Source: Picochlorum sp. 'celeri'
Taxonomy: Eukaryota > Chlorophyta > Trebouxiophyceae
Assembly (NCBI GenBank): GCA_010909725.1
Contig: JAACMV010000017.1
Location: 992,001 to 1,056,000 of the forward strand
DNA: 64,000 nt
Reading direction: 5' to 3'
Shown: positions 1 through 64,000 of the stretch, one piece after another
Layout: the number at the start of each line of letters is the position of its first letter
Position numbering within the stretch: position 1 is the stretch's first letter
Translations under genes and position numbers: made by a program
The notes under the pieces: model-generated
The model's database searches: none
Seen by the model: the letters and a program-made list of their open reading frames with translations, nothing else
What the model was told of the DNA's origin: nothing

Positions 1-1242
1 CTAGGACACGGCCCATTCTCACATGTTTTTGAGAGAGAATTTTTGAAGAGGAAAGGTATCCTTGATTGGGATCACGAGGATATGAGTGCAAAGATGTTGG
101 ATTTTCTGATTGATGAGAACCACATTGATTCCATCTCACCAGATGACGTCTCCCGTGTGAAGGCGTTCATCACGTCAGGGCATGGTGTTGGGGCGCAAGA
201 GGCATCGAAAGTCACTCTTGGAGGGCCTACAAAGCGCTGGTTAGCGGAGATTGTCGCGAATGGGAGAAACTCGATCGATGTGGATAAGTTTGATTATCTT
301 GCTCGGGATGCAACATATTGTGGTGTGAATCTATCCTGCAATTTCAATCGATTGATGCAATTTTCAAAAGTCATTGATGACGAGATTTGCTACAAATATA
401 CTGAATACATGAATCTGTATGAGTTGTTTCATGCCCGAGCCCTGATGCACAGATCAGTCTACACGCACAAGAAGGCCAAAGCAATTGAGTTCATGGTTGT
501 GGATGCCCTCTTGGAGGCCGACAAAGCATTAAAATTCAGTGAGAAGATCTGGGATGCCTCTGAATTTGTAAGGTTGGACGACAATATATTGGACTATGTG
601 GAAAATTTTGATTTCTATAGCAGCATCTTTTCTTTGCGAGATGACTCGACAGAAACACATATCCGTGCAGCACAGCGAATAATTGAGAGATTGAGGAGGA
701 GACAATTGTACAAGTATGTCACGGATGCTCCAATTCCTTTCGAAGTTCTTGAACGAGGGAGGTGGGAGGCCCCCTCTGCACAAGATGTTATCAACTGTTA
801 CAAGGGCAGTGATGTCAACCTGTCTGCAGAGGATGTGATAATCCAAGAGAACAAGATTAATTATTCGATGAGAGACAGGAACCCATTAGACCATGTTCAC
901 TTTTACGACTATATTGAATCCAATGAGAAGCGAAAATTACGTCCAGAGCAGATATCGTCCATGGTGGTGCAGAATTTTGAAGAAAAGAGATTGCGGGTTT
1001 ATTCTAGGAATCCGGACTACAAATATGTGAATGCCTTGCATGAAGCATTTGAGGAATGGCTTGGTAAAACATTTGGTACGAAAGCGATCGCTTCTACTCC
1101 GGCAAAAACATTGAGGAAAGAAAGGTACAATAAAATAGCCCGCATGACAGGTATGCGTGGGAGGGAATTGGTTTTTGGCCCTAGCGATGACAAAGAACAT
1201 GGTCCAAGCCAAAATAAATACCGAAAACAGATCAATCATTAA
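1..1242 (+). CDS. SAMHD1-like HD-domain dNTP triphosphohydrolase, 5' partial
   Basis: The frame is open from base 1, so the gene starts upstream of the window; about 413 C-terminal residues are present. The first codons read LGHGPFSHVFE, the segment just after the metal-binding HD pair in SAMHD1-type enzymes, and NSIDVDKFDYLARD further on matches the segment carrying the last metal-binding Asp. Enzymes of this family hydrolyse dNTPs to deoxynucleoside and triphosphate and so control dNTP pools. The preceding His and HD residues lie outside the window and cannot be checked. The C-terminus is basic and ends QINH. The stop codon overlaps the tail of the convergent downstream gene by 11 bases. 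Family assignment is confident; the exact substrate is inferred. Confidence 0.85.
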   Translation, partial: LGHGPFSHVFEREFLKRKGILDWDHEDMSAKMLDFLIDENHIDSISPDDVSRVKAFITSGHGVGAQEASKVTLGGPTKRWLAEIVANGRNSIDVDKFDYLARDATYCGVNLSCNFNRLMQFSKVIDDEICYKYTEYMNLYELFHARALMHRSVYTHKKAKAIEFMVVDALLEADKALKFSEKIWDASEFVRLDDNILDYVENFDFYSSIFSLRDDSTETHIRAAQRIIERLRRRQLYKYVTDAPIPFEVLERGRWEAPSAQDVINCYKGSDVNLSAEDVIIQENKINYSMRDRNPLDHVHFYDYIESNEKRKLRPEQISSMVVQNFEEKRLRVYSRNPDYKYVNALHEAFEEWLGKTFGTKAIASTPAKTLRKERYNKIARMTGMRGRELVFGPSDDKEHGPSQNKYRKQINH

Positions 1243-2719
1243 AATGAGAGCTCAAGAAGTGATCTAATGTGTGTATCCACTGGGACATGTGAAAGCCACC
1301 TTGACAATACACGACATATGGAGGCCTGATTGGCCCATCTGCACTCATCTCAGCTGTGCTCCCATCTATAAAGGTTCCGTCAGCAAATATGACTTCGTCC
1401 CCGTATCCAGGGGTGACACCCGGCACGGGCTGAACGTAAGACCCGACAGGGCAACATAGCTGCACAGCATTGCAGAAGGCTACCATGGCATCCGGATTCT
1501 TCATTTCTATTGCAGTGATGAATGACCAGACATCTGGGTATCCTGCTTCTGGAATCACCTTATACCCCATTTTACTGAATACTTGAGCTATTAAACGCCC
1601 AGACTTCAGTGCTTCGCCCACTGTTGCTGGAGCCATGTACAATCCTTGGTATAGAAGCCTCAGAGTTTCTCCCGGCACTGATCCAGCATCCATGCCAACA
1701 CCAGGGGCACTCATTCGTGCTATCGATCGCTCCACTAAGTCAGATATACCCGCAACATAACCGCCTCCTGTGGCGATAGTCCCGCCAGGATTCTTGATAA
1801 AAGATCCCATGCACAGGTCTGCGCCAACAGACGGTGGCTCTCTCTCTTCTGTGAATTCCCCGTAGCAATTATCCACAATAACGTACGTATCCGTATTCTG
1901 GCTCTTGACACATTCAACAATTTGTTCAATTTCAGAGATTTTAAGCGTCGGTCGAAGAGCATAGCCGCATGATCTCTGCACCAATGCAACCCGTGTTCTA
2001 CTGCTCACAGATGTCTTGAGAGCCTCAAAATCCACAGAACCATCCCTTCGGAGCTCCAGTTTTCTATATGACACTCCAAAATCTATTAAACTCCCGCTAT
2101 TCTCTTGCCCCCGGGTGCCAATGACCTCCTCGAGGGTGTCATATGGACTCCCAGCTACAGCCAATAACTCATCACCAGGCCTTAAACATGAAAATAATCC
2201 CGCAGCAATAGCATGCGTTCCAGACACAAATTGAATCCGGACAGCTGCAGACTCCGCACCCATAACATCTGCCATAATCTCATCGAGCGTACATCGCCCC
2301 AAATCTCCATGCCCATACCCAGTAGACCCCTGGAAATGATGTGGACCAACCCTGTACTTCCGAAATGCCTCTTGAACCCGCCTCGTGTTGGCTACCACCA
2401 ACCTGTCTATAGCTTCTATTTGAGGCCTGATATCATTCACGCAATCCCACACCGATACCCCTGCGTGTCGGGCTCCCTCACCGGCCTCAAGGCCACCTTG
2501 CCTACCCTCTTCCTCTTCCTCTTCCTCCCCAGTAGTATTGCTGTCTTGACTGGACCATTTCGATCTGTTTGCTGATCTGCCTTCCCCATAACATATCCAT
2601 CTGGATTTTTTCTTTCTGTTCATATGGCCCATAGCATGAGTGGACCCATCTATTCTGCTGCAGTACTCATTAGGACATGCATGCTGCCACATGCGATGCA
2701 GCAAAGATTGAGACCACAT
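1232..2719 (-). CDS. PLP-dependent lyase of the aluminium-resistance / methionine gamma-lyase-like family
   Basis: This 495-residue protein starts at an ATG. About 95 N-terminal residues are low complexity with a Glu run and no clear domain. The rest matches the fold-type I PLP family called aluminium resistance protein (YnbB-like): QFVSGTHAIAAGLFSCLRPGDE for cofactor binding, a DNCYGEFTEEREP segment, and GSFIKNPGGTIATGGGYVAG, whose Lys is the expected Schiff-base residue. Relatives are related to cystathionine gamma-lyases; the physiological substrate is not established. The family is mainly bacterial and algal, so a bacterial origin is possible. It is convergent with and overlaps the upstream dNTPase gene by 11 bases, and is divergent from the helicase gene with a 211-base shared promoter region. 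Confidence 0.85.
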   Translation of the reverse strand: MWSQSLLHRMWQHACPNEYCSRIDGSTHAMGHMNRKKKSRWICYGEGRSANRSKWSSQDSNTTGEEEEEEEGRQGGLEAGEGARHAGVSVWDCVNDIRPQIEAIDRLVVANTRRVQEAFRKYRVGPHHFQGSTGYGHGDLGRCTLDEIMADVMGAESAAVRIQFVSGTHAIAAGLFSCLRPGDELLAVAGSPYDTLEEVIGTRGQENSGSLIDFGVSYRKLELRRDGSVDFEALKTSVSSRTRVALVQRSCGYALRPTLKISEIEQIVECVKSQNTDTYVIVDNCYGEFTEEREPPSVGADLCMGSFIKNPGGTIATGGGYVAGISDLVERSIARMSAPGVGMDAGSVPGETLRLLYQGLYMAPATVGEALKSGRLIAQVFSKMGYKVIPEAGYPDVWSFITAIEMKNPDAMVAFCNAVQLCCPVGSYVQPVPGVTPGYGDEVIFADGTFIDGSTAEMSADGPIRPPYVVYCQGGFHMSQWIHTLDHFLSSHFND

Positions 2720-2930
2720 TCGTATATCCTAGACGACTATGTATATTATTAGACCATACACAATGTGTTTTGAACATTTTCGGCTCAATCAGATGACGCA
2801 AGTCGGAAATCGATGAGACTCGAGATTTGAAAAGGGTCCTTTAAAAAGGACATTTCAAATACGCGGATGTGACAATCATTATGATCCAAGACCAGTCTAC
2901 TACTCCAAAACTGATATACATATTTGTATA

Positions 2931-5216
2931 ATGGGCCATCGGTATAGGTCTTCTGATCGAGAGGAAGGAAGTAGCAGTCGGTTTTTGAGGCCTGGTGAAG
3001 GAAGGAAAAGTGCTTTTGGAGTGTCGTTCCAGGATGTAGAGAGGCGGGGTTCTGATAATGCGTCTTCAATTCCTATATTCAATAGATACAGAGGATTGAG
3101 GATTGAGGAGCAGCAGCGGCTGCTACCAATCTTCAAATATAAAAGGGAGATTCTGTATTTGGTGGAGAAACATGCCACGTGTATCATTGTCGGAGAAACT
3201 GGATCAGGAAAGACGACACAAGTCCCTCAATACCTCTATAGTGCTGGCTGGGCGCCGATAGGAAGTATGATTGCGTGCACACAGCCACGGAGGGTGGCAG
3301 CCATGTCTGTAGCCGCTCGGGTAGCAGAGGAAATGAATGTTGAGTTGGGGCAAGAGGTTGGGTTCGCTATTCGATTCGAGGATGTTTCGAGCCATCAGAC
3401 TAGGATCAAGTTCTGTACAGATGGTGTGTTGATCAAGGAAATGGCGACGGACCCACTCTTGTCCAAGTACTCTGTCGTCATGGTCGATGAGGCTCACGAG
3501 CGATCTGCATCAACCGATGTTTTACTAGGACTTTTGAAAAAGATACAGAAGAGACGGCCGAGTCTGAGAATCATTATATCTTCGGCTACTATTGACGCTG
3601 AAAGGTTTGCCTCTTTCTTCTTTGACGCGTCAACGAGCATTTCTCAAGAAGAAGCCCATGCTGATCGTCCTTCTGGCATGCCTGGGATGTTATCTGTTCA
3701 GGGCCGAACCCACTCTGTTCAGGTCCATTACTTGGAAAGGCCTTGTCAGGACTATGTGCAAACATCTGTGGAAACGGTGTATAAAATTAATGATGCTGGT
3801 TTGCCCGGAGATATTCTAGTCTTCTTGACAGGCCAGGAAGAATGTGACAAGGCTGTATCCTTGGTCCAAGAATCCAATCATTCCCAGTATACAGAAGGGC
3901 GCAGTCAGAGGAGAAGCGGCACCAGACTTTATCCAGTCGCCTTATATTCAGGCCTTTCTGCAAAGCATCAGATGGAAGTCTTTGAGTCTCCTCCGAGGAA
4001 CTGCCGCAAAGTTGTATTTGCTACAAATATTGCAGAGACGTCTGTCACAATAGACGGGATCGTGCACGTTGTGGATTGCATGTTCTCGAAACAGAGGAAT
4101 TTCGATCCATTTATTGGCTTAGAAAGTTTACTTGTGGCTCCGATAAGCAAAGCTAGTGCAGTACAGCGATCTGGTAGGGCAGGGAGAGTGAGGCCTGGCT
4201 TTTCGTACCGATTATGCACACAGGAGCATTTCGAAAATCTCGACACCGTAGAGATTCCGGAACTTCAGAGAAGTGATTTGACATCAATAGTATTACAACT
4301 CAAAGGCCTTGGGGTTGATAATATGTTGCATTTTTCATGGCTGACTCCTCCACCATCAGAGTGTATGGTGAGATCATTGGAAAACCTCCATGCTCTGGGA
4401 GCACTTGGCGACGATGCAAAACTTACACAATATATGGGAAGGTATATGAGTGAGATTTCTGTGGAACCCCAACTTTCTAGGGCGCTTTTGGTATCTTGGT
4501 CCGCAGGCTGTGTGTACGAAGTCGCAACAATATCTGCCATGTTGAATGTTCAAAGCATTTGGGCATCAGGGAGGAGGAGGGATCTTGACAGCGCGAAATC
4601 TCAATTTGCTGTCGAGGAGGGAGATTTAATAACCTATTTAAATGTATGGAAAGCTTGGGAAGAAAACAAGAGGAGCAAAAGTTGGGCGATTAAAAATTTT
4701 GTGAGCCACAGATGTCTCATTCGAGCATCTGATATCCGAGACCAAGTCTTGCGACAGATCATACGCCTGAAGAAACAAAGTTCTCCGGACGACCCAATTT
4801 TCTGTAGAAGATCTTTACAAGATATTAGAGATAATATTCTTCTGCGCAAAGATCTGAGCCGTGAGGAAATACACGATCGCATAATTGCCATTCAAAAATC
4901 ACTTGCAGCTGGACTCTTTCTGAATTCTGTGCAGCTTAGATTTGGGCCTCGAGGTGAGCCTGAGATTGACAATGAAGGAAACTCAACGTATAGATTCCTG
5001 AGAAACACTGGAGATCCTCTGACGGAAATGTCCAGGCTTCGAATCCACCCATCATCTGTCATGTACGGGCGCCAGCCCCAATGGCTCTGTTTCTACATGG
5101 CACAACAGACTGGGAAACACAGTGTCGACATGCAAGAGGTTCACTGTGTGAAGCCTGAATGGCTCGCAGACGCAGCGCCAAACTTTTTCAATGCATCCAA
5201 AAAGAAAACTATCTGA
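2931..5216 (+). CDS. DEAH-box RNA helicase, DHX35-like
   Basis: This single-exon gene encodes 761 residues from an ATG. Helicase motifs appear in order: GETGSGKTTQ (I), TQPRRVAA (Ia), DEAHERS (II), SATIDAERF (III), ATNIAETSVTIDGI (V) and QRSGRAGRV (VI). The C-terminal half shows the helicase-associated and OB-like regions typical of spliceosomal DEAH proteins. Wording around the motifs (LLKKIQKRRPSLR, FAVEEGD, IHPSSVMYGR) is closest to DHX35, a helicase found with the spliceosomal C complex, so a role in pre-mRNA splicing is likely. A Fanzor element begins 12 bases after its stop codon, so its 3' processing signals probably lie in or next to the element. Confidence 0.85.
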   Translation: MGHRYRSSDREEGSSSRFLRPGEGRKSAFGVSFQDVERRGSDNASSIPIFNRYRGLRIEEQQRLLPIFKYKREILYLVEKHATCIIVGETGSGKTTQVPQYLYSAGWAPIGSMIACTQPRRVAAMSVAARVAEEMNVELGQEVGFAIRFEDVSSHQTRIKFCTDGVLIKEMATDPLLSKYSVVMVDEAHERSASTDVLLGLLKKIQKRRPSLRIIISSATIDAERFASFFFDASTSISQEEAHADRPSGMPGMLSVQGRTHSVQVHYLERPCQDYVQTSVETVYKINDAGLPGDILVFLTGQEECDKAVSLVQESNHSQYTEGRSQRRSGTRLYPVALYSGLSAKHQMEVFESPPRNCRKVVFATNIAETSVTIDGIVHVVDCMFSKQRNFDPFIGLESLLVAPISKASAVQRSGRAGRVRPGFSYRLCTQEHFENLDTVEIPELQRSDLTSIVLQLKGLGVDNMLHFSWLTPPPSECMVRSLENLHALGALGDDAKLTQYMGRYMSEISVEPQLSRALLVSWSAGCVYEVATISAMLNVQSIWASGRRRDLDSAKSQFAVEEGDLITYLNVWKAWEENKRSKSWAIKNFVSHRCLIRASDIRDQVLRQIIRLKKQSSPDDPIFCRRSLQDIRDNILLRKDLSREEIHDRIIAIQKSLAAGLFLNSVQLRFGPRGEPEIDNEGNSTYRFLRNTGDPLTEMSRLRIHPSSVMYGRQPQWLCFYMAQQTGKHSVDMQEVHCVKPEWLADAAPNFFNASKKKTI

Positions 5217-5234
5217 TATTTATTAATGTACAGT

Positions 5235-5268
5235 AAAATTTTTTAATTTCGTTTGTCGGACGGAATGT
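5235..5268. repeat. Left terminal inverted repeat, Fanzor copy 1
   Basis: The 20 bases at 5235-5254 match the reverse complement of 7773-7792 with one mismatch. After a 7-base spacer here and a 6-base spacer at the other end, GGAATGT is also shared. The inner part overlaps one strand of the predicted guide-RNA closing helix. Confidence 0.75.
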
Positions 5269-5338
5269 TCCAAACTTGGAAGTTCCATCGTTCTCTCTGC
5301 TTTATCTTGAAGCATAGCGTCTGCAAAAAGCAGCCGAC
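5255..5338 (-). ncRNA. Predicted Fanzor guide-RNA (omega/fRNA) scaffold, copy 1
   Basis: The segment lies between the Fanzor stop codon and the left end of the element, where Fanzor and TnpB guide RNAs are encoded. Read by eye it folds into a closed multi-hairpin unit. GTCGG at 5255-5259 pairs with CCGAC at 5334-5338. Inside are a hairpin at 5321-5333 (CTGC, five A, GCAG), a hairpin at 5298-5314 (TGCTT with AAGCA), and a nested hairpin at 5262-5286 (GGAA with TTCC, enclosing TTCCA with TGGAA). On the transcript the scaffold is followed by the terminal repeat and then host sequence, which would serve as guide. The pairing is seen directly; the function is inferred from the Fanzor family. Confidence 0.6.
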
Positions 5339-5351
5339 TTACATGCCGAAT

Positions 5352-7703
5352 TCATTGCCGTGTTGATGTCCTTTGCCTTTTCCTCGTCCTCTTGAAAGCC
5401 TTGATTCGAGATCCATTGTGACACTTTTCCAAAAACAAGTCTTTGATATTGATACTGGCATTGACATCACGGTCCCAAACATTTCGAATGCATTCATTGT
5501 TGTGACAACGTTTCATCCTGAATTGTTTGTTGTACTGTTCCATTGCCTCATGACAGCAAGAACAGAGTTTGGACGTATTGAATTCATTAACCAACACAAC
5601 TGTGGCACATTCCGATACCTTGTTGAACAGTTTTGTGCTCATGATAGGAGCAGTGCCCCTCATTGTGCCGTTATTATCACCATCACCATACGCCACGATG
5701 ACTCTCTTCTGTGCCTCTTTGTTTCTTGTTCCACAGATTCGAGCAACCACATCCTCCATGGCCGACTTTTCCTTGCAAAATTTCCTCATCTTCTGTTTCT
5801 GATACCATTTTTTGTCATCGAAGAAGGCTTGTTGCAGTTGGGGCCACATAGAAACTTGGAATCTGTAACTCTCAAAAATTTTCTCAAAATCTACTGTCTT
5901 GCATGTTGGCACAGACACCCATGCAGGACAGTATTCAGACATCCTTTTCTTCATTTTGGCTGTATACTGTTTCTGACTAGATAAGAAGATCCATTCTCCT
6001 GACCCCAGAGAATCACTTTTATATCTGTCTTCCACCTCTGCATGACGACCATTTTCTGCATTCCACTTTGCATGGATCTTTTGCTTTTCCGAATCATGAA
6101 AAACCCACGTGGCCGCTGACTTTTTACCTGGGTCCAAACCGACAATGATACAATCTGTGTGATATATACCATGGTCATCTTTGCGTATGCCAGCCAACCT
6201 TTTGATCCTTTCTGTGATGACTGTCTTGTCTTTGTTTTTAGCCTTTCGTTTCTGTAGAACGTCCTTTTGTGACTTTAATGTATGCAACAATGGCTTCAGT
6301 AGAACATAATGTATGGTGGAAATGTCACCAAGGAGAATACGCAAAGGGTCATATCTGATCTTTTTTGCAATAATGTTGGTTGCAAACATCCCACAATAGG
6401 TGGCCCACAACTTTGCTTTGACGTAATTCATATCATCCTGCAGATGGATTATCTTGCATTCCAGATCCGACTTCACAGTGTCTATAACAGCAGAAACAGA
6501 GACGCCATCAGTGCATATAGAGCATCCGAATCTGAGTTTCGTTTGGTCCTTCATGTGCTTTTTTTTCAATACTCGCTTCATGTTGAATATCGATTTCCAA
6601 TAATAATACTTATTTGTATAGTCATCCAGTGCTGGACAGTCATCTACTATCTTTCTGATATATGGATATTTCTTTGCGAGTTGCTCAACCATAGTCTTCA
6701 CTGCTGTGCTGGAGATATGGATATGCTTTGGTTTCCAGGCCATCTGTGGACACAGACAAAATGTCCATTTCTGTCTTCCAAGTATACTCTTCTTCCCTTC
6801 AAACTCTCCGTTTCTGAACCTCTGTTGCAGTGATTCCACGAATGGCTCCAAGTGACCCAAAATGAAGAAGCAAATTCTGGATTTCTCAGAAAGAGTTGTC
6901 GTCTTTGGCACCAACGAGCAAATGATATCCAAGGCTCTCTGTGCTTCATCCCATACTGACACATCAGACGCAAATTCTGTCAATGATGGTCTACGTTCAA
7001 CAATATCACTGACTTTCGTCCTCTCCCAGAATGCCTGTGTGATTGCAGAAAATACTTGTCCAAACTTCTTCTTTGACAAATTTTTGATTTGGTCAAAGTC
7101 CGTGTCGTCTCGAAATAGCAAATATCTCAGATACCGTAATGCATATACATTAAGATTGGTTTCCAAATGCGTGGTATGCATAACAGACGACTGCTGGGCC
7201 ATCTGCTCCATTGTTTTGCCTCTCCAAGAAGAGAGACAACCCTGTGGCCAATCTGTTTTTAACCCAGTCTCCTCACAATATTCCTTGCACAAGTCGCGCA
7301 AGTTGGTATCAACATCCTTTCTCTCCTTCTTTTGTTGCAAATGATTAGCAAGGTGTCTGTAGATTTTGTTGTAGAGTTCGTAGAGAGTTTCATCTTTGTG
7401 GTCTCTAAATGCCCCACCGTTCCTCAATAACAATAGATGCATGACATGATGCACATGAATCTGTAGTCTACTCAGATAGAATACACATTCTTCAATTTCG
7501 CGTTGAACCACTTTGAACTTACAAAAAGGCTGCAAAGTGCACTTGACGACTGTCTTATTGAAAAAACGGTCTTTATCCTTCTTTATAGCCACATCCAATC
7601 GAGTAAACTTCTTTTTCTTCACCTTTTTCGATGGTGTGGCGGACACCTTTCTCTTTTTTTTCATTTTGAAATGACACGGTTGGCGATGGCGGCTCGACTT
7701 CAT
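5352..7703 (-). CDS. Fanzor RNA-guided endonuclease (eukaryotic TnpB homologue), copy 1
   Basis: This intact single-exon gene encodes 783 residues from the ATG at 7703; an upstream TTG would add 14. Residues 14-28 are highly basic with KKKRKV at 15-20, a likely nuclear localisation signal. The C-terminal third is a RuvC nuclease: GLDPGKKSAATWV with Asp524, the YGDG segment at 672-675 where canonical TnpB has its second acidic residue, NEFNTSKLCSCC with Glu707 and zinc ligands Cys714 and Cys717, Cys733 and Cys738, then RDVNASINI with Asp746. The Glu just before the zinc ribbon is the rearranged catalytic Glu reported for Fanzors. The tail is Arg/Lys-rich. The length fits Fanzor1-type proteins. 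No frameshift or stop is present, so the gene looks recently active. It differs from copy 2 at residues 555, 584, 601 and 606. Confidence 0.93.
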   Translation of the reverse strand: MKSSRHRQPCHFKMKKKRKVSATPSKKVKKKKFTRLDVAIKKDKDRFFNKTVVKCTLQPFCKFKVVQREIEECVFYLSRLQIHVHHVMHLLLLRNGGAFRDHKDETLYELYNKIYRHLANHLQQKKERKDVDTNLRDLCKEYCEETGLKTDWPQGCLSSWRGKTMEQMAQQSSVMHTTHLETNLNVYALRYLRYLLFRDDTDFDQIKNLSKKKFGQVFSAITQAFWERTKVSDIVERRPSLTEFASDVSVWDEAQRALDIICSLVPKTTTLSEKSRICFFILGHLEPFVESLQQRFRNGEFEGKKSILGRQKWTFCLCPQMAWKPKHIHISSTAVKTMVEQLAKKYPYIRKIVDDCPALDDYTNKYYYWKSIFNMKRVLKKKHMKDQTKLRFGCSICTDGVSVSAVIDTVKSDLECKIIHLQDDMNYVKAKLWATYCGMFATNIIAKKIRYDPLRILLGDISTIHYVLLKPLLHTLKSQKDVLQKRKAKNKDKTVITERIKRLAGIRKDDHGIYHTDCIIVGLDPGKKSAATWVFHDSEKQKIHAKWNAENGRHAEVEDRYKSDSLGSGEWIFLSSQKQYTAKMKKRMSEYCPAWVSVPTCKTVDFEKIFESYRFQVSMWPQLQQAFFDDKKWYQKQKMRKFCKEKSAMEDVVARICGTRNKEAQKRVIVAYGDGDNNGTMRGTAPIMSTKLFNKVSECATVVLVNEFNTSKLCSCCHEAMEQYNKQFRMKRCHNNECIRNVWDRDVNASINIKDLFLEKCHNGSRIKAFKRTRKRQRTSTRQ

Positions 7704-7759
7704 ACCAATCCAAGGTTCTAGAAGATTCGGATTGACCAGAGTCAAATGGACTAGATGTT

Positions 7760-7792
7760 ACATTCCTTAATTAAACGAAATTTAAAAATTTT
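7760..7792. repeat. Right terminal inverted repeat, Fanzor copy 1
   Basis: ACATTCC, TTAATT and AAACGAAATTTAAAAATTTT, read on the complement, mirror the left terminus with one mismatch in the outer 20 bases. In the Fanzor direction this is the promoter-side end, about 57 bases before the start codon. Confidence 0.75.
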
Positions 7793-7799
7793 GGAGTAT

Positions 7800-8909
7800 T
7801 TATTTCTGCTTCCCAACAACATGGAACCCCCCAACATCTCTCTTGACAAACTCAAAAAAGCAATAGACGAGAGGAACAGTTGCAAGATGCCACAATGCGT
7901 GGGCGTCTAGAAGATCTGCTATCGGTGGGAAATCCAATATTTCTAACAAAACCGCAGCATTAACACAGGCAACAAAGAGCAATAGATATCTTCTTCCAGG
8001 ATGCTGCTTGCCATGTTTTGAAAACATGGCCCATCCGATCCAAACCAGACTTTGCAGCACCCCTGCTGCCACACAGAGACCTACATGGTATCCGTAATCA
8101 AACTTGACGTAATGCATCATGTACATATGACGGAGATAGAAAAGAATCAGACCAGCGGCAAACAGCATCCTACTTGTCTGAGAAGTCTGAAGCAAGTCAG
8201 AAAAGGCTCTGCTAAAACTAAGGTATGCATCAAAAATCATCACTGCGCCCGCAGAGAAATAATCTAATCTTTCGGTGATTGCCGTATCCCTGCTGTGGAA
8301 GACGGCCGACCAGATCCATGCATTGCTTGCAAGAATAAAGTGGCCATACCACAAGAAGTGATGGCTAAAACCCATCCTCTCCACACCTGTGACAGGTTCC
8401 ATAGACCAAACGTACTTCCGTAGTAATAATATACAGTTTACATTAGCACCCAAGTTCAACAACGATAACACCACTGAAGCTGGCTCTTGCATGCCCAAGA
8501 TCCTCACAAATGGCCATTTCCCATGGTACTTGTACACAGTCTTGTCCTGATCATCTGCGGTGCCCTGACGCCTCTTATCTCCCTCAATCTTCCACATACA
8601 TTTGTATCGGCAATCACTCTCGCACCCCCACCGCATTATACGACGAAGAATGAATTCATCAAGCCTGGACAACCTGTGACCAGAATCATCTCCTCTGGCA
8701 CAAAATGGGCTCTCAGAAACGCCCCGTGCAACATCTTCCACACCACCTTTTGGTAATCCACCTCTACGGCATCCCACAAGACAGGACTGATAGATTGCAC
8801 TTTGATCACCCTGACTTGCCCTTCCCAAAGCAGGCAGCAGTGTCATGAGCAGTAAGATGCGCCACACTGTACCCGATATGAAGCCTTCATACCCCACCAT
8901 CGACTTCAT
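7800..8909 (-). CDS. Per1/PGAP3-like GPI-anchor lipid-remodelling protein
   Basis: The protein has 369 residues and starts at an ATG followed by a hydrophobic signal sequence. A Cys-rich lumenal part (QSCLVGCRRGG, then WGCESDCRYKCMW) precedes about seven membrane segments. The signatures KWPFVRILGMQEPASV, WIWSAVFHSRDT, FDAYLS, FDYGYHV and DAHALWHLATVP are those of the Per1-like family in the CREST superfamily of membrane hydrolases. The conserved His and Asp residues thought to be catalytic are present. PGAP3 removes the sn-2 acyl chain from GPI anchors in the Golgi or ER. Its stop codon lies 7 bases from the right end of Fanzor copy 1, so the transposon occupies its 3' flank. Confidence 0.9.
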   Translation of the reverse strand: MKSMVGYEGFISGTVWRILLLMTLLPALGRASQGDQSAIYQSCLVGCRRGGLPKGGVEDVARGVSESPFCARGDDSGHRLSRLDEFILRRIMRWGCESDCRYKCMWKIEGDKRRQGTADDQDKTVYKYHGKWPFVRILGMQEPASVVLSLLNLGANVNCILLLRKYVWSMEPVTGVERMGFSHHFLWYGHFILASNAWIWSAVFHSRDTAITERLDYFSAGAVMIFDAYLSFSRAFSDLLQTSQTSRMLFAAGLILFYLRHMYMMHYVKFDYGYHVGLCVAAGVLQSLVWIGWAMFSKHGKQHPGRRYLLLFVACVNAAVLLEILDFPPIADLLDAHALWHLATVPLVYCFFEFVKRDVGGFHVVGKQK

Positions 8910-9127
8910 ATGCCTTGAAAAATCAAAATAATTTAGGTTTAGGGAATTTGCCAGTGCTTTTGTGGACGTCTTTCCAAATTAATCAGTGTGGGTTACAGCA
9001 CCATGCACATGCGAGTCTCTCTGCCTTTTTTTAAGGAAAGGAGGTCACTGTGGAACGAGTGTCATGCATGTTCACCTGCCTCTGAAGAGTTGTTAAATGA
9101 TAAAATAAACAATTGATTGCCTTAATA

Positions 9128-9839
9128 ATGGGTGGTTGTCATCATGCTGGAAAATTGCTGCGACAGGTGGTGACCCAACGCCACGGAGACAATGTCGGTC
9201 GTGCCTTGTCCGATGCAGGGATCAAGGGTACAGTCGAAGCAGTATTTGGATCTAGGTCGTTTTATTCTTCTCGATATCCCTCCGATGATGCAGTCAGTGT
9301 GGAGGCCACGAAGACCAGGCGTTCGTCCATAGAGTATGGGAGGGAAAGGAATGCGTATGAGAGGGATTTGTCCAACTTGAGAAAGAAATGGTACGAGGAA
9401 GTGCACTCCAAGAGAATACAGGAGGAGGAGGAGAAGGAGAAACTCATTCGAGCTCAAGAAGCAAGAAAAGAGGAGAGGGCGAGAGCCCAGGCTGAAAGGA
9501 ATGCGCGCATGGCGATGGAGTTGGATGGCCAATTCCAGAAAATAGAAGAGGCTAGAAGGCAAAAGGTCGAAAGAAGAATAGAGAATGTGCGCAGGGAGTT
9601 TACACGCCAGTCAGTAATAGCTGCCTTCCGGGAGAAGAGGTATGTGTGATGCTCATGTTGCCTTATTTTTCTCTTCCTTTAAGACATCGATATGTTTTCT
9701 TGCCAGCAGGAAAGAAGTTCTATTGGAACAAAGCAGGCATTGGATTGCGACGGAAGCAGAATTGGAGTCAAGGATAGATGCAGCAGTTGAAAATCCAGAG
9801 CCTCTCTGGGTTTCTGAAAAGGTGGCCAGAAAGGCTTGA
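9128..9839 (+). CDS. Mitochondrial ribosomal protein mS26-like, two exons
   Basis: Exons 9128-9639 and 9710-9839 join in frame through a 70-nt GT-AG intron to give 213 residues. The ATG at 9128 is chosen because the open frame further upstream begins with TTG. The N-terminus (MGGCHHAGKLLRQVVTQ) is basic and hydroxylated like a mitochondrial presequence. The middle is a long charged helix with LRKKWYEEV. The second exon encodes RKEVLLEQSRHWIATEAELESRIDAA, which parallels the end of human MRPS26. It would act in the mitochondrial small ribosomal subunit. Similarity is modest because much of the protein is charged helix, but the order of motifs supports the call. Confidence 0.7.
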
Positions 9840-9953
9840 TTCTACTGTATCCGCCGCCGCTTGGACAGTAGGGCGTGATGTACTGCGGCAGATTTACAAC
9901 AAACAATAAACAAGACTTAATATATGAGCAAAACTTGATTCACATTCATTTTT

Positions 9954-11351
9954 CTATTGCAACTTCACAAGGTTGAATTTTGTCCTCTTTGAAGCGTTTG
10001 CTAAAGGACACTTCACTTCCTCCACCACAGTATTATATCCACGTTTTTCAATCAAGACAGTATATGTTCCGGGGGCAATAGGGCGGTAAAATTGTCCTTT
10101 CTCTGTGGAGATCACGTAGGAATCCAATCCATCAATGTAAACTTTGGCACCTTTCAAAGCCCGCTTTGATCCATTTCTATTCTTCGTCCGAACAACGCCA
10201 TTGATCCCTTTGAATGCAGTGGTTTTGATGAATTCCAAGACAGATTTCCTGTTATCCTCAAAGAGGCCTGGCAGCATCTTTGAGTTTGGCCATTTTGTCT
10301 TGCCTGCCTCGATGGTCAGTTCATATACATGCTCCATCAAATAATTCCAATCACCCATACCTCCATAGATCGGATACCAAGCAGCTCCATTTGTGATACC
10401 GCCTGGAAATTGTCTCTGACGGAAGCTGCTCAGGACTCTGTGATTCTCAGCATATTCCCTGGCCAGGTACCTGAATGTTTCGTCATCAGGGCTCTTTGCA
10501 TAATGTGTTCTCCCATCAGCTGTGCCATCAAAGGGATAACTAACCACCAACTCGCCACCGTGAAACACAAGGCTAGAGACAAACGGATAATCCTGTGTCC
10601 ATCCCATGATTGCCACAGTCTCAGGTTGTCTCCCTAATGTGTTACTCGTCATCCCTTCGTCGTCGAAGCGATCGGGAAAATCTCTATTTAAATCCACACC
10701 ATTCGCATTCCATCTTGTTTTAGCCTCGAATCCATCTGGGTTCATCCCTGGAAGCACCCATGTATGCACCCCAGAGACAATAGCAGACGCAGTAGGATCT
10801 GATTCATACTTCTCACATAGCCACTCTGCAACTCCCATAGAAACCACCCTTCCAACAGTCTCATCCCCATGAATTCCTCCGACTATTTTCACATGAGGCT
10901 TGCCATCCTTGAGTCCCTTATCCAAGGTGTTGGATATCTCCAGTGCCTCAATAGGCCGGCCTTTTACAGACCTGCCAATCTGCACCAGTCGCGCGATATC
11001 GCCACATCTGGAAGCGAAATTCAGCATATGCACATGCAGCTCTTCGCTATCTAGATATCGTGTTGTCACAAACTCCAAAGGCGTCTTGGTAGTACCATCA
11101 TCCCTGTTCTTCCTTCCCAAGGAGAATCCCTTGGGGGGCACGTACCCCTCCCATGACGCTGTCACGTCCCCATAGGTGAGGTTTTCAAATCTCTCTTTCA
11201 TTCGTATGGCATCACCATCCATATACGCCAGAAGACCCTCATTCCCTTCTCCGTGGGCGACTACCACCGTGGCTACTACCACCCAAAGCAGCAGCAGTCT
11301 GACAGAGTGCGATACGCACCCAACCATCTCCACAACACTCGGCTTTTTCAT
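9954..11351 (-). CDS. Secreted or vacuolar zinc carboxypeptidase, family M14 (CPD/CPN-like)
   Basis: The protein has 465 residues and an N-terminal signal peptide or anchor (SVRLLLLWVVVATVVVAHG). The M14B fold is clear: HGDETVG supplies the zinc His and Glu, NPDGFEAKTRWNANGVDLNRDFPD the substrate-binding Asn-Arg segment, FHGGELVVSYPFDG the following core with the zinc His, and YELTIEAGKTKWP the catalytic Glu. The C-terminal 80 residues form the transthyretin-like domain that follows the catalytic domain in this subfamily (GAKVYIDGLDS, APGTYTVLIEKRGY). Such enzymes trim C-terminal Arg or Lys from peptides in the secretory pathway, the step that normally follows cleavage at dibasic sites. This is notable given the Arg-Arg repeat peptide encoded near 28 kb; the link is only a suggestion. 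Confidence 0.92.
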   Translation of the reverse strand: MKKPSVVEMVGCVSHSVRLLLLWVVVATVVVAHGEGNEGLLAYMDGDAIRMKERFENLTYGDVTASWEGYVPPKGFSLGRKNRDDGTTKTPLEFVTTRYLDSEELHVHMLNFASRCGDIARLVQIGRSVKGRPIEALEISNTLDKGLKDGKPHVKIVGGIHGDETVGRVVSMGVAEWLCEKYESDPTASAIVSGVHTWVLPGMNPDGFEAKTRWNANGVDLNRDFPDRFDDEGMTSNTLGRQPETVAIMGWTQDYPFVSSLVFHGGELVVSYPFDGTADGRTHYAKSPDDETFRYLAREYAENHRVLSSFRQRQFPGGITNGAAWYPIYGGMGDWNYLMEHVYELTIEAGKTKWPNSKMLPGLFEDNRKSVLEFIKTTAFKGINGVVRTKNRNGSKRALKGAKVYIDGLDSYVISTEKGQFYRPIAPGTYTVLIEKRGYNTVVEEVKCPLANASKRTKFNLVKLQ

Positions 11352-12020
11352 TTGACAATATATACGTCTATTCGTTCAGATCAGTGCTACCTCTCTCTCT
11401 CTCTCTCCACCACCACCACGTAGACTGGCTTGTCAGAGACGTACCGGCTCTCTTCTTCCTGCGCCTTCAAGGATATGCCTGATTGCTCGTTCCCTTGAAC
11501 TAGAACTAATGAAAAATGACACTGTAGTTCCAATTTCAACACACAAAGTCGCGCAGATCGCACCACGTGTGATGCTCAAACCTCCCCGTGATTCCAGAGA
11601 ATCGTACTTCCCAAGCAGCAATGGTACCTCCGAAACACGACTTCCGGGAATACTATCGACTTGAATAAGTAAATGAGGTGAAAGAACGTGGCTTTTTTAG
11701 TATGTACACGAATTGAGAGTCGGTGCAGCGGAAGTTGGTCATGACGTCAGATCTGGCGCCGCGTGCTCGAGAGGAGATCTGTTGCTGATTTCGTCCTCCA
11801 CATCACTGAGATCCACTGGTCTGCTGATTTTTGACAGGGTGTTACATCTTGTCATGGACAAAATGGTGGACAAATTCACCTTGCATCGATCTTACAATGG
11901 AAAGAAAATGGTCCTGGTGTGAGCACAACAACCCCTGCCAAGACTAACGGGTATGCCATTGATCTTGCATCCATATCTTCCATACCGAGCAGAACGCCAT
12001 AGATAGAGAGTACTCATAAG
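11352..12020. other. Intergenic region, no supported gene
   Basis: This 669-base spacer holds the promoter side of the M14 carboxypeptidase gene and the 3' flank of the S28 peptidase gene. A CT dinucleotide run lies near 11391-11407. Short plus-strand open frames around 11713-11960 include a Cys- and Trp-containing stretch after a possible acceptor near 11838, but no start, donor or family match could be established. Confidence 0.5.
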
Positions 12021-13745
12021 TTACGACAGATACTTTCTGAGATTATCCAGAACCTTTGCATTCACAGCATTCCACTGGGATAACACCTTGGGATTTAGCT
12101 GATTTGACTTTGGGGTGAGATCTATAGTGGACATGCAGTGAGATCCAAGAGGAACAAAGAGGACACTGTTCCCATCAGGAACCAGATTCTCATTCTGATT
12201 GCAGAATGTGCGATTTCCTGGATCTGGGCAGTAATTGTGCCATGGAGTTCCTGGAGGTGTGATCCCAAACATTTGCCATGGATCGAGTCCCTCATTGACA
12301 AATGTAACATTTGTCACCTGAATTTGTCGTCCAGCAAAGTTGGAATTGGTTGCCTCAACACCAGCTGCCACATCCTCCAATGTCCAGTTTTTTTCAAAAT
12401 ACTGTGCACATGTAGTATTCACCTTGTATTCAAGAGTATTACTTTGAAAAAGGTTGAAGACTTTCCATGCCGGAACCTCTTGTTGAGGGTCCACACCAAA
12501 GAAAGCCTCCAAATACCCAAACTGATGACAATACTGATACGCCCATAAGCGACCTGCCATTGTCGCTTCTTCCTCTGGAGTTTCAGGCCATGTTACTACC
12601 GAAAGAGCATCGCCATCATCCGTCGTGATGTTCAAGCAAGATCTCTTTGGAATGGATGCGGTTGGATCTACAGTATCATTAAAGAAGGCCTTTTCCACCA
12701 ACCAGTTCAGCGCATTCCATGTCCCACCCTTGGTACGCATATTATTATCAGCAACCATACAAGAAAGTCGAATGTTTGATTTTTTCTGATCACCAGACAC
12801 AGAATCAACCACGTTTTGAGTACCAGTAAGTGCCTCAAGCAGGTCGTCAATAACATTGTCCAAAAAATAGCTTGCATTCCTTGCTGCGTCGTCACATGGC
12901 TTCAAAGGAGCTGGAATCTTTCCATTAGGATCCAACCATCGCGATGCATACAAATTCAACGCATCATCCCAAAAGTTGAAACAGGCGTCACTTCCACCCA
13001 CATCAACATTTTTCATGTTATTGCTCAACACGGTAAAAAATGCATGGTAATCATACTGTGGGGACAGTGGGCCAGAATATGAAATAGCACCAGAGATCAC
13101 ATCGCCGTATTTTTCCTTCATCCACGCAGCCAAACTCCCAGGGTAGGAGCCACCAGTCACAGCCCATCGAGTGTTCTTCATACCATATGTCAGGTTCAGA
13201 GGAGGGGTTGAGATCATATCAGGCTCTTGTGGCACGATATTGCTGATATACTCGATGAATTGCTTGGTATCTGCTAGCGCTTGTTCGGGGGTTAAGTATT
13301 GCAGATTTTCTGTGGACGCATTTGGGAGCACGGCTGGGTACGATGCCCCATAATACCTGTGCTCCAATTCAATGTACACTCCATTCAGATTTCGCATCAA
13401 TCCCCCACCGATTGTGACAAGGAACAAGCCATCAGTGCTTACAGGTCCTTCGCCTCCGACTTGGATCAGCGCCGGTGCATCATCATTAGCAGCATACTGT
13501 TGACACATTATGTAACGTTGGGAGAAGGTCCTGTCATCGCTTTCTGAAAAGTGGTCCAGTCTCTGGTCATTGTAAAAGTGAGATGAACATCCACTTGGAA
13601 ACGTCTGTCTCTTGGAAATCTGAAAATGCTGACCAAAATGCCGCTGTCCGTGCATTCCACTGACGAAAGACAGCGGTGAAGCGGCAACGCGCCATACAGC
13701 TGCCGCAAGCACAAGACAGAGAGGAGGAGACAGAAAGCGAGCCAT
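12021..13745 (-). CDS. Serine carboxypeptidase, family S28 (prolyl carboxypeptidase-like)
   Basis: This single-exon gene encodes 574 residues with an N-terminal signal peptide (FLSPPLCLVLAAAVWRVAAS). The S28 signature FYNDQRLDHFSESDDRTFSQRY opens the mature part. ELEHRYYGASYP and GGSYPGSLAAWMKEKYGD follow, the latter carrying the nucleophilic Ser of the alpha/beta-hydrolase. VNEGLDPWQMFG contains the catalytic Asp and GSHCMSTIDL the catalytic His. Members cleave after proline near peptide termini in lysosomes, vacuoles or outside the cell. It is the next gene upstream of the M14 carboxypeptidase on the same strand; both are secretory peptidases, but separate promoters are likely. Its upstream region borders the KDZ transposon. 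Confidence 0.92.
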   Translation of the reverse strand: MARFLSPPLCLVLAAAVWRVAASPLSFVSGMHGQRHFGQHFQISKRQTFPSGCSSHFYNDQRLDHFSESDDRTFSQRYIMCQQYAANDDAPALIQVGGEGPVSTDGLFLVTIGGGLMRNLNGVYIELEHRYYGASYPAVLPNASTENLQYLTPEQALADTKQFIEYISNIVPQEPDMISTPPLNLTYGMKNTRWAVTGGSYPGSLAAWMKEKYGDVISGAISYSGPLSPQYDYHAFFTVLSNNMKNVDVGGSDACFNFWDDALNLYASRWLDPNGKIPAPLKPCDDAARNASYFLDNVIDDLLEALTGTQNVVDSVSGDQKKSNIRLSCMVADNNMRTKGGTWNALNWLVEKAFFNDTVDPTASIPKRSCLNITTDDGDALSVVTWPETPEEEATMAGRLWAYQYCHQFGYLEAFFGVDPQQEVPAWKVFNLFQSNTLEYKVNTTCAQYFEKNWTLEDVAAGVEATNSNFAGRQIQVTNVTFVNEGLDPWQMFGITPPGTPWHNYCPDPGNRTFCNQNENLVPDGNSVLFVPLGSHCMSTIDLTPKSNQLNPKVLSQWNAVNAKVLDNLRKYLS

Positions 13746-13853
13746 CTCGGTATATATTTATAATGCTGATACTATGGTTATTAAGATCTATTATAGATTT
13801 AATAATAATAACCCTAGGTAGAATACTGTCTGGCGATCTTGCCACATGAGGTA

Positions 13854-13869
13854 CAGGTACATGTACCTG
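13854..13869. repeat. 16-base perfect palindrome
   Basis: CAGGTACATGTACCTG reads the same on both strands. It lies upstream of the S28 peptidase gene and 10 bases outside the left candidate target duplication of the KDZ element. It could be a factor-binding site or part of the insertion target; nothing further is visible. Confidence 0.6.
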
Positions 13870-14316
13870 ATCTCGAGGGCACTAGAGACACAGGCCGGAT
13901 GTCATAACTGCCGGTCGCAGTGAGCCCCTTCCCGTTGTAAATCATCCCAAGTCCCCTGAAAAAATATGCTCACCGCAACCCCACTGGGGGCATTCATATT
14001 ATTTATAATGATGTAATTGAAGGTTTTGGAGGCCATAATGGTTGTGTCCACCCGACATGGGGGTGTGCGGGGACCTTGTCAGAAAGATGCCCTGTTCAAA
14101 AGACGTCTGAGACAGTGCGAGAGGTGCGTTTCGGGGCGTTTCGCCCGTTGGTATCGAACTTAAAACTCTTATGGAGTATTTTGAGCCGCTATATGGTCGG
14201 TGAGATGGCGGCATCAGGCGGAACGAGTGCCCCAATTCTCAAACCTGGTGTTTTGAACCAGTTTTACCTAGCCTTTCTACCCATTCTGCAGTGAGGCCGA
14301 GGCCATCCATGGGTAC

Positions 14317-17300
14317 ATGATGAAAATATCAGACCATATGCGTGATATGGTGTGCGACTATGGGGCAACCTGCGCTTTGGTGGCGTGGTTGGGGCCTCAG
14401 AGGAGCATCTATGTCTCCAGAACAGGCAACATTGGCTACTCAGATGCCCCCGAAATCTGGGCATCTGTGCACCAAACCTTCATGAATTTGCTTCAAAAGT
14501 CCAAAGGTATTAAGGACATAGCCTTGCCCAGGATTCCTGTGGAGATATGCCTGTTTCAGGGGAGTAATCCCAACAGTCGTGTTGTCCAGCAAGGCTGGCA
14601 CAACAAGACCAGATGCATTCAAAATGCATTCGAGAAGGTGCAATCCTTGACGAATCTTCCCGTGTACATTTCTATATCTGGATATAAGGGGGTGTTGCTG
14701 AAGAATGCCGCCGATCTGCGCGAATTATCAGTCCTAGATGAGGTGTTTCATTTTCACAACATGGGCAAGAGGTTTCCTCCTTTGGATATTGCACTTGCGC
14801 AGCAGCCCAAGGGCATGAAACGGCGGAAATTGTCCGAAAGTAGGATGATGACGAACTATTCCAGGAAAAGAACGAAGACCTGGGATGGAGAGCCGCTCTT
14901 AAGGCCTGGTTCTCTAGAGTGGTATGAGGACATGCTGAGACAGGTCAAATACCCACCTGTGCAGCCACTCTGCAGACAGGAGCACATGGGGCATCGAGAA
15001 TCCTTATCATGGGCGTGTATAGACTCGAGGAAACACGGGCATGTGGGCGAATCTCTGAATCATATGATGTTAGTGAGGGTTGACTGCCCAGATGCCAAAG
15101 AGAGAAAATTTGAATGCAACTGTGATACTTACACTTCTGGCTACGACGAGGAGGGCGACTGTGTGCACGTTCAGTACTTGGAAAAGCACTATGATACCTT
15201 AAAGTCTGGCACATTTGGGGCGGCGCATGACGTGGTACAGGTAACTAGGAGGGATGGGACCTTTGTGGCATACTACTATGATGGGGGCTTTCTCAAAGTG
15301 GACCAGGCTGGTTGGCGGTGCTCCTTGTGTTCTCGAGACAATCGCAGCTGTCGTCATGTTCAGAAAATATGTTCTATGAATCAAGAAGGTGCCGTGGCGC
15401 AGAATGCACGAGGCAATGGCAGTCAGGAGGTGTATGTGATAGACAGCAGGCCTGGCTCAGTAGAGTGGTATGTGGAGAACCACCCAGAAGAGGCACGAAT
15501 AGATATGCCGATGCATGGCAGTGTGCTTGAAAGTATTCAGAGGATATATCACGCAGGTTTGAGCGCCTGGGAGCATCCTAGCGGCGAACGATACTTTGAA
15601 GGGCTTGCAGAACTGAAGCCTCCAAAGCCATCTAGGCAATGCTGCTGCCAGCAGGACTATGAGGACGCCAGCGGGCTCGTACTGGACTGCCAAGACGCCT
15701 TAGTATTCCTGAATCCCACGCGATATGATGCAGTGCACAAGAGATCCGTATACAAGTGGGTATGCCCCAACAGAAGGGCAGAGTGTGAAGTGCCATACAT
15801 GGGGGTTCAGGATGGCCTGTGGAGAGCTTCGAACACGATGATTATAGAGCTTCAAATGATGCAAGATGCCTATAATGCATCTGTTCTAAAGGGTGGTCAG
15901 TCTTTGGAAAGCCAGTGCGCGGATTTATGCAGCAGATACAGTGGGAAGCAGTTGTTTGGTGAGGATGGGGTACCTGGGGCCCCACTGGAAAAGCCCTTTA
16001 TGGATGCCACGCTCTTTCGTAATGCTGCAATCCAGTTCGGTAAATGCACATCGTGGGCAATGAAATACGACGATGGGGATAAACTGGTGGAGCTAGAGAA
16101 CCAGATGATGTGCCCTTGCTGCAAAGACTCCCCAAAGGTGCTGATCATGGATGGGACAAGCATGAGCATCAGATCCAGAGCTTGCTTCGCCGACAGCATC
16201 ACGGCCACCGATGAGAACGGCAAGAGTGTTCCAAAGCTTCGGGGCAAAAGGGATAGGTCGTTCCTCAATGTAGACAAGGCCAGAAGAACAAGGAAAGCTA
16301 GGCTTTCCCTTGCTAGGCTGTTGCTGCAGTTCCAGAAGCGGATCAGGAAGGCTCGCGACGCTGCGGGTCTGGAGGAATTTTGGAGGGATAAAGGACGACA
16401 TTTAAGACAACTTGGAACCCTTTGGAATGTGGATTCCTTCGTGCAATGGGCGTTTGCTAAAGCCAAAGCCTGGGACTCCTCAGAGAGGCTTACCAGCCTG
16501 GCAGACTTCATCTTTTGCCTCGCCTCCGAGTCCCCCGCTGTATCCTACATCACGTTGAGATGTTGTATTCTACTCAAAGAATGTTTGGAGAGCCGCACGG
16601 TCCCGAGTGGTGTGCTGTCGCAGCTGAGCAAGGAGGCCCCACCCCTGTTCAAACTGCTGTTGACCATCAAGCGGCCTGGGGACTCTTGCGTACACATTCC
16701 GGCGGAATGGGGCAATCTTCTGAATGAATTAGTGACCCGAATCGAGAGTACAAATGCTTTCCATGATAGATACACGCTGGAAAGCGAGCTTGGGAGTGGT
16801 GTCCCACCTCAGGGACCATCAATTCTGGATGGGTCATACCTACATTCTGGCATCCTGACGGGCCTGCAGCGCGTCCGATCCAAGCCCCAATATCAGGCAG
16901 ACTCGATGAAAGAGGAAGAGAGCGTTGACGGGAGGAAAGATGCGTGTGAGCACGCGTTCTGCAAGCCTGGAGACAGGACAGGAGGGGTGTTCACCATCCT
17001 GTGTGAGCATGGTTTTGTGTATGCATCCTTCATCATCAAAGAAGCAGAAGGGAGGAAAGAACCATTTGCATTCATGACACAGTATCTCAGAAAAGCCCCG
17101 GAATACGTCATTTACGACAATGCATGCAACTTGCAGGACTATTGCTTGAGCAGGGCACCATTGTTCTTCATGCACACCAAATTCTTCGTGGATGGCTTCC
17201 ATTGGAGGAACCACAAAGCATGCAGTCTTGGATATATGATTAAAGGGTACGAAGACAAGTGGTTACAGGCGTTAAACACGCAAGTTGCAGAGCAGAACAA

Positions 17301-17472
17301 CTCATCCTTGAAGAACCTGAAGGCCATGATGAGCAGAATGTCACAGAAATCGTTCATGACGCTCCTGAAGTCATTCATGTGTCATTGGAATTACCACAAG
17401 CTAAAAAGAATGAATATCGAGCAGAAACGAAAGCAGAGGAGGAACGGTTGGCCGTCCTCAGGTGCCATGTGA
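14317..17472 (+). CDS. KDZ-superfamily transposase (Zisupton-like) with SWIM zinc finger
   Basis: This intact frame encodes 1051 residues from an ATG. Residues 267-284 form a CxC...CxH SWIM zinc finger (C267, C269, C282, H284), followed by a second Cys/His-rich stretch (CSLCSRDNRSCRH). The catalytic core shows the KDZ DDE triad: CPCCKDSPKVLIMDGTSM with Asp612, IYDNACNLQDYC with Asp934, and AEQNNSSLKNLK with Glu992. The diagnostic FVDGFHWRNHKACS segment, with His, Trp, His and Cys, lies between the last two. Zisupton proteins in fish and KDZ proteins in fungi and green algae share this layout. The enzyme should cut and rejoin the element ends. No stop or frameshift is seen, so it may be active. 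Its last 15 bases overlap the convergent partner gene. Confidence 0.92.
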   Translation: MMKISDHMRDMVCDYGATCALVAWLGPQRSIYVSRTGNIGYSDAPEIWASVHQTFMNLLQKSKGIKDIALPRIPVEICLFQGSNPNSRVVQQGWHNKTRCIQNAFEKVQSLTNLPVYISISGYKGVLLKNAADLRELSVLDEVFHFHNMGKRFPPLDIALAQQPKGMKRRKLSESRMMTNYSRKRTKTWDGEPLLRPGSLEWYEDMLRQVKYPPVQPLCRQEHMGHRESLSWACIDSRKHGHVGESLNHMMLVRVDCPDAKERKFECNCDTYTSGYDEEGDCVHVQYLEKHYDTLKSGTFGAAHDVVQVTRRDGTFVAYYYDGGFLKVDQAGWRCSLCSRDNRSCRHVQKICSMNQEGAVAQNARGNGSQEVYVIDSRPGSVEWYVENHPEEARIDMPMHGSVLESIQRIYHAGLSAWEHPSGERYFEGLAELKPPKPSRQCCCQQDYEDASGLVLDCQDALVFLNPTRYDAVHKRSVYKWVCPNRRAECEVPYMGVQDGLWRASNTMIIELQMMQDAYNASVLKGGQSLESQCADLCSRYSGKQLFGEDGVPGAPLEKPFMDATLFRNAAIQFGKCTSWAMKYDDGDKLVELENQMMCPCCKDSPKVLIMDGTSMSIRSRACFADSITATDENGKSVPKLRGKRDRSFLNVDKARRTRKARLSLARLLLQFQKRIRKARDAAGLEEFWRDKGRHLRQLGTLWNVDSFVQWAFAKAKAWDSSERLTSLADFIFCLASESPAVSYITLRCCILLKECLESRTVPSGVLSQLSKEAPPLFKLLLTIKRPGDSCVHIPAEWGNLLNELVTRIESTNAFHDRYTLESELGSGVPPQGPSILDGSYLHSGILTGLQRVRSKPQYQADSMKEEESVDGRKDACEHAFCKPGDRTGGVFTILCEHGFVYASFIIKEAEGRKEPFAFMTQYLRKAPEYVIYDNACNLQDYCLSRAPLFFMHTKFFVDGFHWRNHKACSLGYMIKGYEDKWLQALNTQVAEQNNSSLKNLKAMMSRMSQKSFMTLLKSFMCHWNYHKLKRMNIEQKRKQRRNGWPSSGAM

Positions 17473-18726
17473 AGGTTCTGGCAGGCAGGACACAGCATCA
17501 GTTCTCTCAACAGACCACTCTTGGCCTCCATCCCCTGACACGGCCTCGCCCTGGCCTTCAACAACCTCCTCACCACAGCAATAGCGTCGATAGAACTTGT
17601 CAAGCATCGACTGCAGGAGGAGGAGCCTTGCTGTGGTCTGCTGCTGCCTGCAGTTGTGCTGGGCAAACTTGGTAAGGACATGCTCAACATCTGCATACGG
17701 AATGAAACAGAATTCCTGGTTCGGCTTATTCCTCATGATTATTTTTTTTGATGTAAGTTCATCGACGGCCACATCTGTGAGTTTTGATACCAGTACTGCC
17801 TTTGGCAACACAAACTTGTTTGTCTTCTGTGTATGGTTCCCAAAATTCTTCACAGCAGGGTCACCAAACGCTTTCCTCAGACACCTTTGCAGGTCGTATT
17901 GCAGTACACAGAATCCATTCGAGATTCGACGTCCATATTTGTCCATCACTGCGTGTTCGCCCACCTTGATGTTGAAGAGATGGATGGTTTGGTCCACTGT
18001 GGCCCTGTCCCCATCACGTTGCTGCAACATGAACTCTAACCCTTTCGTGCTGACAGCATGAGCTTGCTCTGTCCCCACTACTGTCGTCCCGTAGAAACTG
18101 CATATCTCAATGTGGTCGTGCAAGCCCCCCGATGCTTCGTCCATGGCTGGCTCATCCACTCCAACTGCAGGGGTGTGGTCAACCGCTTCTGCCTCCTCTG
18201 CAACAAAGGATCCAAGCCCAAGGATGCACTGTTGCAGGTACCGGGTCTTCTCTTGCCATGCATCGATTGCATGTTGCGATGTGATGACCAAGGGCGAAGC
18301 CAGCTCGACCACCTTTTGGGCATGGGCCCTGTTCCTGGACAACTCACCCTCTAGCTGTGCTACTTGAGCCTGCAGGGAGGCACACCTTGACCTCTCTTCT
18401 TCGTGCATTCCCTCCATCTTTCTGCTCTTCTCATACCACACCTTGACGTCACTATACAGGGCAGTGATGAGTTCCGGAAACCCTTCAGGAAGGCTATTTT
18501 TGGCCAAAATGTGGCCATTTTCCAGTCTTGGGTACTTCCTGGGAGGCTCCTCTTCCCGAGGTTTGAAAAATTTTCTCGGCGGTGCCGCCTTGTTTGCGCG
18601 ACATGTATCATTATTCACTATATCTACATCGATTTCTTGGGTATGATCCGAATACGCGCGATCGGTGCCGCCGATCTCACGCGCAGGCACATCGTCCGCA
18701 CTCGCATTCGGGGCAAAAGTTGGCAT
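17458..18726 (-). CDS. Uncharacterised second protein of the KDZ transposon
   Basis: This frame encodes 422 residues from an ATG and meets the transposase gene tail to tail with a 15-base overlap. I recognise no family. Residues 1-75 are polar with a basic patch (PPRKFFKPREEEPPRKYPR) that could be a nuclear signal. About residues 95-150 are a predicted coiled coil rich in Glu, Arg and Leu. The C-terminal half is mixed, with several Cys and QQQTTARLLLLQSMLDKFYRRYC. Its place inside the proposed element ends, and the shared overlap, suggest it belongs to the transposon, perhaps as a DNA-binding or accessory protein. It could instead be a host gene next to the insertion, although the candidate ends argue against that. 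Confidence 0.6.
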   Translation of the reverse strand: MPTFAPNASADDVPAREIGGTDRAYSDHTQEIDVDIVNNDTCRANKAAPPRKFFKPREEEPPRKYPRLENGHILAKNSLPEGFPELITALYSDVKVWYEKSRKMEGMHEEERSRCASLQAQVAQLEGELSRNRAHAQKVVELASPLVITSQHAIDAWQEKTRYLQQCILGLGSFVAEEAEAVDHTPAVGVDEPAMDEASGGLHDHIEICSFYGTTVVGTEQAHAVSTKGLEFMLQQRDGDRATVDQTIHLFNIKVGEHAVMDKYGRRISNGFCVLQYDLQRCLRKAFGDPAVKNFGNHTQKTNKFVLPKAVLVSKLTDVAVDELTSKKIIMRNKPNQEFCFIPYADVEHVLTKFAQHNCRQQQTTARLLLLQSMLDKFYRRYCCGEEVVEGQGEAVSGDGGQEWSVERTDAVSCLPEPSHGT

Positions 18727-18801
18727 GAAATCCCTTGTTTTTCGCCTCTTTGTGGCTCAAAATCCCTCCAACTTTGATACTATATATATTTAAAGCGGCA
18801 G

Positions 18802-18881
18802 TATTGCGCGACTTGCACACAAAAGCGCAATATGCTTGAGAAACAAGGACAATCGCACGTGCGTTTGAACACTATTCAAAC
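18802..18881. promoter_or_regulatory. Cluster of palindromes upstream of the KDZ partner gene
   Basis: Within 80 bases lie TATTGCGC and its complement at 18802-18809 and 18825-18832 (8 bp), the 10-base palindrome CGCACGTGCG at 18854-18863, and GTTTGAA with TTCAAAC at 18863-18869 and 18875-18881 (7 bp, 5-base spacer). They are 76 to 155 bases before the partner gene start and inside the right end of the transposon. They may be transposase or regulator binding sites. Confidence 0.5.
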
Positions 18882-19027
18882 TCTCCTGGCATTGTCAGCC
18901 AAACGATTTAAAATGTATTCAAACATACACTGTTGCAATATCATGTGCAACAAGTATATACACACTACATACTATCACTCCCTTTTTTCTATGTTTTTAT
19001 TACATCAGGGGCCTCACTAGAGAAGTC

Positions 19028-19062
19028 ACCCATATATAGTATATGGGTGCATCATCCGGATG
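19028..19062. repeat. Two adjacent palindromes right of the KDZ element
   Basis: ACCCATATA and TATATGGGT (19028-19048) form a 9-base inverted repeat with a 3-base spacer; CATCCGGATG (19053-19062) is a perfect palindrome. Both lie between the candidate target duplication and the MORN-filamin gene, so they may be that gene's promoter elements. Confidence 0.45.
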
Positions 19063-19193
19063 GGGTCCTTTCAGAGGCTGATTGTGACCGGCCAACTTTG
19101 CGCAGGGGTATGGTCAAACTTTTTTTAAATGGTTCCACGCCACTGTGGCCCGTGTTAAAGCAATGATAGATTAGTGAGATAATAAGAAGAAAA

Positions 19194-21656
19194 ATGGTGA
19201 ACGTAGACACACTTGTTAACAGGATGCAATCTTCAGGGCGCCGTGGGGTGGATCAGCTAGAGAGTGGAATTGACCGAGTCAAACGGCGTACTGGCGACAG
19301 CAAGGTGGATATAAGTGACGTCACTGATGATACAATAACATATGATGCGAGCAAGAGTGAGGATACTGTGCAGTATGCAGAGGTGAGGGAGGAGGTGAGG
19401 AGGAGCGTCGAAAGGCTTCGGCTGGAGGTGGAGATGGCATCTTCTCAACGGGAGATGGGTGGTGTTGAGCTGTCACCAGAGGCTCTGGCCAAAGGATTTA
19501 CATGCCCGGAAGATTTCCAGATTCGAGAGGAGAGGATCGAATACGGAGATGGCGTGTACTACGAGGGCGAAGTGCTGGGGAAGATGAGGCATGGCAGGGG
19601 CGTGTATCGGGATGCAACAGGGGCTGAATATTCAGGAGAGTTTCGATACGATGTCGTTGAGGGAAAAGCACGAGCAAAGATGCCAGATGGAAGCACCTAT
19701 GATGGGGATTGGGTCGCTGGAAACCCCCATGGGATGGGCAAGAGCACGTATCCCAATGGGGGGGTGTATGAAGGCGACTTTGAAGGGGGGTCACGAAGCG
19801 GTTGGGGGAAGATGGTATTTATCAATGGAGATTGGTATGAAGGTGAATGGAAGGATGATAAGATTCATGGAGAGGGGAGGTGGACGAATGCCGATGGGTC
19901 ATATTTCCAGGGGAGCTTTGATGCAGGTGAGAGGGTCCATGGCAAGTTTGCATCACATGATGGATCGGAGGAATATGTTGGGGAATGGCGGGGCGCGGCT
20001 CGGCACGGTAAGGGCATGCTTTATATAAAGAGTTTCGGCAAGTATGATGGGGAATTCAAAGATGATGCGCCACATGGGGAGGGCACATGCATCTATGTAG
20101 ATGGATCAGTTTACGAAGGAGAATTTATGAATGGGGTCAGATGTGGAAAAGGGATACTCAAGCGCGACTCATTTCTCTATCAGGGTGAGTGGAAAGATGA
20201 CCGCATGCATGGAAAGGGATTTCTCATGGCTGAGTCTGGGGACAAGTACGTGGGGGAATTCAGGGAAGGGGAGAAGGATGGGAAAGGGAGGATGCAGTAT
20301 CACAGCGGGACCGCGTATGAAGGGGAATGGATGCGCGGAAACCGACATGGTCGAGGTACATGTAAATATGATAACGGGGATGTGTATGTTGGAGATTGGG
20401 TCGATGATAAGAGGCATGGAAGAGGCACATGTAAGTTCAAGGATGGCACCAAGTTTCGAGGGGAGTGGGAAGACGACGGATGGGTTCAGACAGCAGCTGA
20501 TCCCCAACGAACAAGGATTGCTGGGGCAGGAATTGTAAGGGCCGAAGTTGGAAATGTTGCCAAGTTCATGATTCAGGGAAGGGATGCCCAAGGCAATAGG
20601 CGCCTGAACGGAGGGGACGCATTCCAAGTCCAGCTTGTTTTGCATGGCGAATGCGGGAATCCAGATATTCCACAGGATGAGATTGTTTCAGTTACCGGCC
20701 ACGTGACGGATAATGATGATGGGACGTATGAGGTGACGTACTGTTCCGAGATTTCAGGAGTGTATGAACTGAGTGTGTTGACCGAGATTGGCCAGGAGCA
20801 CGTTGCGGATTCCCCATATCCAGTGAGGCTGCTCCCTGGTGCGCCTTGCTACAAGACATCTTTGATCCGAGGAGAGGGGAAAGCATGGGCTACATGCGGG
20901 CAAGAGGCAAAGTTTGAGATTTTGATTCGTGATAAATTTGGAAATTGTTGCTCGGGCCATCAGTGGCAGGATTTAATCAGGCTGAAGCTCAGATTAGAGG
21001 GCAGTCTGTCAGAAAAGCATGTCGACTGTATTCCTACTGGTGATGGAAGGCTTCTATGCTCCTATAGTGCGCCTGAGGAGGAAGGCTATTACAGACTGCA
21101 CATTGAAAATGAAAAGGGCATTGCTGTGCCAGGGACACCATTCTCAGTCCATGTGAGCAATGGACAAAAGGCAGCCGTCAGCCAGGAAGATCAAGTTGAA
21201 AACTCTACTACAATCCCGGATACCAATAGATTTTGGGAGCAAGTTGCAATGGAATCGTACATGCAAGATGGCAACGTTGCTGGGTGGGACAGCGCTGATG
21301 ATGAAACCGAATCCCCAGAGGACAACTATTCCAAATCTCATCCTGGCGTGCCTGTCGTCGAAAATCTAGAAGACTTATGGCTCGTTTCAAAGCTACAACA
21401 GGAGCGCAAGTCGAAGGAGGAAGAGAATAAGCAGAAGAAGTTGCAGGAAATGAGGTCAAAGCTGCAGGACACATTCGGCCCAGGCCAAGAGCCATCAATA
21501 GATGAGGCCCAGAATGCCATGAAAGAAATAATTGAAGGCGAGATGAAGCAAGCAGTTGCGGAGTTGCAGGCACCAGACCAGAAAAATGCTTCACAAGGAG
21601 AGAAGAAACAAAGGGATCTCCATGTTCTGGCAGCATCTCTGGATGATCTCGCCTAA
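19194..21656 (+). CDS. MORN-repeat protein with filamin-type Ig repeats
   Basis: The protein has 820 residues. After about 105 charged residues, roughly 13 MORN repeats run to about residue 425 (YYEGEVLGKMRHGRGVY, YEGEFMNGVRCGKG, YVGDWVDDKRHGRG and so on). Two filamin/ABP280-type immunoglobulin repeats follow: GAGIVRAEVGNVAKFMIQGRD to SPYPVRLLPG, and RGEGKAWATCGQEAKFEILIRDKFGN to TPFSVHVSNG. The last 170 residues are acidic with a Lys/Glu coiled coil. MORN repeats often bind lipids or scaffold cytoskeletal and ciliary structures, and filamin repeats mediate protein contacts, so this is likely a membrane-to-cytoskeleton or flagellar scaffold. The combination is uncommon and I know no named orthologue. 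Confidence 0.85.
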   Translation: MVNVDTLVNRMQSSGRRGVDQLESGIDRVKRRTGDSKVDISDVTDDTITYDASKSEDTVQYAEVREEVRRSVERLRLEVEMASSQREMGGVELSPEALAKGFTCPEDFQIREERIEYGDGVYYEGEVLGKMRHGRGVYRDATGAEYSGEFRYDVVEGKARAKMPDGSTYDGDWVAGNPHGMGKSTYPNGGVYEGDFEGGSRSGWGKMVFINGDWYEGEWKDDKIHGEGRWTNADGSYFQGSFDAGERVHGKFASHDGSEEYVGEWRGAARHGKGMLYIKSFGKYDGEFKDDAPHGEGTCIYVDGSVYEGEFMNGVRCGKGILKRDSFLYQGEWKDDRMHGKGFLMAESGDKYVGEFREGEKDGKGRMQYHSGTAYEGEWMRGNRHGRGTCKYDNGDVYVGDWVDDKRHGRGTCKFKDGTKFRGEWEDDGWVQTAADPQRTRIAGAGIVRAEVGNVAKFMIQGRDAQGNRRLNGGDAFQVQLVLHGECGNPDIPQDEIVSVTGHVTDNDDGTYEVTYCSEISGVYELSVLTEIGQEHVADSPYPVRLLPGAPCYKTSLIRGEGKAWATCGQEAKFEILIRDKFGNCCSGHQWQDLIRLKLRLEGSLSEKHVDCIPTGDGRLLCSYSAPEEEGYYRLHIENEKGIAVPGTPFSVHVSNGQKAAVSQEDQVENSTTIPDTNRFWEQVAMESYMQDGNVAGWDSADDETESPEDNYSKSHPGVPVVENLEDLWLVSKLQQERKSKEEENKQKKLQEMRSKLQDTFGPGQEPSIDEAQNAMKEIIEGEMKQAVAELQAPDQKNASQGEKKQRDLHVLAASLDDLA

Positions 21657-21750
21657 CTCCATCAGATAGATTCATCACCCCACATGTGCTGGGTACCAAA
21701 TTCTATTAAACTATTCAGTACAGAGCTTCCAAACGTGTGTAAAAAGAACA

Positions 21751-22314
21751 ATGCAGAGAGTTGCTTTGACTCGACTCACTCCAACTCTGGGACAGTTGCG
21801 AACTGGCTGCAGCAGGGTCTCAAACCCTACCCAAATGCTGCATACAAACTCATTAAATAAACATGCGTTGACATCACAGTCTCTATGCATGCTGATCGAT
21901 GTTAATTCTCAGAGATTTTCCTCATTTTCCTGCGGTGCCACACCGTCTGGAGGTTCTGCAGGGGTACCAACAGCGTCTTGCAAAGAGGCTTATGATTTGA
22001 TTAATTCTGGTTTTAAATATCTCGATGTGAGGACCCCCGAAGAATTCGCTGGAGGACACATTGCAGGCTCTGTCAACGTGCCAGTCTGGGTAAAGGATGA
22101 AAACCAGCAAATGGTTCCCAATGAGGCATTTGTCCAGGCAGTTGAGGAGCAATTTCCAGATAAAGAGGGAGTGAAGTTGTGCGTTGGATGCCTGAGTGGA
22201 AAGAGATCGGATGCTGCGACGAGGTTATTGGTGAGTGCTGGCTACAGAAACTTGATCGACATGACTGAGGGATTTTCAGGGTGGTGTGGGCAGGGCTTGC
22301 CAACCGAGCAATGA
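21751..22314 (+). CDS. Organelle-targeted single-domain rhodanese (sulfurtransferase)
   Basis: The protein has 187 residues. About 75 N-terminal residues are rich in Ser, Thr and Arg with almost no acidic residues, as in a mitochondrial or plastid presequence. The rhodanese domain follows: CKEAYDLINSGFKYLDVRTPEEFAGGHIAGSVNVPVW, then LCVGCLSGKRSDAATRLLVSAGYRNLIDMTEGFSGW. The active-site loop CLSGKRS holds the Cys that carries the persulfide. It resembles plant STR14/16/18-type thiosulfate sulfurtransferases. It lies 94 bases after the MORN-filamin gene and 72 bases before the aprataxin-like gene, all on the same strand. Confidence 0.9.
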   Translation: MQRVALTRLTPTLGQLRTGCSRVSNPTQMLHTNSLNKHALTSQSLCMLIDVNSQRFSSFSCGATPSGGSAGVPTASCKEAYDLINSGFKYLDVRTPEEFAGGHIAGSVNVPVWVKDENQQMVPNEAFVQAVEEQFPDKEGVKLCVGCLSGKRSDAATRLLVSAGYRNLIDMTEGFSGWCGQGLPTEQ

Positions 22315-22386
22315 CAATATACGCGTCTATAATATAAGATTCAATACAAATGATTTCATCTTCATGTAAGAGCATTCATCCATTCT

Positions 22387-23691
22387 ATGGAGACGTCTGC
22401 TGGTGCTGAGAAGCACAAGGGAGAGACAGCCGTGGTTGTCTTGGTGCTCGTAGGTCTACAAGGAAGCGGCAAGACGACCTTTAGATCTCGATTAGAACAA
22501 TGTAATTCGTTAGAGGTGGTGGGGGTGTGTCAAGACGTTCTGGGTACGCGGGAAAAGTGCCTTTGTGTGTTTCGCAGGGCCCTTTCGGACTGGGAAGGGC
22601 CCGAGGGAAAGGCTTTAGGCAATGCATCTGAGAGAAGGATTAGATTCATAGTAGTTGATAGGACAAATTTGTCAAAGGAGCAGCGTCGCATCTGGACGGA
22701 TGAAATCAAGAGGGCTCAGGGAGGAACTGTTGGGAAGAGCCTGGCACTTTTCTGGGACATGCCTGCCAAATTTTGTGCGAAACGAGCAGCTGATCGTAAA
22801 ACACATGAGGGTGGTTTGCAGGGAAGAGGAGCTTATCCAGTAGTCCATCAGAGCAGCAAGGGTTTGCAGAGGCCTGATGTGGAAGAAGATTTTGATTCTG
22901 TGGTGACGTTTACATGTGATGAGCACGCTTTTGCATTTGCAGATCACCTAATTGCGGTCAACAAAGAATTTAAAGATACTGGGATATTACATATTGATAC
23001 GAAAGTGCATAGGAAAGTGCGTCGGGATGCGTTCCAGATTTTGATGTCACAGAGGAAGAAGAGCAAGAAAACATTGTCGTCCTCCTCAAACGAGCACACC
23101 TTTGGCAGATTTCGAGGATGGGACACTTTTGTGAAATATACTTCATCTGTCCCTCAGGAAGCTTTGTTCTCGGATGAGAAGTGTATTGTCATTTCGGACA
23201 AGTTTCCAAAGGCCAAAACACACCTTTTGGCCATAGCAAGGTGTGGAGCGCTGCAAGGCCCTTTGAATCTTAGGCCAAGGCATATTGGGCTGCTTTGCCA
23301 TATAAAAGATGTCTCATACCAGGTACTTTCGACCCTAACCGATGCAACAATAGAACAAATGAAACAACAGAACATGTATCAGATGGGTTTTCACAGTTCT
23401 CCATCGCTTTCACAGCTCCATATGCACGTAATCTCAAAGGATTTTGATTCAGAATGCCTCAAGACAAAAAAGCATTGGACAAGCTTTACAAACCCTCAGT
23501 TTTTCTTGAATGTTGATGACGTTTTGGCCCAATTTGAACGTGGAATTCCTGCCTTGGATTACAACGTGGAGGAGAAGAATGCATTGCTCAAGGACACTCC
23601 TCTTACCTGTCCTGTTTGTCAGTGTCAATCTCTTCGCACATTACCAGAGATGAAAGACCATTATCGACAGTGCTTCATTCGAGGCAGTTGA
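22387..23691 (+). CDS. Aprataxin-like DNA deadenylase with N-terminal P-loop kinase domain
   Basis: This single-exon gene encodes 434 residues. Residues 17-30 contain the P-loop GLQGSGKTTFRSRL and start a polynucleotide-kinase-like domain with VVDRTNLSKEQRR. The middle part is a HIT domain ending in SPSLSQLHMHVISKDFDS, the aprataxin His-x-His-x motif with the catalytic His. The C-terminus has a zinc finger (CPVCQCQSL...HYRQC). Aprataxin removes AMP from 5' ends left by abortive DNA ligation. The kinase-HIT-zinc order is that of plant and algal aprataxins, while the animal protein has an FHA domain instead. It would act in nuclear or organellar single-strand break repair. Confidence 0.88.
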   Translation: METSAGAEKHKGETAVVVLVLVGLQGSGKTTFRSRLEQCNSLEVVGVCQDVLGTREKCLCVFRRALSDWEGPEGKALGNASERRIRFIVVDRTNLSKEQRRIWTDEIKRAQGGTVGKSLALFWDMPAKFCAKRAADRKTHEGGLQGRGAYPVVHQSSKGLQRPDVEEDFDSVVTFTCDEHAFAFADHLIAVNKEFKDTGILHIDTKVHRKVRRDAFQILMSQRKKSKKTLSSSSNEHTFGRFRGWDTFVKYTSSVPQEALFSDEKCIVISDKFPKAKTHLLAIARCGALQGPLNLRPRHIGLLCHIKDVSYQVLSTLTDATIEQMKQQNMYQMGFHSSPSLSQLHMHVISKDFDSECLKTKKHWTSFTNPQFFLNVDDVLAQFERGIPALDYNVEEKNALLKDTPLTCPVCQCQSLRTLPEMKDHYRQCFIRGS

Positions 23692-23809
23692 GTTCATAGC
23701 GGGAGTTGACTGGCCCAAATGCAGATGACAAGTCATCTTGCCTCTGCCCAATCATATGTATCGTGCATTGCTCAAGGCGCATTTCTAACAAATAAAAGTA
23801 CATTATAAA

Positions 23810-24700
23810 ATGTTTCGAACCCTTTCTAGAACTGGACGGCGCTGCTACTCAAGCCTCCTCACACAAAACTTGGCCCAGACAGGAGAAGGTATCAAAGAGT
23901 GTGAGGTGGTACAGTGGTTTGTCAAACCGGGAGATACAGTGAAAGAGTATGATATGCTCTGCCGCGTACAATCAGACAAGGCAACAGTGGATGTCACCAG
24001 TATCTTTTCGGGTGTGATTCACAAGGTGTCTTGCCCAGAAGGAGGCCTCGTTGCTGTGGGACAGCCTCTTGTGGAGTACTACGGTGATGATACGCATCGT
24101 ATACCATTACGAGGGTATCAGAGAGCCATGGTTAAATCCATGGAAATATCAGCGACCATTCCACACTGCTATGCCTTTGACACCTTGGCCCTGCCCCGGA
24201 GCATTCCTAGCTCAATTACAGCCCATGCAGTACATGCCCTTGCAAAAACAGTGCGACAAGTGCCTCTGATGCAAGCAAAATTTGTGCAGAATGCAGACTT
24301 AATTGAGATTCCCGGTGAAGTTCACGTTGGAATTGCTATAGATACTCCACAGGGTCTAGCTGTTCCATGCATTCACAGTGCACAGGACAAGAGTGTTGAG
24401 GACATTGGCCGAGAGATTCAACTCCTGAAACAGAAGGCCGTAAATCGCCAGCTTACCAAGCAGGACATTGAGGGAAGCACCATCACCATTAGCAATATTG
24501 GTTCGCTCGGTATAAAGGCTGGACTGGCATGCATCCAGCCAGGCCAATGTTCCATAGTTACCTTGGGGAAGATTACTGACGATGGCAGCAAAAAGTCCAT
24601 GGATGTTAGTGTTGCTGCGGACCACAGACTTGTCGATGGGAGCATAGTTGCGTCTTTTCTATCAAAATTTTCCACCAACATCTGTAAGATGCGGTCCTGA
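23810..24700 (+). CDS. Short E2 acyltransferase, branched-chain 2-oxo acid dehydrogenase type, lacking the subunit-binding domain
   Basis: The protein has 296 residues with a mitochondrial-type N-terminus (MFRTLSRTGRRCYSSLL). The lipoyl domain is complete: GEGIKECEVVQWFVKPGDTV, then VQSDKATVDVTS with the lipoylated Lys, closest to the branched-chain (DBT) type. Normally a linker and the peripheral subunit-binding domain follow. Here the catalytic domain starts at once (RIPLRGYQRAMVKSM) and is itself somewhat shortened. It keeps NIGSLGIKAG and the active-site DHRLVDG. It may be a divergent functional E2, a paralogue of a full-length one elsewhere, or a decaying gene. No intron signals that would restore the missing part were found. 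Confidence 0.8.
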   Translation: MFRTLSRTGRRCYSSLLTQNLAQTGEGIKECEVVQWFVKPGDTVKEYDMLCRVQSDKATVDVTSIFSGVIHKVSCPEGGLVAVGQPLVEYYGDDTHRIPLRGYQRAMVKSMEISATIPHCYAFDTLALPRSIPSSITAHAVHALAKTVRQVPLMQAKFVQNADLIEIPGEVHVGIAIDTPQGLAVPCIHSAQDKSVEDIGREIQLLKQKAVNRQLTKQDIEGSTITISNIGSLGIKAGLACIQPGQCSIVTLGKITDDGSKKSMDVSVAADHRLVDGSIVASFLSKFSTNICKMRS

Positions 24701-24716
24701 TCATCAGGCAAAACAA

Positions 24717-24823
24717 TGATCCTACCAGGGATCGAACCTGGAATCTCCTGTTCACTTCCGCAGAGGGCATGCCAACCCTCGTTCCACCGTAGACAGGCGC
24801 CTTATCCATTGGGCCATAGGACC
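24717..24823 (-). tRNA. tRNA-Arg(ACG) with a 34-nt intron
   Basis: Read on the minus strand the gene has acceptor strands GGTCCTA and TAGGATC with discriminator A, a D arm (GGCCCAATGGATAAGGC), an anticodon stem CCTGT/ACAGG around the loop CTACGGA, and a T arm with GGTTCGATCCC. The anticodon is ACG. The loop is interrupted one base after the anticodon by about 34 nt, the canonical site for nuclear tRNA introns. The mature length would be 73 nt. The tRNA lies 16 bases after the E2 gene stop codon. Confidence 0.92.
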
Positions 24824-25040
24824 AATCGGTCAAATTGGTTTTTTTCTGGCATATATTAATGGGTTTCTTTAATTCCTTAATTGAGACATAAGAAAACCTG
24901 GTAGGAAAATGAAAAATGTACAATTTACATTGGTGCCGGAGTACACGATATTATTATAATTTACACGGTATTACACGATAATCAGATAGGGGACAAAAAA
25001 TTGATCGAGCATGCCTCTCGCCGCTCTGTTGCGCCGAGTC

Positions 25041-25074
25041 TTCGGGAAAGACCCTAAAGCCTGTCTTTCCCGAA
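25041..25074. repeat. 12-bp perfect stem-loop in the TrpE 3' flank
   Basis: TTCGGGAAAGAC at 25041-25052 is perfectly complementary to GTCTTTCCCGAA at 25063-25074, leaving a 10-base loop. It ends 9 bases beyond the TrpE stop codon, so it should lie in that gene's 3' untranslated region. It could be an mRNA stability element or a small inverted-repeat remnant. Confidence 0.6.
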
Positions 25075-25083
25075 AGAGTACCC

Positions 25084-26937
25084 TTATCTTCTCTGGAGAG
25101 AGTGGATGAAGGAACTCTCAGCCAGATCTATGGCCCGGCCAAGAGCGGCAGCCTTGTTCACTGTCTCTTCGAATTCATTCTCTGGAATGGAATCGGCAAC
25201 AACCCCTGCCCCTGCTTGCAAATGAATGGTCCATTCCCGCCTGGCAGACATGCTTTGATCATCATATTTGTACAGGCACGATTCTTTTGTTGGAATGACC
25301 ATGGTGCGCAATGCTAGGGCCATATCCATCCCTCCTGTAAACGAAACATGCCCAAAACCTCCCCCGTATGGCCCTCTCTTGGAATGCTCCAGCTCATCCA
25401 AAATCTGCATAGCCCTGACCTTGGGAGCTCCTGACACGGTTCCAGCTGGCAGGGCCGCTCTCAAAGCATCCCAGCACGATAGCTCTGGTTTGAGTTGCCC
25501 AGTCACAGTCGACGATATGTGCATAACATGGGAATACCTTTCTATCTCCATCAATTTGTCCACATTCACTGTTCCAGCCTGTGCAACTTTTCCTACATCA
25601 TTTCTACCCAAATCTACGAGCATTACATGCTCTGCTAATTCCTTCTCATCCTGTAGCAAATCTTTCTCCAACTCCTCATCCTCAGACTGGGTCAAACCTC
25701 GCCTACGTGTACCTGCAAGGGGTCTATTGGTCACCCTCCTGCTCTCTTCAACCCTGCACAAGATCTCTGGAGACGATGACACTAAAATGGACTCCCTCGA
25801 GTTCAGATACGCCATATAAGGAGAAGGATTAACAACCCGGAGGGCCCTATATACTTCAAACGGATCAGCAAATGTTGTTCTCTCAAAGCGCTGTGACAAC
25901 ACCAACTGAAACACATCCCCAGACAAAATATGCTCTTTCGTCTCCGCAATCGCCTCCATGAACTCGTCTTCTGTAAAATTGGAATTCTTAGGCTTCTCGG
26001 GTCTCTTGTGAAGAGACAAATCCACCTGCCCGACAGCCAAGTCAGGACGCTCCTGCAGCTGGGCTGTCAAGGATGCAAGTCTTCTTTGTCCGTGAGCATA
26101 TGCGCTCTCCAGGTTATCAAACTCATCCAGTCGGACCCAAGATACAGCATATGCTAATTTAGTTGCATGGTCAAAGAGGACTGTGTCCGAATATAACGCC
26201 AAATGCATATCTGGGATGTTGCGATCATCCCTTGGGGCATTGCTGAATGGCAACTTGCCCTCATACACGTATCTCACCGTATCGTACCCACAATAGCCCA
26301 CCCAACCGCCAGTGAATACTCTAGGCAAATCTTCTGGAACGATCGGATGCCAGTCTCGACTCAAAACTTCCGGAATCTCCAGCGGATCAGAGCAGTCTTC
26401 TATCTCTTCCTTGGTCCCTTTGCCGTGGTCCAAGATTTGGACATGATGTCCCTTTGCTATGATTTCCAACTGAGGCCGAGCTCCCACAAAACTGTATCTC
26501 CCTTGCTGAGTGCCATTTACAACAGATTCGAACAGGAATGACGGAGCATCCCTGTCGTCGCTCTGCACGAGAGCCTTGTACGCCATGATCGGAGTAAGTT
26601 GATCGCCCATAATCCTGTGAAACATAGGCACTAGATTGACATTTCCATCGCCATGTACCTCAATCAGATGCCTGAACTCCTCCAATCCGTCCTGCACGGA
26701 ACTCGGCTGTGCAGCCCTCGTCACCCACCGAGGTCGACGTGGTAATGCACGCACACGGGACCCGATGGTGCCATGATTTACCGATTCTAGTGATATTGTT
26801 TCAGCATTCGTCCCAGCGTAGATTCTTTTGACCTCGCTTCTGGCAGCATTAACGCCGCGAACTTGCTGCTGGGGACCACAGTTCCAACTACTCCCAATGC
26901 TGAGATCCTGCCGATGATGATGCCGCATCACCCTCAT
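25084..26937 (-). CDS. trpE: Anthranilate synthase alpha subunit (TrpE), plastid-type
   Basis: The protein has 617 residues in a single exon. About 85 N-terminal residues are Arg- and Ser-rich and end near RRPRWVTRAAQPSS, like a chloroplast transit peptide. The chorismate-binding enzyme follows: SFLFESVVNGTQQGRYSF in the N-terminal regulatory part where tryptophan binds, LAGTRRRG, DLGRNDVGKVA, HISSTVTGQL, LPAGTVSGAPKVRAM and the GGGFGHVSF region. It converts chorismate and glutamine-derived ammonia to anthranilate, the first committed step of tryptophan synthesis in the plastid stroma. The glutamine amidotransferase subunit (TrpG) is not fused and not in this window. Confidence 0.95.
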   Translation of the reverse strand: MRVMRHHHRQDLSIGSSWNCGPQQQVRGVNAARSEVKRIYAGTNAETISLESVNHGTIGSRVRALPRRPRWVTRAAQPSSVQDGLEEFRHLIEVHGDGNVNLVPMFHRIMGDQLTPIMAYKALVQSDDRDAPSFLFESVVNGTQQGRYSFVGARPQLEIIAKGHHVQILDHGKGTKEEIEDCSDPLEIPEVLSRDWHPIVPEDLPRVFTGGWVGYCGYDTVRYVYEGKLPFSNAPRDDRNIPDMHLALYSDTVLFDHATKLAYAVSWVRLDEFDNLESAYAHGQRRLASLTAQLQERPDLAVGQVDLSLHKRPEKPKNSNFTEDEFMEAIAETKEHILSGDVFQLVLSQRFERTTFADPFEVYRALRVVNPSPYMAYLNSRESILVSSSPEILCRVEESRRVTNRPLAGTRRRGLTQSEDEELEKDLLQDEKELAEHVMLVDLGRNDVGKVAQAGTVNVDKLMEIERYSHVMHISSTVTGQLKPELSCWDALRAALPAGTVSGAPKVRAMQILDELEHSKRGPYGGGFGHVSFTGGMDMALALRTMVIPTKESCLYKYDDQSMSARREWTIHLQAGAGVVADSIPENEFEETVNKAAALGRAIDLAESSFIHSLQRR

Positions 26938-27131
26938 TTTGAAATATATATGACTTTAGGAATCAGATTAAGTGCCCATCGTACTTCAAGGGAACCGAAG
27001 ACATTGGATCTTCATGAAAGATGAGCAAGACTGCTCGCCATTCATTGCATGGCCATAGAAATACCACCATCAGCACTTTATATGTACATGTATAGATGAA
27101 TATTTATATGTAGGGTAGTGAGGGAACTGTG

Positions 27132-27679
27132 ATGGCGTCGTTGGTGAGAAGTGTTTCGCGAACGGCCTTCATCTCTCAGCAGCAGTCGCTCTTTGCTAGA
27201 TCATGGTACACGAGTACATCATGTAGATTTGGGTTGGATGAACTGATAGGTTCTACACCTACGGTGTCTTCATCGTCAACGCAGGAGGATATAGTCAAAC
27301 AACATCAGGCAACGAATGCTAGCGTCACAGGTGCGTCTTCAATCTCATTACCGCTCGTGTATATATGTCAACTCGATCACAAGCATTCGCATGTTGATGG
27401 TCAGGGAGGGCTTGGCAGGCTGAGGATTTGCGACGGAAGTCGTGGGATGATTTACATAGGCTGTGGGTTGCCTTGTACAAGGAGAGGAATGCCTTACACG
27501 CTGAGAAGCTGGAGTGGAGGCGACTGGGCCAAAGAATGCCTCAGGCTACACGGTTTAGCAAGGTCCGTTTGTCCATGAACAGGATCAAGCAGGTCATGTC
27601 TGAGCGTGCGAGAGATCCAGACATGGGGTATGACACAAACACGAGGGCATACTTGAAAGCCTTCATTGATGCCATGTAG
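27132..27679 (+). CDS. Mitochondrial ribosomal protein uL29m (MRPL47-like), two exons
   Basis: Exons 27132-27330 and 27405-27679 join through a 74-nt intron (GTGCGT donor, GTCAG acceptor) to give 157 residues. The ATG at 27132 follows an in-frame GTG. The N-terminus (MASLVRSVSRTAFISQQQS) is a mitochondrial presequence. The junction creates TGRAWQAEDLRRKSWDDLHRLWVALYKERNAL, the hallmark MRP-L47/uL29 segment, followed by RLSMNRIKQVMSERAR. It would sit at the exit-tunnel side of the mitochondrial large subunit. Frame continuity across the splice supports the model. Confidence 0.88.
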
Positions 27680-27834
27680 TTGTACAAATGTATAAAGTTT
27701 TTTTTTTTACATGATAAGGGTTGTAATTCTATGACTCAGTTCACAATTACCTACGTATACGCCTCTCCTGATCGGATATATGAAAGAAAAAATGGTTTCG
27801 CAGGACAGATTCTCAGCCCATGATGTTGCCTGGA

Positions 27835-28592
27835 TTAGTCCATTCGGCGAGACCCATACTGATTCAAACGGCGACCATACTGATTCAAGCGGCGTCCGTA
27901 CTGGTTAAGACGGCGTCCACCATACTGATTCAAGCGGCGTCCATACTGATTGAGACGACGTCCACCATACTGACTCAAACGGCGTCCATAGGCCTGGCCC
28001 ATGGCAGATCCGCTAAGCAAGGCCACAACCAGTGCCAAGAGCGCGAGAATGTTGAAAATCTGCAATCAAATTCATAAAAGTTTAGATCGTTTGTCCCGAA
28101 AAAGGCCCAAAACCTACTCGTTCCCCTCCCGGTGATCCTACCCATTTCTCCCATCTGGGCAAGCCCCCAATGGGAAAGAAAGGCCAACCCCGGCGACGCC
28201 ACTCGGAGGGAGAAACCAACAACGCTCTTCCTCCCAAAGAGACGAACCGGGCACATCTTCTCCACATGATTGACCCCCAAAGACTGTATAAGACTAATTG
28301 TGGGCGCGGTTCTGCCTTTTCCATGGAATAGACAGACGACAGATTCACAACACGACGGTTGCTCACATGTGGGCGTAGATTCGTGCAGTAGGTACAACTA
28401 AACCATCCCAAACAAGCCGGTATACGTCAATCAAAGCCTAAAGATTTATTCTTTGTGCCAATCTGACGCAACACACAACCAGACTCGACCTCGTCTGCCG
28501 ACTCTGGGCCGGGCTGCACCTAGGCGAAATCTACCCCTCGCGGACCAACTCAGGACACCAGGTATATCCCTTCTCAAACGTACCTTCATCAT
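27835..28592 (-). CDS. Putative secreted repeat peptide precursor (LNQYG-Arg-Arg repeats), two exons
   Basis: Exon 2 (28059-27835) follows a TTGCAG acceptor and has an in-frame stop just before it, so an upstream exon is needed. ATG ATG AAG at 28592-28584, followed by a GTACGT donor, fits in phase 0 across a 524-nt intron; this exon is inferred. The product has 77 residues. It starts with a strong signal peptide (MMKIFNILALLALVVALLSG), then AMGQA, then about six tandem units of YGRRLNQ or YGGRRLNQ, ending YGSRRMD. Each unit has a dibasic Arg-Arg site preceded by Gly, the arrangement used for processing and C-terminal amidation in prohormones. It might instead be an antimicrobial or cell-wall peptide. 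I know no homologue. Confidence 0.6.
27850..27990. repeat. Short tandem repeat encoding (G)RRLNQY units
   Basis: Units of 21 and 24 bases repeat here with the core GGCGTCC(ACC)ATACTGATT on the plus strand. Variation is mostly synonymous, which suggests selection on the peptide. The repeat also creates an open frame on the opposite strand that is not a gene. Confidence 0.75.
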
Positions 28593-28886
28593 TTTAACGT
28601 AGACTAACTTATAAAGACAAATGTTTTTATTGGTAGGCGACGAGGGGCGCACGCTTTCACCGTGGATGTCCAGAATCCAAGATTTCCGTGGACGTTGATG
28701 CTCTCCCCAAATCCCTCCCATCGAGATGTGTCAACGACCGGTGATCGAGGTATGTTCGCCCCAATTCATCTGCTACCATTGAGCATGTAGGTTGATCGAG
28801 AGATGATGCAATGTTGCAGGCTACACATGAATGAGATTTACAATTTACAATCGCTGCATTTACATGGCCTTTACTCAATCAATCAA
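28593..28886. other. Intergenic region between the repeat-peptide gene and SAP30
   Basis: The spacer holds a TATAAG-like box about 20 bases before the proposed start of the peptide gene and an AATC tetranucleotide run near 28877-28890. No gene is supported. Confidence 0.4.
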
Positions 28887-29342
28887 TCAATATTGCTTGC
28901 TTCTCAGCCGCATGAGATTCTGCACAACACCATCCTCAGTGACATTCATCATGTTCCAGTGCTTCTCCACCGCAGTCTCCAGTTCCTGTTTGGAGCTCTG
29001 AGGGTGCACGTTCGGCAACTCATACACTTTCGTATATTTCCTTAAAGCCTGCACCGTCATTTTTTTCAAATCTACTCTAGCATTTGGATCTCCGCCTTCG
29101 GTTCCGTAACTTTGCTGCAGACCCAAAAAAAGAGCACATCACAAACAACACTAAGACAGTCAGACAACGACCACCCCCTGAGGGCAACTACGCACCGGTG
29201 TCTCTTCTTCCCCGAAAAATCCATTCTCTGTCTTCATATCAGCGTATTTATGCTGCTGTGCAGCCTGTCGGGTTGGTCTGCTCCGAGCTTTCAAAGCCGT
29301 GCCACCACTGGTTCCCCCCGCACCGGTTCCTTGCGAACTCAT
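28887..29342 (-). CDS. SAP30-like subunit of the Sin3 histone deacetylase complex, two exons
   Basis: Exons 29342-29196 and 29114-28887 join in phase 0 through an 81-nt intron (GTGCGT donor, CTGCAG acceptor) to give 124 residues. The N-terminal part is Gly/Ser- and Arg-rich. The C-terminal part matches the Sin3-binding domain of SAP30: ARVDLKKMTVQALRKYTKVYELPNV, then SSKQELETAVEKHW. SAP30 bridges Sin3 and histone deacetylase in transcriptional repression. The zinc finger of animal SAP30 is absent, as in many non-animal forms. It is followed on the same strand by another chromatin gene, a bromodomain protein, 406 bases upstream. Confidence 0.85.
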
Positions 29343-29748
29343 GCCTCTTTGCGTTAAGATTTATTTAATAGTAGAATATGTTTGATCAAGGCAACTCCAT
29401 GCACGCGTCAAGTGAGTACTGTCGATTGGTGCTTTGTTGACGTGGTCTCACTGCTCTGGTATGAACTACCGCCACGCGTCGTCAGTCACGCAATAGATAT
29501 GTATTTATATTCGAGCTAGTGATTTAGTTCTGCACTGTGACAAACTTTCTCCTGTGGAAATGCACACAGCGCATGCTTGATCAGAGGCCCTCTGACAGAG
29601 GGAGACGTTTGATCAGTCATCATGATTGCGTGATTTTCACTGGACTGACCGATTGGCCATGATATCGCTTGCAAACATTTGAGAATCAATACAATGGGCT
29701 ATGTCATGCCTAAATAAATAAAGAAATACATGTAGCTACATGTGATTT
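29343..29748. other. Intergenic region upstream of SAP30
   Basis: This 406-base spacer contains the SAP30 promoter side and the 3' flank of the bromodomain gene. No open frame with a recognisable product or splice pattern is seen. Confidence 0.4.
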
Positions 29749-31212
29749 TTATTCCTCTTCGGACGATTCGGAATAATGGTAATACTTTGGAAACATGTTT
29801 AGCATTGTTTTCCTTGCCTTCTGGAACGCTGCAGCCGACAGAGATTTTGTAAACTTCTTGAGGCTGTTTGCATATGGAACAACACTGGTATCATCCGTCA
29901 ATAGAGACATGAAAGATTGCCTGAAGAACCCAACATACACACCATCTGCTGTTTTAGAGGCAGCCAATCCTTGCCATGTGTTGTGATACATGCCTTCGGT
30001 TCGCTTTCTAAAGGAGGAACGGTGCGCAACATTATCCTCTACATCGACCCCTGCTCGTTTTAAGATTTTGGCCTCTTGCGCAGCTCTCTGTTCTGCACGA
30101 GCCTTCTTTATTGCCTCATTCCTCTTCTCTCGGGCATGCATTTTGGCCGCAATAGTTTCCTTCCTTGCAGCATTTGCCGCCTGAGCTTTGGCATTCAGCA
30201 TTATCTTGCCCTGACGTGCATTTTCAATCAGGGACCTTGCATGCATCTGCTGTGTCTTTGCTAATTTCCACACATCATGTTCTCTGTTATTGTACTTCAA
30301 GGCATTTTTGAACATCAAATGTATATCAGATGCCACAGATTCCCATGATGTATACATCCCTGCCTCGTTCTTGCTCTTTATCGTGCTTAAGTCTATAGGA
30401 TTCGTAATTACGTTAGAGTACCCAGGGGCCTCCTCATCTGTGACTGGATGCTTGAACAAATCATCATAGTCTCTATCCCATATTTTCTCTATCAAAATGC
30501 TAATATCTTCTGGCGAGGCAGGAGTATTCCCCGTCATCAGCTTTGGTTTTCTTCCAGGGCCAGCACGGGCGCCATCGCCCTCCTCCTGCTCTGCTTGAGC
30601 ATACATGAGCTCGTCCTCCCAGACCAAATCTTCCTCCTCCTCTGCCTGACTCTTTTTGGGGGGTCGCCCCCTTCCCCTCCCAGGCTTTCTGCCCCTCTTC
30701 GCCCCAGGATAGCTCCTCTTCACACCTGGAAGGGCATTGACTACTTTGTTGCCCAAATTCTTCAAGTTCAGTTTTATCTTGTTCCCGGTGGAGAGCTTGA
30801 TCTTTTTCGTCAGGCCAATAGACATAGACCCACCCACAGGCGCCATGGAAGGCTGGACCTGATGTTCTAAAATGCTGTCTCCGTGTGATCGCTTCCTCCC
30901 TCTTCCTCGTCCCCGTCCCCGTTCCATATTCCCCGCTCCTCCTCTGTAGGGCTGACGTTCCTGCGAAACAGTGGATACATCGTGCCCAGATATGCTTCGA
31001 GGCTCGCTCAGTTTGAGTTTCAATCTATTTGGAGAAGCAAAACTGATAGTTTCTCTCGACGTGTCCGCTGCCGCGTTCAGTCCTGCCTGAGAATCGACAG
31101 GCTCCACGACAGCAGAAGCACCGGGCGTTTGCTCCTGATTTTCTGCTCTCTTGGCCGTCGATAAGACTCCTCCAAGGTTAAGCTTAATCTTAAGACTGCC
31201 CTTGGTATTCAT
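29749..31212 (-). CDS. Bromodomain protein with AT-hook-like motif (BRD7/9-like)
   Basis: The single-exon product has 487 residues. Residues 1-180 are polar, with runs of Gly and Arg and an AT-hook-like GRKPGRGRGRPPKK. A single bromodomain spans about 230-330: IWDRDYDDLFKHPV, the ZA loop with APGYSNVITNPIDLSTIKSK, and ALKYNNREHDVWKLA with the acetyl-lysine-binding Asn. A Lys/Arg/Ala-rich helix follows. The NP(I/M)DL and YNN pattern resembles BRD7/BRD9, subunits of SWI/SNF-type remodellers. It would read acetylated histones in the nucleus. The C-terminus ends in a Ser/Glu cluster. Confidence 0.85.
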   Translation of the reverse strand: MNTKGSLKIKLNLGGVLSTAKRAENQEQTPGASAVVEPVDSQAGLNAAADTSRETISFASPNRLKLKLSEPRSISGHDVSTVSQERQPYRGGAGNMERGRGRGRGRKRSHGDSILEHQVQPSMAPVGGSMSIGLTKKIKLSTGNKIKLNLKNLGNKVVNALPGVKRSYPGAKRGRKPGRGRGRPPKKSQAEEEEDLVWEDELMYAQAEQEEGDGARAGPGRKPKLMTGNTPASPEDISILIEKIWDRDYDDLFKHPVTDEEAPGYSNVITNPIDLSTIKSKNEAGMYTSWESVASDIHLMFKNALKYNNREHDVWKLAKTQQMHARSLIENARQGKIMLNAKAQAANAARKETIAAKMHAREKRNEAIKKARAEQRAAQEAKILKRAGVDVEDNVAHRSSFRKRTEGMYHNTWQGLAASKTADGVYVGFFRQSFMSLLTDDTSVVPYANSLKKFTKSLSAAAFQKARKTMLNMFPKYYHYSESSEEE

Positions 31213-31658
31213 CTACACGTCTCCTTTCAGTTCTAGCACATGTCTCGCTAATCGTGGCTGTGTACAACACAATGGTGTGATGTAGTGCTGTCGTATGCGT
31301 ATATATGCATGTGATTATCAGAGATTTTTCAAACTTCTTTGCCCACTGGCCTGCTGTCCATGCAACTACGGAGCAGCGGACAGAGGCTTCCATAGCGGAT
31401 CCTCGCTCACTCGGTCAAAAGAAAACTTTGACGGTACCAACCAGGCGATGACAAAATGCTACTCGCAACCCTACTCAAACAAGTGACAGGGCGTAAATCA
31501 GAACCATTTGTTGATTGCATATCTATAAAACATTACCTTTTGAGTGGGCTTTGTCACGGTTGACGCGTGCCGGAGCGCAGTGGTGATTTGCAAACTCGTC
31601 ACTTTCATCTACAGGTTCTCGCGCATCGTGTATCTCCTACGATTACAACATAAGCAGT
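31213..31658. promoter_or_regulatory. Shared promoter region between bromodomain and V-ATPase E genes
   Basis: The two genes diverge from this 446-base spacer. A TATATGCATG stretch lies near 31301. No further gene is supported. Confidence 0.4.
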
Positions 31659-32451
31659 ATGAATGACACAGAAGTGAATAAAACCATCCAACAGATGGTT
31701 CGGTGCGTGATCTGATCAGTGTCTTGGTTGAAGTTTTTTCTTTGTTCTGGCAGGTCTGATTCACCTCTTCCGTTGGGTCGGTGTTTATAGGTTCATCAAG
31801 CAAGAAGCGGAAGAGAAATCTTCCGAGATTTCTGTTGCAGCGGAAGAGGAATTCAACATCACAAAGCTTCAGCTCCTGGAATCGGAAAAAGCCAAAGTCA
31901 GGCGTGACTACGAGAGGAGGGAAAAGGCGATTGTCGTAAAGAAAAAAGTTGAACATAGCAAGCTCTTGAATGAAAGCAGGCTCAAAGTACTACAGGCGCG
32001 GGAGGACGCAGTGCAGGCGGTGATCAAAGATGCTCAGAAGAGCTTGGGTACCCTGTCCATGAACGCCTCAGAATATGAGAGCCTCATGCTGGCATTGATC
32101 GTGCAGGGTATGTACAAATTGAAGGAAAATGCGGTCAAAGTTCGGTGCAGAGAGATTGATGTATCGTTGGTGCAATCTCTGTTGCCGCGAGCTAGCAAAC
32201 TGTTCTCTGAGAAATATGGAAGTAAGGCCCCTGATGTGACGCTGGATGAGAAGAACCCCCTTCCTCCTCCACCAAGAGATGTGCCATCGAGTGACGGCTT
32301 CCATGAATATTCGTTTTGTTCCGGTGGAGTTGTCGTGGCGTCAGCGGATGGGAGCATCGAATGCTCAAACACATTGGATGACAGATTACGAATTGCATAC
32401 ACAACCAATCTCCCAGAGATCCGGAGTAAGCTTTTCGGATCCCTTGAGTGA
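31659..32451 (+). CDS. V-type H+-ATPase subunit E, two exons
   Basis: Exons 31659-31702 and 31791-32451 join through an 88-nt intron (GTGCGT donor, TTATAG acceptor) to give 234 residues, close to the usual length. The joined start reads MNDTEVNKTIQQMVRFIKQE, the classic N-terminus of subunit E. It is followed by EISVAAEEEFNITKLQLLE and the long helix. The C-terminal domain has SFCSGGVVVASADGSIECSNTLDDRL and ends in RSKLFGSLE. Subunit E is part of the peripheral stalk that holds the catalytic head of the vacuolar proton pump. The total coding length is a multiple of three, which supports the splice sites. Confidence 0.95.
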
Positions 32452-32574
32452 TCCCAGCACTTAGGCTGTATTTTGTCGAGCACCATGCAGGAACAATATT
32501 TTTTATATTTTCACATGTACACATCACGCTTATTTTGTCAAGCACCATGTAGGAAAAAATGAATTGCTACTCAA

Positions 32575-33741
32575 TCACTTTGACTCAGAATGCTGTTCAT
32601 CAACAGCATCCTTTGATTTTTTAAGCCGTAACCTATACTTTTGCAGATGCGAGGATACATTCTCTCGCGTTAATCCTTCGACCTTCATCTGTTTCATCAC
32701 TGGCTTGGGCAATGCATGCTCAACACCTCCACAAGCATCTACTGCTTCCAGAAACTTTCGATGCAATTTTTCTGTCCATACAAGCCTCGAGCGCTTGGTA
32801 GTTTGATCTTCTTCATGAACATCAGCCTCGGTTCCCCCATAGAACCTGGCCCCTTTATCTCCTGGTGGGAATGGAAATGGATATGGGATTGATGAGAATG
32901 GTGGCTGCTGCCCTGGGAACATATACCCTGGAGGTACTCCAGGAAACCCAATCGGTCCCCCAGGAGGGAAAGAATTCGGCTGTGATGAGCCATATGCAGC
33001 TGCCATGGCAGCCTGTTGATTCTGCTGTTGCATCTGTTGAAGTTGTTGCTGCATCTGTTGTTGCTGTTGAAACTGCCTCTGCAGTTGCTCCTGGAAATGC
33101 TCCTGGTTCCATTGCATTTGTTTCTGATTTTCTCGCATCTGTTTCTGCTGTTTACCCGTGTGCCCATGGCCATGCTTTTTCCTAGCATCGTGCCGGTGCT
33201 CCTTTTCCTTTCTGGCAACAGCCTTTGTGCCTTCGTGCAACTTTTTTCCCTTTTCTCCGGTTCCCGTGCCTGGATCATCCGTCGTATTCGCATTATTTCT
33301 ACTTGTTGTATTATTATTAATCTCGTCACGCCCGCGTTTCTGACCGCTTCCAACAAGAGGAGTCTCACCGAGAGGTCCAATACCTCCGGAAGCACGCAAC
33401 TGCTTGGGCAGCCTCCCCTCGGCCCCGGTCACATTCCCATTCTGTGTCATTGTATTCCCTTGACCTCCATTTGACACAGAACTCCAAGGTTTTCCGCTTC
33501 CCTGTCGCCTGTCGTTGCTACCCTGTCCACCAATAGAACTAGAATCAGCGCTGAGCCCAAGTCCGCGAGACAAGACTGTCGGAACCAGCTCTGCATTGAT
33601 ACTCACAGGGTTTTTTACTAGAACATTCTCCAAGAAGCTCTCGATATCGTGGAAGTTATTTATCACATTTTCCGGACACTCGGAGTTTCCCGTGCCGAAA
33701 GGCGGTTTTTGTTTACCCTGCCCAAACGGGGCACTTTGCAT
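32575..33741 (-). CDS. GARP-family (G2-like) MYB-related transcription factor
   Basis: The single-exon product has 388 residues. About residues 175-275 are very rich in Gln and Met, a likely activation or assembly region. The DNA-binding domain is near the C-terminus: RLVWTEKLHRKFLEAVDACGG, then KPVMKQMKVEGLTRENVSSHLQKYRLRLKK, the GARP signature with SHLQKYR. It carries no response-regulator receiver domain. GARP factors are typical of the green lineage and control chloroplast, nutrient and circadian programmes; the target genes here cannot be inferred. It lies 62 bases downstream of EMC2 on the same strand. Confidence 0.9.
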   Translation of the reverse strand: MQSAPFGQGKQKPPFGTGNSECPENVINNFHDIESFLENVLVKNPVSINAELVPTVLSRGLGLSADSSSIGGQGSNDRRQGSGKPWSSVSNGGQGNTMTQNGNVTGAEGRLPKQLRASGGIGPLGETPLVGSGQKRGRDEINNNTTSRNNANTTDDPGTGTGEKGKKLHEGTKAVARKEKEHRHDARKKHGHGHTGKQQKQMRENQKQMQWNQEHFQEQLQRQFQQQQQMQQQLQQMQQQNQQAAMAAAYGSSQPNSFPPGGPIGFPGVPPGYMFPGQQPPFSSIPYPFPFPPGDKGARFYGGTEADVHEEDQTTKRSRLVWTEKLHRKFLEAVDACGGVEHALPKPVMKQMKVEGLTRENVSSHLQKYRLRLKKSKDAVDEQHSESK

Positions 33742-33803
33742 TATATAATTCGATGTATCTGGTTAGTTTAAATTTTAAAAGATCATTTGTTGGTTGTATC
33801 GCG

Positions 33804-34910
33804 TCACAGGGCTACGCCTTGCTCTTGTAAGATGGAACGGATGCATGGTACCAGGCCGGAATTGTGCTCTGCGTATTCCTGCAACAATCTCTCCGCAGCA
33901 AGATCGCCGAGGCCATCACTCTCCTCGAAGTTATCCAGTTTCCTTAACCTTGCAGTACACAAACAGACTCCATAAAGAGATTTGACATTGCTTCCTTCGC
34001 TCATTTCAACCACGCTGGCATAGTACTTCCTTGCCAGCTTCACGTTCTGCAGACCTCCAGCAGCATACAGAGAGTCCGCCATTAGCAATTGTACCGCCAA
34101 ATCCGCTGGATTATGCATCAATACTTCTTCCAGACAAAATATGGCTTCTGTGTACGAACCACGGGACAGGTGCAACTTTCCTGCCTCGTACCAGGCTTGC
34201 CAGTCTCCCAGTTGGGTTTCTATATGCCTGTGCAAAAGATCCAAAGCCCCCTGAATATCTCCTTTTCCTTTCCTCAGAGCGATTTGTCTGTGGATGATCA
34301 TGAGGTTTTGGCCATCAATCTGCTGCAACGCTGCGTCGTACTCTGCCTGTGCCTCATCAACTCGTCCAACACTCTCCAAATACATTCCCTGCAGTCAGGA
34401 CGGAAGCAACACCGTGTGGATACCATGCATAAAAATTACAACGGAACAATCAATCAATCCATTCGTGTGGAGTACCTTGAGCCGCGCTGCCCGACAACTA
34501 GCAGGGAATTTTGCTACAGTCTTGTTCACTAGGTCCGCTGCTTCTCCTGCTTTACCAAGCTGCATACAAGCTATTGCAAGGTCTTCCCGAACATTCCACA
34601 CTGCGACCACCAATATTCCTTCGTAATTCAAATGCACGCAGTTATGAGAGACTCAACAGGCATCCAACGTACACTCAGACTCGCTGAGCCTGGAACCGTG
34701 CTTGGACAAGAGCACGTTGCAGAGGGAATGAACTCGCTCTGGCCGATTGAAATGAGAACCACGAATCTGCATCAATATTATAATAAATTAGAAGCATTAA
34801 TTACGGGTTTGTGGCTCTGCACCGACACGCACCAGTCCGAGATACTTAAGAATGTCGTCAGGGTGATGGTTTTGGGCGGCCTTCAGGGCCTCTCGTATGT
34901 CATCAGCCAT
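33804..34910 (-). CDS. EMC2: ER membrane protein complex subunit 2 (EMC2), four exons
   Basis: Exons 34910-34833, 34766-34673, 34600-34476 and 34388-33804 join through introns of 66, 72 and 87 nt to give 293 residues, against 297 in human EMC2. The TPR-type sequence matches: LWNVREDLAIACMQLG, RLKGMYLESVGRVDEAQAEY, GDWQAWYEAGKLHLSRGSYTEAIFCLEEVL and GGLQNVKLARKYYASVV. EMC2 is the cytosolic scaffold of the EMC insertase, which places transmembrane segments into the ER. All junctions keep frame, with GTGCGT, GTACGT and GTACTC donors and CAG acceptors. Confidence 0.9.
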
Positions 34911-34933
34911 ATTTTTTTCCAATCCACAATGTG

Positions 34934-35594
34934 TTAATTTGGATTTCTTTTCGCAACCAATCTGCCATCCGCCGATCTATCAATCCCCGGCAAGGTGGCA
35001 AAGTCTATTACAGAAGCCAATACATCCTCTGGGACATTACTGAACTCTCTTGATAAAGATCCAATGTCTTTATAATCACCTCTGCATGACGCAGCATCGT
35101 CATTTGTTAGTACCTTTCACTCTCTATCGTCACATGTACATGGTGCAAGCAGGCCACAAACCTCGCAACCTTCTCCATCAACAACCTGATATCCCGAGTC
35201 TCAAGCCTGTGCAGCTTTCTCTCCTCGTTGATCAGTTTGCTAGGAACCTGTCGTAACTTCTGCATGACAAAATAAGTATCATATACGATCATTCTGCCGT
35301 GCTACAAAGCAACAAGACGACCAGGCATACCTCAGTTTTGCTGACAAAAGTCTCTGTCCTGGAGGAGATCATGCCAAACAATCTACTTGCCATATCCCCC
35401 TCCGGTAACTCTGGAGTTGTCGATCTACTTTCGAGCTTTGCTCCTGGGTTCTTGTTGAAGCTTCCCTTCGCCGTGATGGCGCTGTGTTCATGATTCTCCT
35501 GCCTTGGTTCTGGGACTACTTTGGAGTTCAGAGTGTCCAAACGCTTCGTGGGACCTGCCCGTCGACGAAGTATCTTTGTGGATGCATTTCCCAT
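34934..35594 (-). CDS. Conserved-looking hypothetical protein, three exons
   Basis: Exons 35594-35331, 35259-35162 and 35081-34934 join through introns of 71 and 80 nt. The total is 510 bases, so the frame holds to the stop and gives 169 residues. I do not recognise the family. The N-terminus (MGNASTKILRRRAGPTKRL) is basic, and its Gly2 could be myristoylated or it could be an organelle signal. The middle is charged and likely helical (KLRQVPSKLINEERKLHRLETRDIRLLMEK), and the end reads REFSNVPEDVLASVIDF followed by a polar tail. It lies 23 bases upstream of EMC2 on the same strand. Splice geometry is the main evidence that it is real. Confidence 0.55.
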
Positions 35595-35901
35595 ACTTGC
35601 AACACAACCTATTCTTTAGCGTCAAATTCAATACTTCAGGCGACAAGGCTTGGCCAGATGGCATATGCATACATATGTACTCTATTTACGGAACAAATCG
35701 GCGTCCGCACTGGTTATCAGGCAGTCAATATCCTCCGCTGCTTAAATATTTCTTTGGAAAATGATTTAATGCGTGCGTGCGAGTTGTAGGTTGGGGAGAA
35801 AGAGAGATTCGAACAGTTCACTCGAGTCCACCGTTTCGTCAGCGGCGGTGACGGGAAGCAGCGCGCCAGATCGATCATTCATTTTAACCTATTTGTCAGA
35901 G
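35595..35901. promoter_or_regulatory. Shared promoter region between the 169-residue gene and PRP40
   Basis: The two genes diverge here. An open frame upstream of the PRP40 ATG starts only with GTG and is not counted as coding. Confidence 0.4.
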
Positions 35902-37600
35902 ATGGCTGGGAGAGGTCGGGGTGCTGTGATTCCTGCTTGGATGAAGGAAGGGGGAAAAGACGTTGCTCCTGGGAGCACGGCAGTCCCGCCTGTGGGAGCT
36001 TGGACAGAGCACACCTCTCCAGATGGAAGGAAATATTACTACAATGCAGTGCTAAAGAAATCTTCATGGACAAAGCCGGAGGGGTTCGCTCCTCCTGCTG
36101 AAGGCCAGAGCGGAGGGGCTTGGGAAGAGCACAAAGCTCCGGATGGGCGTACCTACTACTACAATAGAGCCACGAAAGAATCAAAATGGACTCTTCCACC
36201 AGGTTGTTGCGTTGTAGCAAAGCCTCAGAGCATCTCACAAGCACAAAGACCACAGCGACCCGGGTTTGTGCCCCCCTCTGGATCTTTGCAGCCTGGTCCA
36301 ACCCCACAATACGCAACAACTGCAGAAGCTCGAGATGCATTTCGATCTCTTCTGCGCGATTGCCAGATTCCTTCATGGTTATCTTGGGAACAAGCAACGG
36401 CAATTATATCGGCAGATAGGAGGTTCGGAGGCCTACGCTCTCTTGCTGAGAGAAGGCAATTGTTTGACGAGTACATCATGGCAAAGAGTAGAGAGGAAGG
36501 ACAAGAACAAGCAACACACCAGCAACAGGTACCATATTGACTTCTACTGCGTATATGGCCTATGATGTCACTAAATTTTACGTTGAAGATTGATAACCTG
36601 ACATGGATGTATCCATCCGTTGTGTTGACCTAATCTATCCTCTGAGGCCGTGACTGTCGTGTTGATTTCTCTGCGCTTGATTTTGTACTCACATCGTTTT
36701 GAATAAATGCAGTTTGAGGAGCGGTTCTTTGCCTTACTTGATTCTTGTCCAGATCTTGCGGATACTTCTGTTCCAAAGTTTGATGATGCCAAGAGGATGT
36801 TGTCATCACAGCAAGATTGGAACATGGTTTCAACGGATGAGCAGAGATATGACCTATTTGAAAAATGGATCGACAGAAATATAGAAAGAAAGCAGGAGGA
36901 AGAGGAAGCTCTTCGGCAGGAAAGAAGGAAGGCACTGCATGATTATTTAGAGGGCTGCTCTTGGATTACTTTGGAGACCACGTGGCGAAAGGCACAGAGT
37001 ATGTTAGAAAATGTAGATGAATATCTTAGTTTGGCCAAGTTCGATAGAATCGATGTGTTTGATGAATTTATGAGGAAGTACGAGGAAAGAGAGATGTCAA
37101 ACAGAGATGTTGTGGAAGAACTTCGCATCAGGAAAGAGAGACTCAATCGGGCAACACTGCGAAGATTGTTCAAAAATCACCTACAGCAGGGTATCATTCA
37201 TGCAAAGATGCGATGGAAAGAATTTCTTAAGCAGATGGGGAGCTGTGAGGAGATCAAATCTGTTGAAATGAACCTTACAGGCTCTCGGCCAAAGGATTTG
37301 TTCATGGATACCATAGAGGAGGCAGAGATCATGTATGAGAAAGAAAAGCCATTGATCGAGTCCATAATTCGAGAATCCCCAATCGAGATAACCGATTCGA
37401 CTCCAGATTTGGAGAGTTTCAAAAGTCACGTTGTGGCAGGCCAAAAGAACAATCACGACATTGCTTTGGCGTCAATCAAATTGTATCTTCTAGAAAAGCA
37501 AAGCATGTTGTTGAGAGAGGAGGGGTCGCCAGAATCCCAAAAACGAGGCACTGCAGTACTAGCAGAGAATCCAGTTAAAAAGAAACCAAGAGAATCCTGA
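35902..37600 (+). CDS. Pre-mRNA processing factor PRP40-like, two exons
   Basis: Exons 35902-36528 and 36713-37600 join in phase 0 through a 184-nt intron to give 504 residues. Two WW domains open the protein ([21 protein letters not shown] and [21 protein letters not shown]). About four FF domains follow, starting with [18 protein letters not shown] and, at the exon junction, [22 protein letters not shown]40 is a U1 snRNP component that bridges the 5' splice site to branch-point factors through its WW and FF domains. The ATG at 35902 is chosen over an upstream GTG. The end is Lys-rich. Confidence 0.9.
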
Positions 37601-37634
37601 TTCTTACAGAATAAATACATGTATTAAACGAATG

Positions 37635-38828
37635 TTAATTTTGCAATTCTTGAAGAAACTGTGCTTCAGTTCGAGATTTTGAGCACACATTGCATATCTG
37701 AGCCTTGTCCTGACTCCCCAGCACAGGAACCATGGTTCCTTCACAATCTTCATCAATACAGCTATACTTGAGTAAAAATACGCTGACATAATGTTCATCC
37801 GCAACCTCGTTCTTCGGATTCAATACCTGACCCTCAGATTCCATGGCACAGCGTGGACATGTGCAAGTAAATCCATACACTTGAGAGCATCGAGTCTGTC
37901 TGTCCTCAAAATCCCAGCATAATGGAAAATAACTCTGCGTTATTTCTTCCCCAGCAGGTAAATCATGAAGAGCACGGAATGTCATAGACATGTTGGTAAA
38001 AGGAGAAGACTGCTCTGGTGTAATCTGATCAAAGTCTTCACACCTACACACGTTTGGCAAACACTCATGATTGATCCGTGCCGCCTGACTATACAAGGCT
38101 GTGCCACGGATCAAACAGGAGTCGCTTCCAAACCTCAGAGGCGCTCTGATACCGTAAGCATTCACCAAATCCTTCATTGAGATTGATGCAAGGAATTCTG
38201 GGGATGTAAAGTTCCTCGGAAGATGACAAAGTTTGTGCTGCAAAGGTGGGACAAATCTATCATAAACATCTTTCAGCCAATCTGTATAACTTTTATCCTG
38301 CAGCATCACTGCCGAGTTCCCTTCCGAAAGCGAGAACAGTGCAGCAAGCCTTGCCATCGATGGCCCATCATTCTCGACATGGCCAGCAAAAATTAGACCA
38401 AATACTCTCGAGAGAAAATGCAACGCTGAAAATGTTTCATCTGAAGCGCCATCAGCATTCACAGATGACACTAAAGAGCATACCAATGCTGAGTGGCTAC
38501 CTGGGTCACTCTGTGCTGCAAGCATGCACGTGTTGCTACAGAAAACAGCCTTCTGACATCCAAAAGCGCAGGGCAACACCCTCTCTGCAAATTCTCGACC
38601 ACAGTCCATTCAGACCACAGATATGAATCGAATACTAGAGTACTCACCTGATGCACCAACATCACGGAGGCAATGAGAGCAGAATTGGCTAGACAGTGAA
38701 CCTTGGGGATATACCAAGATTGGTGGCTCGCACAGAATGGTCTCGCCAGCTGCAATATCTCGTGTTGCAAAGGCACCTAATCCCTTGTTACCGCTCCCAC
38801 CAGCGTCGCGTATTTCATACAACCCCAT
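37635..38828 (-). CDS. SET/MYND-domain lysine methyltransferase (SMYD-like), two exons
   Basis: Exons 38828-38648 and 38584-37635 join through a 63-nt intron with a GTGAGT donor and give 376 residues. The first exon begins the SET domain (GLGAFATRDIAAGETILCEPP) and the MYND zinc finger (FCSHCLRDVG), which continues across the splice (LPCAFGCQKAVFCSNTC). The catalytic SET core has ARINHECLPNVC and PAGEEITQSYFPL, with a post-SET cluster CTCPRCAMES. Such enzymes methylate histone or non-histone lysines. An upstream in-frame stop supports the ATG at 38828. Confidence 0.88.
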
Positions 38829-39260
38829 TTCAAACTCCTCCCTCGTGCATGTGGAAAGCAACTCTTGCTCTTTTCTACTAATGCAGCGATTTCCCTCTTA
38901 GATACAAAATTTATAAATTGTTTTGTTATCAATGCAATCAATGCATGCCACTTGATGCTCAGATTCTCGTCACCTGCCTTGATCAAGGTCTTGATTGATG
39001 GTCCTTAAGGGCCCCCGGGGGTGCAGAGATGATGGGCTCCCAGTAGATTCGAATTCGTTAGCTCTTGGCAAGACACGTGCCTTCATAATCAATTTGCCGT
39101 GAAATAAAATGATGTGGTGTTGCACATAATTTGGCCCCACGAATCGTCCCTGAGACTCAGGGAGAGCACAAACCGTATTTGAAAGAGCCATACCCTGCAT
39201 GCAGCACTGTAGGGTCTACTCCTAGGATCAAAGAAGAAATCTTTTGTTTTATAGGGTGGC
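38829..39260. other. Intergenic region between SMYD-like and GH125 genes
   Basis: This 432-base spacer should hold two divergent promoters. A G/C-rich block (GGGCCCCCGGGGG) lies near 39009-39021. No gene is supported. Confidence 0.4.
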
Positions 39261-41126
39261 ATGGGCCGAGTGCACGTTCGAAGGAGTCATTTTGGCAAAA
39301 AGCCAAGCAACTGGCTTGCGGTTGCAGCCCTCATTCTCTGCGCTCAAGGGGCCCTGAAGCTTTCATACAGCAAGGAAAACAAAAGGATCACCAATCAGGC
39401 AAGTTTTGGTCGAGAGGAGACTACTTTGTTTCCGAGGATGATTTGGTCCTCCCAGCCAGGACCCCTAACCCCAGAAATTACTCGTGTGAGGGAAGAGTTG
39501 GGGGAGCAACAGATGAATCAACTTGGAGATTTGTGTGGCAGGACCTTGTACCACGGTATCATGAATGTCGTAGTGAGCCATGGTTTCGGCCGCTACGCTT
39601 TCTTCTCAACCGGGTGAGTGGCTGCTCGTTTCTGATTGGTGCAAATTCGCGTTGTGATCCCAGGTATGGTTTCTCTGATTGCAGGGACCTCCCCCTCATG
39701 TGGATTCGAGATAGTGCATTTCAGATTGGCAGTTTAATTCCAAGAATCAATAGGCGTCCGGCTTTACGGAGCACTGTCGAGGGTGGAATTCGGTTGCAAG
39801 CATTTTATATCATCCAGGTGAGCGAAACTGTCTGTGCCTTCATGTGCATGAGCCATCGGGAGATTTGCCATGCTGACGATTGGTTTTCTGTAGGATCCCT
39901 ACGCAAATGGCTTTTATCCAGAATGGAGAGACCCTGAGAAGGAAAATGAAGAGGACAAGAGGCTGGGGAGGGGTGGCTGGGTGGGTGTGAGAAACTACGA
40001 ACTGGACTCTGGAGGTTTTTTCCTCAGTCTCCTGTGGGATTATTACACATCGGGACAGTATGGAGTGCGATTTTTGTTGGAAGATCCAATGATATTTGAT
40101 GCCGTAAATGTACTCGTGGATACTTGGATAGTGGAGCAGAACCACAATGAGTCCTCACCCTACAGATTTGTGGAATTGCCAAACAATGGTTTAGGAAGAG
40201 AGGTGGGCTACACAGGAATGATATGGTCTGGTTTCCGACCGTCTGATGATGCAAATACGTACGGATACTCTATTCCAAGCAATATGTTCGTGGCTGCTGG
40301 GATCGAGAAGGCTCTCATTTTGAACAAAAAAGTTTGGAAAAGCGAGGATTTACACACAAAAATGTCAGAGTTGCTGCATCAAGTGGAGACAGGTACGAAT
40401 GATGCTGCGTTGAGACGGTGCTGTTCGCCATTCCTAGAAATATCGCTGTGTATGTTTGCAGGAATTCAGCAGTACGGCATCGTCGAAGTTGAAAAGGGTG
40501 TCAAGGTGTATGCATATGAGGTGGATGGTTTGGGCAATTTCTTGGCAGACTTTGATGACCCAAATTGGCCGTCAATCGTGTCCATACCGTTACTTGGATG
40601 GAGCAAGTATAGTCATAAGATATATCAGATAACTAAATCTAGAATTCTTTCGGAGAAGAATCGATATTTCTTCAAGGGCAAATTCCTGAGTGGACTAGGC
40701 AGCCCCCACACTGCAGCTGGGATGATTTGGGCGTTGGGTGCTTTCAGCGAAGCATTAACAGCTGACACAGTCAGATTGAAGGTCAAAACTATAGAAACAC
40801 TTCTCCAGCTACAGTGCAGTGATGGACTGATGCACGAAAGTATACACGTTGATGATCCCTCAAAATGCACCAGGCGTTGGTTCGAATGGGCAAATGCCCT
40901 CGTTGTCACAACAGCGGAACACCTTACAGGGATTGACTGCGATAAATCCGCTGAGCACCTGTACAGAATCTCTCTAGCGAAAAGAGGGAGTCCTATCGCA
41001 GAGGGAGATCTCCAAAATGGGCAGTCTATAGCTACTCACCGACAAAGTATAGAGGCACATGTCCAGCATGGTGGCAAGTATGTCTCCAAAGTGGAAGATT
41101 GGAAAGGCATTGGATGGACAATATAA
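39261..41126 (+). CDS. GH125 (Mug157-like) exo-alpha-mannosidase, four exons
   Basis: Exons 39261-39613, 39685-39817, 39894-40392 and 40462-41126 join through introns of 71, 76 and 69 nt to give 549 residues. A hydrophobic segment near residue 20 (NWLAVAALILCAQGALKL) is a signal anchor, so the enzyme is probably lumenal. The splices create FSTGDLPLMWIRDSAFQIGS and YIIQDPYANGFYPEW, both hallmarks of GH125. GMIWSGFRPSDDANTYGYSIPSNMF and SPHTAAGMIWALG follow. GH125 enzymes are metal-independent alpha-1,6-mannosidases in bacteria; the eukaryotic members are secretory and poorly characterised. Confidence 0.9.
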
Positions 41127-41245
41127 AACAGAAAAACATATATTTTTATCCCTTACAAGGTATTTATACGTATATGTTTTCATTTCTCTTCATCAAAGAG
41201 AAATGAAAAACAGTCAACATCAAAACACAAAATCAATTGACATCA

Positions 41246-43134
41246 TTATGCCTCATTCAGAGCAGCCACTCCTGGAAGCACCTTTCCTTCCAAGAGCTCG
41301 AGAGATGCACCTCCTCCGGTAGAAATGTGGCTCATTTTATCAGCGACTCCGGCCTTCTCGACAGCAGCAACGGAGTCACCTCCTCCAATAATGGTGATGG
41401 CATCAGACTTCTGGGCAAGAGTATCAGCAATAGCAAAGGTTCCCTTGGCAAAGGCATCGAATTCGAACACTCCCATTGGTCCATTCCAGATCACAGTCTG
41501 GCAGTCTCCCAAACTCTTCTGGAGGAGTTCGATAGACTTTGGTCCAATGTCGAGTCCCATCCATCCATCTGGAATGCTGTCAACATCAACAATCTTGGCA
41601 TTGGCATCTGGGGCGAAATTGTCGGCAACGACGACATCGACTGGAAGAATGAATTCAACTCCCTTCTCCTTGGCCTTGATCTCAAGCTCTTTGGCGAGAT
41701 CAAGCTTGTCCTCCTCGACCAAGGAGGATCCCACGCTGAGCCCAAGTGCCTTGTAGAAAGTGAAGATCATTCCTCCTCCGATGATAATCTTGTCGCAGCT
41801 CTCCAAAAGGGACTCGATCACACCAATCTTGGAGGACACCTTGGATCCACCCACGATGGCTGCAAATGGGCGTTTTGGGTTGGCCACAGCTCCATCAAGG
41901 TAAGTCAACTCCTTTTCCAAAAGGAATCCAGCAACGGCTGGGGAGAGATACTTGGTCACTCCCTCGGTGGAAGCATGAGCACGATGGGCTGTACCGAAAG
42001 CATCATTTACGTAGAGGTCAGCAACGGAGGCCAACTTCTTGGCAAACTCTGGGTCATTGGCCTCTTCCTCCTTGTAGAAGCGAACATTTTCCAACAGGAG
42101 CACGTCTCCATTGCTCATGGCCTTCACCTTCTCCTCGACCTCTGGACCAATGCAGTCATTGGCTTTGATCACCTCCTTTCCAAGAAGTTCGGACAGGCGT
42201 GGCACCACTGGGGTCAATCTGAACTTGTCCTCTGGTCCATTCTTTGGGCGTCCCAAGTGGGAAGTAAGGACAACCTTGGCACCGTTGTCAGCGAGGTACT
42301 TCAGGGTTGGCACAGCAGCTCTAATACGAGTGTCATCGGTAATTTTGTCACCATCAAGAGGAACGTTGAGATCAGCACGGACAAATACAACCTTTCCCTC
42401 GAGATCAGCCTTGGAGAGGTCTCCGACGGACTTCTTCGCCATGGTTGCGACAGCGCGAGTTCCAGTTTTCTGCATCACAAACCAATATCACATGTAAATT
42501 TCATTTCGATTGCACCCAAATGCAGAAGCTCCAGAAACCCCAGTGGTCGAACCAAGAAGGCAGCACTACTTCCAAGGGGATCACACCTAGAACGACGATG
42601 GTCTCCGCCTTCGACTCGGTATTAGCAAAAGAAAGTCAAGGCTTATTTAATGATTTAATTCACAGAGCACTGATGGGATCTCACTCGATGCAATGCCCCA
42701 TCGACCATTCTAGAAGCAAGAGCTGATCAACCCCACCCCGACCCACTGGAGACTCTCGTTGACAGAACCGTGAGCCATTCCAGCGCCCTACCCTTATCCA
42801 CTCGTCCCCCGACGAACTGGCACTCGCAAGGATCGTCACAATCAATCTGTGATGTGACTCAATCCCTGCTGATGCATCAATCCAGGTCCAACATTCCTCC
42901 ATTCACGACGCCATCGGGAGGATCTTGTTGTAGCATTGAACATACCTTGACAGAAGACACTCGAGCAGCCACGGAAGCTGACAAGGTCGATCCCTTCACT
43001 GATGGGATAGTGTTCATCTTGTTAGGGGCAACAAATCCACTGAATGCTCCCACACGTGGAGCAGAAGTGGCTGAAGTGCGCCCAGCCTTGGCAGCCACAC
43101 GGGCAGAGTTTGCGGTCATGGAAGCAGCAACCAT
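41246..43134 (-). CDS. PGK: Phosphoglycerate kinase, plastid-targeted, two exons
   Basis: Exons 43134-42946 and 42469-41246 join in phase 0 across a 476-nt intron to give 470 residues. The first exon is almost entirely a presequence rich in Ala, Ser, Val and Arg, with no hydrophobic signal core and few acidic residues, which fits import into a primary plastid. The enzyme part is complete: [62 protein letters not shown] and [13 protein letters not shown]. It catalyses ATP-dependent phosphorylation of 3-phosphoglycerate in the Calvin cycle, or the reverse in glycolysis. The intron separates targeting and enzyme parts, suggesting the presequence was added by exon capture. Confidence 0.95.
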
Positions 43135-43384
43135 TCTGAATTGATACTGATGCTTTTAAAACAAAGTTGTAGGGATAGAAAAATGAAGTGCGAGATTTTA
43201 GAAGGGGGATCAAGAGGGTCGATGGGTGGTATTGTGTCGTCGACAAACGAGCGTTTCTCATCCGGATAAGGCTCATCGTCGGGCGCCTTCACCAAGCGGT
43301 TGAACCAAAAGGTAAAAACCAAAGGCATGTAATGTAATACATTGTAAATATTTTACAGATGGTGATGCTGTGAAGACGATCTTG

Positions 43385-45308
43385 CTATACGAGTGATGGC
43401 ATGGATTCTACTTCTTCAAGGCAGGCCATGACCTTTTCTTCTGTTGCTCTGACTTTTGACTGAATGGCCATTTTCTGATCCAAAATCATCTCCAGTGCAG
43501 CAGCCAAGTCCCTATGGAGAGTCGCATTCTCCAATTCACATGCCCTGCAATGTATTCATGCGACAGAAGACTATGTCAGCCTTTGAAACAACACCAGCAA
43601 ACACGGATGCATACCTTTGTAAGTCCTCATAGTCCCCAGTCACTTGCCGGAGTCTCTCTTCGCTCTCTGACAATCCTGCATCACAAGCTCCCCGTATATT
43701 CGCTACTTCGCTGGCTAGACCCTCTACCTGTGCAAGGGCTGATGCTACTTCATCCTCCAGTTCTTGTTTGATAATTCTGTACTGGTTCTCCAAGTCGCGC
43801 ACTTGCTTGCCCCTAATGGCATTTTCTTCTGCATGCTTGGTCACATGCTCCTGAACGCTATCCGCTTTCTCACTCAAGGCAAGCTCTTCTTTCACAAGAG
43901 ATCTTGCTTTAGCGTTGTACTGCTCCTGAATGCGCTGGAGCATGGGCTTCACGATTCCTTTGAAATCCAATGTGATCATGGATCCACTTGTTGTTGCGCT
44001 GCGATTGAGTTTGGTTTCAAAATTGAAGCCTTCCGCTCTTTTTGCAGTAGCTGGAACCAGTTGCAGCCTGTGAGCGAGAGACATGTATTCGCTCACCTTG
44101 TCCTCGATACCATCAAAGTGCGCTCTGAGCTCACCCTCCGTCTCCTCCCCTTTTGATTCTGCCGCCTCCTTCTGTTGTCGAGTTTCGGCGAGAATCTCCT
44201 GAAGCTTTGACTTTTCCTGATTCATACGAATAACATCCGCTGGATGTACTGTCTGAGCAGCAATCTGACGCCTCAAATCATCGTTCTCCTCTTCAACCAT
44301 CTGCACCTCTGCCTGCAGCGACGATATATCAGCGCGGCGTTCTGCCAACTTCCGCACAAGGCTACTGTGGTGCGATTGCAGATTTTCAACGAGCTTCAGG
44401 AATTTCTCCTTATCTTCTTTGGTCTCTTTGAGCCTCTGCTGTGCCTCCTTCAAAGGCCTTGGTGCCATTCTCAAAGCCTCTATTTTCTCCCTCAGTACTG
44501 CATTTGCATTGCTCAACTTTTCGGCCTCTTCCTTGACCACCACAGCCTTTTCTTCGATGGATGATCCCTTTTCTGCATCTATCTGGGCACATTTTTCGTC
44601 GTCGCCAGACATAAAGTAGTGATACGACTCTGCCACATACTCAAAAAAGTCAGCCTCCATCTTGGCCCTGTCATCTGCAGACTCCATCCGCAACTCCTCC
44701 GCCTTTTCGCAGTAATTTATCAACTCAACCACCCAAGAAAGAGCTGCCAAGATAGATGGCCACGTGTGTGGCGATCCCACTGCCGTCAGGTTGGATTTAC
44801 TAATGGTGTACGGGTACCTCAGGCGCTTGTACAGCTGAGGAATCTCATCCTCGATCTTCGAAAACCCTTTCAAAATACTGGGATCCAGGTACCTCACGAT
44901 AAAGAGCATGATATTCGTGTAATCCTTTGTTGTAGGACTCGATAGCGTTTTCAGCGTCACCTGAAACTCGTATCCATGGCTTGACAGGAAACTCATGACA
45001 TTTCTCGCACAGGCAGCCTGGTATGCCTTATCACTGATGGGTCTTGGATCGCCCTTCACACCTGGTGGTGCTTTGACAGTCGTATACGCAGATGAGCGCC
45101 GCTGCACTGGACCAGCCATAGACATACGCCTCGACATCGGTCCACCTCGTTGCACCGTGGCGTCATGGCCCCCAAACTTTGGCGGTGGAGGCATCATATC
45201 CTTGTTCCCCATTCTTCCAGAATTGGAATTGATTGTATTACTATTGCCAAGGAGACTAGAGGACATTGTTTTCCTTCTCGCTCCCCTGTTCTGCGACGGA
45301 TCCACCAT
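43385..45308 (-). CDS. NDC80: Kinetochore protein NDC80/HEC1, two exons
   Basis: Exons 45308-43615 and 43544-43385 join through a 70-nt intron to give 617 residues. The ATG at 45308 is chosen because the frame upstream starts only with TTG. The basic tail (residues 1-90) precedes the calponin-homology head: DPRPISDKAYQAACARNVMSFLSSHGY, SPTTKDYTNIMLFIVRYLDPS, and RYPYTISKSNLTAVGSPHTWPSILAALSW. The rest is coiled coil to the end. NDC80 couples kinetochores to spindle microtubules. The second exon continues the coiled coil (ACELENATLHRDLAAALE), which supports the splice. Confidence 0.93.
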
Positions 45309-45653
45309 GGCGAGGACCAACAACCAACCAACGGTACGTCTCTTTCGTCAACAGAATTCGACTGCCCTTTCCTCGGGATTTATGTCGCACTTTATTAGGG
45401 TATTGGTATTTTTTTAATGGATCCTCTGGACACCATGGAATCCATTGGTACTCATCCAGGTTTTCCACTGATGCGTGCGAAAGAGCGATGCAAAAACATG
45501 ACCCCATCAAAGGTGACCCTCGATCGGATCCCCAAGAGTTCTTGTTCTCATGCTCTCGAGAGCATTGCATTCATCCATCCATAACTCCACAACTATACCC
45601 TGCATATTTTATTTATTTTGGAGATAGATCTCAAACTTCGTTCCGCGGCACTG
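45309..45653. promoter_or_regulatory. Shared promoter region between NDC80 and MsrB
   Basis: The two genes diverge from this 345-base spacer. Open frames here begin with TTG only and overlap the NDC80 start in antisense, so they are not counted. Confidence 0.4.
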
Positions 45654-46307
45654 ATGAAACCACGAACGACACACACGAGAACCACACACGGAGCGGGCCC
45701 TTTGTCTCAGAATCGCTGTATATGGGGGACTCGAGGACGTTATGAGAATGTTTTAGCCAGAGCAGAGGGATCCCGAGATTCTTGCTCGGTGGATGGCGAA
45801 ATTGGTGGGCCACGGGCCACGAGTCGTCGAACAGCTTTGCACTCCTTGGTTGCTTCGCTCGCCTTCGCCAACAGCCAAGCGATGGGATCGCATGCATCTG
45901 ATGCAACGATGGATTGGGCTTCCCTTGCCGATGACGAGTGGAAGAAGAGGCTGTCTCCCGATGCATACAAGGTGCTGCGCAAGGCAGCAACAGAGTTGCC
46001 GTTTTCTAGCCCCCTGAACAAAGAGTACAGGCCAGGAACATTTTTGTGCGCTGGGTGTCAATCTCCATTGTTCGATTCTTCGGCGAAGTTTGACAGCGGC
46101 ACGGGATGGCCTTCTTTCACGCAGGCCTTGCCTGGAGCTGTTGATGAATCTGAGGATTTGTCCATTGTCTTCATGCCAAGGACAGAAGTCACCTGCCACA
46201 CGTGTCATGGGCACCTAGGACATGTATTTCCGGACGGCCCGGAGCCTACTGGATTGCGGTACTGTATGAATGGAGTCGCCCTGTCCTTCGAGCCCCAGGA
46301 GGCTTAA
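45654..46307 (+). CDS. Peptide methionine-R-sulfoxide reductase MsrB, organelle-targeted
   Basis: The protein has 217 residues from the ATG at 45654. Residues 1-85 are a presequence, basic at first, then TSRRTALHSLVASLAFANSQAMG. This twin-Arg plus hydrophobic stretch with a small-residue cleavage site could be a thylakoid-lumen signal. The MsrB domain is complete: LSPDAYKVLRKAATE, zinc pairs FLCAGCQSPLF and VTCHTCHGHLGHVF, SGTGWPSF, and RYCMNGVALSF with the catalytic Cys. It repairs methionine-R-sulfoxide in oxidised proteins, probably in the plastid. Confidence 0.92.
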   Translation: MKPRTTHTRTTHGAGPLSQNRCIWGTRGRYENVLARAEGSRDSCSVDGEIGGPRATSRRTALHSLVASLAFANSQAMGSHASDATMDWASLADDEWKKRLSPDAYKVLRKAATELPFSSPLNKEYRPGTFLCAGCQSPLFDSSAKFDSGTGWPSFTQALPGAVDESEDLSIVFMPRTEVTCHTCHGHLGHVFPDGPEPTGLRYCMNGVALSFEPQEA

Positions 46308-46492
46308 AGGACAATCAAAGTTAGGTAGTTTCAGGAGGCTTGTGTGAATCCAACTTGTATGTCCTAGCATGCCTTGTGCTGCACGCGAGGGTTTTGAATA
46401 TTTCTGTAAAATTCATTAATTGTCTCTTTTCGGGGTGAATTAACGTCCTCTTTTGACAACGTGGTTGATCTGAGCAAGAGATAAAACCCAGA

Positions 46493-47515
46493 ATGGAGGG
46501 AACCTTATCCGTTAATCGAGGACCTTTGGCACGTGGGGGTGGAAGGACTCGTTTGGGATCAAATCATCGTCATTACAAGCAGCGATCTCTCGCCGTGCGG
46601 GTGCACGCAGCAGGAGCTTTGCGAGAACTGGGCGGACTCTCAGTGCAAGGGACGTCTCGCAAGCGCAATGAAGATCGGTACATGATCCACCCTTCGAACG
46701 TATCAAACATTGACACTATTGCTGCCGTGTTCGATGGGCATGGTGGGTACGCAACGGCTGACTGGCTGAAGAGCAATTTTTCAAAATACGTGGAAAAGTT
46801 CTGGACTGACGTGCCGTCGCCAGAGGCTGCGATAACGGAAGCTTTTCTGGCTGCGGATAGAAAGATTTTGACTCCCAAGAAAGGTTTCATGGGTATGATG
46901 GGAGAGCGAGGCATTGGGGGGTCAAAATGTGGGGCAACAGGTGCTGTGGCCATTGTGCATAAAGGCAGCGACGGAGCAGCGGCAGTGCTTGCAGCTAACG
47001 CGGGGGATGCTCGAGTGATACTGGGCAGCAAAGGGAGCGCACTTCAAATGACAGTAGACCATGTGCCAGACAGCGAGGATGAGAGGAAACGGATTGAGGG
47101 CCAGAATCCAAACCCGAACATGCCTCTAGTGAGATACATTGGGGGCACTTGGCGAGTTGGTGGCCTGTTGGCCTTATCTAGAGCTTTCGGGGATGCATAC
47201 CTGAAAGGTACTGGCCAATTTGAAGGTATACAGGCGGGTAGTGACAATTATTCTTCGGGTTTTGGGGTGATTGCAGAGCCAGATATCATGACGAGGACTC
47301 TGTCAGAGGATGATGCATGGCTGATCATTGCATCGGATGGGCTCTTCGAAAACGAAGTTCGAGGCGGCGGAGGCGGGTTGAGCAATGATGAAGTTATTCA
47401 ACTGTGCGATAAGAATGCCAAAAAGTCCTGCGAGGATATTGCAGCCTTGCTGATAGACGCTGCCGTTGAGGCAGGCACAACGGATGACGTTACAGTGATT
47501 GTGGGCAAATTTTAA
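46493..47515 (+). CDS. PP2C-type protein phosphatase, plastid-targeted
   Basis: The protein has 340 residues. The first 45 are rich in Arg, Gly and Ser and end around SLAVRVHAAG, like a chloroplast transit peptide. PP2C motifs follow: SVQGTSRKRNEDRY, AAVFDGHGGYATADWLK (metal-binding Asp), GATGAVAIV, AANAGDARVIL, LALSRAFGDAYLKG, WLIIASDGLFE and GTTDDVTVIVGKF. It dephosphorylates Ser/Thr on stromal or thylakoid proteins; the target is unknown. Fanzor copy 2 begins 22 bases after its stop codon. Confidence 0.9.
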   Translation: MEGTLSVNRGPLARGGGRTRLGSNHRHYKQRSLAVRVHAAGALRELGGLSVQGTSRKRNEDRYMIHPSNVSNIDTIAAVFDGHGGYATADWLKSNFSKYVEKFWTDVPSPEAAITEAFLAADRKILTPKKGFMGMMGERGIGGSKCGATGAVAIVHKGSDGAAAVLAANAGDARVILGSKGSALQMTVDHVPDSEDERKRIEGQNPNPNMPLVRYIGGTWRVGGLLALSRAFGDAYLKGTGQFEGIQAGSDNYSSGFGVIAEPDIMTRTLSEDDAWLIIASDGLFENEVRGGGGGLSNDEVIQLCDKNAKKSCEDIAALLIDAAVEAGTTDDVTVIVGKF

Positions 47516-47543
47516 TGATTACAGTGCAGTATGTTATTACAGT

Positions 47544-47577
47544 AAAATTTTTTAATTTCGTTTGTCGGACGGAATGT
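47544..47577. repeat. Left terminal inverted repeat, Fanzor copy 2
   Basis: This is identical to the copy 1 left repeat. It pairs with the complement of 50069-50101 with one or two mismatches in the outer 20 bases. Confidence 0.75.
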
Positions 47578-47647
47578 TCCAAACTTGGAAGTTCCATCGT
47601 TCTCTCTGCTGTATCTTGAAGCATAGCGTCTGCAAAAAGCAGCCGAC
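47564..47647 (-). ncRNA. Predicted Fanzor guide-RNA scaffold, copy 2
   Basis: This matches the copy 1 scaffold except for one base at 47611. There the middle hairpin TGCTT/AAGCA loses its loop-proximal pair and keeps four. The GTCGG/CCGAC closing helix and the other two hairpins are unchanged. The host sequence just left of 47538 would be the guide, and it differs from that of copy 1. Confidence 0.6.
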
Positions 47648-47660
47648 TTACATGCCGAAT

Positions 47661-50012
47661 TCATTGCCGTGTTGATGTCCTTTGCCTTTTCCTCGTCCTC
47701 TTGAAAGCCTTGATTCGAGATCCATTGTGACACTTTTCCAAAAACAAGTCTTTGATATTGATACTGGCATTGACATCACGGTCCCAAACATTTCGAATGC
47801 ATTCATTGTTGTGACAACGTTTCATCCTGAATTGTTTGTTGTACTGTTCCATTGCCTCATGACAGCAAGAACAGAGTTTGGACGTATTGAATTCATTAAC
47901 CAACACAACTGTGGCACATTCCGATACCTTGTTGAACAGTTTTGTGCTCATGATAGGAGCAGTGCCCCTCATTGTGCCGTTATTATCACCATCACCATAC
48001 GCCACGATGACTCTCTTCTGTGCCTCTTTGTTTCTTGTTCCACAGATTCGAGCAACCACATCCTCCATGGCCGACTTTTCCTTGCAAAATTTCCTCATCT
48101 TCTGTTTCTGATACCATTTTTTGTCATCGAAGAAGGCTTGTTGCAGTTGGGGCCACATAGAAACTTGGAATCTGTAACTCTCAAAAATTTTCTCAAGATC
48201 TACTGTCTTGTATGTTGGCACAGACACCCATGCAGGACAGTATTCAGACATCCTTTTCTTTATTTTGGCTGTATACTGTTTCTGACTAGATAAGAAGATC
48301 CATTCTCCTGACCCCAGAGAATCACTTTTATATCTGTCTTCCACCTCTGTATGACGACCATTTTCTGCATTCCACTTTGCATGGATCTTTTGCTTTTCCG
48401 AATCATGAAAAACCCACGTGGCCGCTGACTTTTTACCTGGGTCCAAACCGACAATGATACAATCTGTGTGATATATACCATGGTCATCTTTGCGTATGCC
48501 AGCCAACCTTTTGATCCTTTCTGTGATGACTGTCTTGTCTTTGTTTTTAGCCTTTCGTTTCTGTAGAACGTCCTTTTGTGACTTTAATGTATGCAACAAT
48601 GGCTTCAGTAGAACATAATGTATGGTGGAAATGTCACCAAGGAGAATACGCAAAGGGTCATATCTGATCTTTTTTGCAATAATGTTGGTTGCAAACATCC
48701 CACAATAGGTGGCCCACAACTTTGCTTTGACGTAATTCATATCATCCTGCAGATGGATTATCTTGCATTCCAGATCCGACTTCACAGTGTCTATAACAGC
48801 AGAAACAGAGACGCCATCAGTGCATATAGAGCATCCGAATCTGAGTTTCGTTTGGTCCTTCATGTGCTTTTTTTTCAATACTCGCTTCATGTTGAATATC
48901 GATTTCCAATAATAATACTTATTTGTATAGTCATCCAGTGCTGGACAGTCATCTACTATCTTTCTGATATATGGATATTTCTTTGCGAGTTGCTCAACCA
49001 TAGTCTTCACTGCTGTGCTGGAGATATGGATATGCTTTGGTTTCCAGGCCATCTGTGGACACAGACAAAATGTCCATTTCTGTCTTCCAAGTATACTCTT
49101 CTTCCCTTCAAACTCTCCGTTTCTGAACCTCTGTTGCAGTGATTCCACGAATGGCTCCAAGTGACCCAAAATGAAGAAGCAAATTCTGGATTTCTCAGAA
49201 AGAGTTGTCGTCTTTGGCACCAACGAGCAAATGATATCCAAGGCTCTCTGTGCTTCATCCCATACTGACACATCAGACGCAAATTCTGTCAATGATGGTC
49301 TACGTTCAACAATATCACTGACTTTCGTCCTCTCCCAGAATGCCTGTGTGATTGCAGAAAATACTTGTCCAAACTTCTTCTTTGACAAATTTTTGATTTG
49401 GTCAAAGTCCGTGTCGTCTCGAAATAGCAAATATCTCAGATACCGTAATGCATATACATTAAGATTGGTTTCCAAATGCGTGGTATGCATAACAGACGAC
49501 TGCTGGGCCATCTGCTCCATTGTTTTGCCTCTCCAAGAAGAGAGACAACCCTGTGGCCAATCTGTTTTTAACCCAGTCTCCTCACAATATTCCTTGCACA
49601 AGTCGCGCAAGTTGGTATCAACATCCTTTCTCTCCTTCTTTTGTTGCAAATGATTAGCAAGGTGTCTGTAGATTTTGTTGTAGAGTTCGTAGAGAGTTTC
49701 ATCTTTGTGGTCTCTAAATGCCCCACCGTTCCTCAATAACAATAGATGCATGACATGATGCACATGAATCTGTAGTCTACTCAGATAGAATACACATTCT
49801 TCAATTTCGCGTTGAACCACTTTGAACTTACAAAAAGGCTGCAAAGTGCACTTGACGACTGTCTTATTGAAAAAACGGTCTTTATCCTTCTTTATAGCCA
49901 CATCCAATCGAGTAAACTTCTTTTTCTTCACCTTTTTCGATGGTGTGGCGGACACCTTTCTCTTTTTTTTCATTTTGAAATGACACGGTTGGCGATGGCG
50001 GCTCGACTTCAT
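47661..50012 (-). CDS. Fanzor RNA-guided endonuclease, copy 2
   Basis: This is an intact 783-residue frame with the same start, basic N-terminus, RuvC residues (Asp524, Glu707, Asp746) and Cys4 zinc ribbon as copy 1. It differs by Thr for Ala555, Ile for Met584, Tyr for Cys601 and Leu for Phe606. All four lie between the RuvC-I Asp and the second RuvC segment. None hits a catalytic or zinc residue, so both copies could be functional. Confidence 0.93.
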   Translation of the reverse strand: MKSSRHRQPCHFKMKKKRKVSATPSKKVKKKKFTRLDVAIKKDKDRFFNKTVVKCTLQPFCKFKVVQREIEECVFYLSRLQIHVHHVMHLLLLRNGGAFRDHKDETLYELYNKIYRHLANHLQQKKERKDVDTNLRDLCKEYCEETGLKTDWPQGCLSSWRGKTMEQMAQQSSVMHTTHLETNLNVYALRYLRYLLFRDDTDFDQIKNLSKKKFGQVFSAITQAFWERTKVSDIVERRPSLTEFASDVSVWDEAQRALDIICSLVPKTTTLSEKSRICFFILGHLEPFVESLQQRFRNGEFEGKKSILGRQKWTFCLCPQMAWKPKHIHISSTAVKTMVEQLAKKYPYIRKIVDDCPALDDYTNKYYYWKSIFNMKRVLKKKHMKDQTKLRFGCSICTDGVSVSAVIDTVKSDLECKIIHLQDDMNYVKAKLWATYCGMFATNIIAKKIRYDPLRILLGDISTIHYVLLKPLLHTLKSQKDVLQKRKAKNKDKTVITERIKRLAGIRKDDHGIYHTDCIIVGLDPGKKSAATWVFHDSEKQKIHAKWNAENGRHTEVEDRYKSDSLGSGEWIFLSSQKQYTAKIKKRMSEYCPAWVSVPTYKTVDLEKIFESYRFQVSMWPQLQQAFFDDKKWYQKQKMRKFCKEKSAMEDVVARICGTRNKEAQKRVIVAYGDGDNNGTMRGTAPIMSTKLFNKVSECATVVLVNEFNTSKLCSCCHEAMEQYNKQFRMKRCHNNECIRNVWDRDVNASINIKDLFLEKCHNGSRIKAFKRTRKRQRTSTRQ

Positions 50013-50068
50013 ACCAATCCAAGGTTCTAGAAGATTCGGATTGACCAGAGTCAAATGGACTAGATGTT

Positions 50069-50101
50069 ACATTCCTTAATTAAACGAAATTTAAAATTTT
50101 T
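50069..50101. repeat. Right terminal inverted repeat, Fanzor copy 2
   Basis: This mirrors the left end of copy 2 and is the counterpart of 7760-7792, with one T/A difference in the outermost run. Confidence 0.75.
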
Positions 50102-50104
50102 ACG

Positions 50105-51069
50105 TTATTTCATCTTCTGACGCCTGGATTTTCCTGGACGCTGTCTCGGTTTGGATCTTTTCGGATCTCCCGAGGCAGCCGAATACGCATCATTCTGCTT
50201 ACTTCGCCTCTTGGGACCACCAAATCCATACTTGGCGTCTCGCTTCGTCCTCTTCAAAGATTTGCCGCGTGCCGAAAATCTATCGCCTAATTTTTGGCCC
50301 TTTGGTTTTTTATCGCCTAATCCCACCTCATTCAAGTCAAAGTCGCCTTCAAAATTGTTCTTGGCCCTAGCTTTCCTCATGTTTGCGACACTCTCAATAG
50401 CTTGCTTCCTCTGCTGAGACCTCTCTTTGCGCCTCTCTGCTGCCACCTGCTTGCTGAATTTCCTACTCTCCCTTTCTTTACGACGCTGTTCAGACTCTTC
50501 TATGACTGTGCGCTCATGCACGAGCTGCTCTTTCACTTTGGCCATGTGGGCATCAGTCTTCACCATCTCTGCAAGATAATCATCTGGCCTCCTCCACGGT
50601 ATGCCCTCCTTCTCAAACTTGGAAATCGCCTCGAAGGCTGCCCTCTGTGCCTGATTGTAAAATGCCAACTCCCTTTCTAGATCATTTTCTACATCTTCAA
50701 TCTCAGTTTCCTCCCTGCTCAACAACACCAACCCTTCCTTCCACATCTGGGACTGGCCTCCCCAGGAAATGTCTTTCAGGATTTCAGTCATTTTTTCCGC
50801 TGCATACACGCCGTTTTCTTCTGCCGTTGCTTCTTCGAGTTCATCTTCATCTTCTTTTTCATATTCTCCGGATATATTCTCAAGTCGCAAACGACTCTTC
50901 ACCTTGGGGTCTTGCAGAGCAACTTGAATCTCCTGCGCAGCGAGTCTCGTTATGAACCACAATGCCCAATGTCGAGTATATACAACACCATACATACCTC
51001 ATCTTCAGAATCATGAATGTCCTCCGAATTCTCCTCTTCCGACCAGTCTTCTTTCCTTTTCCTGGCCAT
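50105..51069 (-). CDS. EBP2: rRNA-processing protein EBP2, two exons
   Basis: Exons 51069-50998 and 50932-50105 join in phase 0 through a 65-nt intron (GTATGT donor, GCGCAG acceptor) to give 299 residues. The N-terminal half is acidic. The EBP2 core follows: ELAFYNQAQRAAFEAISKFEKEGIPWRRPDDYLAEMVKTDAHM, then ERTVIEESEQRRKERESRKFSKQV. The tail is strongly basic and suits a nucleolar protein. EBP2 is needed for 27S pre-rRNA processing and 60S ribosome assembly. It diverges from the SCC2 gene across about 97 bases. Confidence 0.92.
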
Positions 51070-51166
51070 AGATACTATGGCATGCGCCCAGCGGATGCAA
51101 CAAAAGCGAGCGAGCAATTAATATCCCTACACCGATTGATGGAAGTCTTGTAACTTGCTTTATTCA

Positions 51167-54100
51167 ATGATCCAATGCCTGCCAAGAATGAAGCTTTCGT
51201 TCCGGCGCATTGGCATGACCTCATTCAAGACTGGCAATTTTAAAATCTTATTTACGAACACTTCGAAGACATCTGCCGAACACAGCGACACCGTCGTCAC
51301 AAACCCGTATATTGAATGTATAATGTTAAATGGTGCCCCTAAAAACGGTCAGGGCGGGGAAAGCCTGGAGTCCTACCGGCTCACGGACCTTCACCAGCCC
51401 ACGACCATTAACTTGTTCGGCACACCCGTTCCAAAGTGGCCGCAGACAATTTTCGCGAAATCTAGATATATAGGAGAGGATAATGAAGAAAGAGATTCGG
51501 AAGGGGCATCAACGAGTGCAGACTTGGGCAGAGTGTCGGAGTCGACAGTTCAGGAGGTTTTGAAACTGCTCGAGGGAATCGAACTCTCTTTCATGTGCGT
51601 AAAATATTTCTTAAATATTAGTGTTTGCTTGCACTGGACCGCCGTGTACAGTTGATCGATCGCCCTGGAACTAAACCGAAAGTTGAATTTGAACCGCTCT
51701 GCAGGAAACGGCGACATCTGGGTGTAGAGAGGAAGAAGAATACGTCTTTCAAGCAGAACACTTCATTGATCGAATTGTTTGAGGAGAGGAGACCTGGAAT
51801 CTTCGACCTTTCGTATCGTAGGAGCCACTTGGACTCTCCGGACGAGCAAGGAAAGGGTGCGTGATTTGTCGTGTTCCGCATCGTGCTGTAGATTTTGTAA
51901 TTGTACAACTTTGATGTTTGCCTTCAGGGAGGAAGAGAAGCCAGCATCACCTCGAAGAGCTGGACGCTGGGACCCCAAAACAGACCAAAGTGAGGTTTCA
52001 TGAACTTCCTGCCTCGGCTGCAGATAGGACGCCGCGCTCTCGATCAGTGCCAAAGAAAAACAAGAAGTCCAATTCAAAAGTCTCTATTAAAAGTGGACTC
52101 GAAGGATCCAAGATGAGCATGGATGGGGAAGCACCTAATGTGGAGACGCAGGTATCGAATGCCCTGAATGAGCTCATCACTCTGTGCACGTCATTCAATG
52201 CAAGGTTCAGGAATGATGATGGGCTCGAATCAGAAGATTATATGAGCAAAACGTCTCCGCAAGAAATATTGCGTGACGTCCAGCGGTTCAGTGCGGAGAT
52301 TTTACGGTTGACGCCGCATGCAGAGGTTTTCCAGAAATTGCCAAGGGATGTGGTCTTCTCGTGCATACACAATCTGGTGAACGTTATCCGTGCAGGATCT
52401 GAAACGTTGATATTTGCATCTAGCACAGACAAATGTGAGTCCAGTGTGCGTATAATGAGTTCCTTGGAAGCGGTGGTTCTTGTGGAGAGACTCGTTGCCA
52501 GGGTGTCGAATGCAATCGTGGTCCCAGAGGAGAGCCTTGGACTTTGTATCGATGTCACCAGATTCCACTTGCAGAAAAATATTTTGCCTTTCTACGATGC
52601 GAGAATAATGGCTGCAGTTCGACCAAATATCCACGATGATACGGGAGAGACATCACAGCCAAGGAAGGAAAATGCTGGGGCAGGAAGGAGGGGCCTCAAG
52701 GCTAAAGCACCCAAGCCTGTCGACATGGTCAAAGATAGAGTTTTAGCTTCTATGGATCTGCTCGGAGATATTACTCCATCGGTGAAGATCCAAGCGTCGG
52801 TCTCGTACCCGCTGATTCGAGCTGCCATCCAGTGCATGACGGTCCATGCTGTGCCTGAACTCAAACCAAAAGCTGTCAGCTTGATATCCTCGCTATATAC
52901 CTCGTATCCTGATTTGCGAGAAAGCATATTAGATGATACCTTTGGGACGTTGACCCCCTACCTCGGTGTCGGCAGAAAGTGCAGGAGAGATGTTCCGCTG
53001 CCGTCTGAAGCAGGGACCATGGAATCTGTGAATGTCATGACTGCACTCCTAGTGCAACTGGTGCAAGGATGTGCTATCATGCCTTTGAACTCGTCTCCTG
53101 AGGCTATTCGATCCGCCTATGCGGCATGCATTTCGACAGCCGACGATTTCTGGGCACGCTGCATGGGCTGCATTGGGTCGGCGAGAGCAATGAGAATGGA
53201 ATCGGATGCAGACTTTGTGTGTGTGATGGTGGGGATGGTGCAAGATCTCCTGCAAATTTCGTGCTCAAAGTACTGGCCTTCGGCATCGACGATTCTCATC
53301 CGACTGGTGACCAATTTGAACAGTAGCATGGGCCTTCTGTCACCTGATCCAGTTGTCAGACAGTTCTGCGTGGACATACTTGGTAAAATCCTTTCTGCTG
53401 TGCACAAAGACAGCGCACACCTCGCCACGTCCGCCGATAGGTTAGATGATGTAGTCTCCGAAGTAGGACATGAAAATATATCCGAAGCTGCCGTGGAACT
53501 CGTTCTTAAGATCCTCCAAAGCTCTGATGCATCCTCGGCTGCATCCGCAAGAGTGTTCCTTTGTTTACGAACACTATGTGAAGATTTAGGAAAATTCGAG
53601 GCCAGCTCCCAAAATCTTGATGATTTGCATGATCATGCAGCTGATCTTCTAGCAGCCGCAAATGAAACATTGAGTTCCCACGCAGCAACTTCATGTGAAA
53701 ACACTTTGTCACAGGAGGATGTCACTTTGGTGATGAAAGTGACGGTTCATCAGCAGTTCCTGACTGCTGCTCCGGCGATGCTTTCTTGGCTTTTGGAAAT
53801 TATTGATTCCAAAAAACAGGCCCCGACAACGAGGGCGAAGGCGGTCAAGGCTCTTGGGGATGTGGTGTCAGCAGACCACAGGGTGTTGGATTATCCAGGG
53901 ATGGTTGTAGGGGTAGAACGAGCTTTGCAAGATGATGCTATATCCGTCCGAGAAGCCGCATTGACTCTCGTAGGCAAGCATATGGTACAGGATGCTTCAC
54001 TGGCCTTGAAGCTTCTTCGTATGGTGATCAAAGCGACTGAGGACCAAGGATCCAGTGTGAGACGAAGTGCTATAAAAATCCTCAGAGACTGTGCTCTTGT

Positions 54101-56608
54101 GATTCCCCAGGAACATGCTGACCGTATCAGCGAGGCCTACCGGGCTATTTTGAATAGATCCACCGATTCAGAAGAGAGCGTGAAGGGCATTGTTGTGCGC
54201 TTGTTCAAATCTCTGTGGTTTGATCCGGTGGCAGGGGAGGATGGCCTCAGGGTGGAAAGGTCCCCAACCGAGAGAGCGCAGTCGCTTGCTGGCCTCGCCA
54301 CATCGATCGTGGATGCATCGTCTAGTAACTCTTCAAATACCAGGAATCTGATTGATCGCTCCCATCCTCTCATAGTCCTCCTGAGTGATATCCAGGATGA
54401 AGTTAATCAGTCAAAAAGGGCCAACATGAACAGAGAAGAATTGAGAACCGCCACTGCCCTTCTGGATTTGTTCATGTATGACAATGGCGATTCTATAACG
54501 TATTTGCATGCTATGTATGCTCTGGTGCTTTCGAACCCCAAGGCTTGTATCCCAGAGAGCGATCCCTTGAGGTTTCTCAGAGCTTTGTCTCCACATTTGA
54601 GGAGGGTCCCAGCTGTTGAAGGATCTCAGGCAGACTCTCGCCCGCATGCAGAGGAAATACTGTACACCCTTGGTATCATAACACATATTTTAGGAGATAT
54701 GGAGGAAAAGAGGGCGCTCATCTCTGATATAGCTACAGAGATGACAGAAGACCTGGTAGATTTGATAAACAAGCACAGATTTACTGCAGTTGTGTCAGCT
54801 GCCTGCGAATGCCTGGCGGCATGCTCAATCTCGAGCCAGACCGCAGCTGCACGCCTGCTAAATGTGGCGGCCATTTACCTAACCTGGCTCAAGGAACCCC
54901 AGTCTCACTCAAAGAATTTGCCGAGATTCCTCTTCATCATAGGGCAAGTCTATCGCTTTGGCATCAGACTTTTGGGGCAAGTTGAGGCGTATTTGACAGA
55001 TAATCCAACCCTTGCGAGAACACTCACTCCAAGAGCTTGCATGAATACGTTGAGTGGATTTTGGAGCTTCAATCTTGACGGTCAGCCAGCCCTTGTGTCA
55101 CAAGTACGCAGAAGTGCTCTGGAGTCAATCTGCCAGGTGATGATTGCTTCCCCTTTGGTTGCCATGAATCGGGAGTCACAAACTCAGAGTATAATATCCA
55201 AAGGTACGCCAAGCTCAATGGGGCGATTTATTGCATATGTGTTCGCGCCAGGGGTGACTAACCGTGTCCTTGCATTGCAGCATTGAGTTTGTCTTCACCA
55301 CCCCCAATGAAACTGGCGGCCTTGAATGGGCTCATAGAACTGGTGCAGGCCGATGCACATGCACTCCAGCGCCGTCAAGTGTCTGACGATAGATTACAGA
55401 ATGGACGCAGCGCCTCCATTTCTGGGCAGGCAACGGTGGCCTCTGAGAACGGAGAGGGTGATGTGTCTCAAAGCAGTGCAGTACTCCAAAATCATTGGGG
55501 AGCTATTCTTGACCTTGCAAGCGAGGCATATCCACACCAAAAAGCTGAGGAGCAAACATTGCTGGCAATCAGGAGACGCATCCTCTTTCTCGTGGAGATT
55601 GCTGTACGAGATGGACTTGTGGGACCATGGACTACTGTCCCAACTCTGGTGCTGTTTGTGATGGATAGCATGCAAGATGTCTCGGCAAGAGCCCTAAAAC
55701 AGCTTAAGCATCTATCTACGAAATATTCACAGTATATAGACGTTGGAAGAATTCTTAAAGGAGTTAAGGATTCTTATCTGGCACATGCGAAAGTGATCAC
55801 CAAGCGACACAAGGACGAGGGCTCTCATCTTCCAGACTGCATAAAGATTTCTCAGTCCAGGCTGAAAGTCTTGTACAGAGACATTATTTGTGCATCTCGC
55901 TCAAAGCGGAATGAGTTTCTTAGGCTTTGTATCCGATCGTTCAAGGGGGAAATTGTTGGACTAAAGCAGCCAAACAGCAGGGCCCAGAGGGCATCATCTG
56001 TTGGAGGAGAGGATCTGAGCACATACCCCCATTCGATGTGGCCCTGGTTTGCCCTCCTTGTTTCCAGCATACCATTCAAGAAAGTAGAGGAGGTCTGCTT
56101 GGTGATTCATGAGATCGATTCCCTGATGGCTTTGAAAATGTCATCCATCATTGCAGAACTTCATGAATTTACCGAATCAGATATGCCTGTAGAGCACCCA
56201 TCAGTGAGGGAATGCGCCGCGAAAGCTAAAATTTTGTGCATTTTATTCCGCCTCAAAATCTATCTTCTGAAGGGATACTGCATTTCCTCTGAGAGACAGG
56301 CAGTTTTTGCAAACAGCACAAAGAGGATGTCGACTGGCTCTTCACGAGGCGCAGAGGGACCTTCCATGGAATCTGCGGTCCATTTCAATCAGAAAGCAGC
56401 GAATTCAAATGATATACTTCACAAGCTATACGCCATATTTGATTTCAAAAGGGCATCAGAGGCTGCACAGCCTGAACCCTGCAGTCTTCACCCAATTTCA
56501 CAGGGGCCATTAGTCACAACACCCCTGTCTGTCCTCAAGGAACTGTACCATGAATTAGACACGGCAAATGTCGATCATGGAACGGACGAATTTGACCCGA
56601 TGTCATAA
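51167..56608 (+). CDS. SCC2: Cohesin loader SCC2/NIPBL-like, four exons
   Basis: Exons 51167-51598, 51652-51856, 51928-55203 and 55281-56608 join in frame to give 1746 residues; introns are 53, 71 and 77 nt. The first junction (GTAAAA donor) is the least certain. The N-terminus is unstructured and basic. The body is HEAT-repeat sequence with clear NIPBL wording: ARVFLCLRTLCEDLGKF, TTRAKAVKALGDVVSADHRVLDYPGM, ALQDDAISVREAALTLVGKHM, SSVRRSAIKILRDC and IVVRLFKSLWFDP. The C-terminal Nipped-B domain spans the last splice. SCC2 with SCC4 loads cohesin onto chromosomes and stimulates its ATPase. Confidence 0.88.
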
Positions 56609-56708
56609 AGTCGACTGTAGTACCTTTTGTAACTTTTGGTCAACTCTTGACTGTATCAGCTTCCTCCTTGGCTTCCTCCAACGCCTGTGGCCAGTGCCAC
56701 GGGCCTCG

Positions 56709-57062
56709 ATGTCCCATCTGGAGGCAGAGATTTACGATATTGCCATCTGTGCAACACATTTGAAGGAGCTAACACCGCGACATCGGACCACAGGTGCTCC
56801 AGCAGTAGTGACTGGCCATCTCGTCTATTGCGCAAAATTTGGACCGGTATCCATCGGTTGTACTGGACTGTTGCCAAACGCATCGTGTTCGGTAGGTATT
56901 TGCGTTCTCAACGCCGGCACAATGTTTTAAAAACATTAATAAAATTGAAATCGCAGCGTTAATCTGCAGTTGCTTCGTGACAAAGTTGAAGAGGAATTGG
57001 TTTTCGAAAACGTGCGCTTTTTTCTTGGATCCAATTTCCTGGGCGAATACCCATGGTTATAG
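56709..57062 (+). CDS. Possible small two-exon gene, unknown product
   Basis: Exons 56709-56891 and 56970-57062 would join in phase 0 through a 78-nt intron (GTAGGT donor, CTGCAG acceptor) to give 91 residues. The second exon reads LLRDKVEEELVFENVRFFLG and ends EYPWL, which looks like real protein. The first exon has alternative frames of similar quality, one with a CHLCNTF Cys motif, so its frame is uncertain. No family was recognised. It lies between the SCC2 stop codon and the CBP60-like gene, both on the same strand. Confidence 0.35.
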
Positions 57063-57248
57063 GAGCAAATAGTTCCTTTTGTTCTATAGAGAAAGTTTTG
57101 ACATGAAGTTTGTGGCAATGTGCAGATTCAGGGTAACGCGGTTACGGGAAACGAATTAGATTACCAAGAGTTGGGGTTGCGCGAGTGGTGCTCGTATAGC
57201 TCGAGCAAGCTGATTTGAAATTTGAATTAATAATCTGAAGGCTGCGCC

Positions 57249-59309
57249 ATGTCATCGTCTGTTGGCCAACAGCAACCTTTGGTGCACCCCCTGCAAACAC
57301 TCAAATGTCTCCAGTTCCGTCACGACTGCCAGCACTTGGGTTGCGCTCATCCCAAGTGCCCGCAGTGTGTCCTGTGTCAAAAGAGAAGATGTGCTGGGAG
57401 CTTTAAGAAGAAATACCTGGCTCCGAGTGACGTTTTGGAGGCAGAATGTGGGGCTCAGGTCTACGTGGTTGTGGTGGATGCTGCTACTGGTGCCCTAGTG
57501 CAGTATGGACTCGAAGACACGTATCTGCAGTTATCCTTGGTGGATGGGAGAAAATTAGAGTTAGAAGGAGAGAAAGAAGAGGCCCTTGATGGCTGCCAAC
57601 TGCTTACGAATAAAGCAGGTCAGGCCCTTCTCGTGCATGGAAGGAGTGGAGCATACACGGATGACAAGAGGGTGGTGGTGCCCATGATATCTGGCCAAGC
57701 GATGCTTCCAGATTTGAAAGTCACAGACTCCTCCGAAGCATTATTGACAGGAAGAGCGCCACCATTCAGGCTGTTGGCGAGGGTTGTGCAGCGAGGCGGC
57801 ATTCCTTTGCCAGGAATCGCTCCAGTGTTGTCAGAGCCATTTGTCGTGGCCACAGCAAGGGTGCGGGGTGCCGCAAAAGCCGAAATTCCCCACGTTGACG
57901 ATAGTGTAAGTAAACTAGAGGGCCTTGGGGTGCAAACACAGAAGAAATTAGAGGATATCGGCGCTGCTGCTCGTGCAAGCAATGTAACCAATTTGCAAGT
58001 TCCCATCAACAGTGTGACAAAAGTGGGACAATTTCGTGAATTAGTTGAGACTGCGGAAAGGAATAAACCATTGAGAGAGACGCTGAAGCAAGTATTGAGA
58101 TTGACGAAAATGTGGGATGTGGCCCGGGATCATGTCAGGAAAGCAGTCCATACTGATGTCCAGCTACGTGTGTATCACCCCGACGGGCGGGAGGACGTCG
58201 GTCTGGTGTACAGATGCGGCGCATTCAATGTAGTCGACATCAACAGACCCGTAGGACTCCTGAGGAAAAGACAAGAATCGACGAAACCAGGCCAGCAGCT
58301 TGTAGACATAATATGGCTAGCCTCGGACATTTCAACATGGCCTGACGCTGTCCGCAGGATTGTACCCAGGGCAGCTTCTGCTTGGTGGCAAGACGGGCAT
58401 CCTGGTTGGGCTTTTTTGCCATTGACTACTTCTCATCTGCCCGAAATAAGTCCGAATGGTGAACCCAAACCTTCAATGTCTTCATTCTCTTTCACAGCAA
58501 AGCCTCAAGGGGGTATAGATAGCGGGGGGAGGTCTCAACTCCCGTTGTCAGGAGGAGATGTGCATGCTGGACCTCAACCTGGATATAGAACTGTACCAAA
58601 CTACTCGCAGCCACCTTTTCCTCCGTCTAGCGTTCCTGGGGGCTTCAATTCAGGAGGCCTTCCGCTGAGTGGGGGAAGCTCTGGAGCTGTCCCAAATGCA
58701 TTGTTCAACAACAATCCCTCAAATGGATCTCCGTTCGAGGACCCATCATTTCAAAAGCTGATGCATATGGTTTCTGGAAACCCTACAGAAAGAGGCCCAC
58801 CGCCCAGGAGTACGGAATCAGATGGCGGAAGCAAGGGAAAGAGGAAGGCTGATGCATCTCTGGAGACTTGGATGAACATGAATAAATCAATCGATATCGA
58901 CTTGGACCTGCCGTCTACTCTTGCGGGGGTTGAATCGCTGCTTGCCGCAGGTATGTTTGGGTCAGGTGGGAAAGGCAAGCTCAACGGAGGGATGGATGGC
59001 TTGCTCCTTGCGGGCCTTGGATCCTTGGAAGGACAGGACAAACAGGCGCCGTTCCAAATGAAACCCAGCTCGCTCCCTGACAGTGCTCCTGTACAAATCC
59101 CTGGCCTTACAATGGGTCAACTGCGAGAGGAATTTGCACATTTCCTGCAGAGTGACGACCCTGATGCAAAAGCTGGGATGGAGGCATTCCTCATGAAGCA
59201 TGGTCTGTTGCCCCAAGCACAGCGTGTCAAGGACGATCCTGGAGGGCTAGAAACAATGAAGAGCATTGAAAACAATTTGCCTGATCTCGATGGCGACGTA
59301 CAATCGTGA
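57249..59309 (+). CDS. CBP60-like protein with Cys-rich N-terminus
   Basis: The single-exon product has 686 residues. Residues 17-45 are Cys-rich (CQHLGCAHPKCPQCVLCQKRRC) and could bind zinc. A beta-rich region follows (QVYVVVVDAATGALVQYG, VTDSSEALLTGRAPPFRLLARVV, SEPFVV), similar in order to the DNA-binding part of plant CALMODULIN-BINDING PROTEIN 60. A helical region (VSKLEGLGVQTQKKLEDIG, VGQFRELVETAERNKPLRETLKQVL, MWDVARDHVRKA) matches the CBP60 central domain. Residues 400-520 are low complexity, rich in Gly, Pro and Ser. It would be a nuclear regulator. Similarity is remote, so the family call is tentative. Confidence 0.5.
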   Translation: MSSSVGQQQPLVHPLQTLKCLQFRHDCQHLGCAHPKCPQCVLCQKRRCAGSFKKKYLAPSDVLEAECGAQVYVVVVDAATGALVQYGLEDTYLQLSLVDGRKLELEGEKEEALDGCQLLTNKAGQALLVHGRSGAYTDDKRVVVPMISGQAMLPDLKVTDSSEALLTGRAPPFRLLARVVQRGGIPLPGIAPVLSEPFVVATARVRGAAKAEIPHVDDSVSKLEGLGVQTQKKLEDIGAAARASNVTNLQVPINSVTKVGQFRELVETAERNKPLRETLKQVLRLTKMWDVARDHVRKAVHTDVQLRVYHPDGREDVGLVYRCGAFNVVDINRPVGLLRKRQESTKPGQQLVDIIWLASDISTWPDAVRRIVPRAASAWWQDGHPGWAFLPLTTSHLPEISPNGEPKPSMSSFSFTAKPQGGIDSGGRSQLPLSGGDVHAGPQPGYRTVPNYSQPPFPPSSVPGGFNSGGLPLSGGSSGAVPNALFNNNPSNGSPFEDPSFQKLMHMVSGNPTERGPPPRSTESDGGSKGKRKADASLETWMNMNKSIDIDLDLPSTLAGVESLLAAGMFGSGGKGKLNGGMDGLLLAGLGSLEGQDKQAPFQMKPSSLPDSAPVQIPGLTMGQLREEFAHFLQSDDPDAKAGMEAFLMKHGLLPQAQRVKDDPGGLETMKSIENNLPDLDGDVQS

Positions 59310-59380
59310 TAAAACTTACATATGTACTATGCAATAATATCGCTACCGCTACCGCTAATGTTTTTATCTCTCTCTCTCTC

Positions 59381-61120
59381 TCATCTCCAACAAAATAATT
59401 TAGAAAAAAACTTCCCCTGCTTTGACGACTTCTCCCCATATATCGTGCATCTGTTCTGAAACAGGGACAACTTCATTTGCGCATCAGAATTCATCAGCTC
59501 TAAAAAATTCTCAAAATCAACGGCCACGAACTGATCATCTTTCCTGACACCCCTCTTCTCACGAATTGAGGTCATTTTCAATAGGACATCGTGAACAGCT
59601 GCGTCCACTTCATACTCACATAAGTCGCTGTCAAATGCGCTGGCAATCTCCTCCATGCTCAGAGACCCATCCCTGTCCTGGTCGAGCTCGTCGAATACTT
59701 TTCTGAGGCTCGCAATCCATCTATCTTTGAACGTGTCCCTGAATTGGTTCCAGTCTATCAAGCTCACAGCAATATCATTCCTGTCAATATGTCCTTTTCC
59801 ATCTGCATCCAACATTTCAAACATCTCCTCTGCCTCTGTCAACTCCAGCGAGTGCCCGAGCTTGACCAAAGAGGCGTGAAATTTCTTCTTATCGAGCGTG
59901 CCTTCTTTATTTGTTTCTAGTTGGTCAAGAATAGCGGTCAGACTCTGAGAATAAGGGGAGTCCTGTGGTAAAAATTGCTGGAGAGATCCGGAATGCTGTG
60001 CATCCATCCCCTTTCCGGCCCTCACACTCCTCTCAAAAAATACAGCCTCAGCATGCTGAGATTTGTCCTGCGAATTCCCAAAATGCATCGACACCAAATC
60101 CCTTCCAATCAATTCCATGACGGAGCATTTGAATGCGCCCTGCTGGGACCAAGATTGAAGCTTCTGCACCACGGAAGGAAGCGGGTTGTCAGACAAACTG
60201 ACAGGATCTTGAATCCAAGGATGCATCCAACACTCTACGGCGCTGGGCCTCTTGGTTGGATCTTTAACAAGGATATTTTTGAGAAAGCTGGCCGCTTGCT
60301 GGCTCAATCCACCCCAAGCCTCGCTAGATGTGTCAATTTGTTCGAAACAGATAGACTTCAGTGTAACTGCCAAGTCTGGTGACATTGGTGCATCCCGATC
60401 GGTGAACGGAAACGTCCCAGTAAGCATATAATATACCATGATTCCACACGACCACACGTCACACACGGGCGACCACTGCCCCCTGCATGCCTCCGGAGCC
60501 ATGTACCATATGTTGCCGTCAGTTGAAGATGCCGCCACTGGGAGCGACTCTGGAATGAACTGCAACGCATTGCCGAAATGGATTGCTTTCAAAGGAGCAT
60601 TTTTTGACTTGTTCAAGAACAGGAAATTTTCGGGCCTGACATCTCTGTGAATTATATTCCTTGCGTGGCAGACAGACAGAGTCTGCAAGATGCCGTGCAT
60701 CCACTCAGAAACCTGTTTCTCGGAGAATGCCTTTCCCTTGCGGCGCATCCGGTCAAGTATGGACCCACCTTTGCACATCTCCATGACCATGTATATATGG
60801 TCGTCATCCTCGTACACTTGACTCAGCCTCGCCACCGACAGGGACCCCCGCAGAGCCACTAGCAGTTCGATTTGCCTCTGTATACTTTCGGCGTGCCTGG
60901 CCTGCCTTTCGTTCGACCGCACGGATCCATTGATACCAGCCACCTTCGGAATTTTCTTAACTGCGACTATCTTCCCGTCGCGTCGCCGTCGACCCTGAAA
61001 GACCTCTGATGAGCTCCCCGTGCCGATGGGCTTGCTGCCAAGCTTGTAGTCGGACTCGATATCGCGTTGATACCGCCATTTCCGCCGTTCGCGTTTCTTA
61101 TCCATTCTGTCATTGATCAT
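59381..61120 (-). CDS. CDPK-like kinase with four EF hands and altered catalytic motifs
   Basis: The single-exon product has 579 residues. The kinase domain (about 27-310) has a usable Gly loop (GTGSSSEVFQG) and VAVKKI. The catalytic loop is HRDVRPEN at 158-165 with Arg in place of the usual Lys, and the metal-binding DFG is HFG at 181-183. MAPEACRGQWSPVCDVWSCG is normal. A C-terminal calmodulin-like part holds EF hands, the clearest being DADGKGHIDRNDI and DQDRDGSLSMEEI. Loss of the DFG Asp usually abolishes normal ATP-Mg catalysis, so this may be a calcium-regulated pseudokinase. The frame is otherwise intact. A CT repeat lies at its 3' flank near 59370. Confidence 0.88.
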   Translation of the reverse strand: MINDRMDKKRERRKWRYQRDIESDYKLGSKPIGTGSSSEVFQGRRRRDGKIVAVKKIPKVAGINGSVRSNERQARHAESIQRQIELLVALRGSLSVARLSQVYEDDDHIYMVMEMCKGGSILDRMRRKGKAFSEKQVSEWMHGILQTLSVCHARNIIHRDVRPENFLFLNKSKNAPLKAIHFGNALQFIPESLPVAASSTDGNIWYMAPEACRGQWSPVCDVWSCGIMVYYMLTGTFPFTDRDAPMSPDLAVTLKSICFEQIDTSSEAWGGLSQQAASFLKNILVKDPTKRPSAVECWMHPWIQDPVSLSDNPLPSVVQKLQSWSQQGAFKCSVMELIGRDLVSMHFGNSQDKSQHAEAVFFERSVRAGKGMDAQHSGSLQQFLPQDSPYSQSLTAILDQLETNKEGTLDKKKFHASLVKLGHSLELTEAEEMFEMLDADGKGHIDRNDIAVSLIDWNQFRDTFKDRWIASLRKVFDELDQDRDGSLSMEEIASAFDSDLCEYEVDAAVHDVLLKMTSIREKRGVRKDDQFVAVDFENFLELMNSDAQMKLSLFQNRCTIYGEKSSKQGKFFSKLFCWR

Positions 61121-61495
61121 ACTTTTGTATATTTTTAATGCCCATCAGACTCAGAATGGCTGCAGAATTTTTGACAACACGTGCATGGCATCCCTGCCGT
61201 ACACCCGCTCTTCTCACGATCCCCTCGACACAGCAGGGAAGATAGCAATATTTGAAATAAATACTTACCTAATGAAATAATGTGCCATTCGGAGGAGCTT
61301 TTGTGCCACGTTTGTTTTTGAGATCCCCCTAGGGGGCCTTGAGATTGGTCGATTGACCGGTCCGCTCGGTCAAACTTTTTGACTGAGACGCTCACACTAA
61401 GAGTGTGCTTTTCCAAGAACAACACGTCAGCCTGCACTCCATACCATCACATCCAATTCTCAAATAATAAATACTGGAATAAATATCTCTTCGCC
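61121..61495. promoter_or_regulatory. Shared promoter region between CDPK-like and SABATH genes
   Basis: The genes diverge from this 375-base spacer. The frame upstream of the SABATH ATG starts with TTG and is not counted. An inverted CCCCCTAGGGGG palindrome lies near 61325-61336. Confidence 0.4.
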
Positions 61496-62662
61496 ATGGC
61501 CGAAAGCAACGTCCATAAGCCAGTGGGAGAAGATGGCAAAGGGGAGTACACTGCTGCGACGAAAGGTTGCTTCGATGTCATCAACGCAGCGACGCCTGAG
61601 ATCCTCTCGTCCATCGAATCCTTACAGATCCAAGATGATGGAACCCCTTTCGTCATCGCTGACTATGGAACAGCCGATGGCGGGACCAGTTTGGGTCTCA
61701 TGTGTCGAATTATATCTTGTGTCAGATCGAAGCAGCCAGGGAAGGAAATTTCAATCATCTACGAGGATCAGCCTGCCAACGAGTGGAAAAGTGTCTTCAA
61801 CCATGCATACGGAATGATTCAAGTGGAGGATGCATACGGTGAGAAGGTTGAGTGCCCGACAAGGGTCTTTGACAAGGTATTTGCCTCAGCAGTAGGGCTC
61901 GGATTCCACACGCAGGTGTTGCCAAGCTCTACGATCGACCTTGGGGTATGCTTCACTGCCATGCATTGGCTCTCTAAGTCGCCGGAAGGAGACGGGCTGC
62001 GCGGTTTTGGCGGAGCCATGCAGTGTGCTCAGCTGGAGTATGGGGATGAACGGACACAGCCTCATGCCAAGCAGGCTGCCAAAGACTGGGAAAGCATCCT
62101 CAGAGCGCGCGCGGCAGAAATGAAAAAGGGAGCACGATTTATGTGCGTGAATTTTTGCAAATCAAACGAAGGGTATTTCCTGGGGAAGACCGACAAGGGG
62201 GTGTCCATGTTTGACAGCTTTGTCACCTGCTGGGATGCACTGTGGGAGAAAAAGGTCATCTCTGACGAAGAAAGACTGGCGGTCTCCTTCCCTAGCTACT
62301 ACAGGACACTCGAAGAAATGGTCGGACCGGTGCAGGATGGAGGAGCCCTTTCAGACATCGGACTGCGAGTGGTGTCGGCCAATGTGAGGATTGTGAGGTG
62401 TCCATACAGACAGGCATGGGAATCCGGAGCCTCCCAGGCTGCAGGAAGGGATGCCGCAGCGCATGCGGCATGGTACGTTCCAACAACAAGAACGTGGAGT
62501 AACTCGACGTTCGAGAGTGCATTGAGCTCCTCGCGGCCCGCGCAGGAGAGGTCTGCCATCGTAAAGCAGTTCTGGGGAGAGTACGAGGCACTGGTGGCCC
62601 AGGCCCCAGAGAAGCATGGCATGGACTATGTTCACGGCTACTGCCTGTTTGAAAGGGTCTAA
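61496..62662 (+). CDS. SABATH-family carboxyl methyltransferase
   Basis: The single-exon product has 388 residues. The N-terminal part is typical of SABATH enzymes (EYTAATKGCFDVINAATPEI). The SAM-binding motif is FVIADYGTADGGTSLGLM, and VCFTAMHWLSKSPEG is the conserved post-motif segment. SABATH enzymes transfer methyl groups from SAM to carboxyl groups of small acids (salicylate, jasmonate, farnesoate) or to nitrogens. The aromatic residues that define substrate in plants are not conserved enough to predict it here. No targeting signal is visible, so it is probably cytosolic. Confidence 0.88.
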   Translation: MAESNVHKPVGEDGKGEYTAATKGCFDVINAATPEILSSIESLQIQDDGTPFVIADYGTADGGTSLGLMCRIISCVRSKQPGKEISIIYEDQPANEWKSVFNHAYGMIQVEDAYGEKVECPTRVFDKVFASAVGLGFHTQVLPSSTIDLGVCFTAMHWLSKSPEGDGLRGFGGAMQCAQLEYGDERTQPHAKQAAKDWESILRARAAEMKKGARFMCVNFCKSNEGYFLGKTDKGVSMFDSFVTCWDALWEKKVISDEERLAVSFPSYYRTLEEMVGPVQDGGALSDIGLRVVSANVRIVRCPYRQAWESGASQAAGRDAAAHAAWYVPTTRTWSNSTFESALSSSRPAQERSAIVKQFWGEYEALVAQAPEKHGMDYVHGYCLFERV

Positions 62663-62798
62663 TAGAACGCAGAATGGCAATTAATGCTCTTTTTTGTTGT
62701 TGTTTATTTTACATGAACGCGATTTGTTGTTGAAACCGAACGGCTGCAACGTGAAATTCGTGCAAAAATGTCTCGGTGATTTCTTTCACAATACGGGC

Positions 62799-63466
62799 AT
62801 GGAATCCTCTCAGTTGGACCCTCGATCACCATACTTTGATCCACTGCTGGCATTACGATCGGGTCGGGTGAGCTTGCCGGTGCCAGACGCGAAGCCCCGA
62901 GATCACATTTTGAAGTGTCGATCTCTGTTGCCACCGTCTCACCCATTGGCCATCTCCACGGCAGAAGAGGTACGACAACATCACATGTTATCATGAGGTC
63001 GTGTCACAAATGTGTGGGGTTGATACGGGCATCCTCGGTGTTCCAGTCTGTAGGGGTTGAACATGGCACGGCGAGGCTGGACAAGCATCGGACAGCGGCC
63101 GTCATGTTTGGTCAGAAGGATGGAAATAAAGACATCATGAGCACGATGATGGATCAATTGAATAGTGGAGGGCCCTTTTCGTGGCTCCATTCAAAGGTTG
63201 CAGGGGGAGGGCGCGTTCGGGTTGTGACACGACACCGCAGGGGAGGAGTGCGGGGTGAGGCGATTGGAAAGCTGGTGGCCTTCGACAGGCACATGAATCT
63301 AGTGCTTCGTGATGTTCAGGAGACCTACTGTGTCAGATTGATGGTGGACAAGCAGACGGACCAGGGTGGGCACGTCAGGAGGCCAATCCTGGACAAGCGA
63401 AGAAGGACTCTCCCAAATGTCCTCTTGACGGGAAGAAGTATAGTTTTACTGAGCGACAGTCTATGA
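62799..63466 (+). CDS. LSM11-like Sm-domain protein, two exons
   Basis: Exons 62799-62969 and 63047-63466 join in phase 0 through a 77-nt intron to give 196 residues. The N-terminal exon contains SPYFDPLLALRSG, close to the FDPLLAL motif of LSM11, and a Pro-rich stretch. The second exon holds the Sm fold: GPFSWLHSKVAGGGRVRVVTRHRRGGVRGEAIGKLVAFDRHMNLVLRDV (Sm1) and LLTGRSIVLLSDSL (Sm2), separated by a longer loop. LSM11 is part of the U7 snRNP that processes histone pre-mRNA 3' ends. The match to both the N-terminal motif and the Sm1 wording favours LSM11 over other Sm proteins. Confidence 0.7.
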
Positions 63467-63493
63467 CGACGGCTTCATTCATTCATTTATTTA

Positions 63494-64000
63494 TTAATGT
63501 AATTCGTTCATCACGGCAGCCTTGAATGCGGTGAAACATGCATCTTTATCCAAGCACCACTCTTCCAGATGGTCGTCCCTGTCTGTGGCACAAAAGATAG
63601 GAGTTGGAATACGCATCCTCCGACAAGAAGATATGTACTTCATGATGCTGCTGCTGCTGCTCCTCTTTTGTCCCAGCCCGTGCAAGAAAAGCCCATCATA
63701 TGTGTCCAGCAACCAGGCAGCACCCTGATTTCTGAGGTCTTCAACCACACTCTTGCTCAGAGGAACGCCCATTGACAATGGAGCGTTTTCATCTTTCCAG
63801 ACGCATAGCCTGGGATACACTGCTGCCCTCAGGTCATCACATGTGCAGGACGACCAGTGTAGCACCTTGAGGAGATCTGTTCTGTCATTGGCAGACTCTT
63901 CATCTTCACCCCTTATAACTTTGACGAGATTGTATATCGATCCCATGAGAATTTCTCTGTCCTTCAGTCCTTCTCTCTTCTTTTCGCCCCCCTTGGAGTC
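63494..64000 (-). CDS. SEC24-like COPII coat protein C-terminus, 5' cut by the window
   Basis: The frame is open to base 64000, so only about 168 C-terminal residues are present. VYPRLCVWKDENAPLSMGVPLSKSVVEDLRNQGAAWLLDTYDGLFLHGLG resembles the SEC24 gelsolin-like domain, where a Met/Ser strand is followed by aLLDnGd-type sequence. The upstream DLLKVLHWSSCTCDDLRAAVYPRL fits the helical domain end. SEC24 selects cargo in COPII vesicles at the ER. SEC23 has a related domain and cannot be excluded from this fragment. A possible in-frame Met lies at 63946 but is unlikely to be the true start. Confidence 0.5.
   Translation of the reverse strand, partial: DSKGGEKKREGLKDREILMGSIYNLVKVIRGEDEESANDRTDLLKVLHWSSCTCDDLRAAVYPRLCVWKDENAPLSMGVPLSKSVVEDLRNQGAAWLLDTYDGLFLHGLGQKRSSSSSIMKYISSCRRMRIPTPIFCATDRDDHLEEWCLDKDACFTAFKAAVMNELH

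Follow-up and report, generated by a model that had tools for sequence, protein, structure and literature searches.

Transposons of the mariner type that carry a Fanzor are a known kind of element, and the marks of mariner are TA duplications and terminal inverted repeats (TIRs) (PMC3627910). Among those described by Bao and Jurka (2013, PMC3627910), PUl-4 carries a Fanzor1 alone between mariner-type inverted repeats with TA duplications, while PUl-1 combines a Fanzor1 with a mariner-like transposase. SpuFz1 of Spizellomyces punctatus is encoded by a single-ORF element of ~2.1 kb that has inverted repeats and occurs in many copies (Saito et al. 2023, PMC10432273). Its guide RNA lies between the stop codon and the 3' repeat, a conserved CA precedes the 5' repeat, and its TAM is CATA (PMC10432273). 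The most abundant repeat of the diploid green alga Auxenochlorella UTEX 250-A also encodes a Fanzor and is called uncharacterised in the preprint that reports it (PMC12633428).

The element analyzed here occurs twice in a 64-kb stretch of the Picochlorum celeri genome (C17:992001-1056000, hereafter the window), and both copies encode a Fanzor, probably a nuclease that cuts DNA under RNA guidance. Likened by description, it resembles PUl-4, and a longer relative on contig C20 resembles PUl-1; the present set differs from both in coming from a green alga, in its 13 open copies and in a transposase that matches Pfam DDE_1 (PMC3627910). With the SpuFz1 locus it shares one ORF, inverted repeats and many copies, and the A-TA at its flank resembles CATA, although RNA and TAM were measured for SpuFz1 and are predicted for the window element (PMC10432273). 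The Auxenochlorella repeat, likened by description as well, is similar in being a Fanzor-encoding repeat of a diploid green alga (PMC12633428). Among the matches listed from the Fanzor literature, no description of the 2.57-kb element of P. celeri was found. To our knowledge, the role of Fanzors for their host transposons is not settled.

We consider it likely that the window element is a Fanzor, probably a Fanzor1, carried on a non-autonomous Tc1/mariner-type cut-and-paste transposon that is mobilized in trans and restored by RNA-guided cutting. The DDE_1 transposase of the C20 relative, or a lost one like it, would act in trans to mobilize the short elements. The Fanzor would bind an RNA that runs from about its own stop codon through the element end into the flank, and with this guide it would cut DNA in which the flank is present and the element absent, at a site adjoining an A-TA motif on the opposite side. 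A copy that contains the element would then serve as the repair template and bring it back. This compact diploid alga combines 13 copies with an open frame, a candidate for the autonomous partner, one or more Fanzor-free relatives whose ends match, and a target motif predicted from the flanks, and therefore models in which the Fanzor retains the element, spreads it by homing or is carried as a passenger should be separable by ordinary experiments. The P. celeri set could thus ease the testing of the natural role of Fanzors.

The two window copies and their Fanzor

Copy 1 occupies 5231..7796 and copy 2 occupies 47540..50105 of the window, each with 2,566 bp on the minus strand. The preliminary description had reported two near-identical 2.56-kb repeats with one uninterrupted 783-residue frame each and imperfect inverted repeats as bounds, all of which were recovered. 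Positions 5229-7792 aligned with 47538-50101 over 2,564 bp with 6 substitutions and 0 gaps (99.77% identity), a match that is beyond chance. Both Fanzor frames (5352..7703 and 47661..50012) are on the minus strand, encode 783 aa from the first ATG and contain a single stop, the terminal one; a TTG (at 7745 in copy 1) extends both frames to 797 aa.

Intact copies end in 24-bp TIRs, TA-CAGTAAAATTTTTTAATTTCGTTT at one end and TA-CCGTAAAAATTTTAAATTTCGTTT read from the other, which are identical at 21 of 24 positions. In the window, the ORF-3' TIRs lie at 5231..5254 and 47540..47563 (plus strand) and the ORF-5' TIRs at 7773..7796 and 50082..50105 (minus strand), the latter with altered tips in both copies (CTCC..., ACGT...), which in copy 2 concerns the first base. 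The flanking TAs are found at 5229..5230 and 7797..7798 for copy 1 and at 47538..47539 and 50106..50107 for copy 2. Of the limits given previously for copy 1, the left one at 5229 stood, while the right one at 7792 falls short, as the element with its TA ends six bases further at 7798 (50107 in copy 2). TIRs and TA flanks, the marks of Tc1/mariner, are therefore both present, and a search for the combined end pattern gave 48 matches and 0 in the reversed control.

Copy 1 lies 12 nt past the stop codon of a helicase frame, and its distance to the Per1 stop is 1 nt. Copy 2 sits inside the stop codon of EBP2, whose present TAA is made of the TA at 50106..50107 and the altered last base of the copy at 50105; to judge from the other flank, TAATAAC, the original stop was probably TAA as well. 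An assembly artefact is an unlikely source of the repeat, since the flanks of the two loci are unrelated, six differences lie within the copies, and both loci also occur on C8, the homologue of C17. However, identity between the flanks on C8 and C17 is 99.9-100%, and the C8 copies may therefore be assembly duplicates rather than independent evidence.

The RuvC Asp, Glu and Asp of the protein were located at D538, E721 and D760 and the Cys4 ribbon at C728, C731, C747 and C752 (numbering of the 797-aa frame), as had been read from the letters. The DPG motif is present at RuvC1 (GLDPGK, D538), the alternative glutamate six residues before the zinc finger is present (E721, then C728), and the Cys4 finger is followed by the RD..NA aspartate (D760). 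DPG motif and alternative glutamate are given as marks of Fanzors (PMC10711439), and a glutamate at the alternative position is absent from both of the two canonical TnpBs compared. The protein matched Pfam Cas12f1-like_TNB (PF07282) at 5e-8, with 33.4 bits against a cut-off of 26.3, and had no match in the NCBIfam search.

GtFz1, the Fanzor1 of Guillardia theta (PDB 9cer, 9ces, 9cet), and the window Fanzor are far apart, and a search of solved structures with the single sequence returned no Fanzor, with weak lectin matches alone. Four further Fanzor genes in the genome encode proteins of 809, 1020, 1026 and 1016 aa, with identities to the window Fanzor of 50, 29, 19 and 20%, respectively. A five-member profile of these and the window Fanzor matched GtFz1 across RuvC and zinc finger at 4.2e-8, followed by an entry named Transposase at 0.25; GtFz1 was the sole Fanzor among the four solved sequences matched up to E 10. 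Its identity as a Fanzor, proposed beforehand, is borne out by the residue marks together with the PF07282 and GtFz1 matches. It is probably a Fanzor1, of which the window element shows the location in a TIR and TA element (not IS607) and the enlarged protein of 783 aa. AlphaFold2 with 3 sequences gave a mean pLDDT of 29.8, and a scan of viruses yielded 2 relatives, both canonical TnpBs of 372 and 370 aa. A later start in the Fanzor frame is followed by the motif KKKRKV, which we take to resemble a nuclear localisation signal.

Of the larger Fanzor genes (L056, L057 and L058 with 1020, 1026 and 1016 aa, respectively), the 1020-aa gene has a UUCG hairpin and the TIR-like AAAATTTACTTGTA downstream of it, and no TIR is evident past the stop of L057 and L058.

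Copies across the genome and a longer relative

The assembly searched comprises 27,412,692 bases in 30 contigs. The P. celeri genome is described as a phased diploid of 27.43 Mbp that comprises two 15-scaffold sets, with 46% GC and an SNP heterozygosity of 0.8% (PMC7225527), and contig pairs such as C8/C17, C4/C30, C15/C27 and C2/C22, among others, behaved as homologues. Mapping of the copies by DNA search, a check named in the preliminary description, found at least 23 element places, at least 20 of them near full length. The frame is open in 13 of 20 near-full-length copies, and the copy on C11 matches from residue 5 on. Most of them (18 of 20) are situated no more than 105 kb from a contig end. 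Between loci, copies differ at 1-15 of 2,541 bases, and at 37-45 when compared with a composite locus on C15/C27; the family is young, as judged from the 1-15 differences.

A DDE/D transposase is absent from the window element, as the Fanzor frame fills it, and the element is therefore non-autonomous and not a complete mobile unit. The earlier claim of a complete natural locus with its own ends thus holds for an intact Fanzor inside a transposon with its own ends, and it does not extend to a transposase. DDE_3 was not found in the genome. The best candidate for the mover of the short elements is a 6.0-kb element at C20:34488-40512, with related TIRs that depart from the search pattern by 5 and 2 mismatches. 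Its Fanzor of 809 aa is 51% identical to that of the window over 754 aligned codons and is preceded on the same strand by a frame of 896 aa, of which the C-terminal 407 aa match DDE_1 at 1.4e-13. The long and the short element align at both ends, and the shared sequences include CGAGCCGCCATCGCCA close to the 5' end and, at the stop codon, TGAATTCGG. The C5 allele is split between frames. A search of the genome with the transposase part gave 17 matches, the others being weaker and some having long open frames. Mobilization in trans is uncertain because the C20 Fanzor has just this 51% identity and the ends deviate from the pattern by the mismatches given above.

A TIR-bounded locus of 5.3 kb (C15:912451-917773; C27:932120-937442) was considered as an autonomous element and rejected, as the part of the C15 locus that was read lacks a frame of more than 167 aa beside the Fanzor. 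Besides a Fanzor copy, this part contains ~2.7 kb of sequence that is mostly of subtelomeric type. The composite (L054, L050, L049), with its mostly subtelomeric-type DNA, perhaps moved as a unit out of copies that lay close together, as the two at C21:96.6 and 101.7 kb do.

A Fanzor-free element of 531 bp was found at C2:1322212-1322742 (L059) and C22:1296350-1296880, with one mismatch per end to the pattern of the Fanzor element. While the 550-nt ghost elements of SpuFz1 retain the scaffold region (PMC10432273), the one 531-bp element read resembles the Fanzor element, by eye, at the ends alone. One further locus, L060, showed a one-sided TIR match.

Predicted guide RNA, flank motif and selection

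The 124 nt from the Fanzor stop codon to the element end are the predicted guide-RNA scaffold region (5231..5354 in copy 1 and 47540..47663 in copy 2, both on the minus strand). A guide-RNA region had been counted as part of the locus in the preliminary description, and the fold did not show it: z of the window copies was -1.17 to -1.29, which is not significant and similar to shuffles. The corresponding values were -2.73 and -3.63 (two cuts) for the 809-aa Fanzor of C20 and -2.13 for the 1020-aa Fanzor. From the stop codon on, 20 of 24 nt are identical between the window and C20 elements, while third codon positions are 41% identical, and the local score of this stretch was 29 against a maximum of 28 in 500 mononucleotide shuffles. 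This conservation past the stop is the best hint of a guide RNA in the sequence.

In the direction of the element, the ORF-5' flank ended in A-TA in all 11 distinct sites (background of A 0.36, p 0.0017 after correction for 120 tests; the motif was found by looking). Alleles were counted once and the composite locus was included, L044, L047, L049 and L050 gave no flank, and the count was made without the 6.0-kb and 531-bp elements; in the former, T and not A precedes the TA, and A-TA would be 11 of 12 if it were counted. An A at -5 occurred in 9 of 11 sites (0.043 corrected). Downstream, A followed the TA in 6 of 9 flanks (p 0.0038, uncorrected; L047, a rearranged L043 allele, was excluded), and a symmetric preference of the transposase may therefore account for part of the motif.

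Based on the upstream flanks, a TAM with ATA is predicted for the window Fanzor. It is quite possible, at somewhat less than even chances, that A-TA is instead the target preference of the transposase and uninformative on the target motif of the Fanzor. The target of the superfamily is TA, and the downstream A in 6 of 9 flanks fits such a preference, but the signal is stronger upstream, with 11 of 11 and a second preferred A at -5, and the conserved bases before the 5' repeat of SpuFz1 coincide with its TAM (PMC10432273).

Between the window and C20 Fanzors, dN is 0.40-0.45 and dS is 1.47 or saturated, which indicates long-term constraint. Within the family, 12 clean copies from 8 loci (out of the 20 near-full-length copies) contained 36 replacement and 20 silent variable sites, compared with a neutral ratio of 3.27. 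The silent sites stem mostly from the C15/C27 composite locus, in which the differences are concentrated at 484-655, a pattern that resembles conversion. When this locus was omitted, the young copies contained 19 replacement and 5 silent sites, close to the ratio of 3.27 expected, and thus show no sign of constraint since amplification. The near-neutral 19:5 and the lack of support by fold for the predicted guide RNA in the window copies are what would be seen if the Fanzor were a passenger, open since the copies are young and no longer useful, with the transposase of the longer relative doing everything. This account is rather doubtful, as the long-term constraint between the two Fanzors is strong, the sequence past the stop is conserved, and the 36 replacement and 20 silent sites of all 12 copies lie under the neutral ratio. 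RNA-guided restoration of a transposon moved in trans remains the preferred reading.

Homologous contigs and other features of the window

Seven loci are filled on both homologous contigs, six as matching pairs and one on C19/C11 with a truncated partner. In the six allelic pairs, the elements differ by 2 substitutions over 15,245 bases, compared with 37 over 16,789 in the flanks of 1.4 kb (Fisher 1e-8, with substitutions that are clustered and not independent); the subtelomeric copies on C13/C29/C1/C21 and those on C11/C19 are not simply allelic and were left out of this comparison. In two of these pairs, the 1.4 kb of flank compared is identical, and in three pairs the differences start 24-108 bases from the element. 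Phased assemblies of this type may repeat collapsed stretches in both phases. The low divergence of elements relative to flanks hints at copying between homologues and serves as a lead only.

No partner was seen on C15 for the copy at C27:10470, nor on C2 for the fragment at C22:13712. A clean empty site with one TA was not found at the three flanks tried (C27:10470, C19:1186523 and C22:13712). The candidates were rejected, as four paralogous sites match the C27:10470 copy in the ORF-5' flank alone and then diverge, the sole other match for C19:1186523 is C11, whose copy lost its ORF-5' end, and C22:13712 is a fragment with a flank that occurs three times on C2. The recent activity read earlier from near identity and intact frames is supported in part, by the youth of the family; the seven loci filled on both homologues, the missing clean empty sites at the three flanks tried and the lack of purifying selection in the young copies without the composite speak against it.

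These pairs also bear on homing, by which the Fanzor would spread the element to the empty homologue through guided cutting beside A-TA and repair, so that young non-autonomous insertions occupy both phases. If true, this would be a natural eukaryotic RNA-guided homing system, and both the divergence of 2 against 37 substitutions, clustered and not independent as they are, and the filling of seven loci on both homologues, where identical copies of a KDZ transposon often are not, agree with it. We nevertheless regard it as improbable, as allelic gene conversion or constraint could yield the same pattern, collapsed assembly or loss of heterozygosity would also produce the two pairs without flank differences, the start of differences at 24-108 bases in three pairs leaves scant space for co-converted flank on that side, and the C27:10470 copy and the C22:13712 fragment are without partners.

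The KDZ transposon lies between the Fanzor copies at 13889-19015 of the window, is ~5.13 kb long, matches PF18758 at 1.2e-8 and is flanked by a 9-bp duplication, CACTAGAGA. Ten other full-length places are 100% identical to it (bits 9247-9252). The window copy has an empty allele on C8, and five of the ten other places (C8 twice, C11, C4 and C6) lacked a full-length match on the homologous contig; the remaining five (C14, C18 and C7) could not be judged. The KDZ transposon looks younger than the Fanzor family. A frame of 422 aa inside the repeat (17458-18726, minus strand) is convergent with the KDZ transposase frame and had no Pfam match at 0.01. Finally, Rfam identified a tRNA at 24717-24823 (minus strand, 48.7 bits) that was missed by ARAGORN, and its length of 107 suggests an intron.
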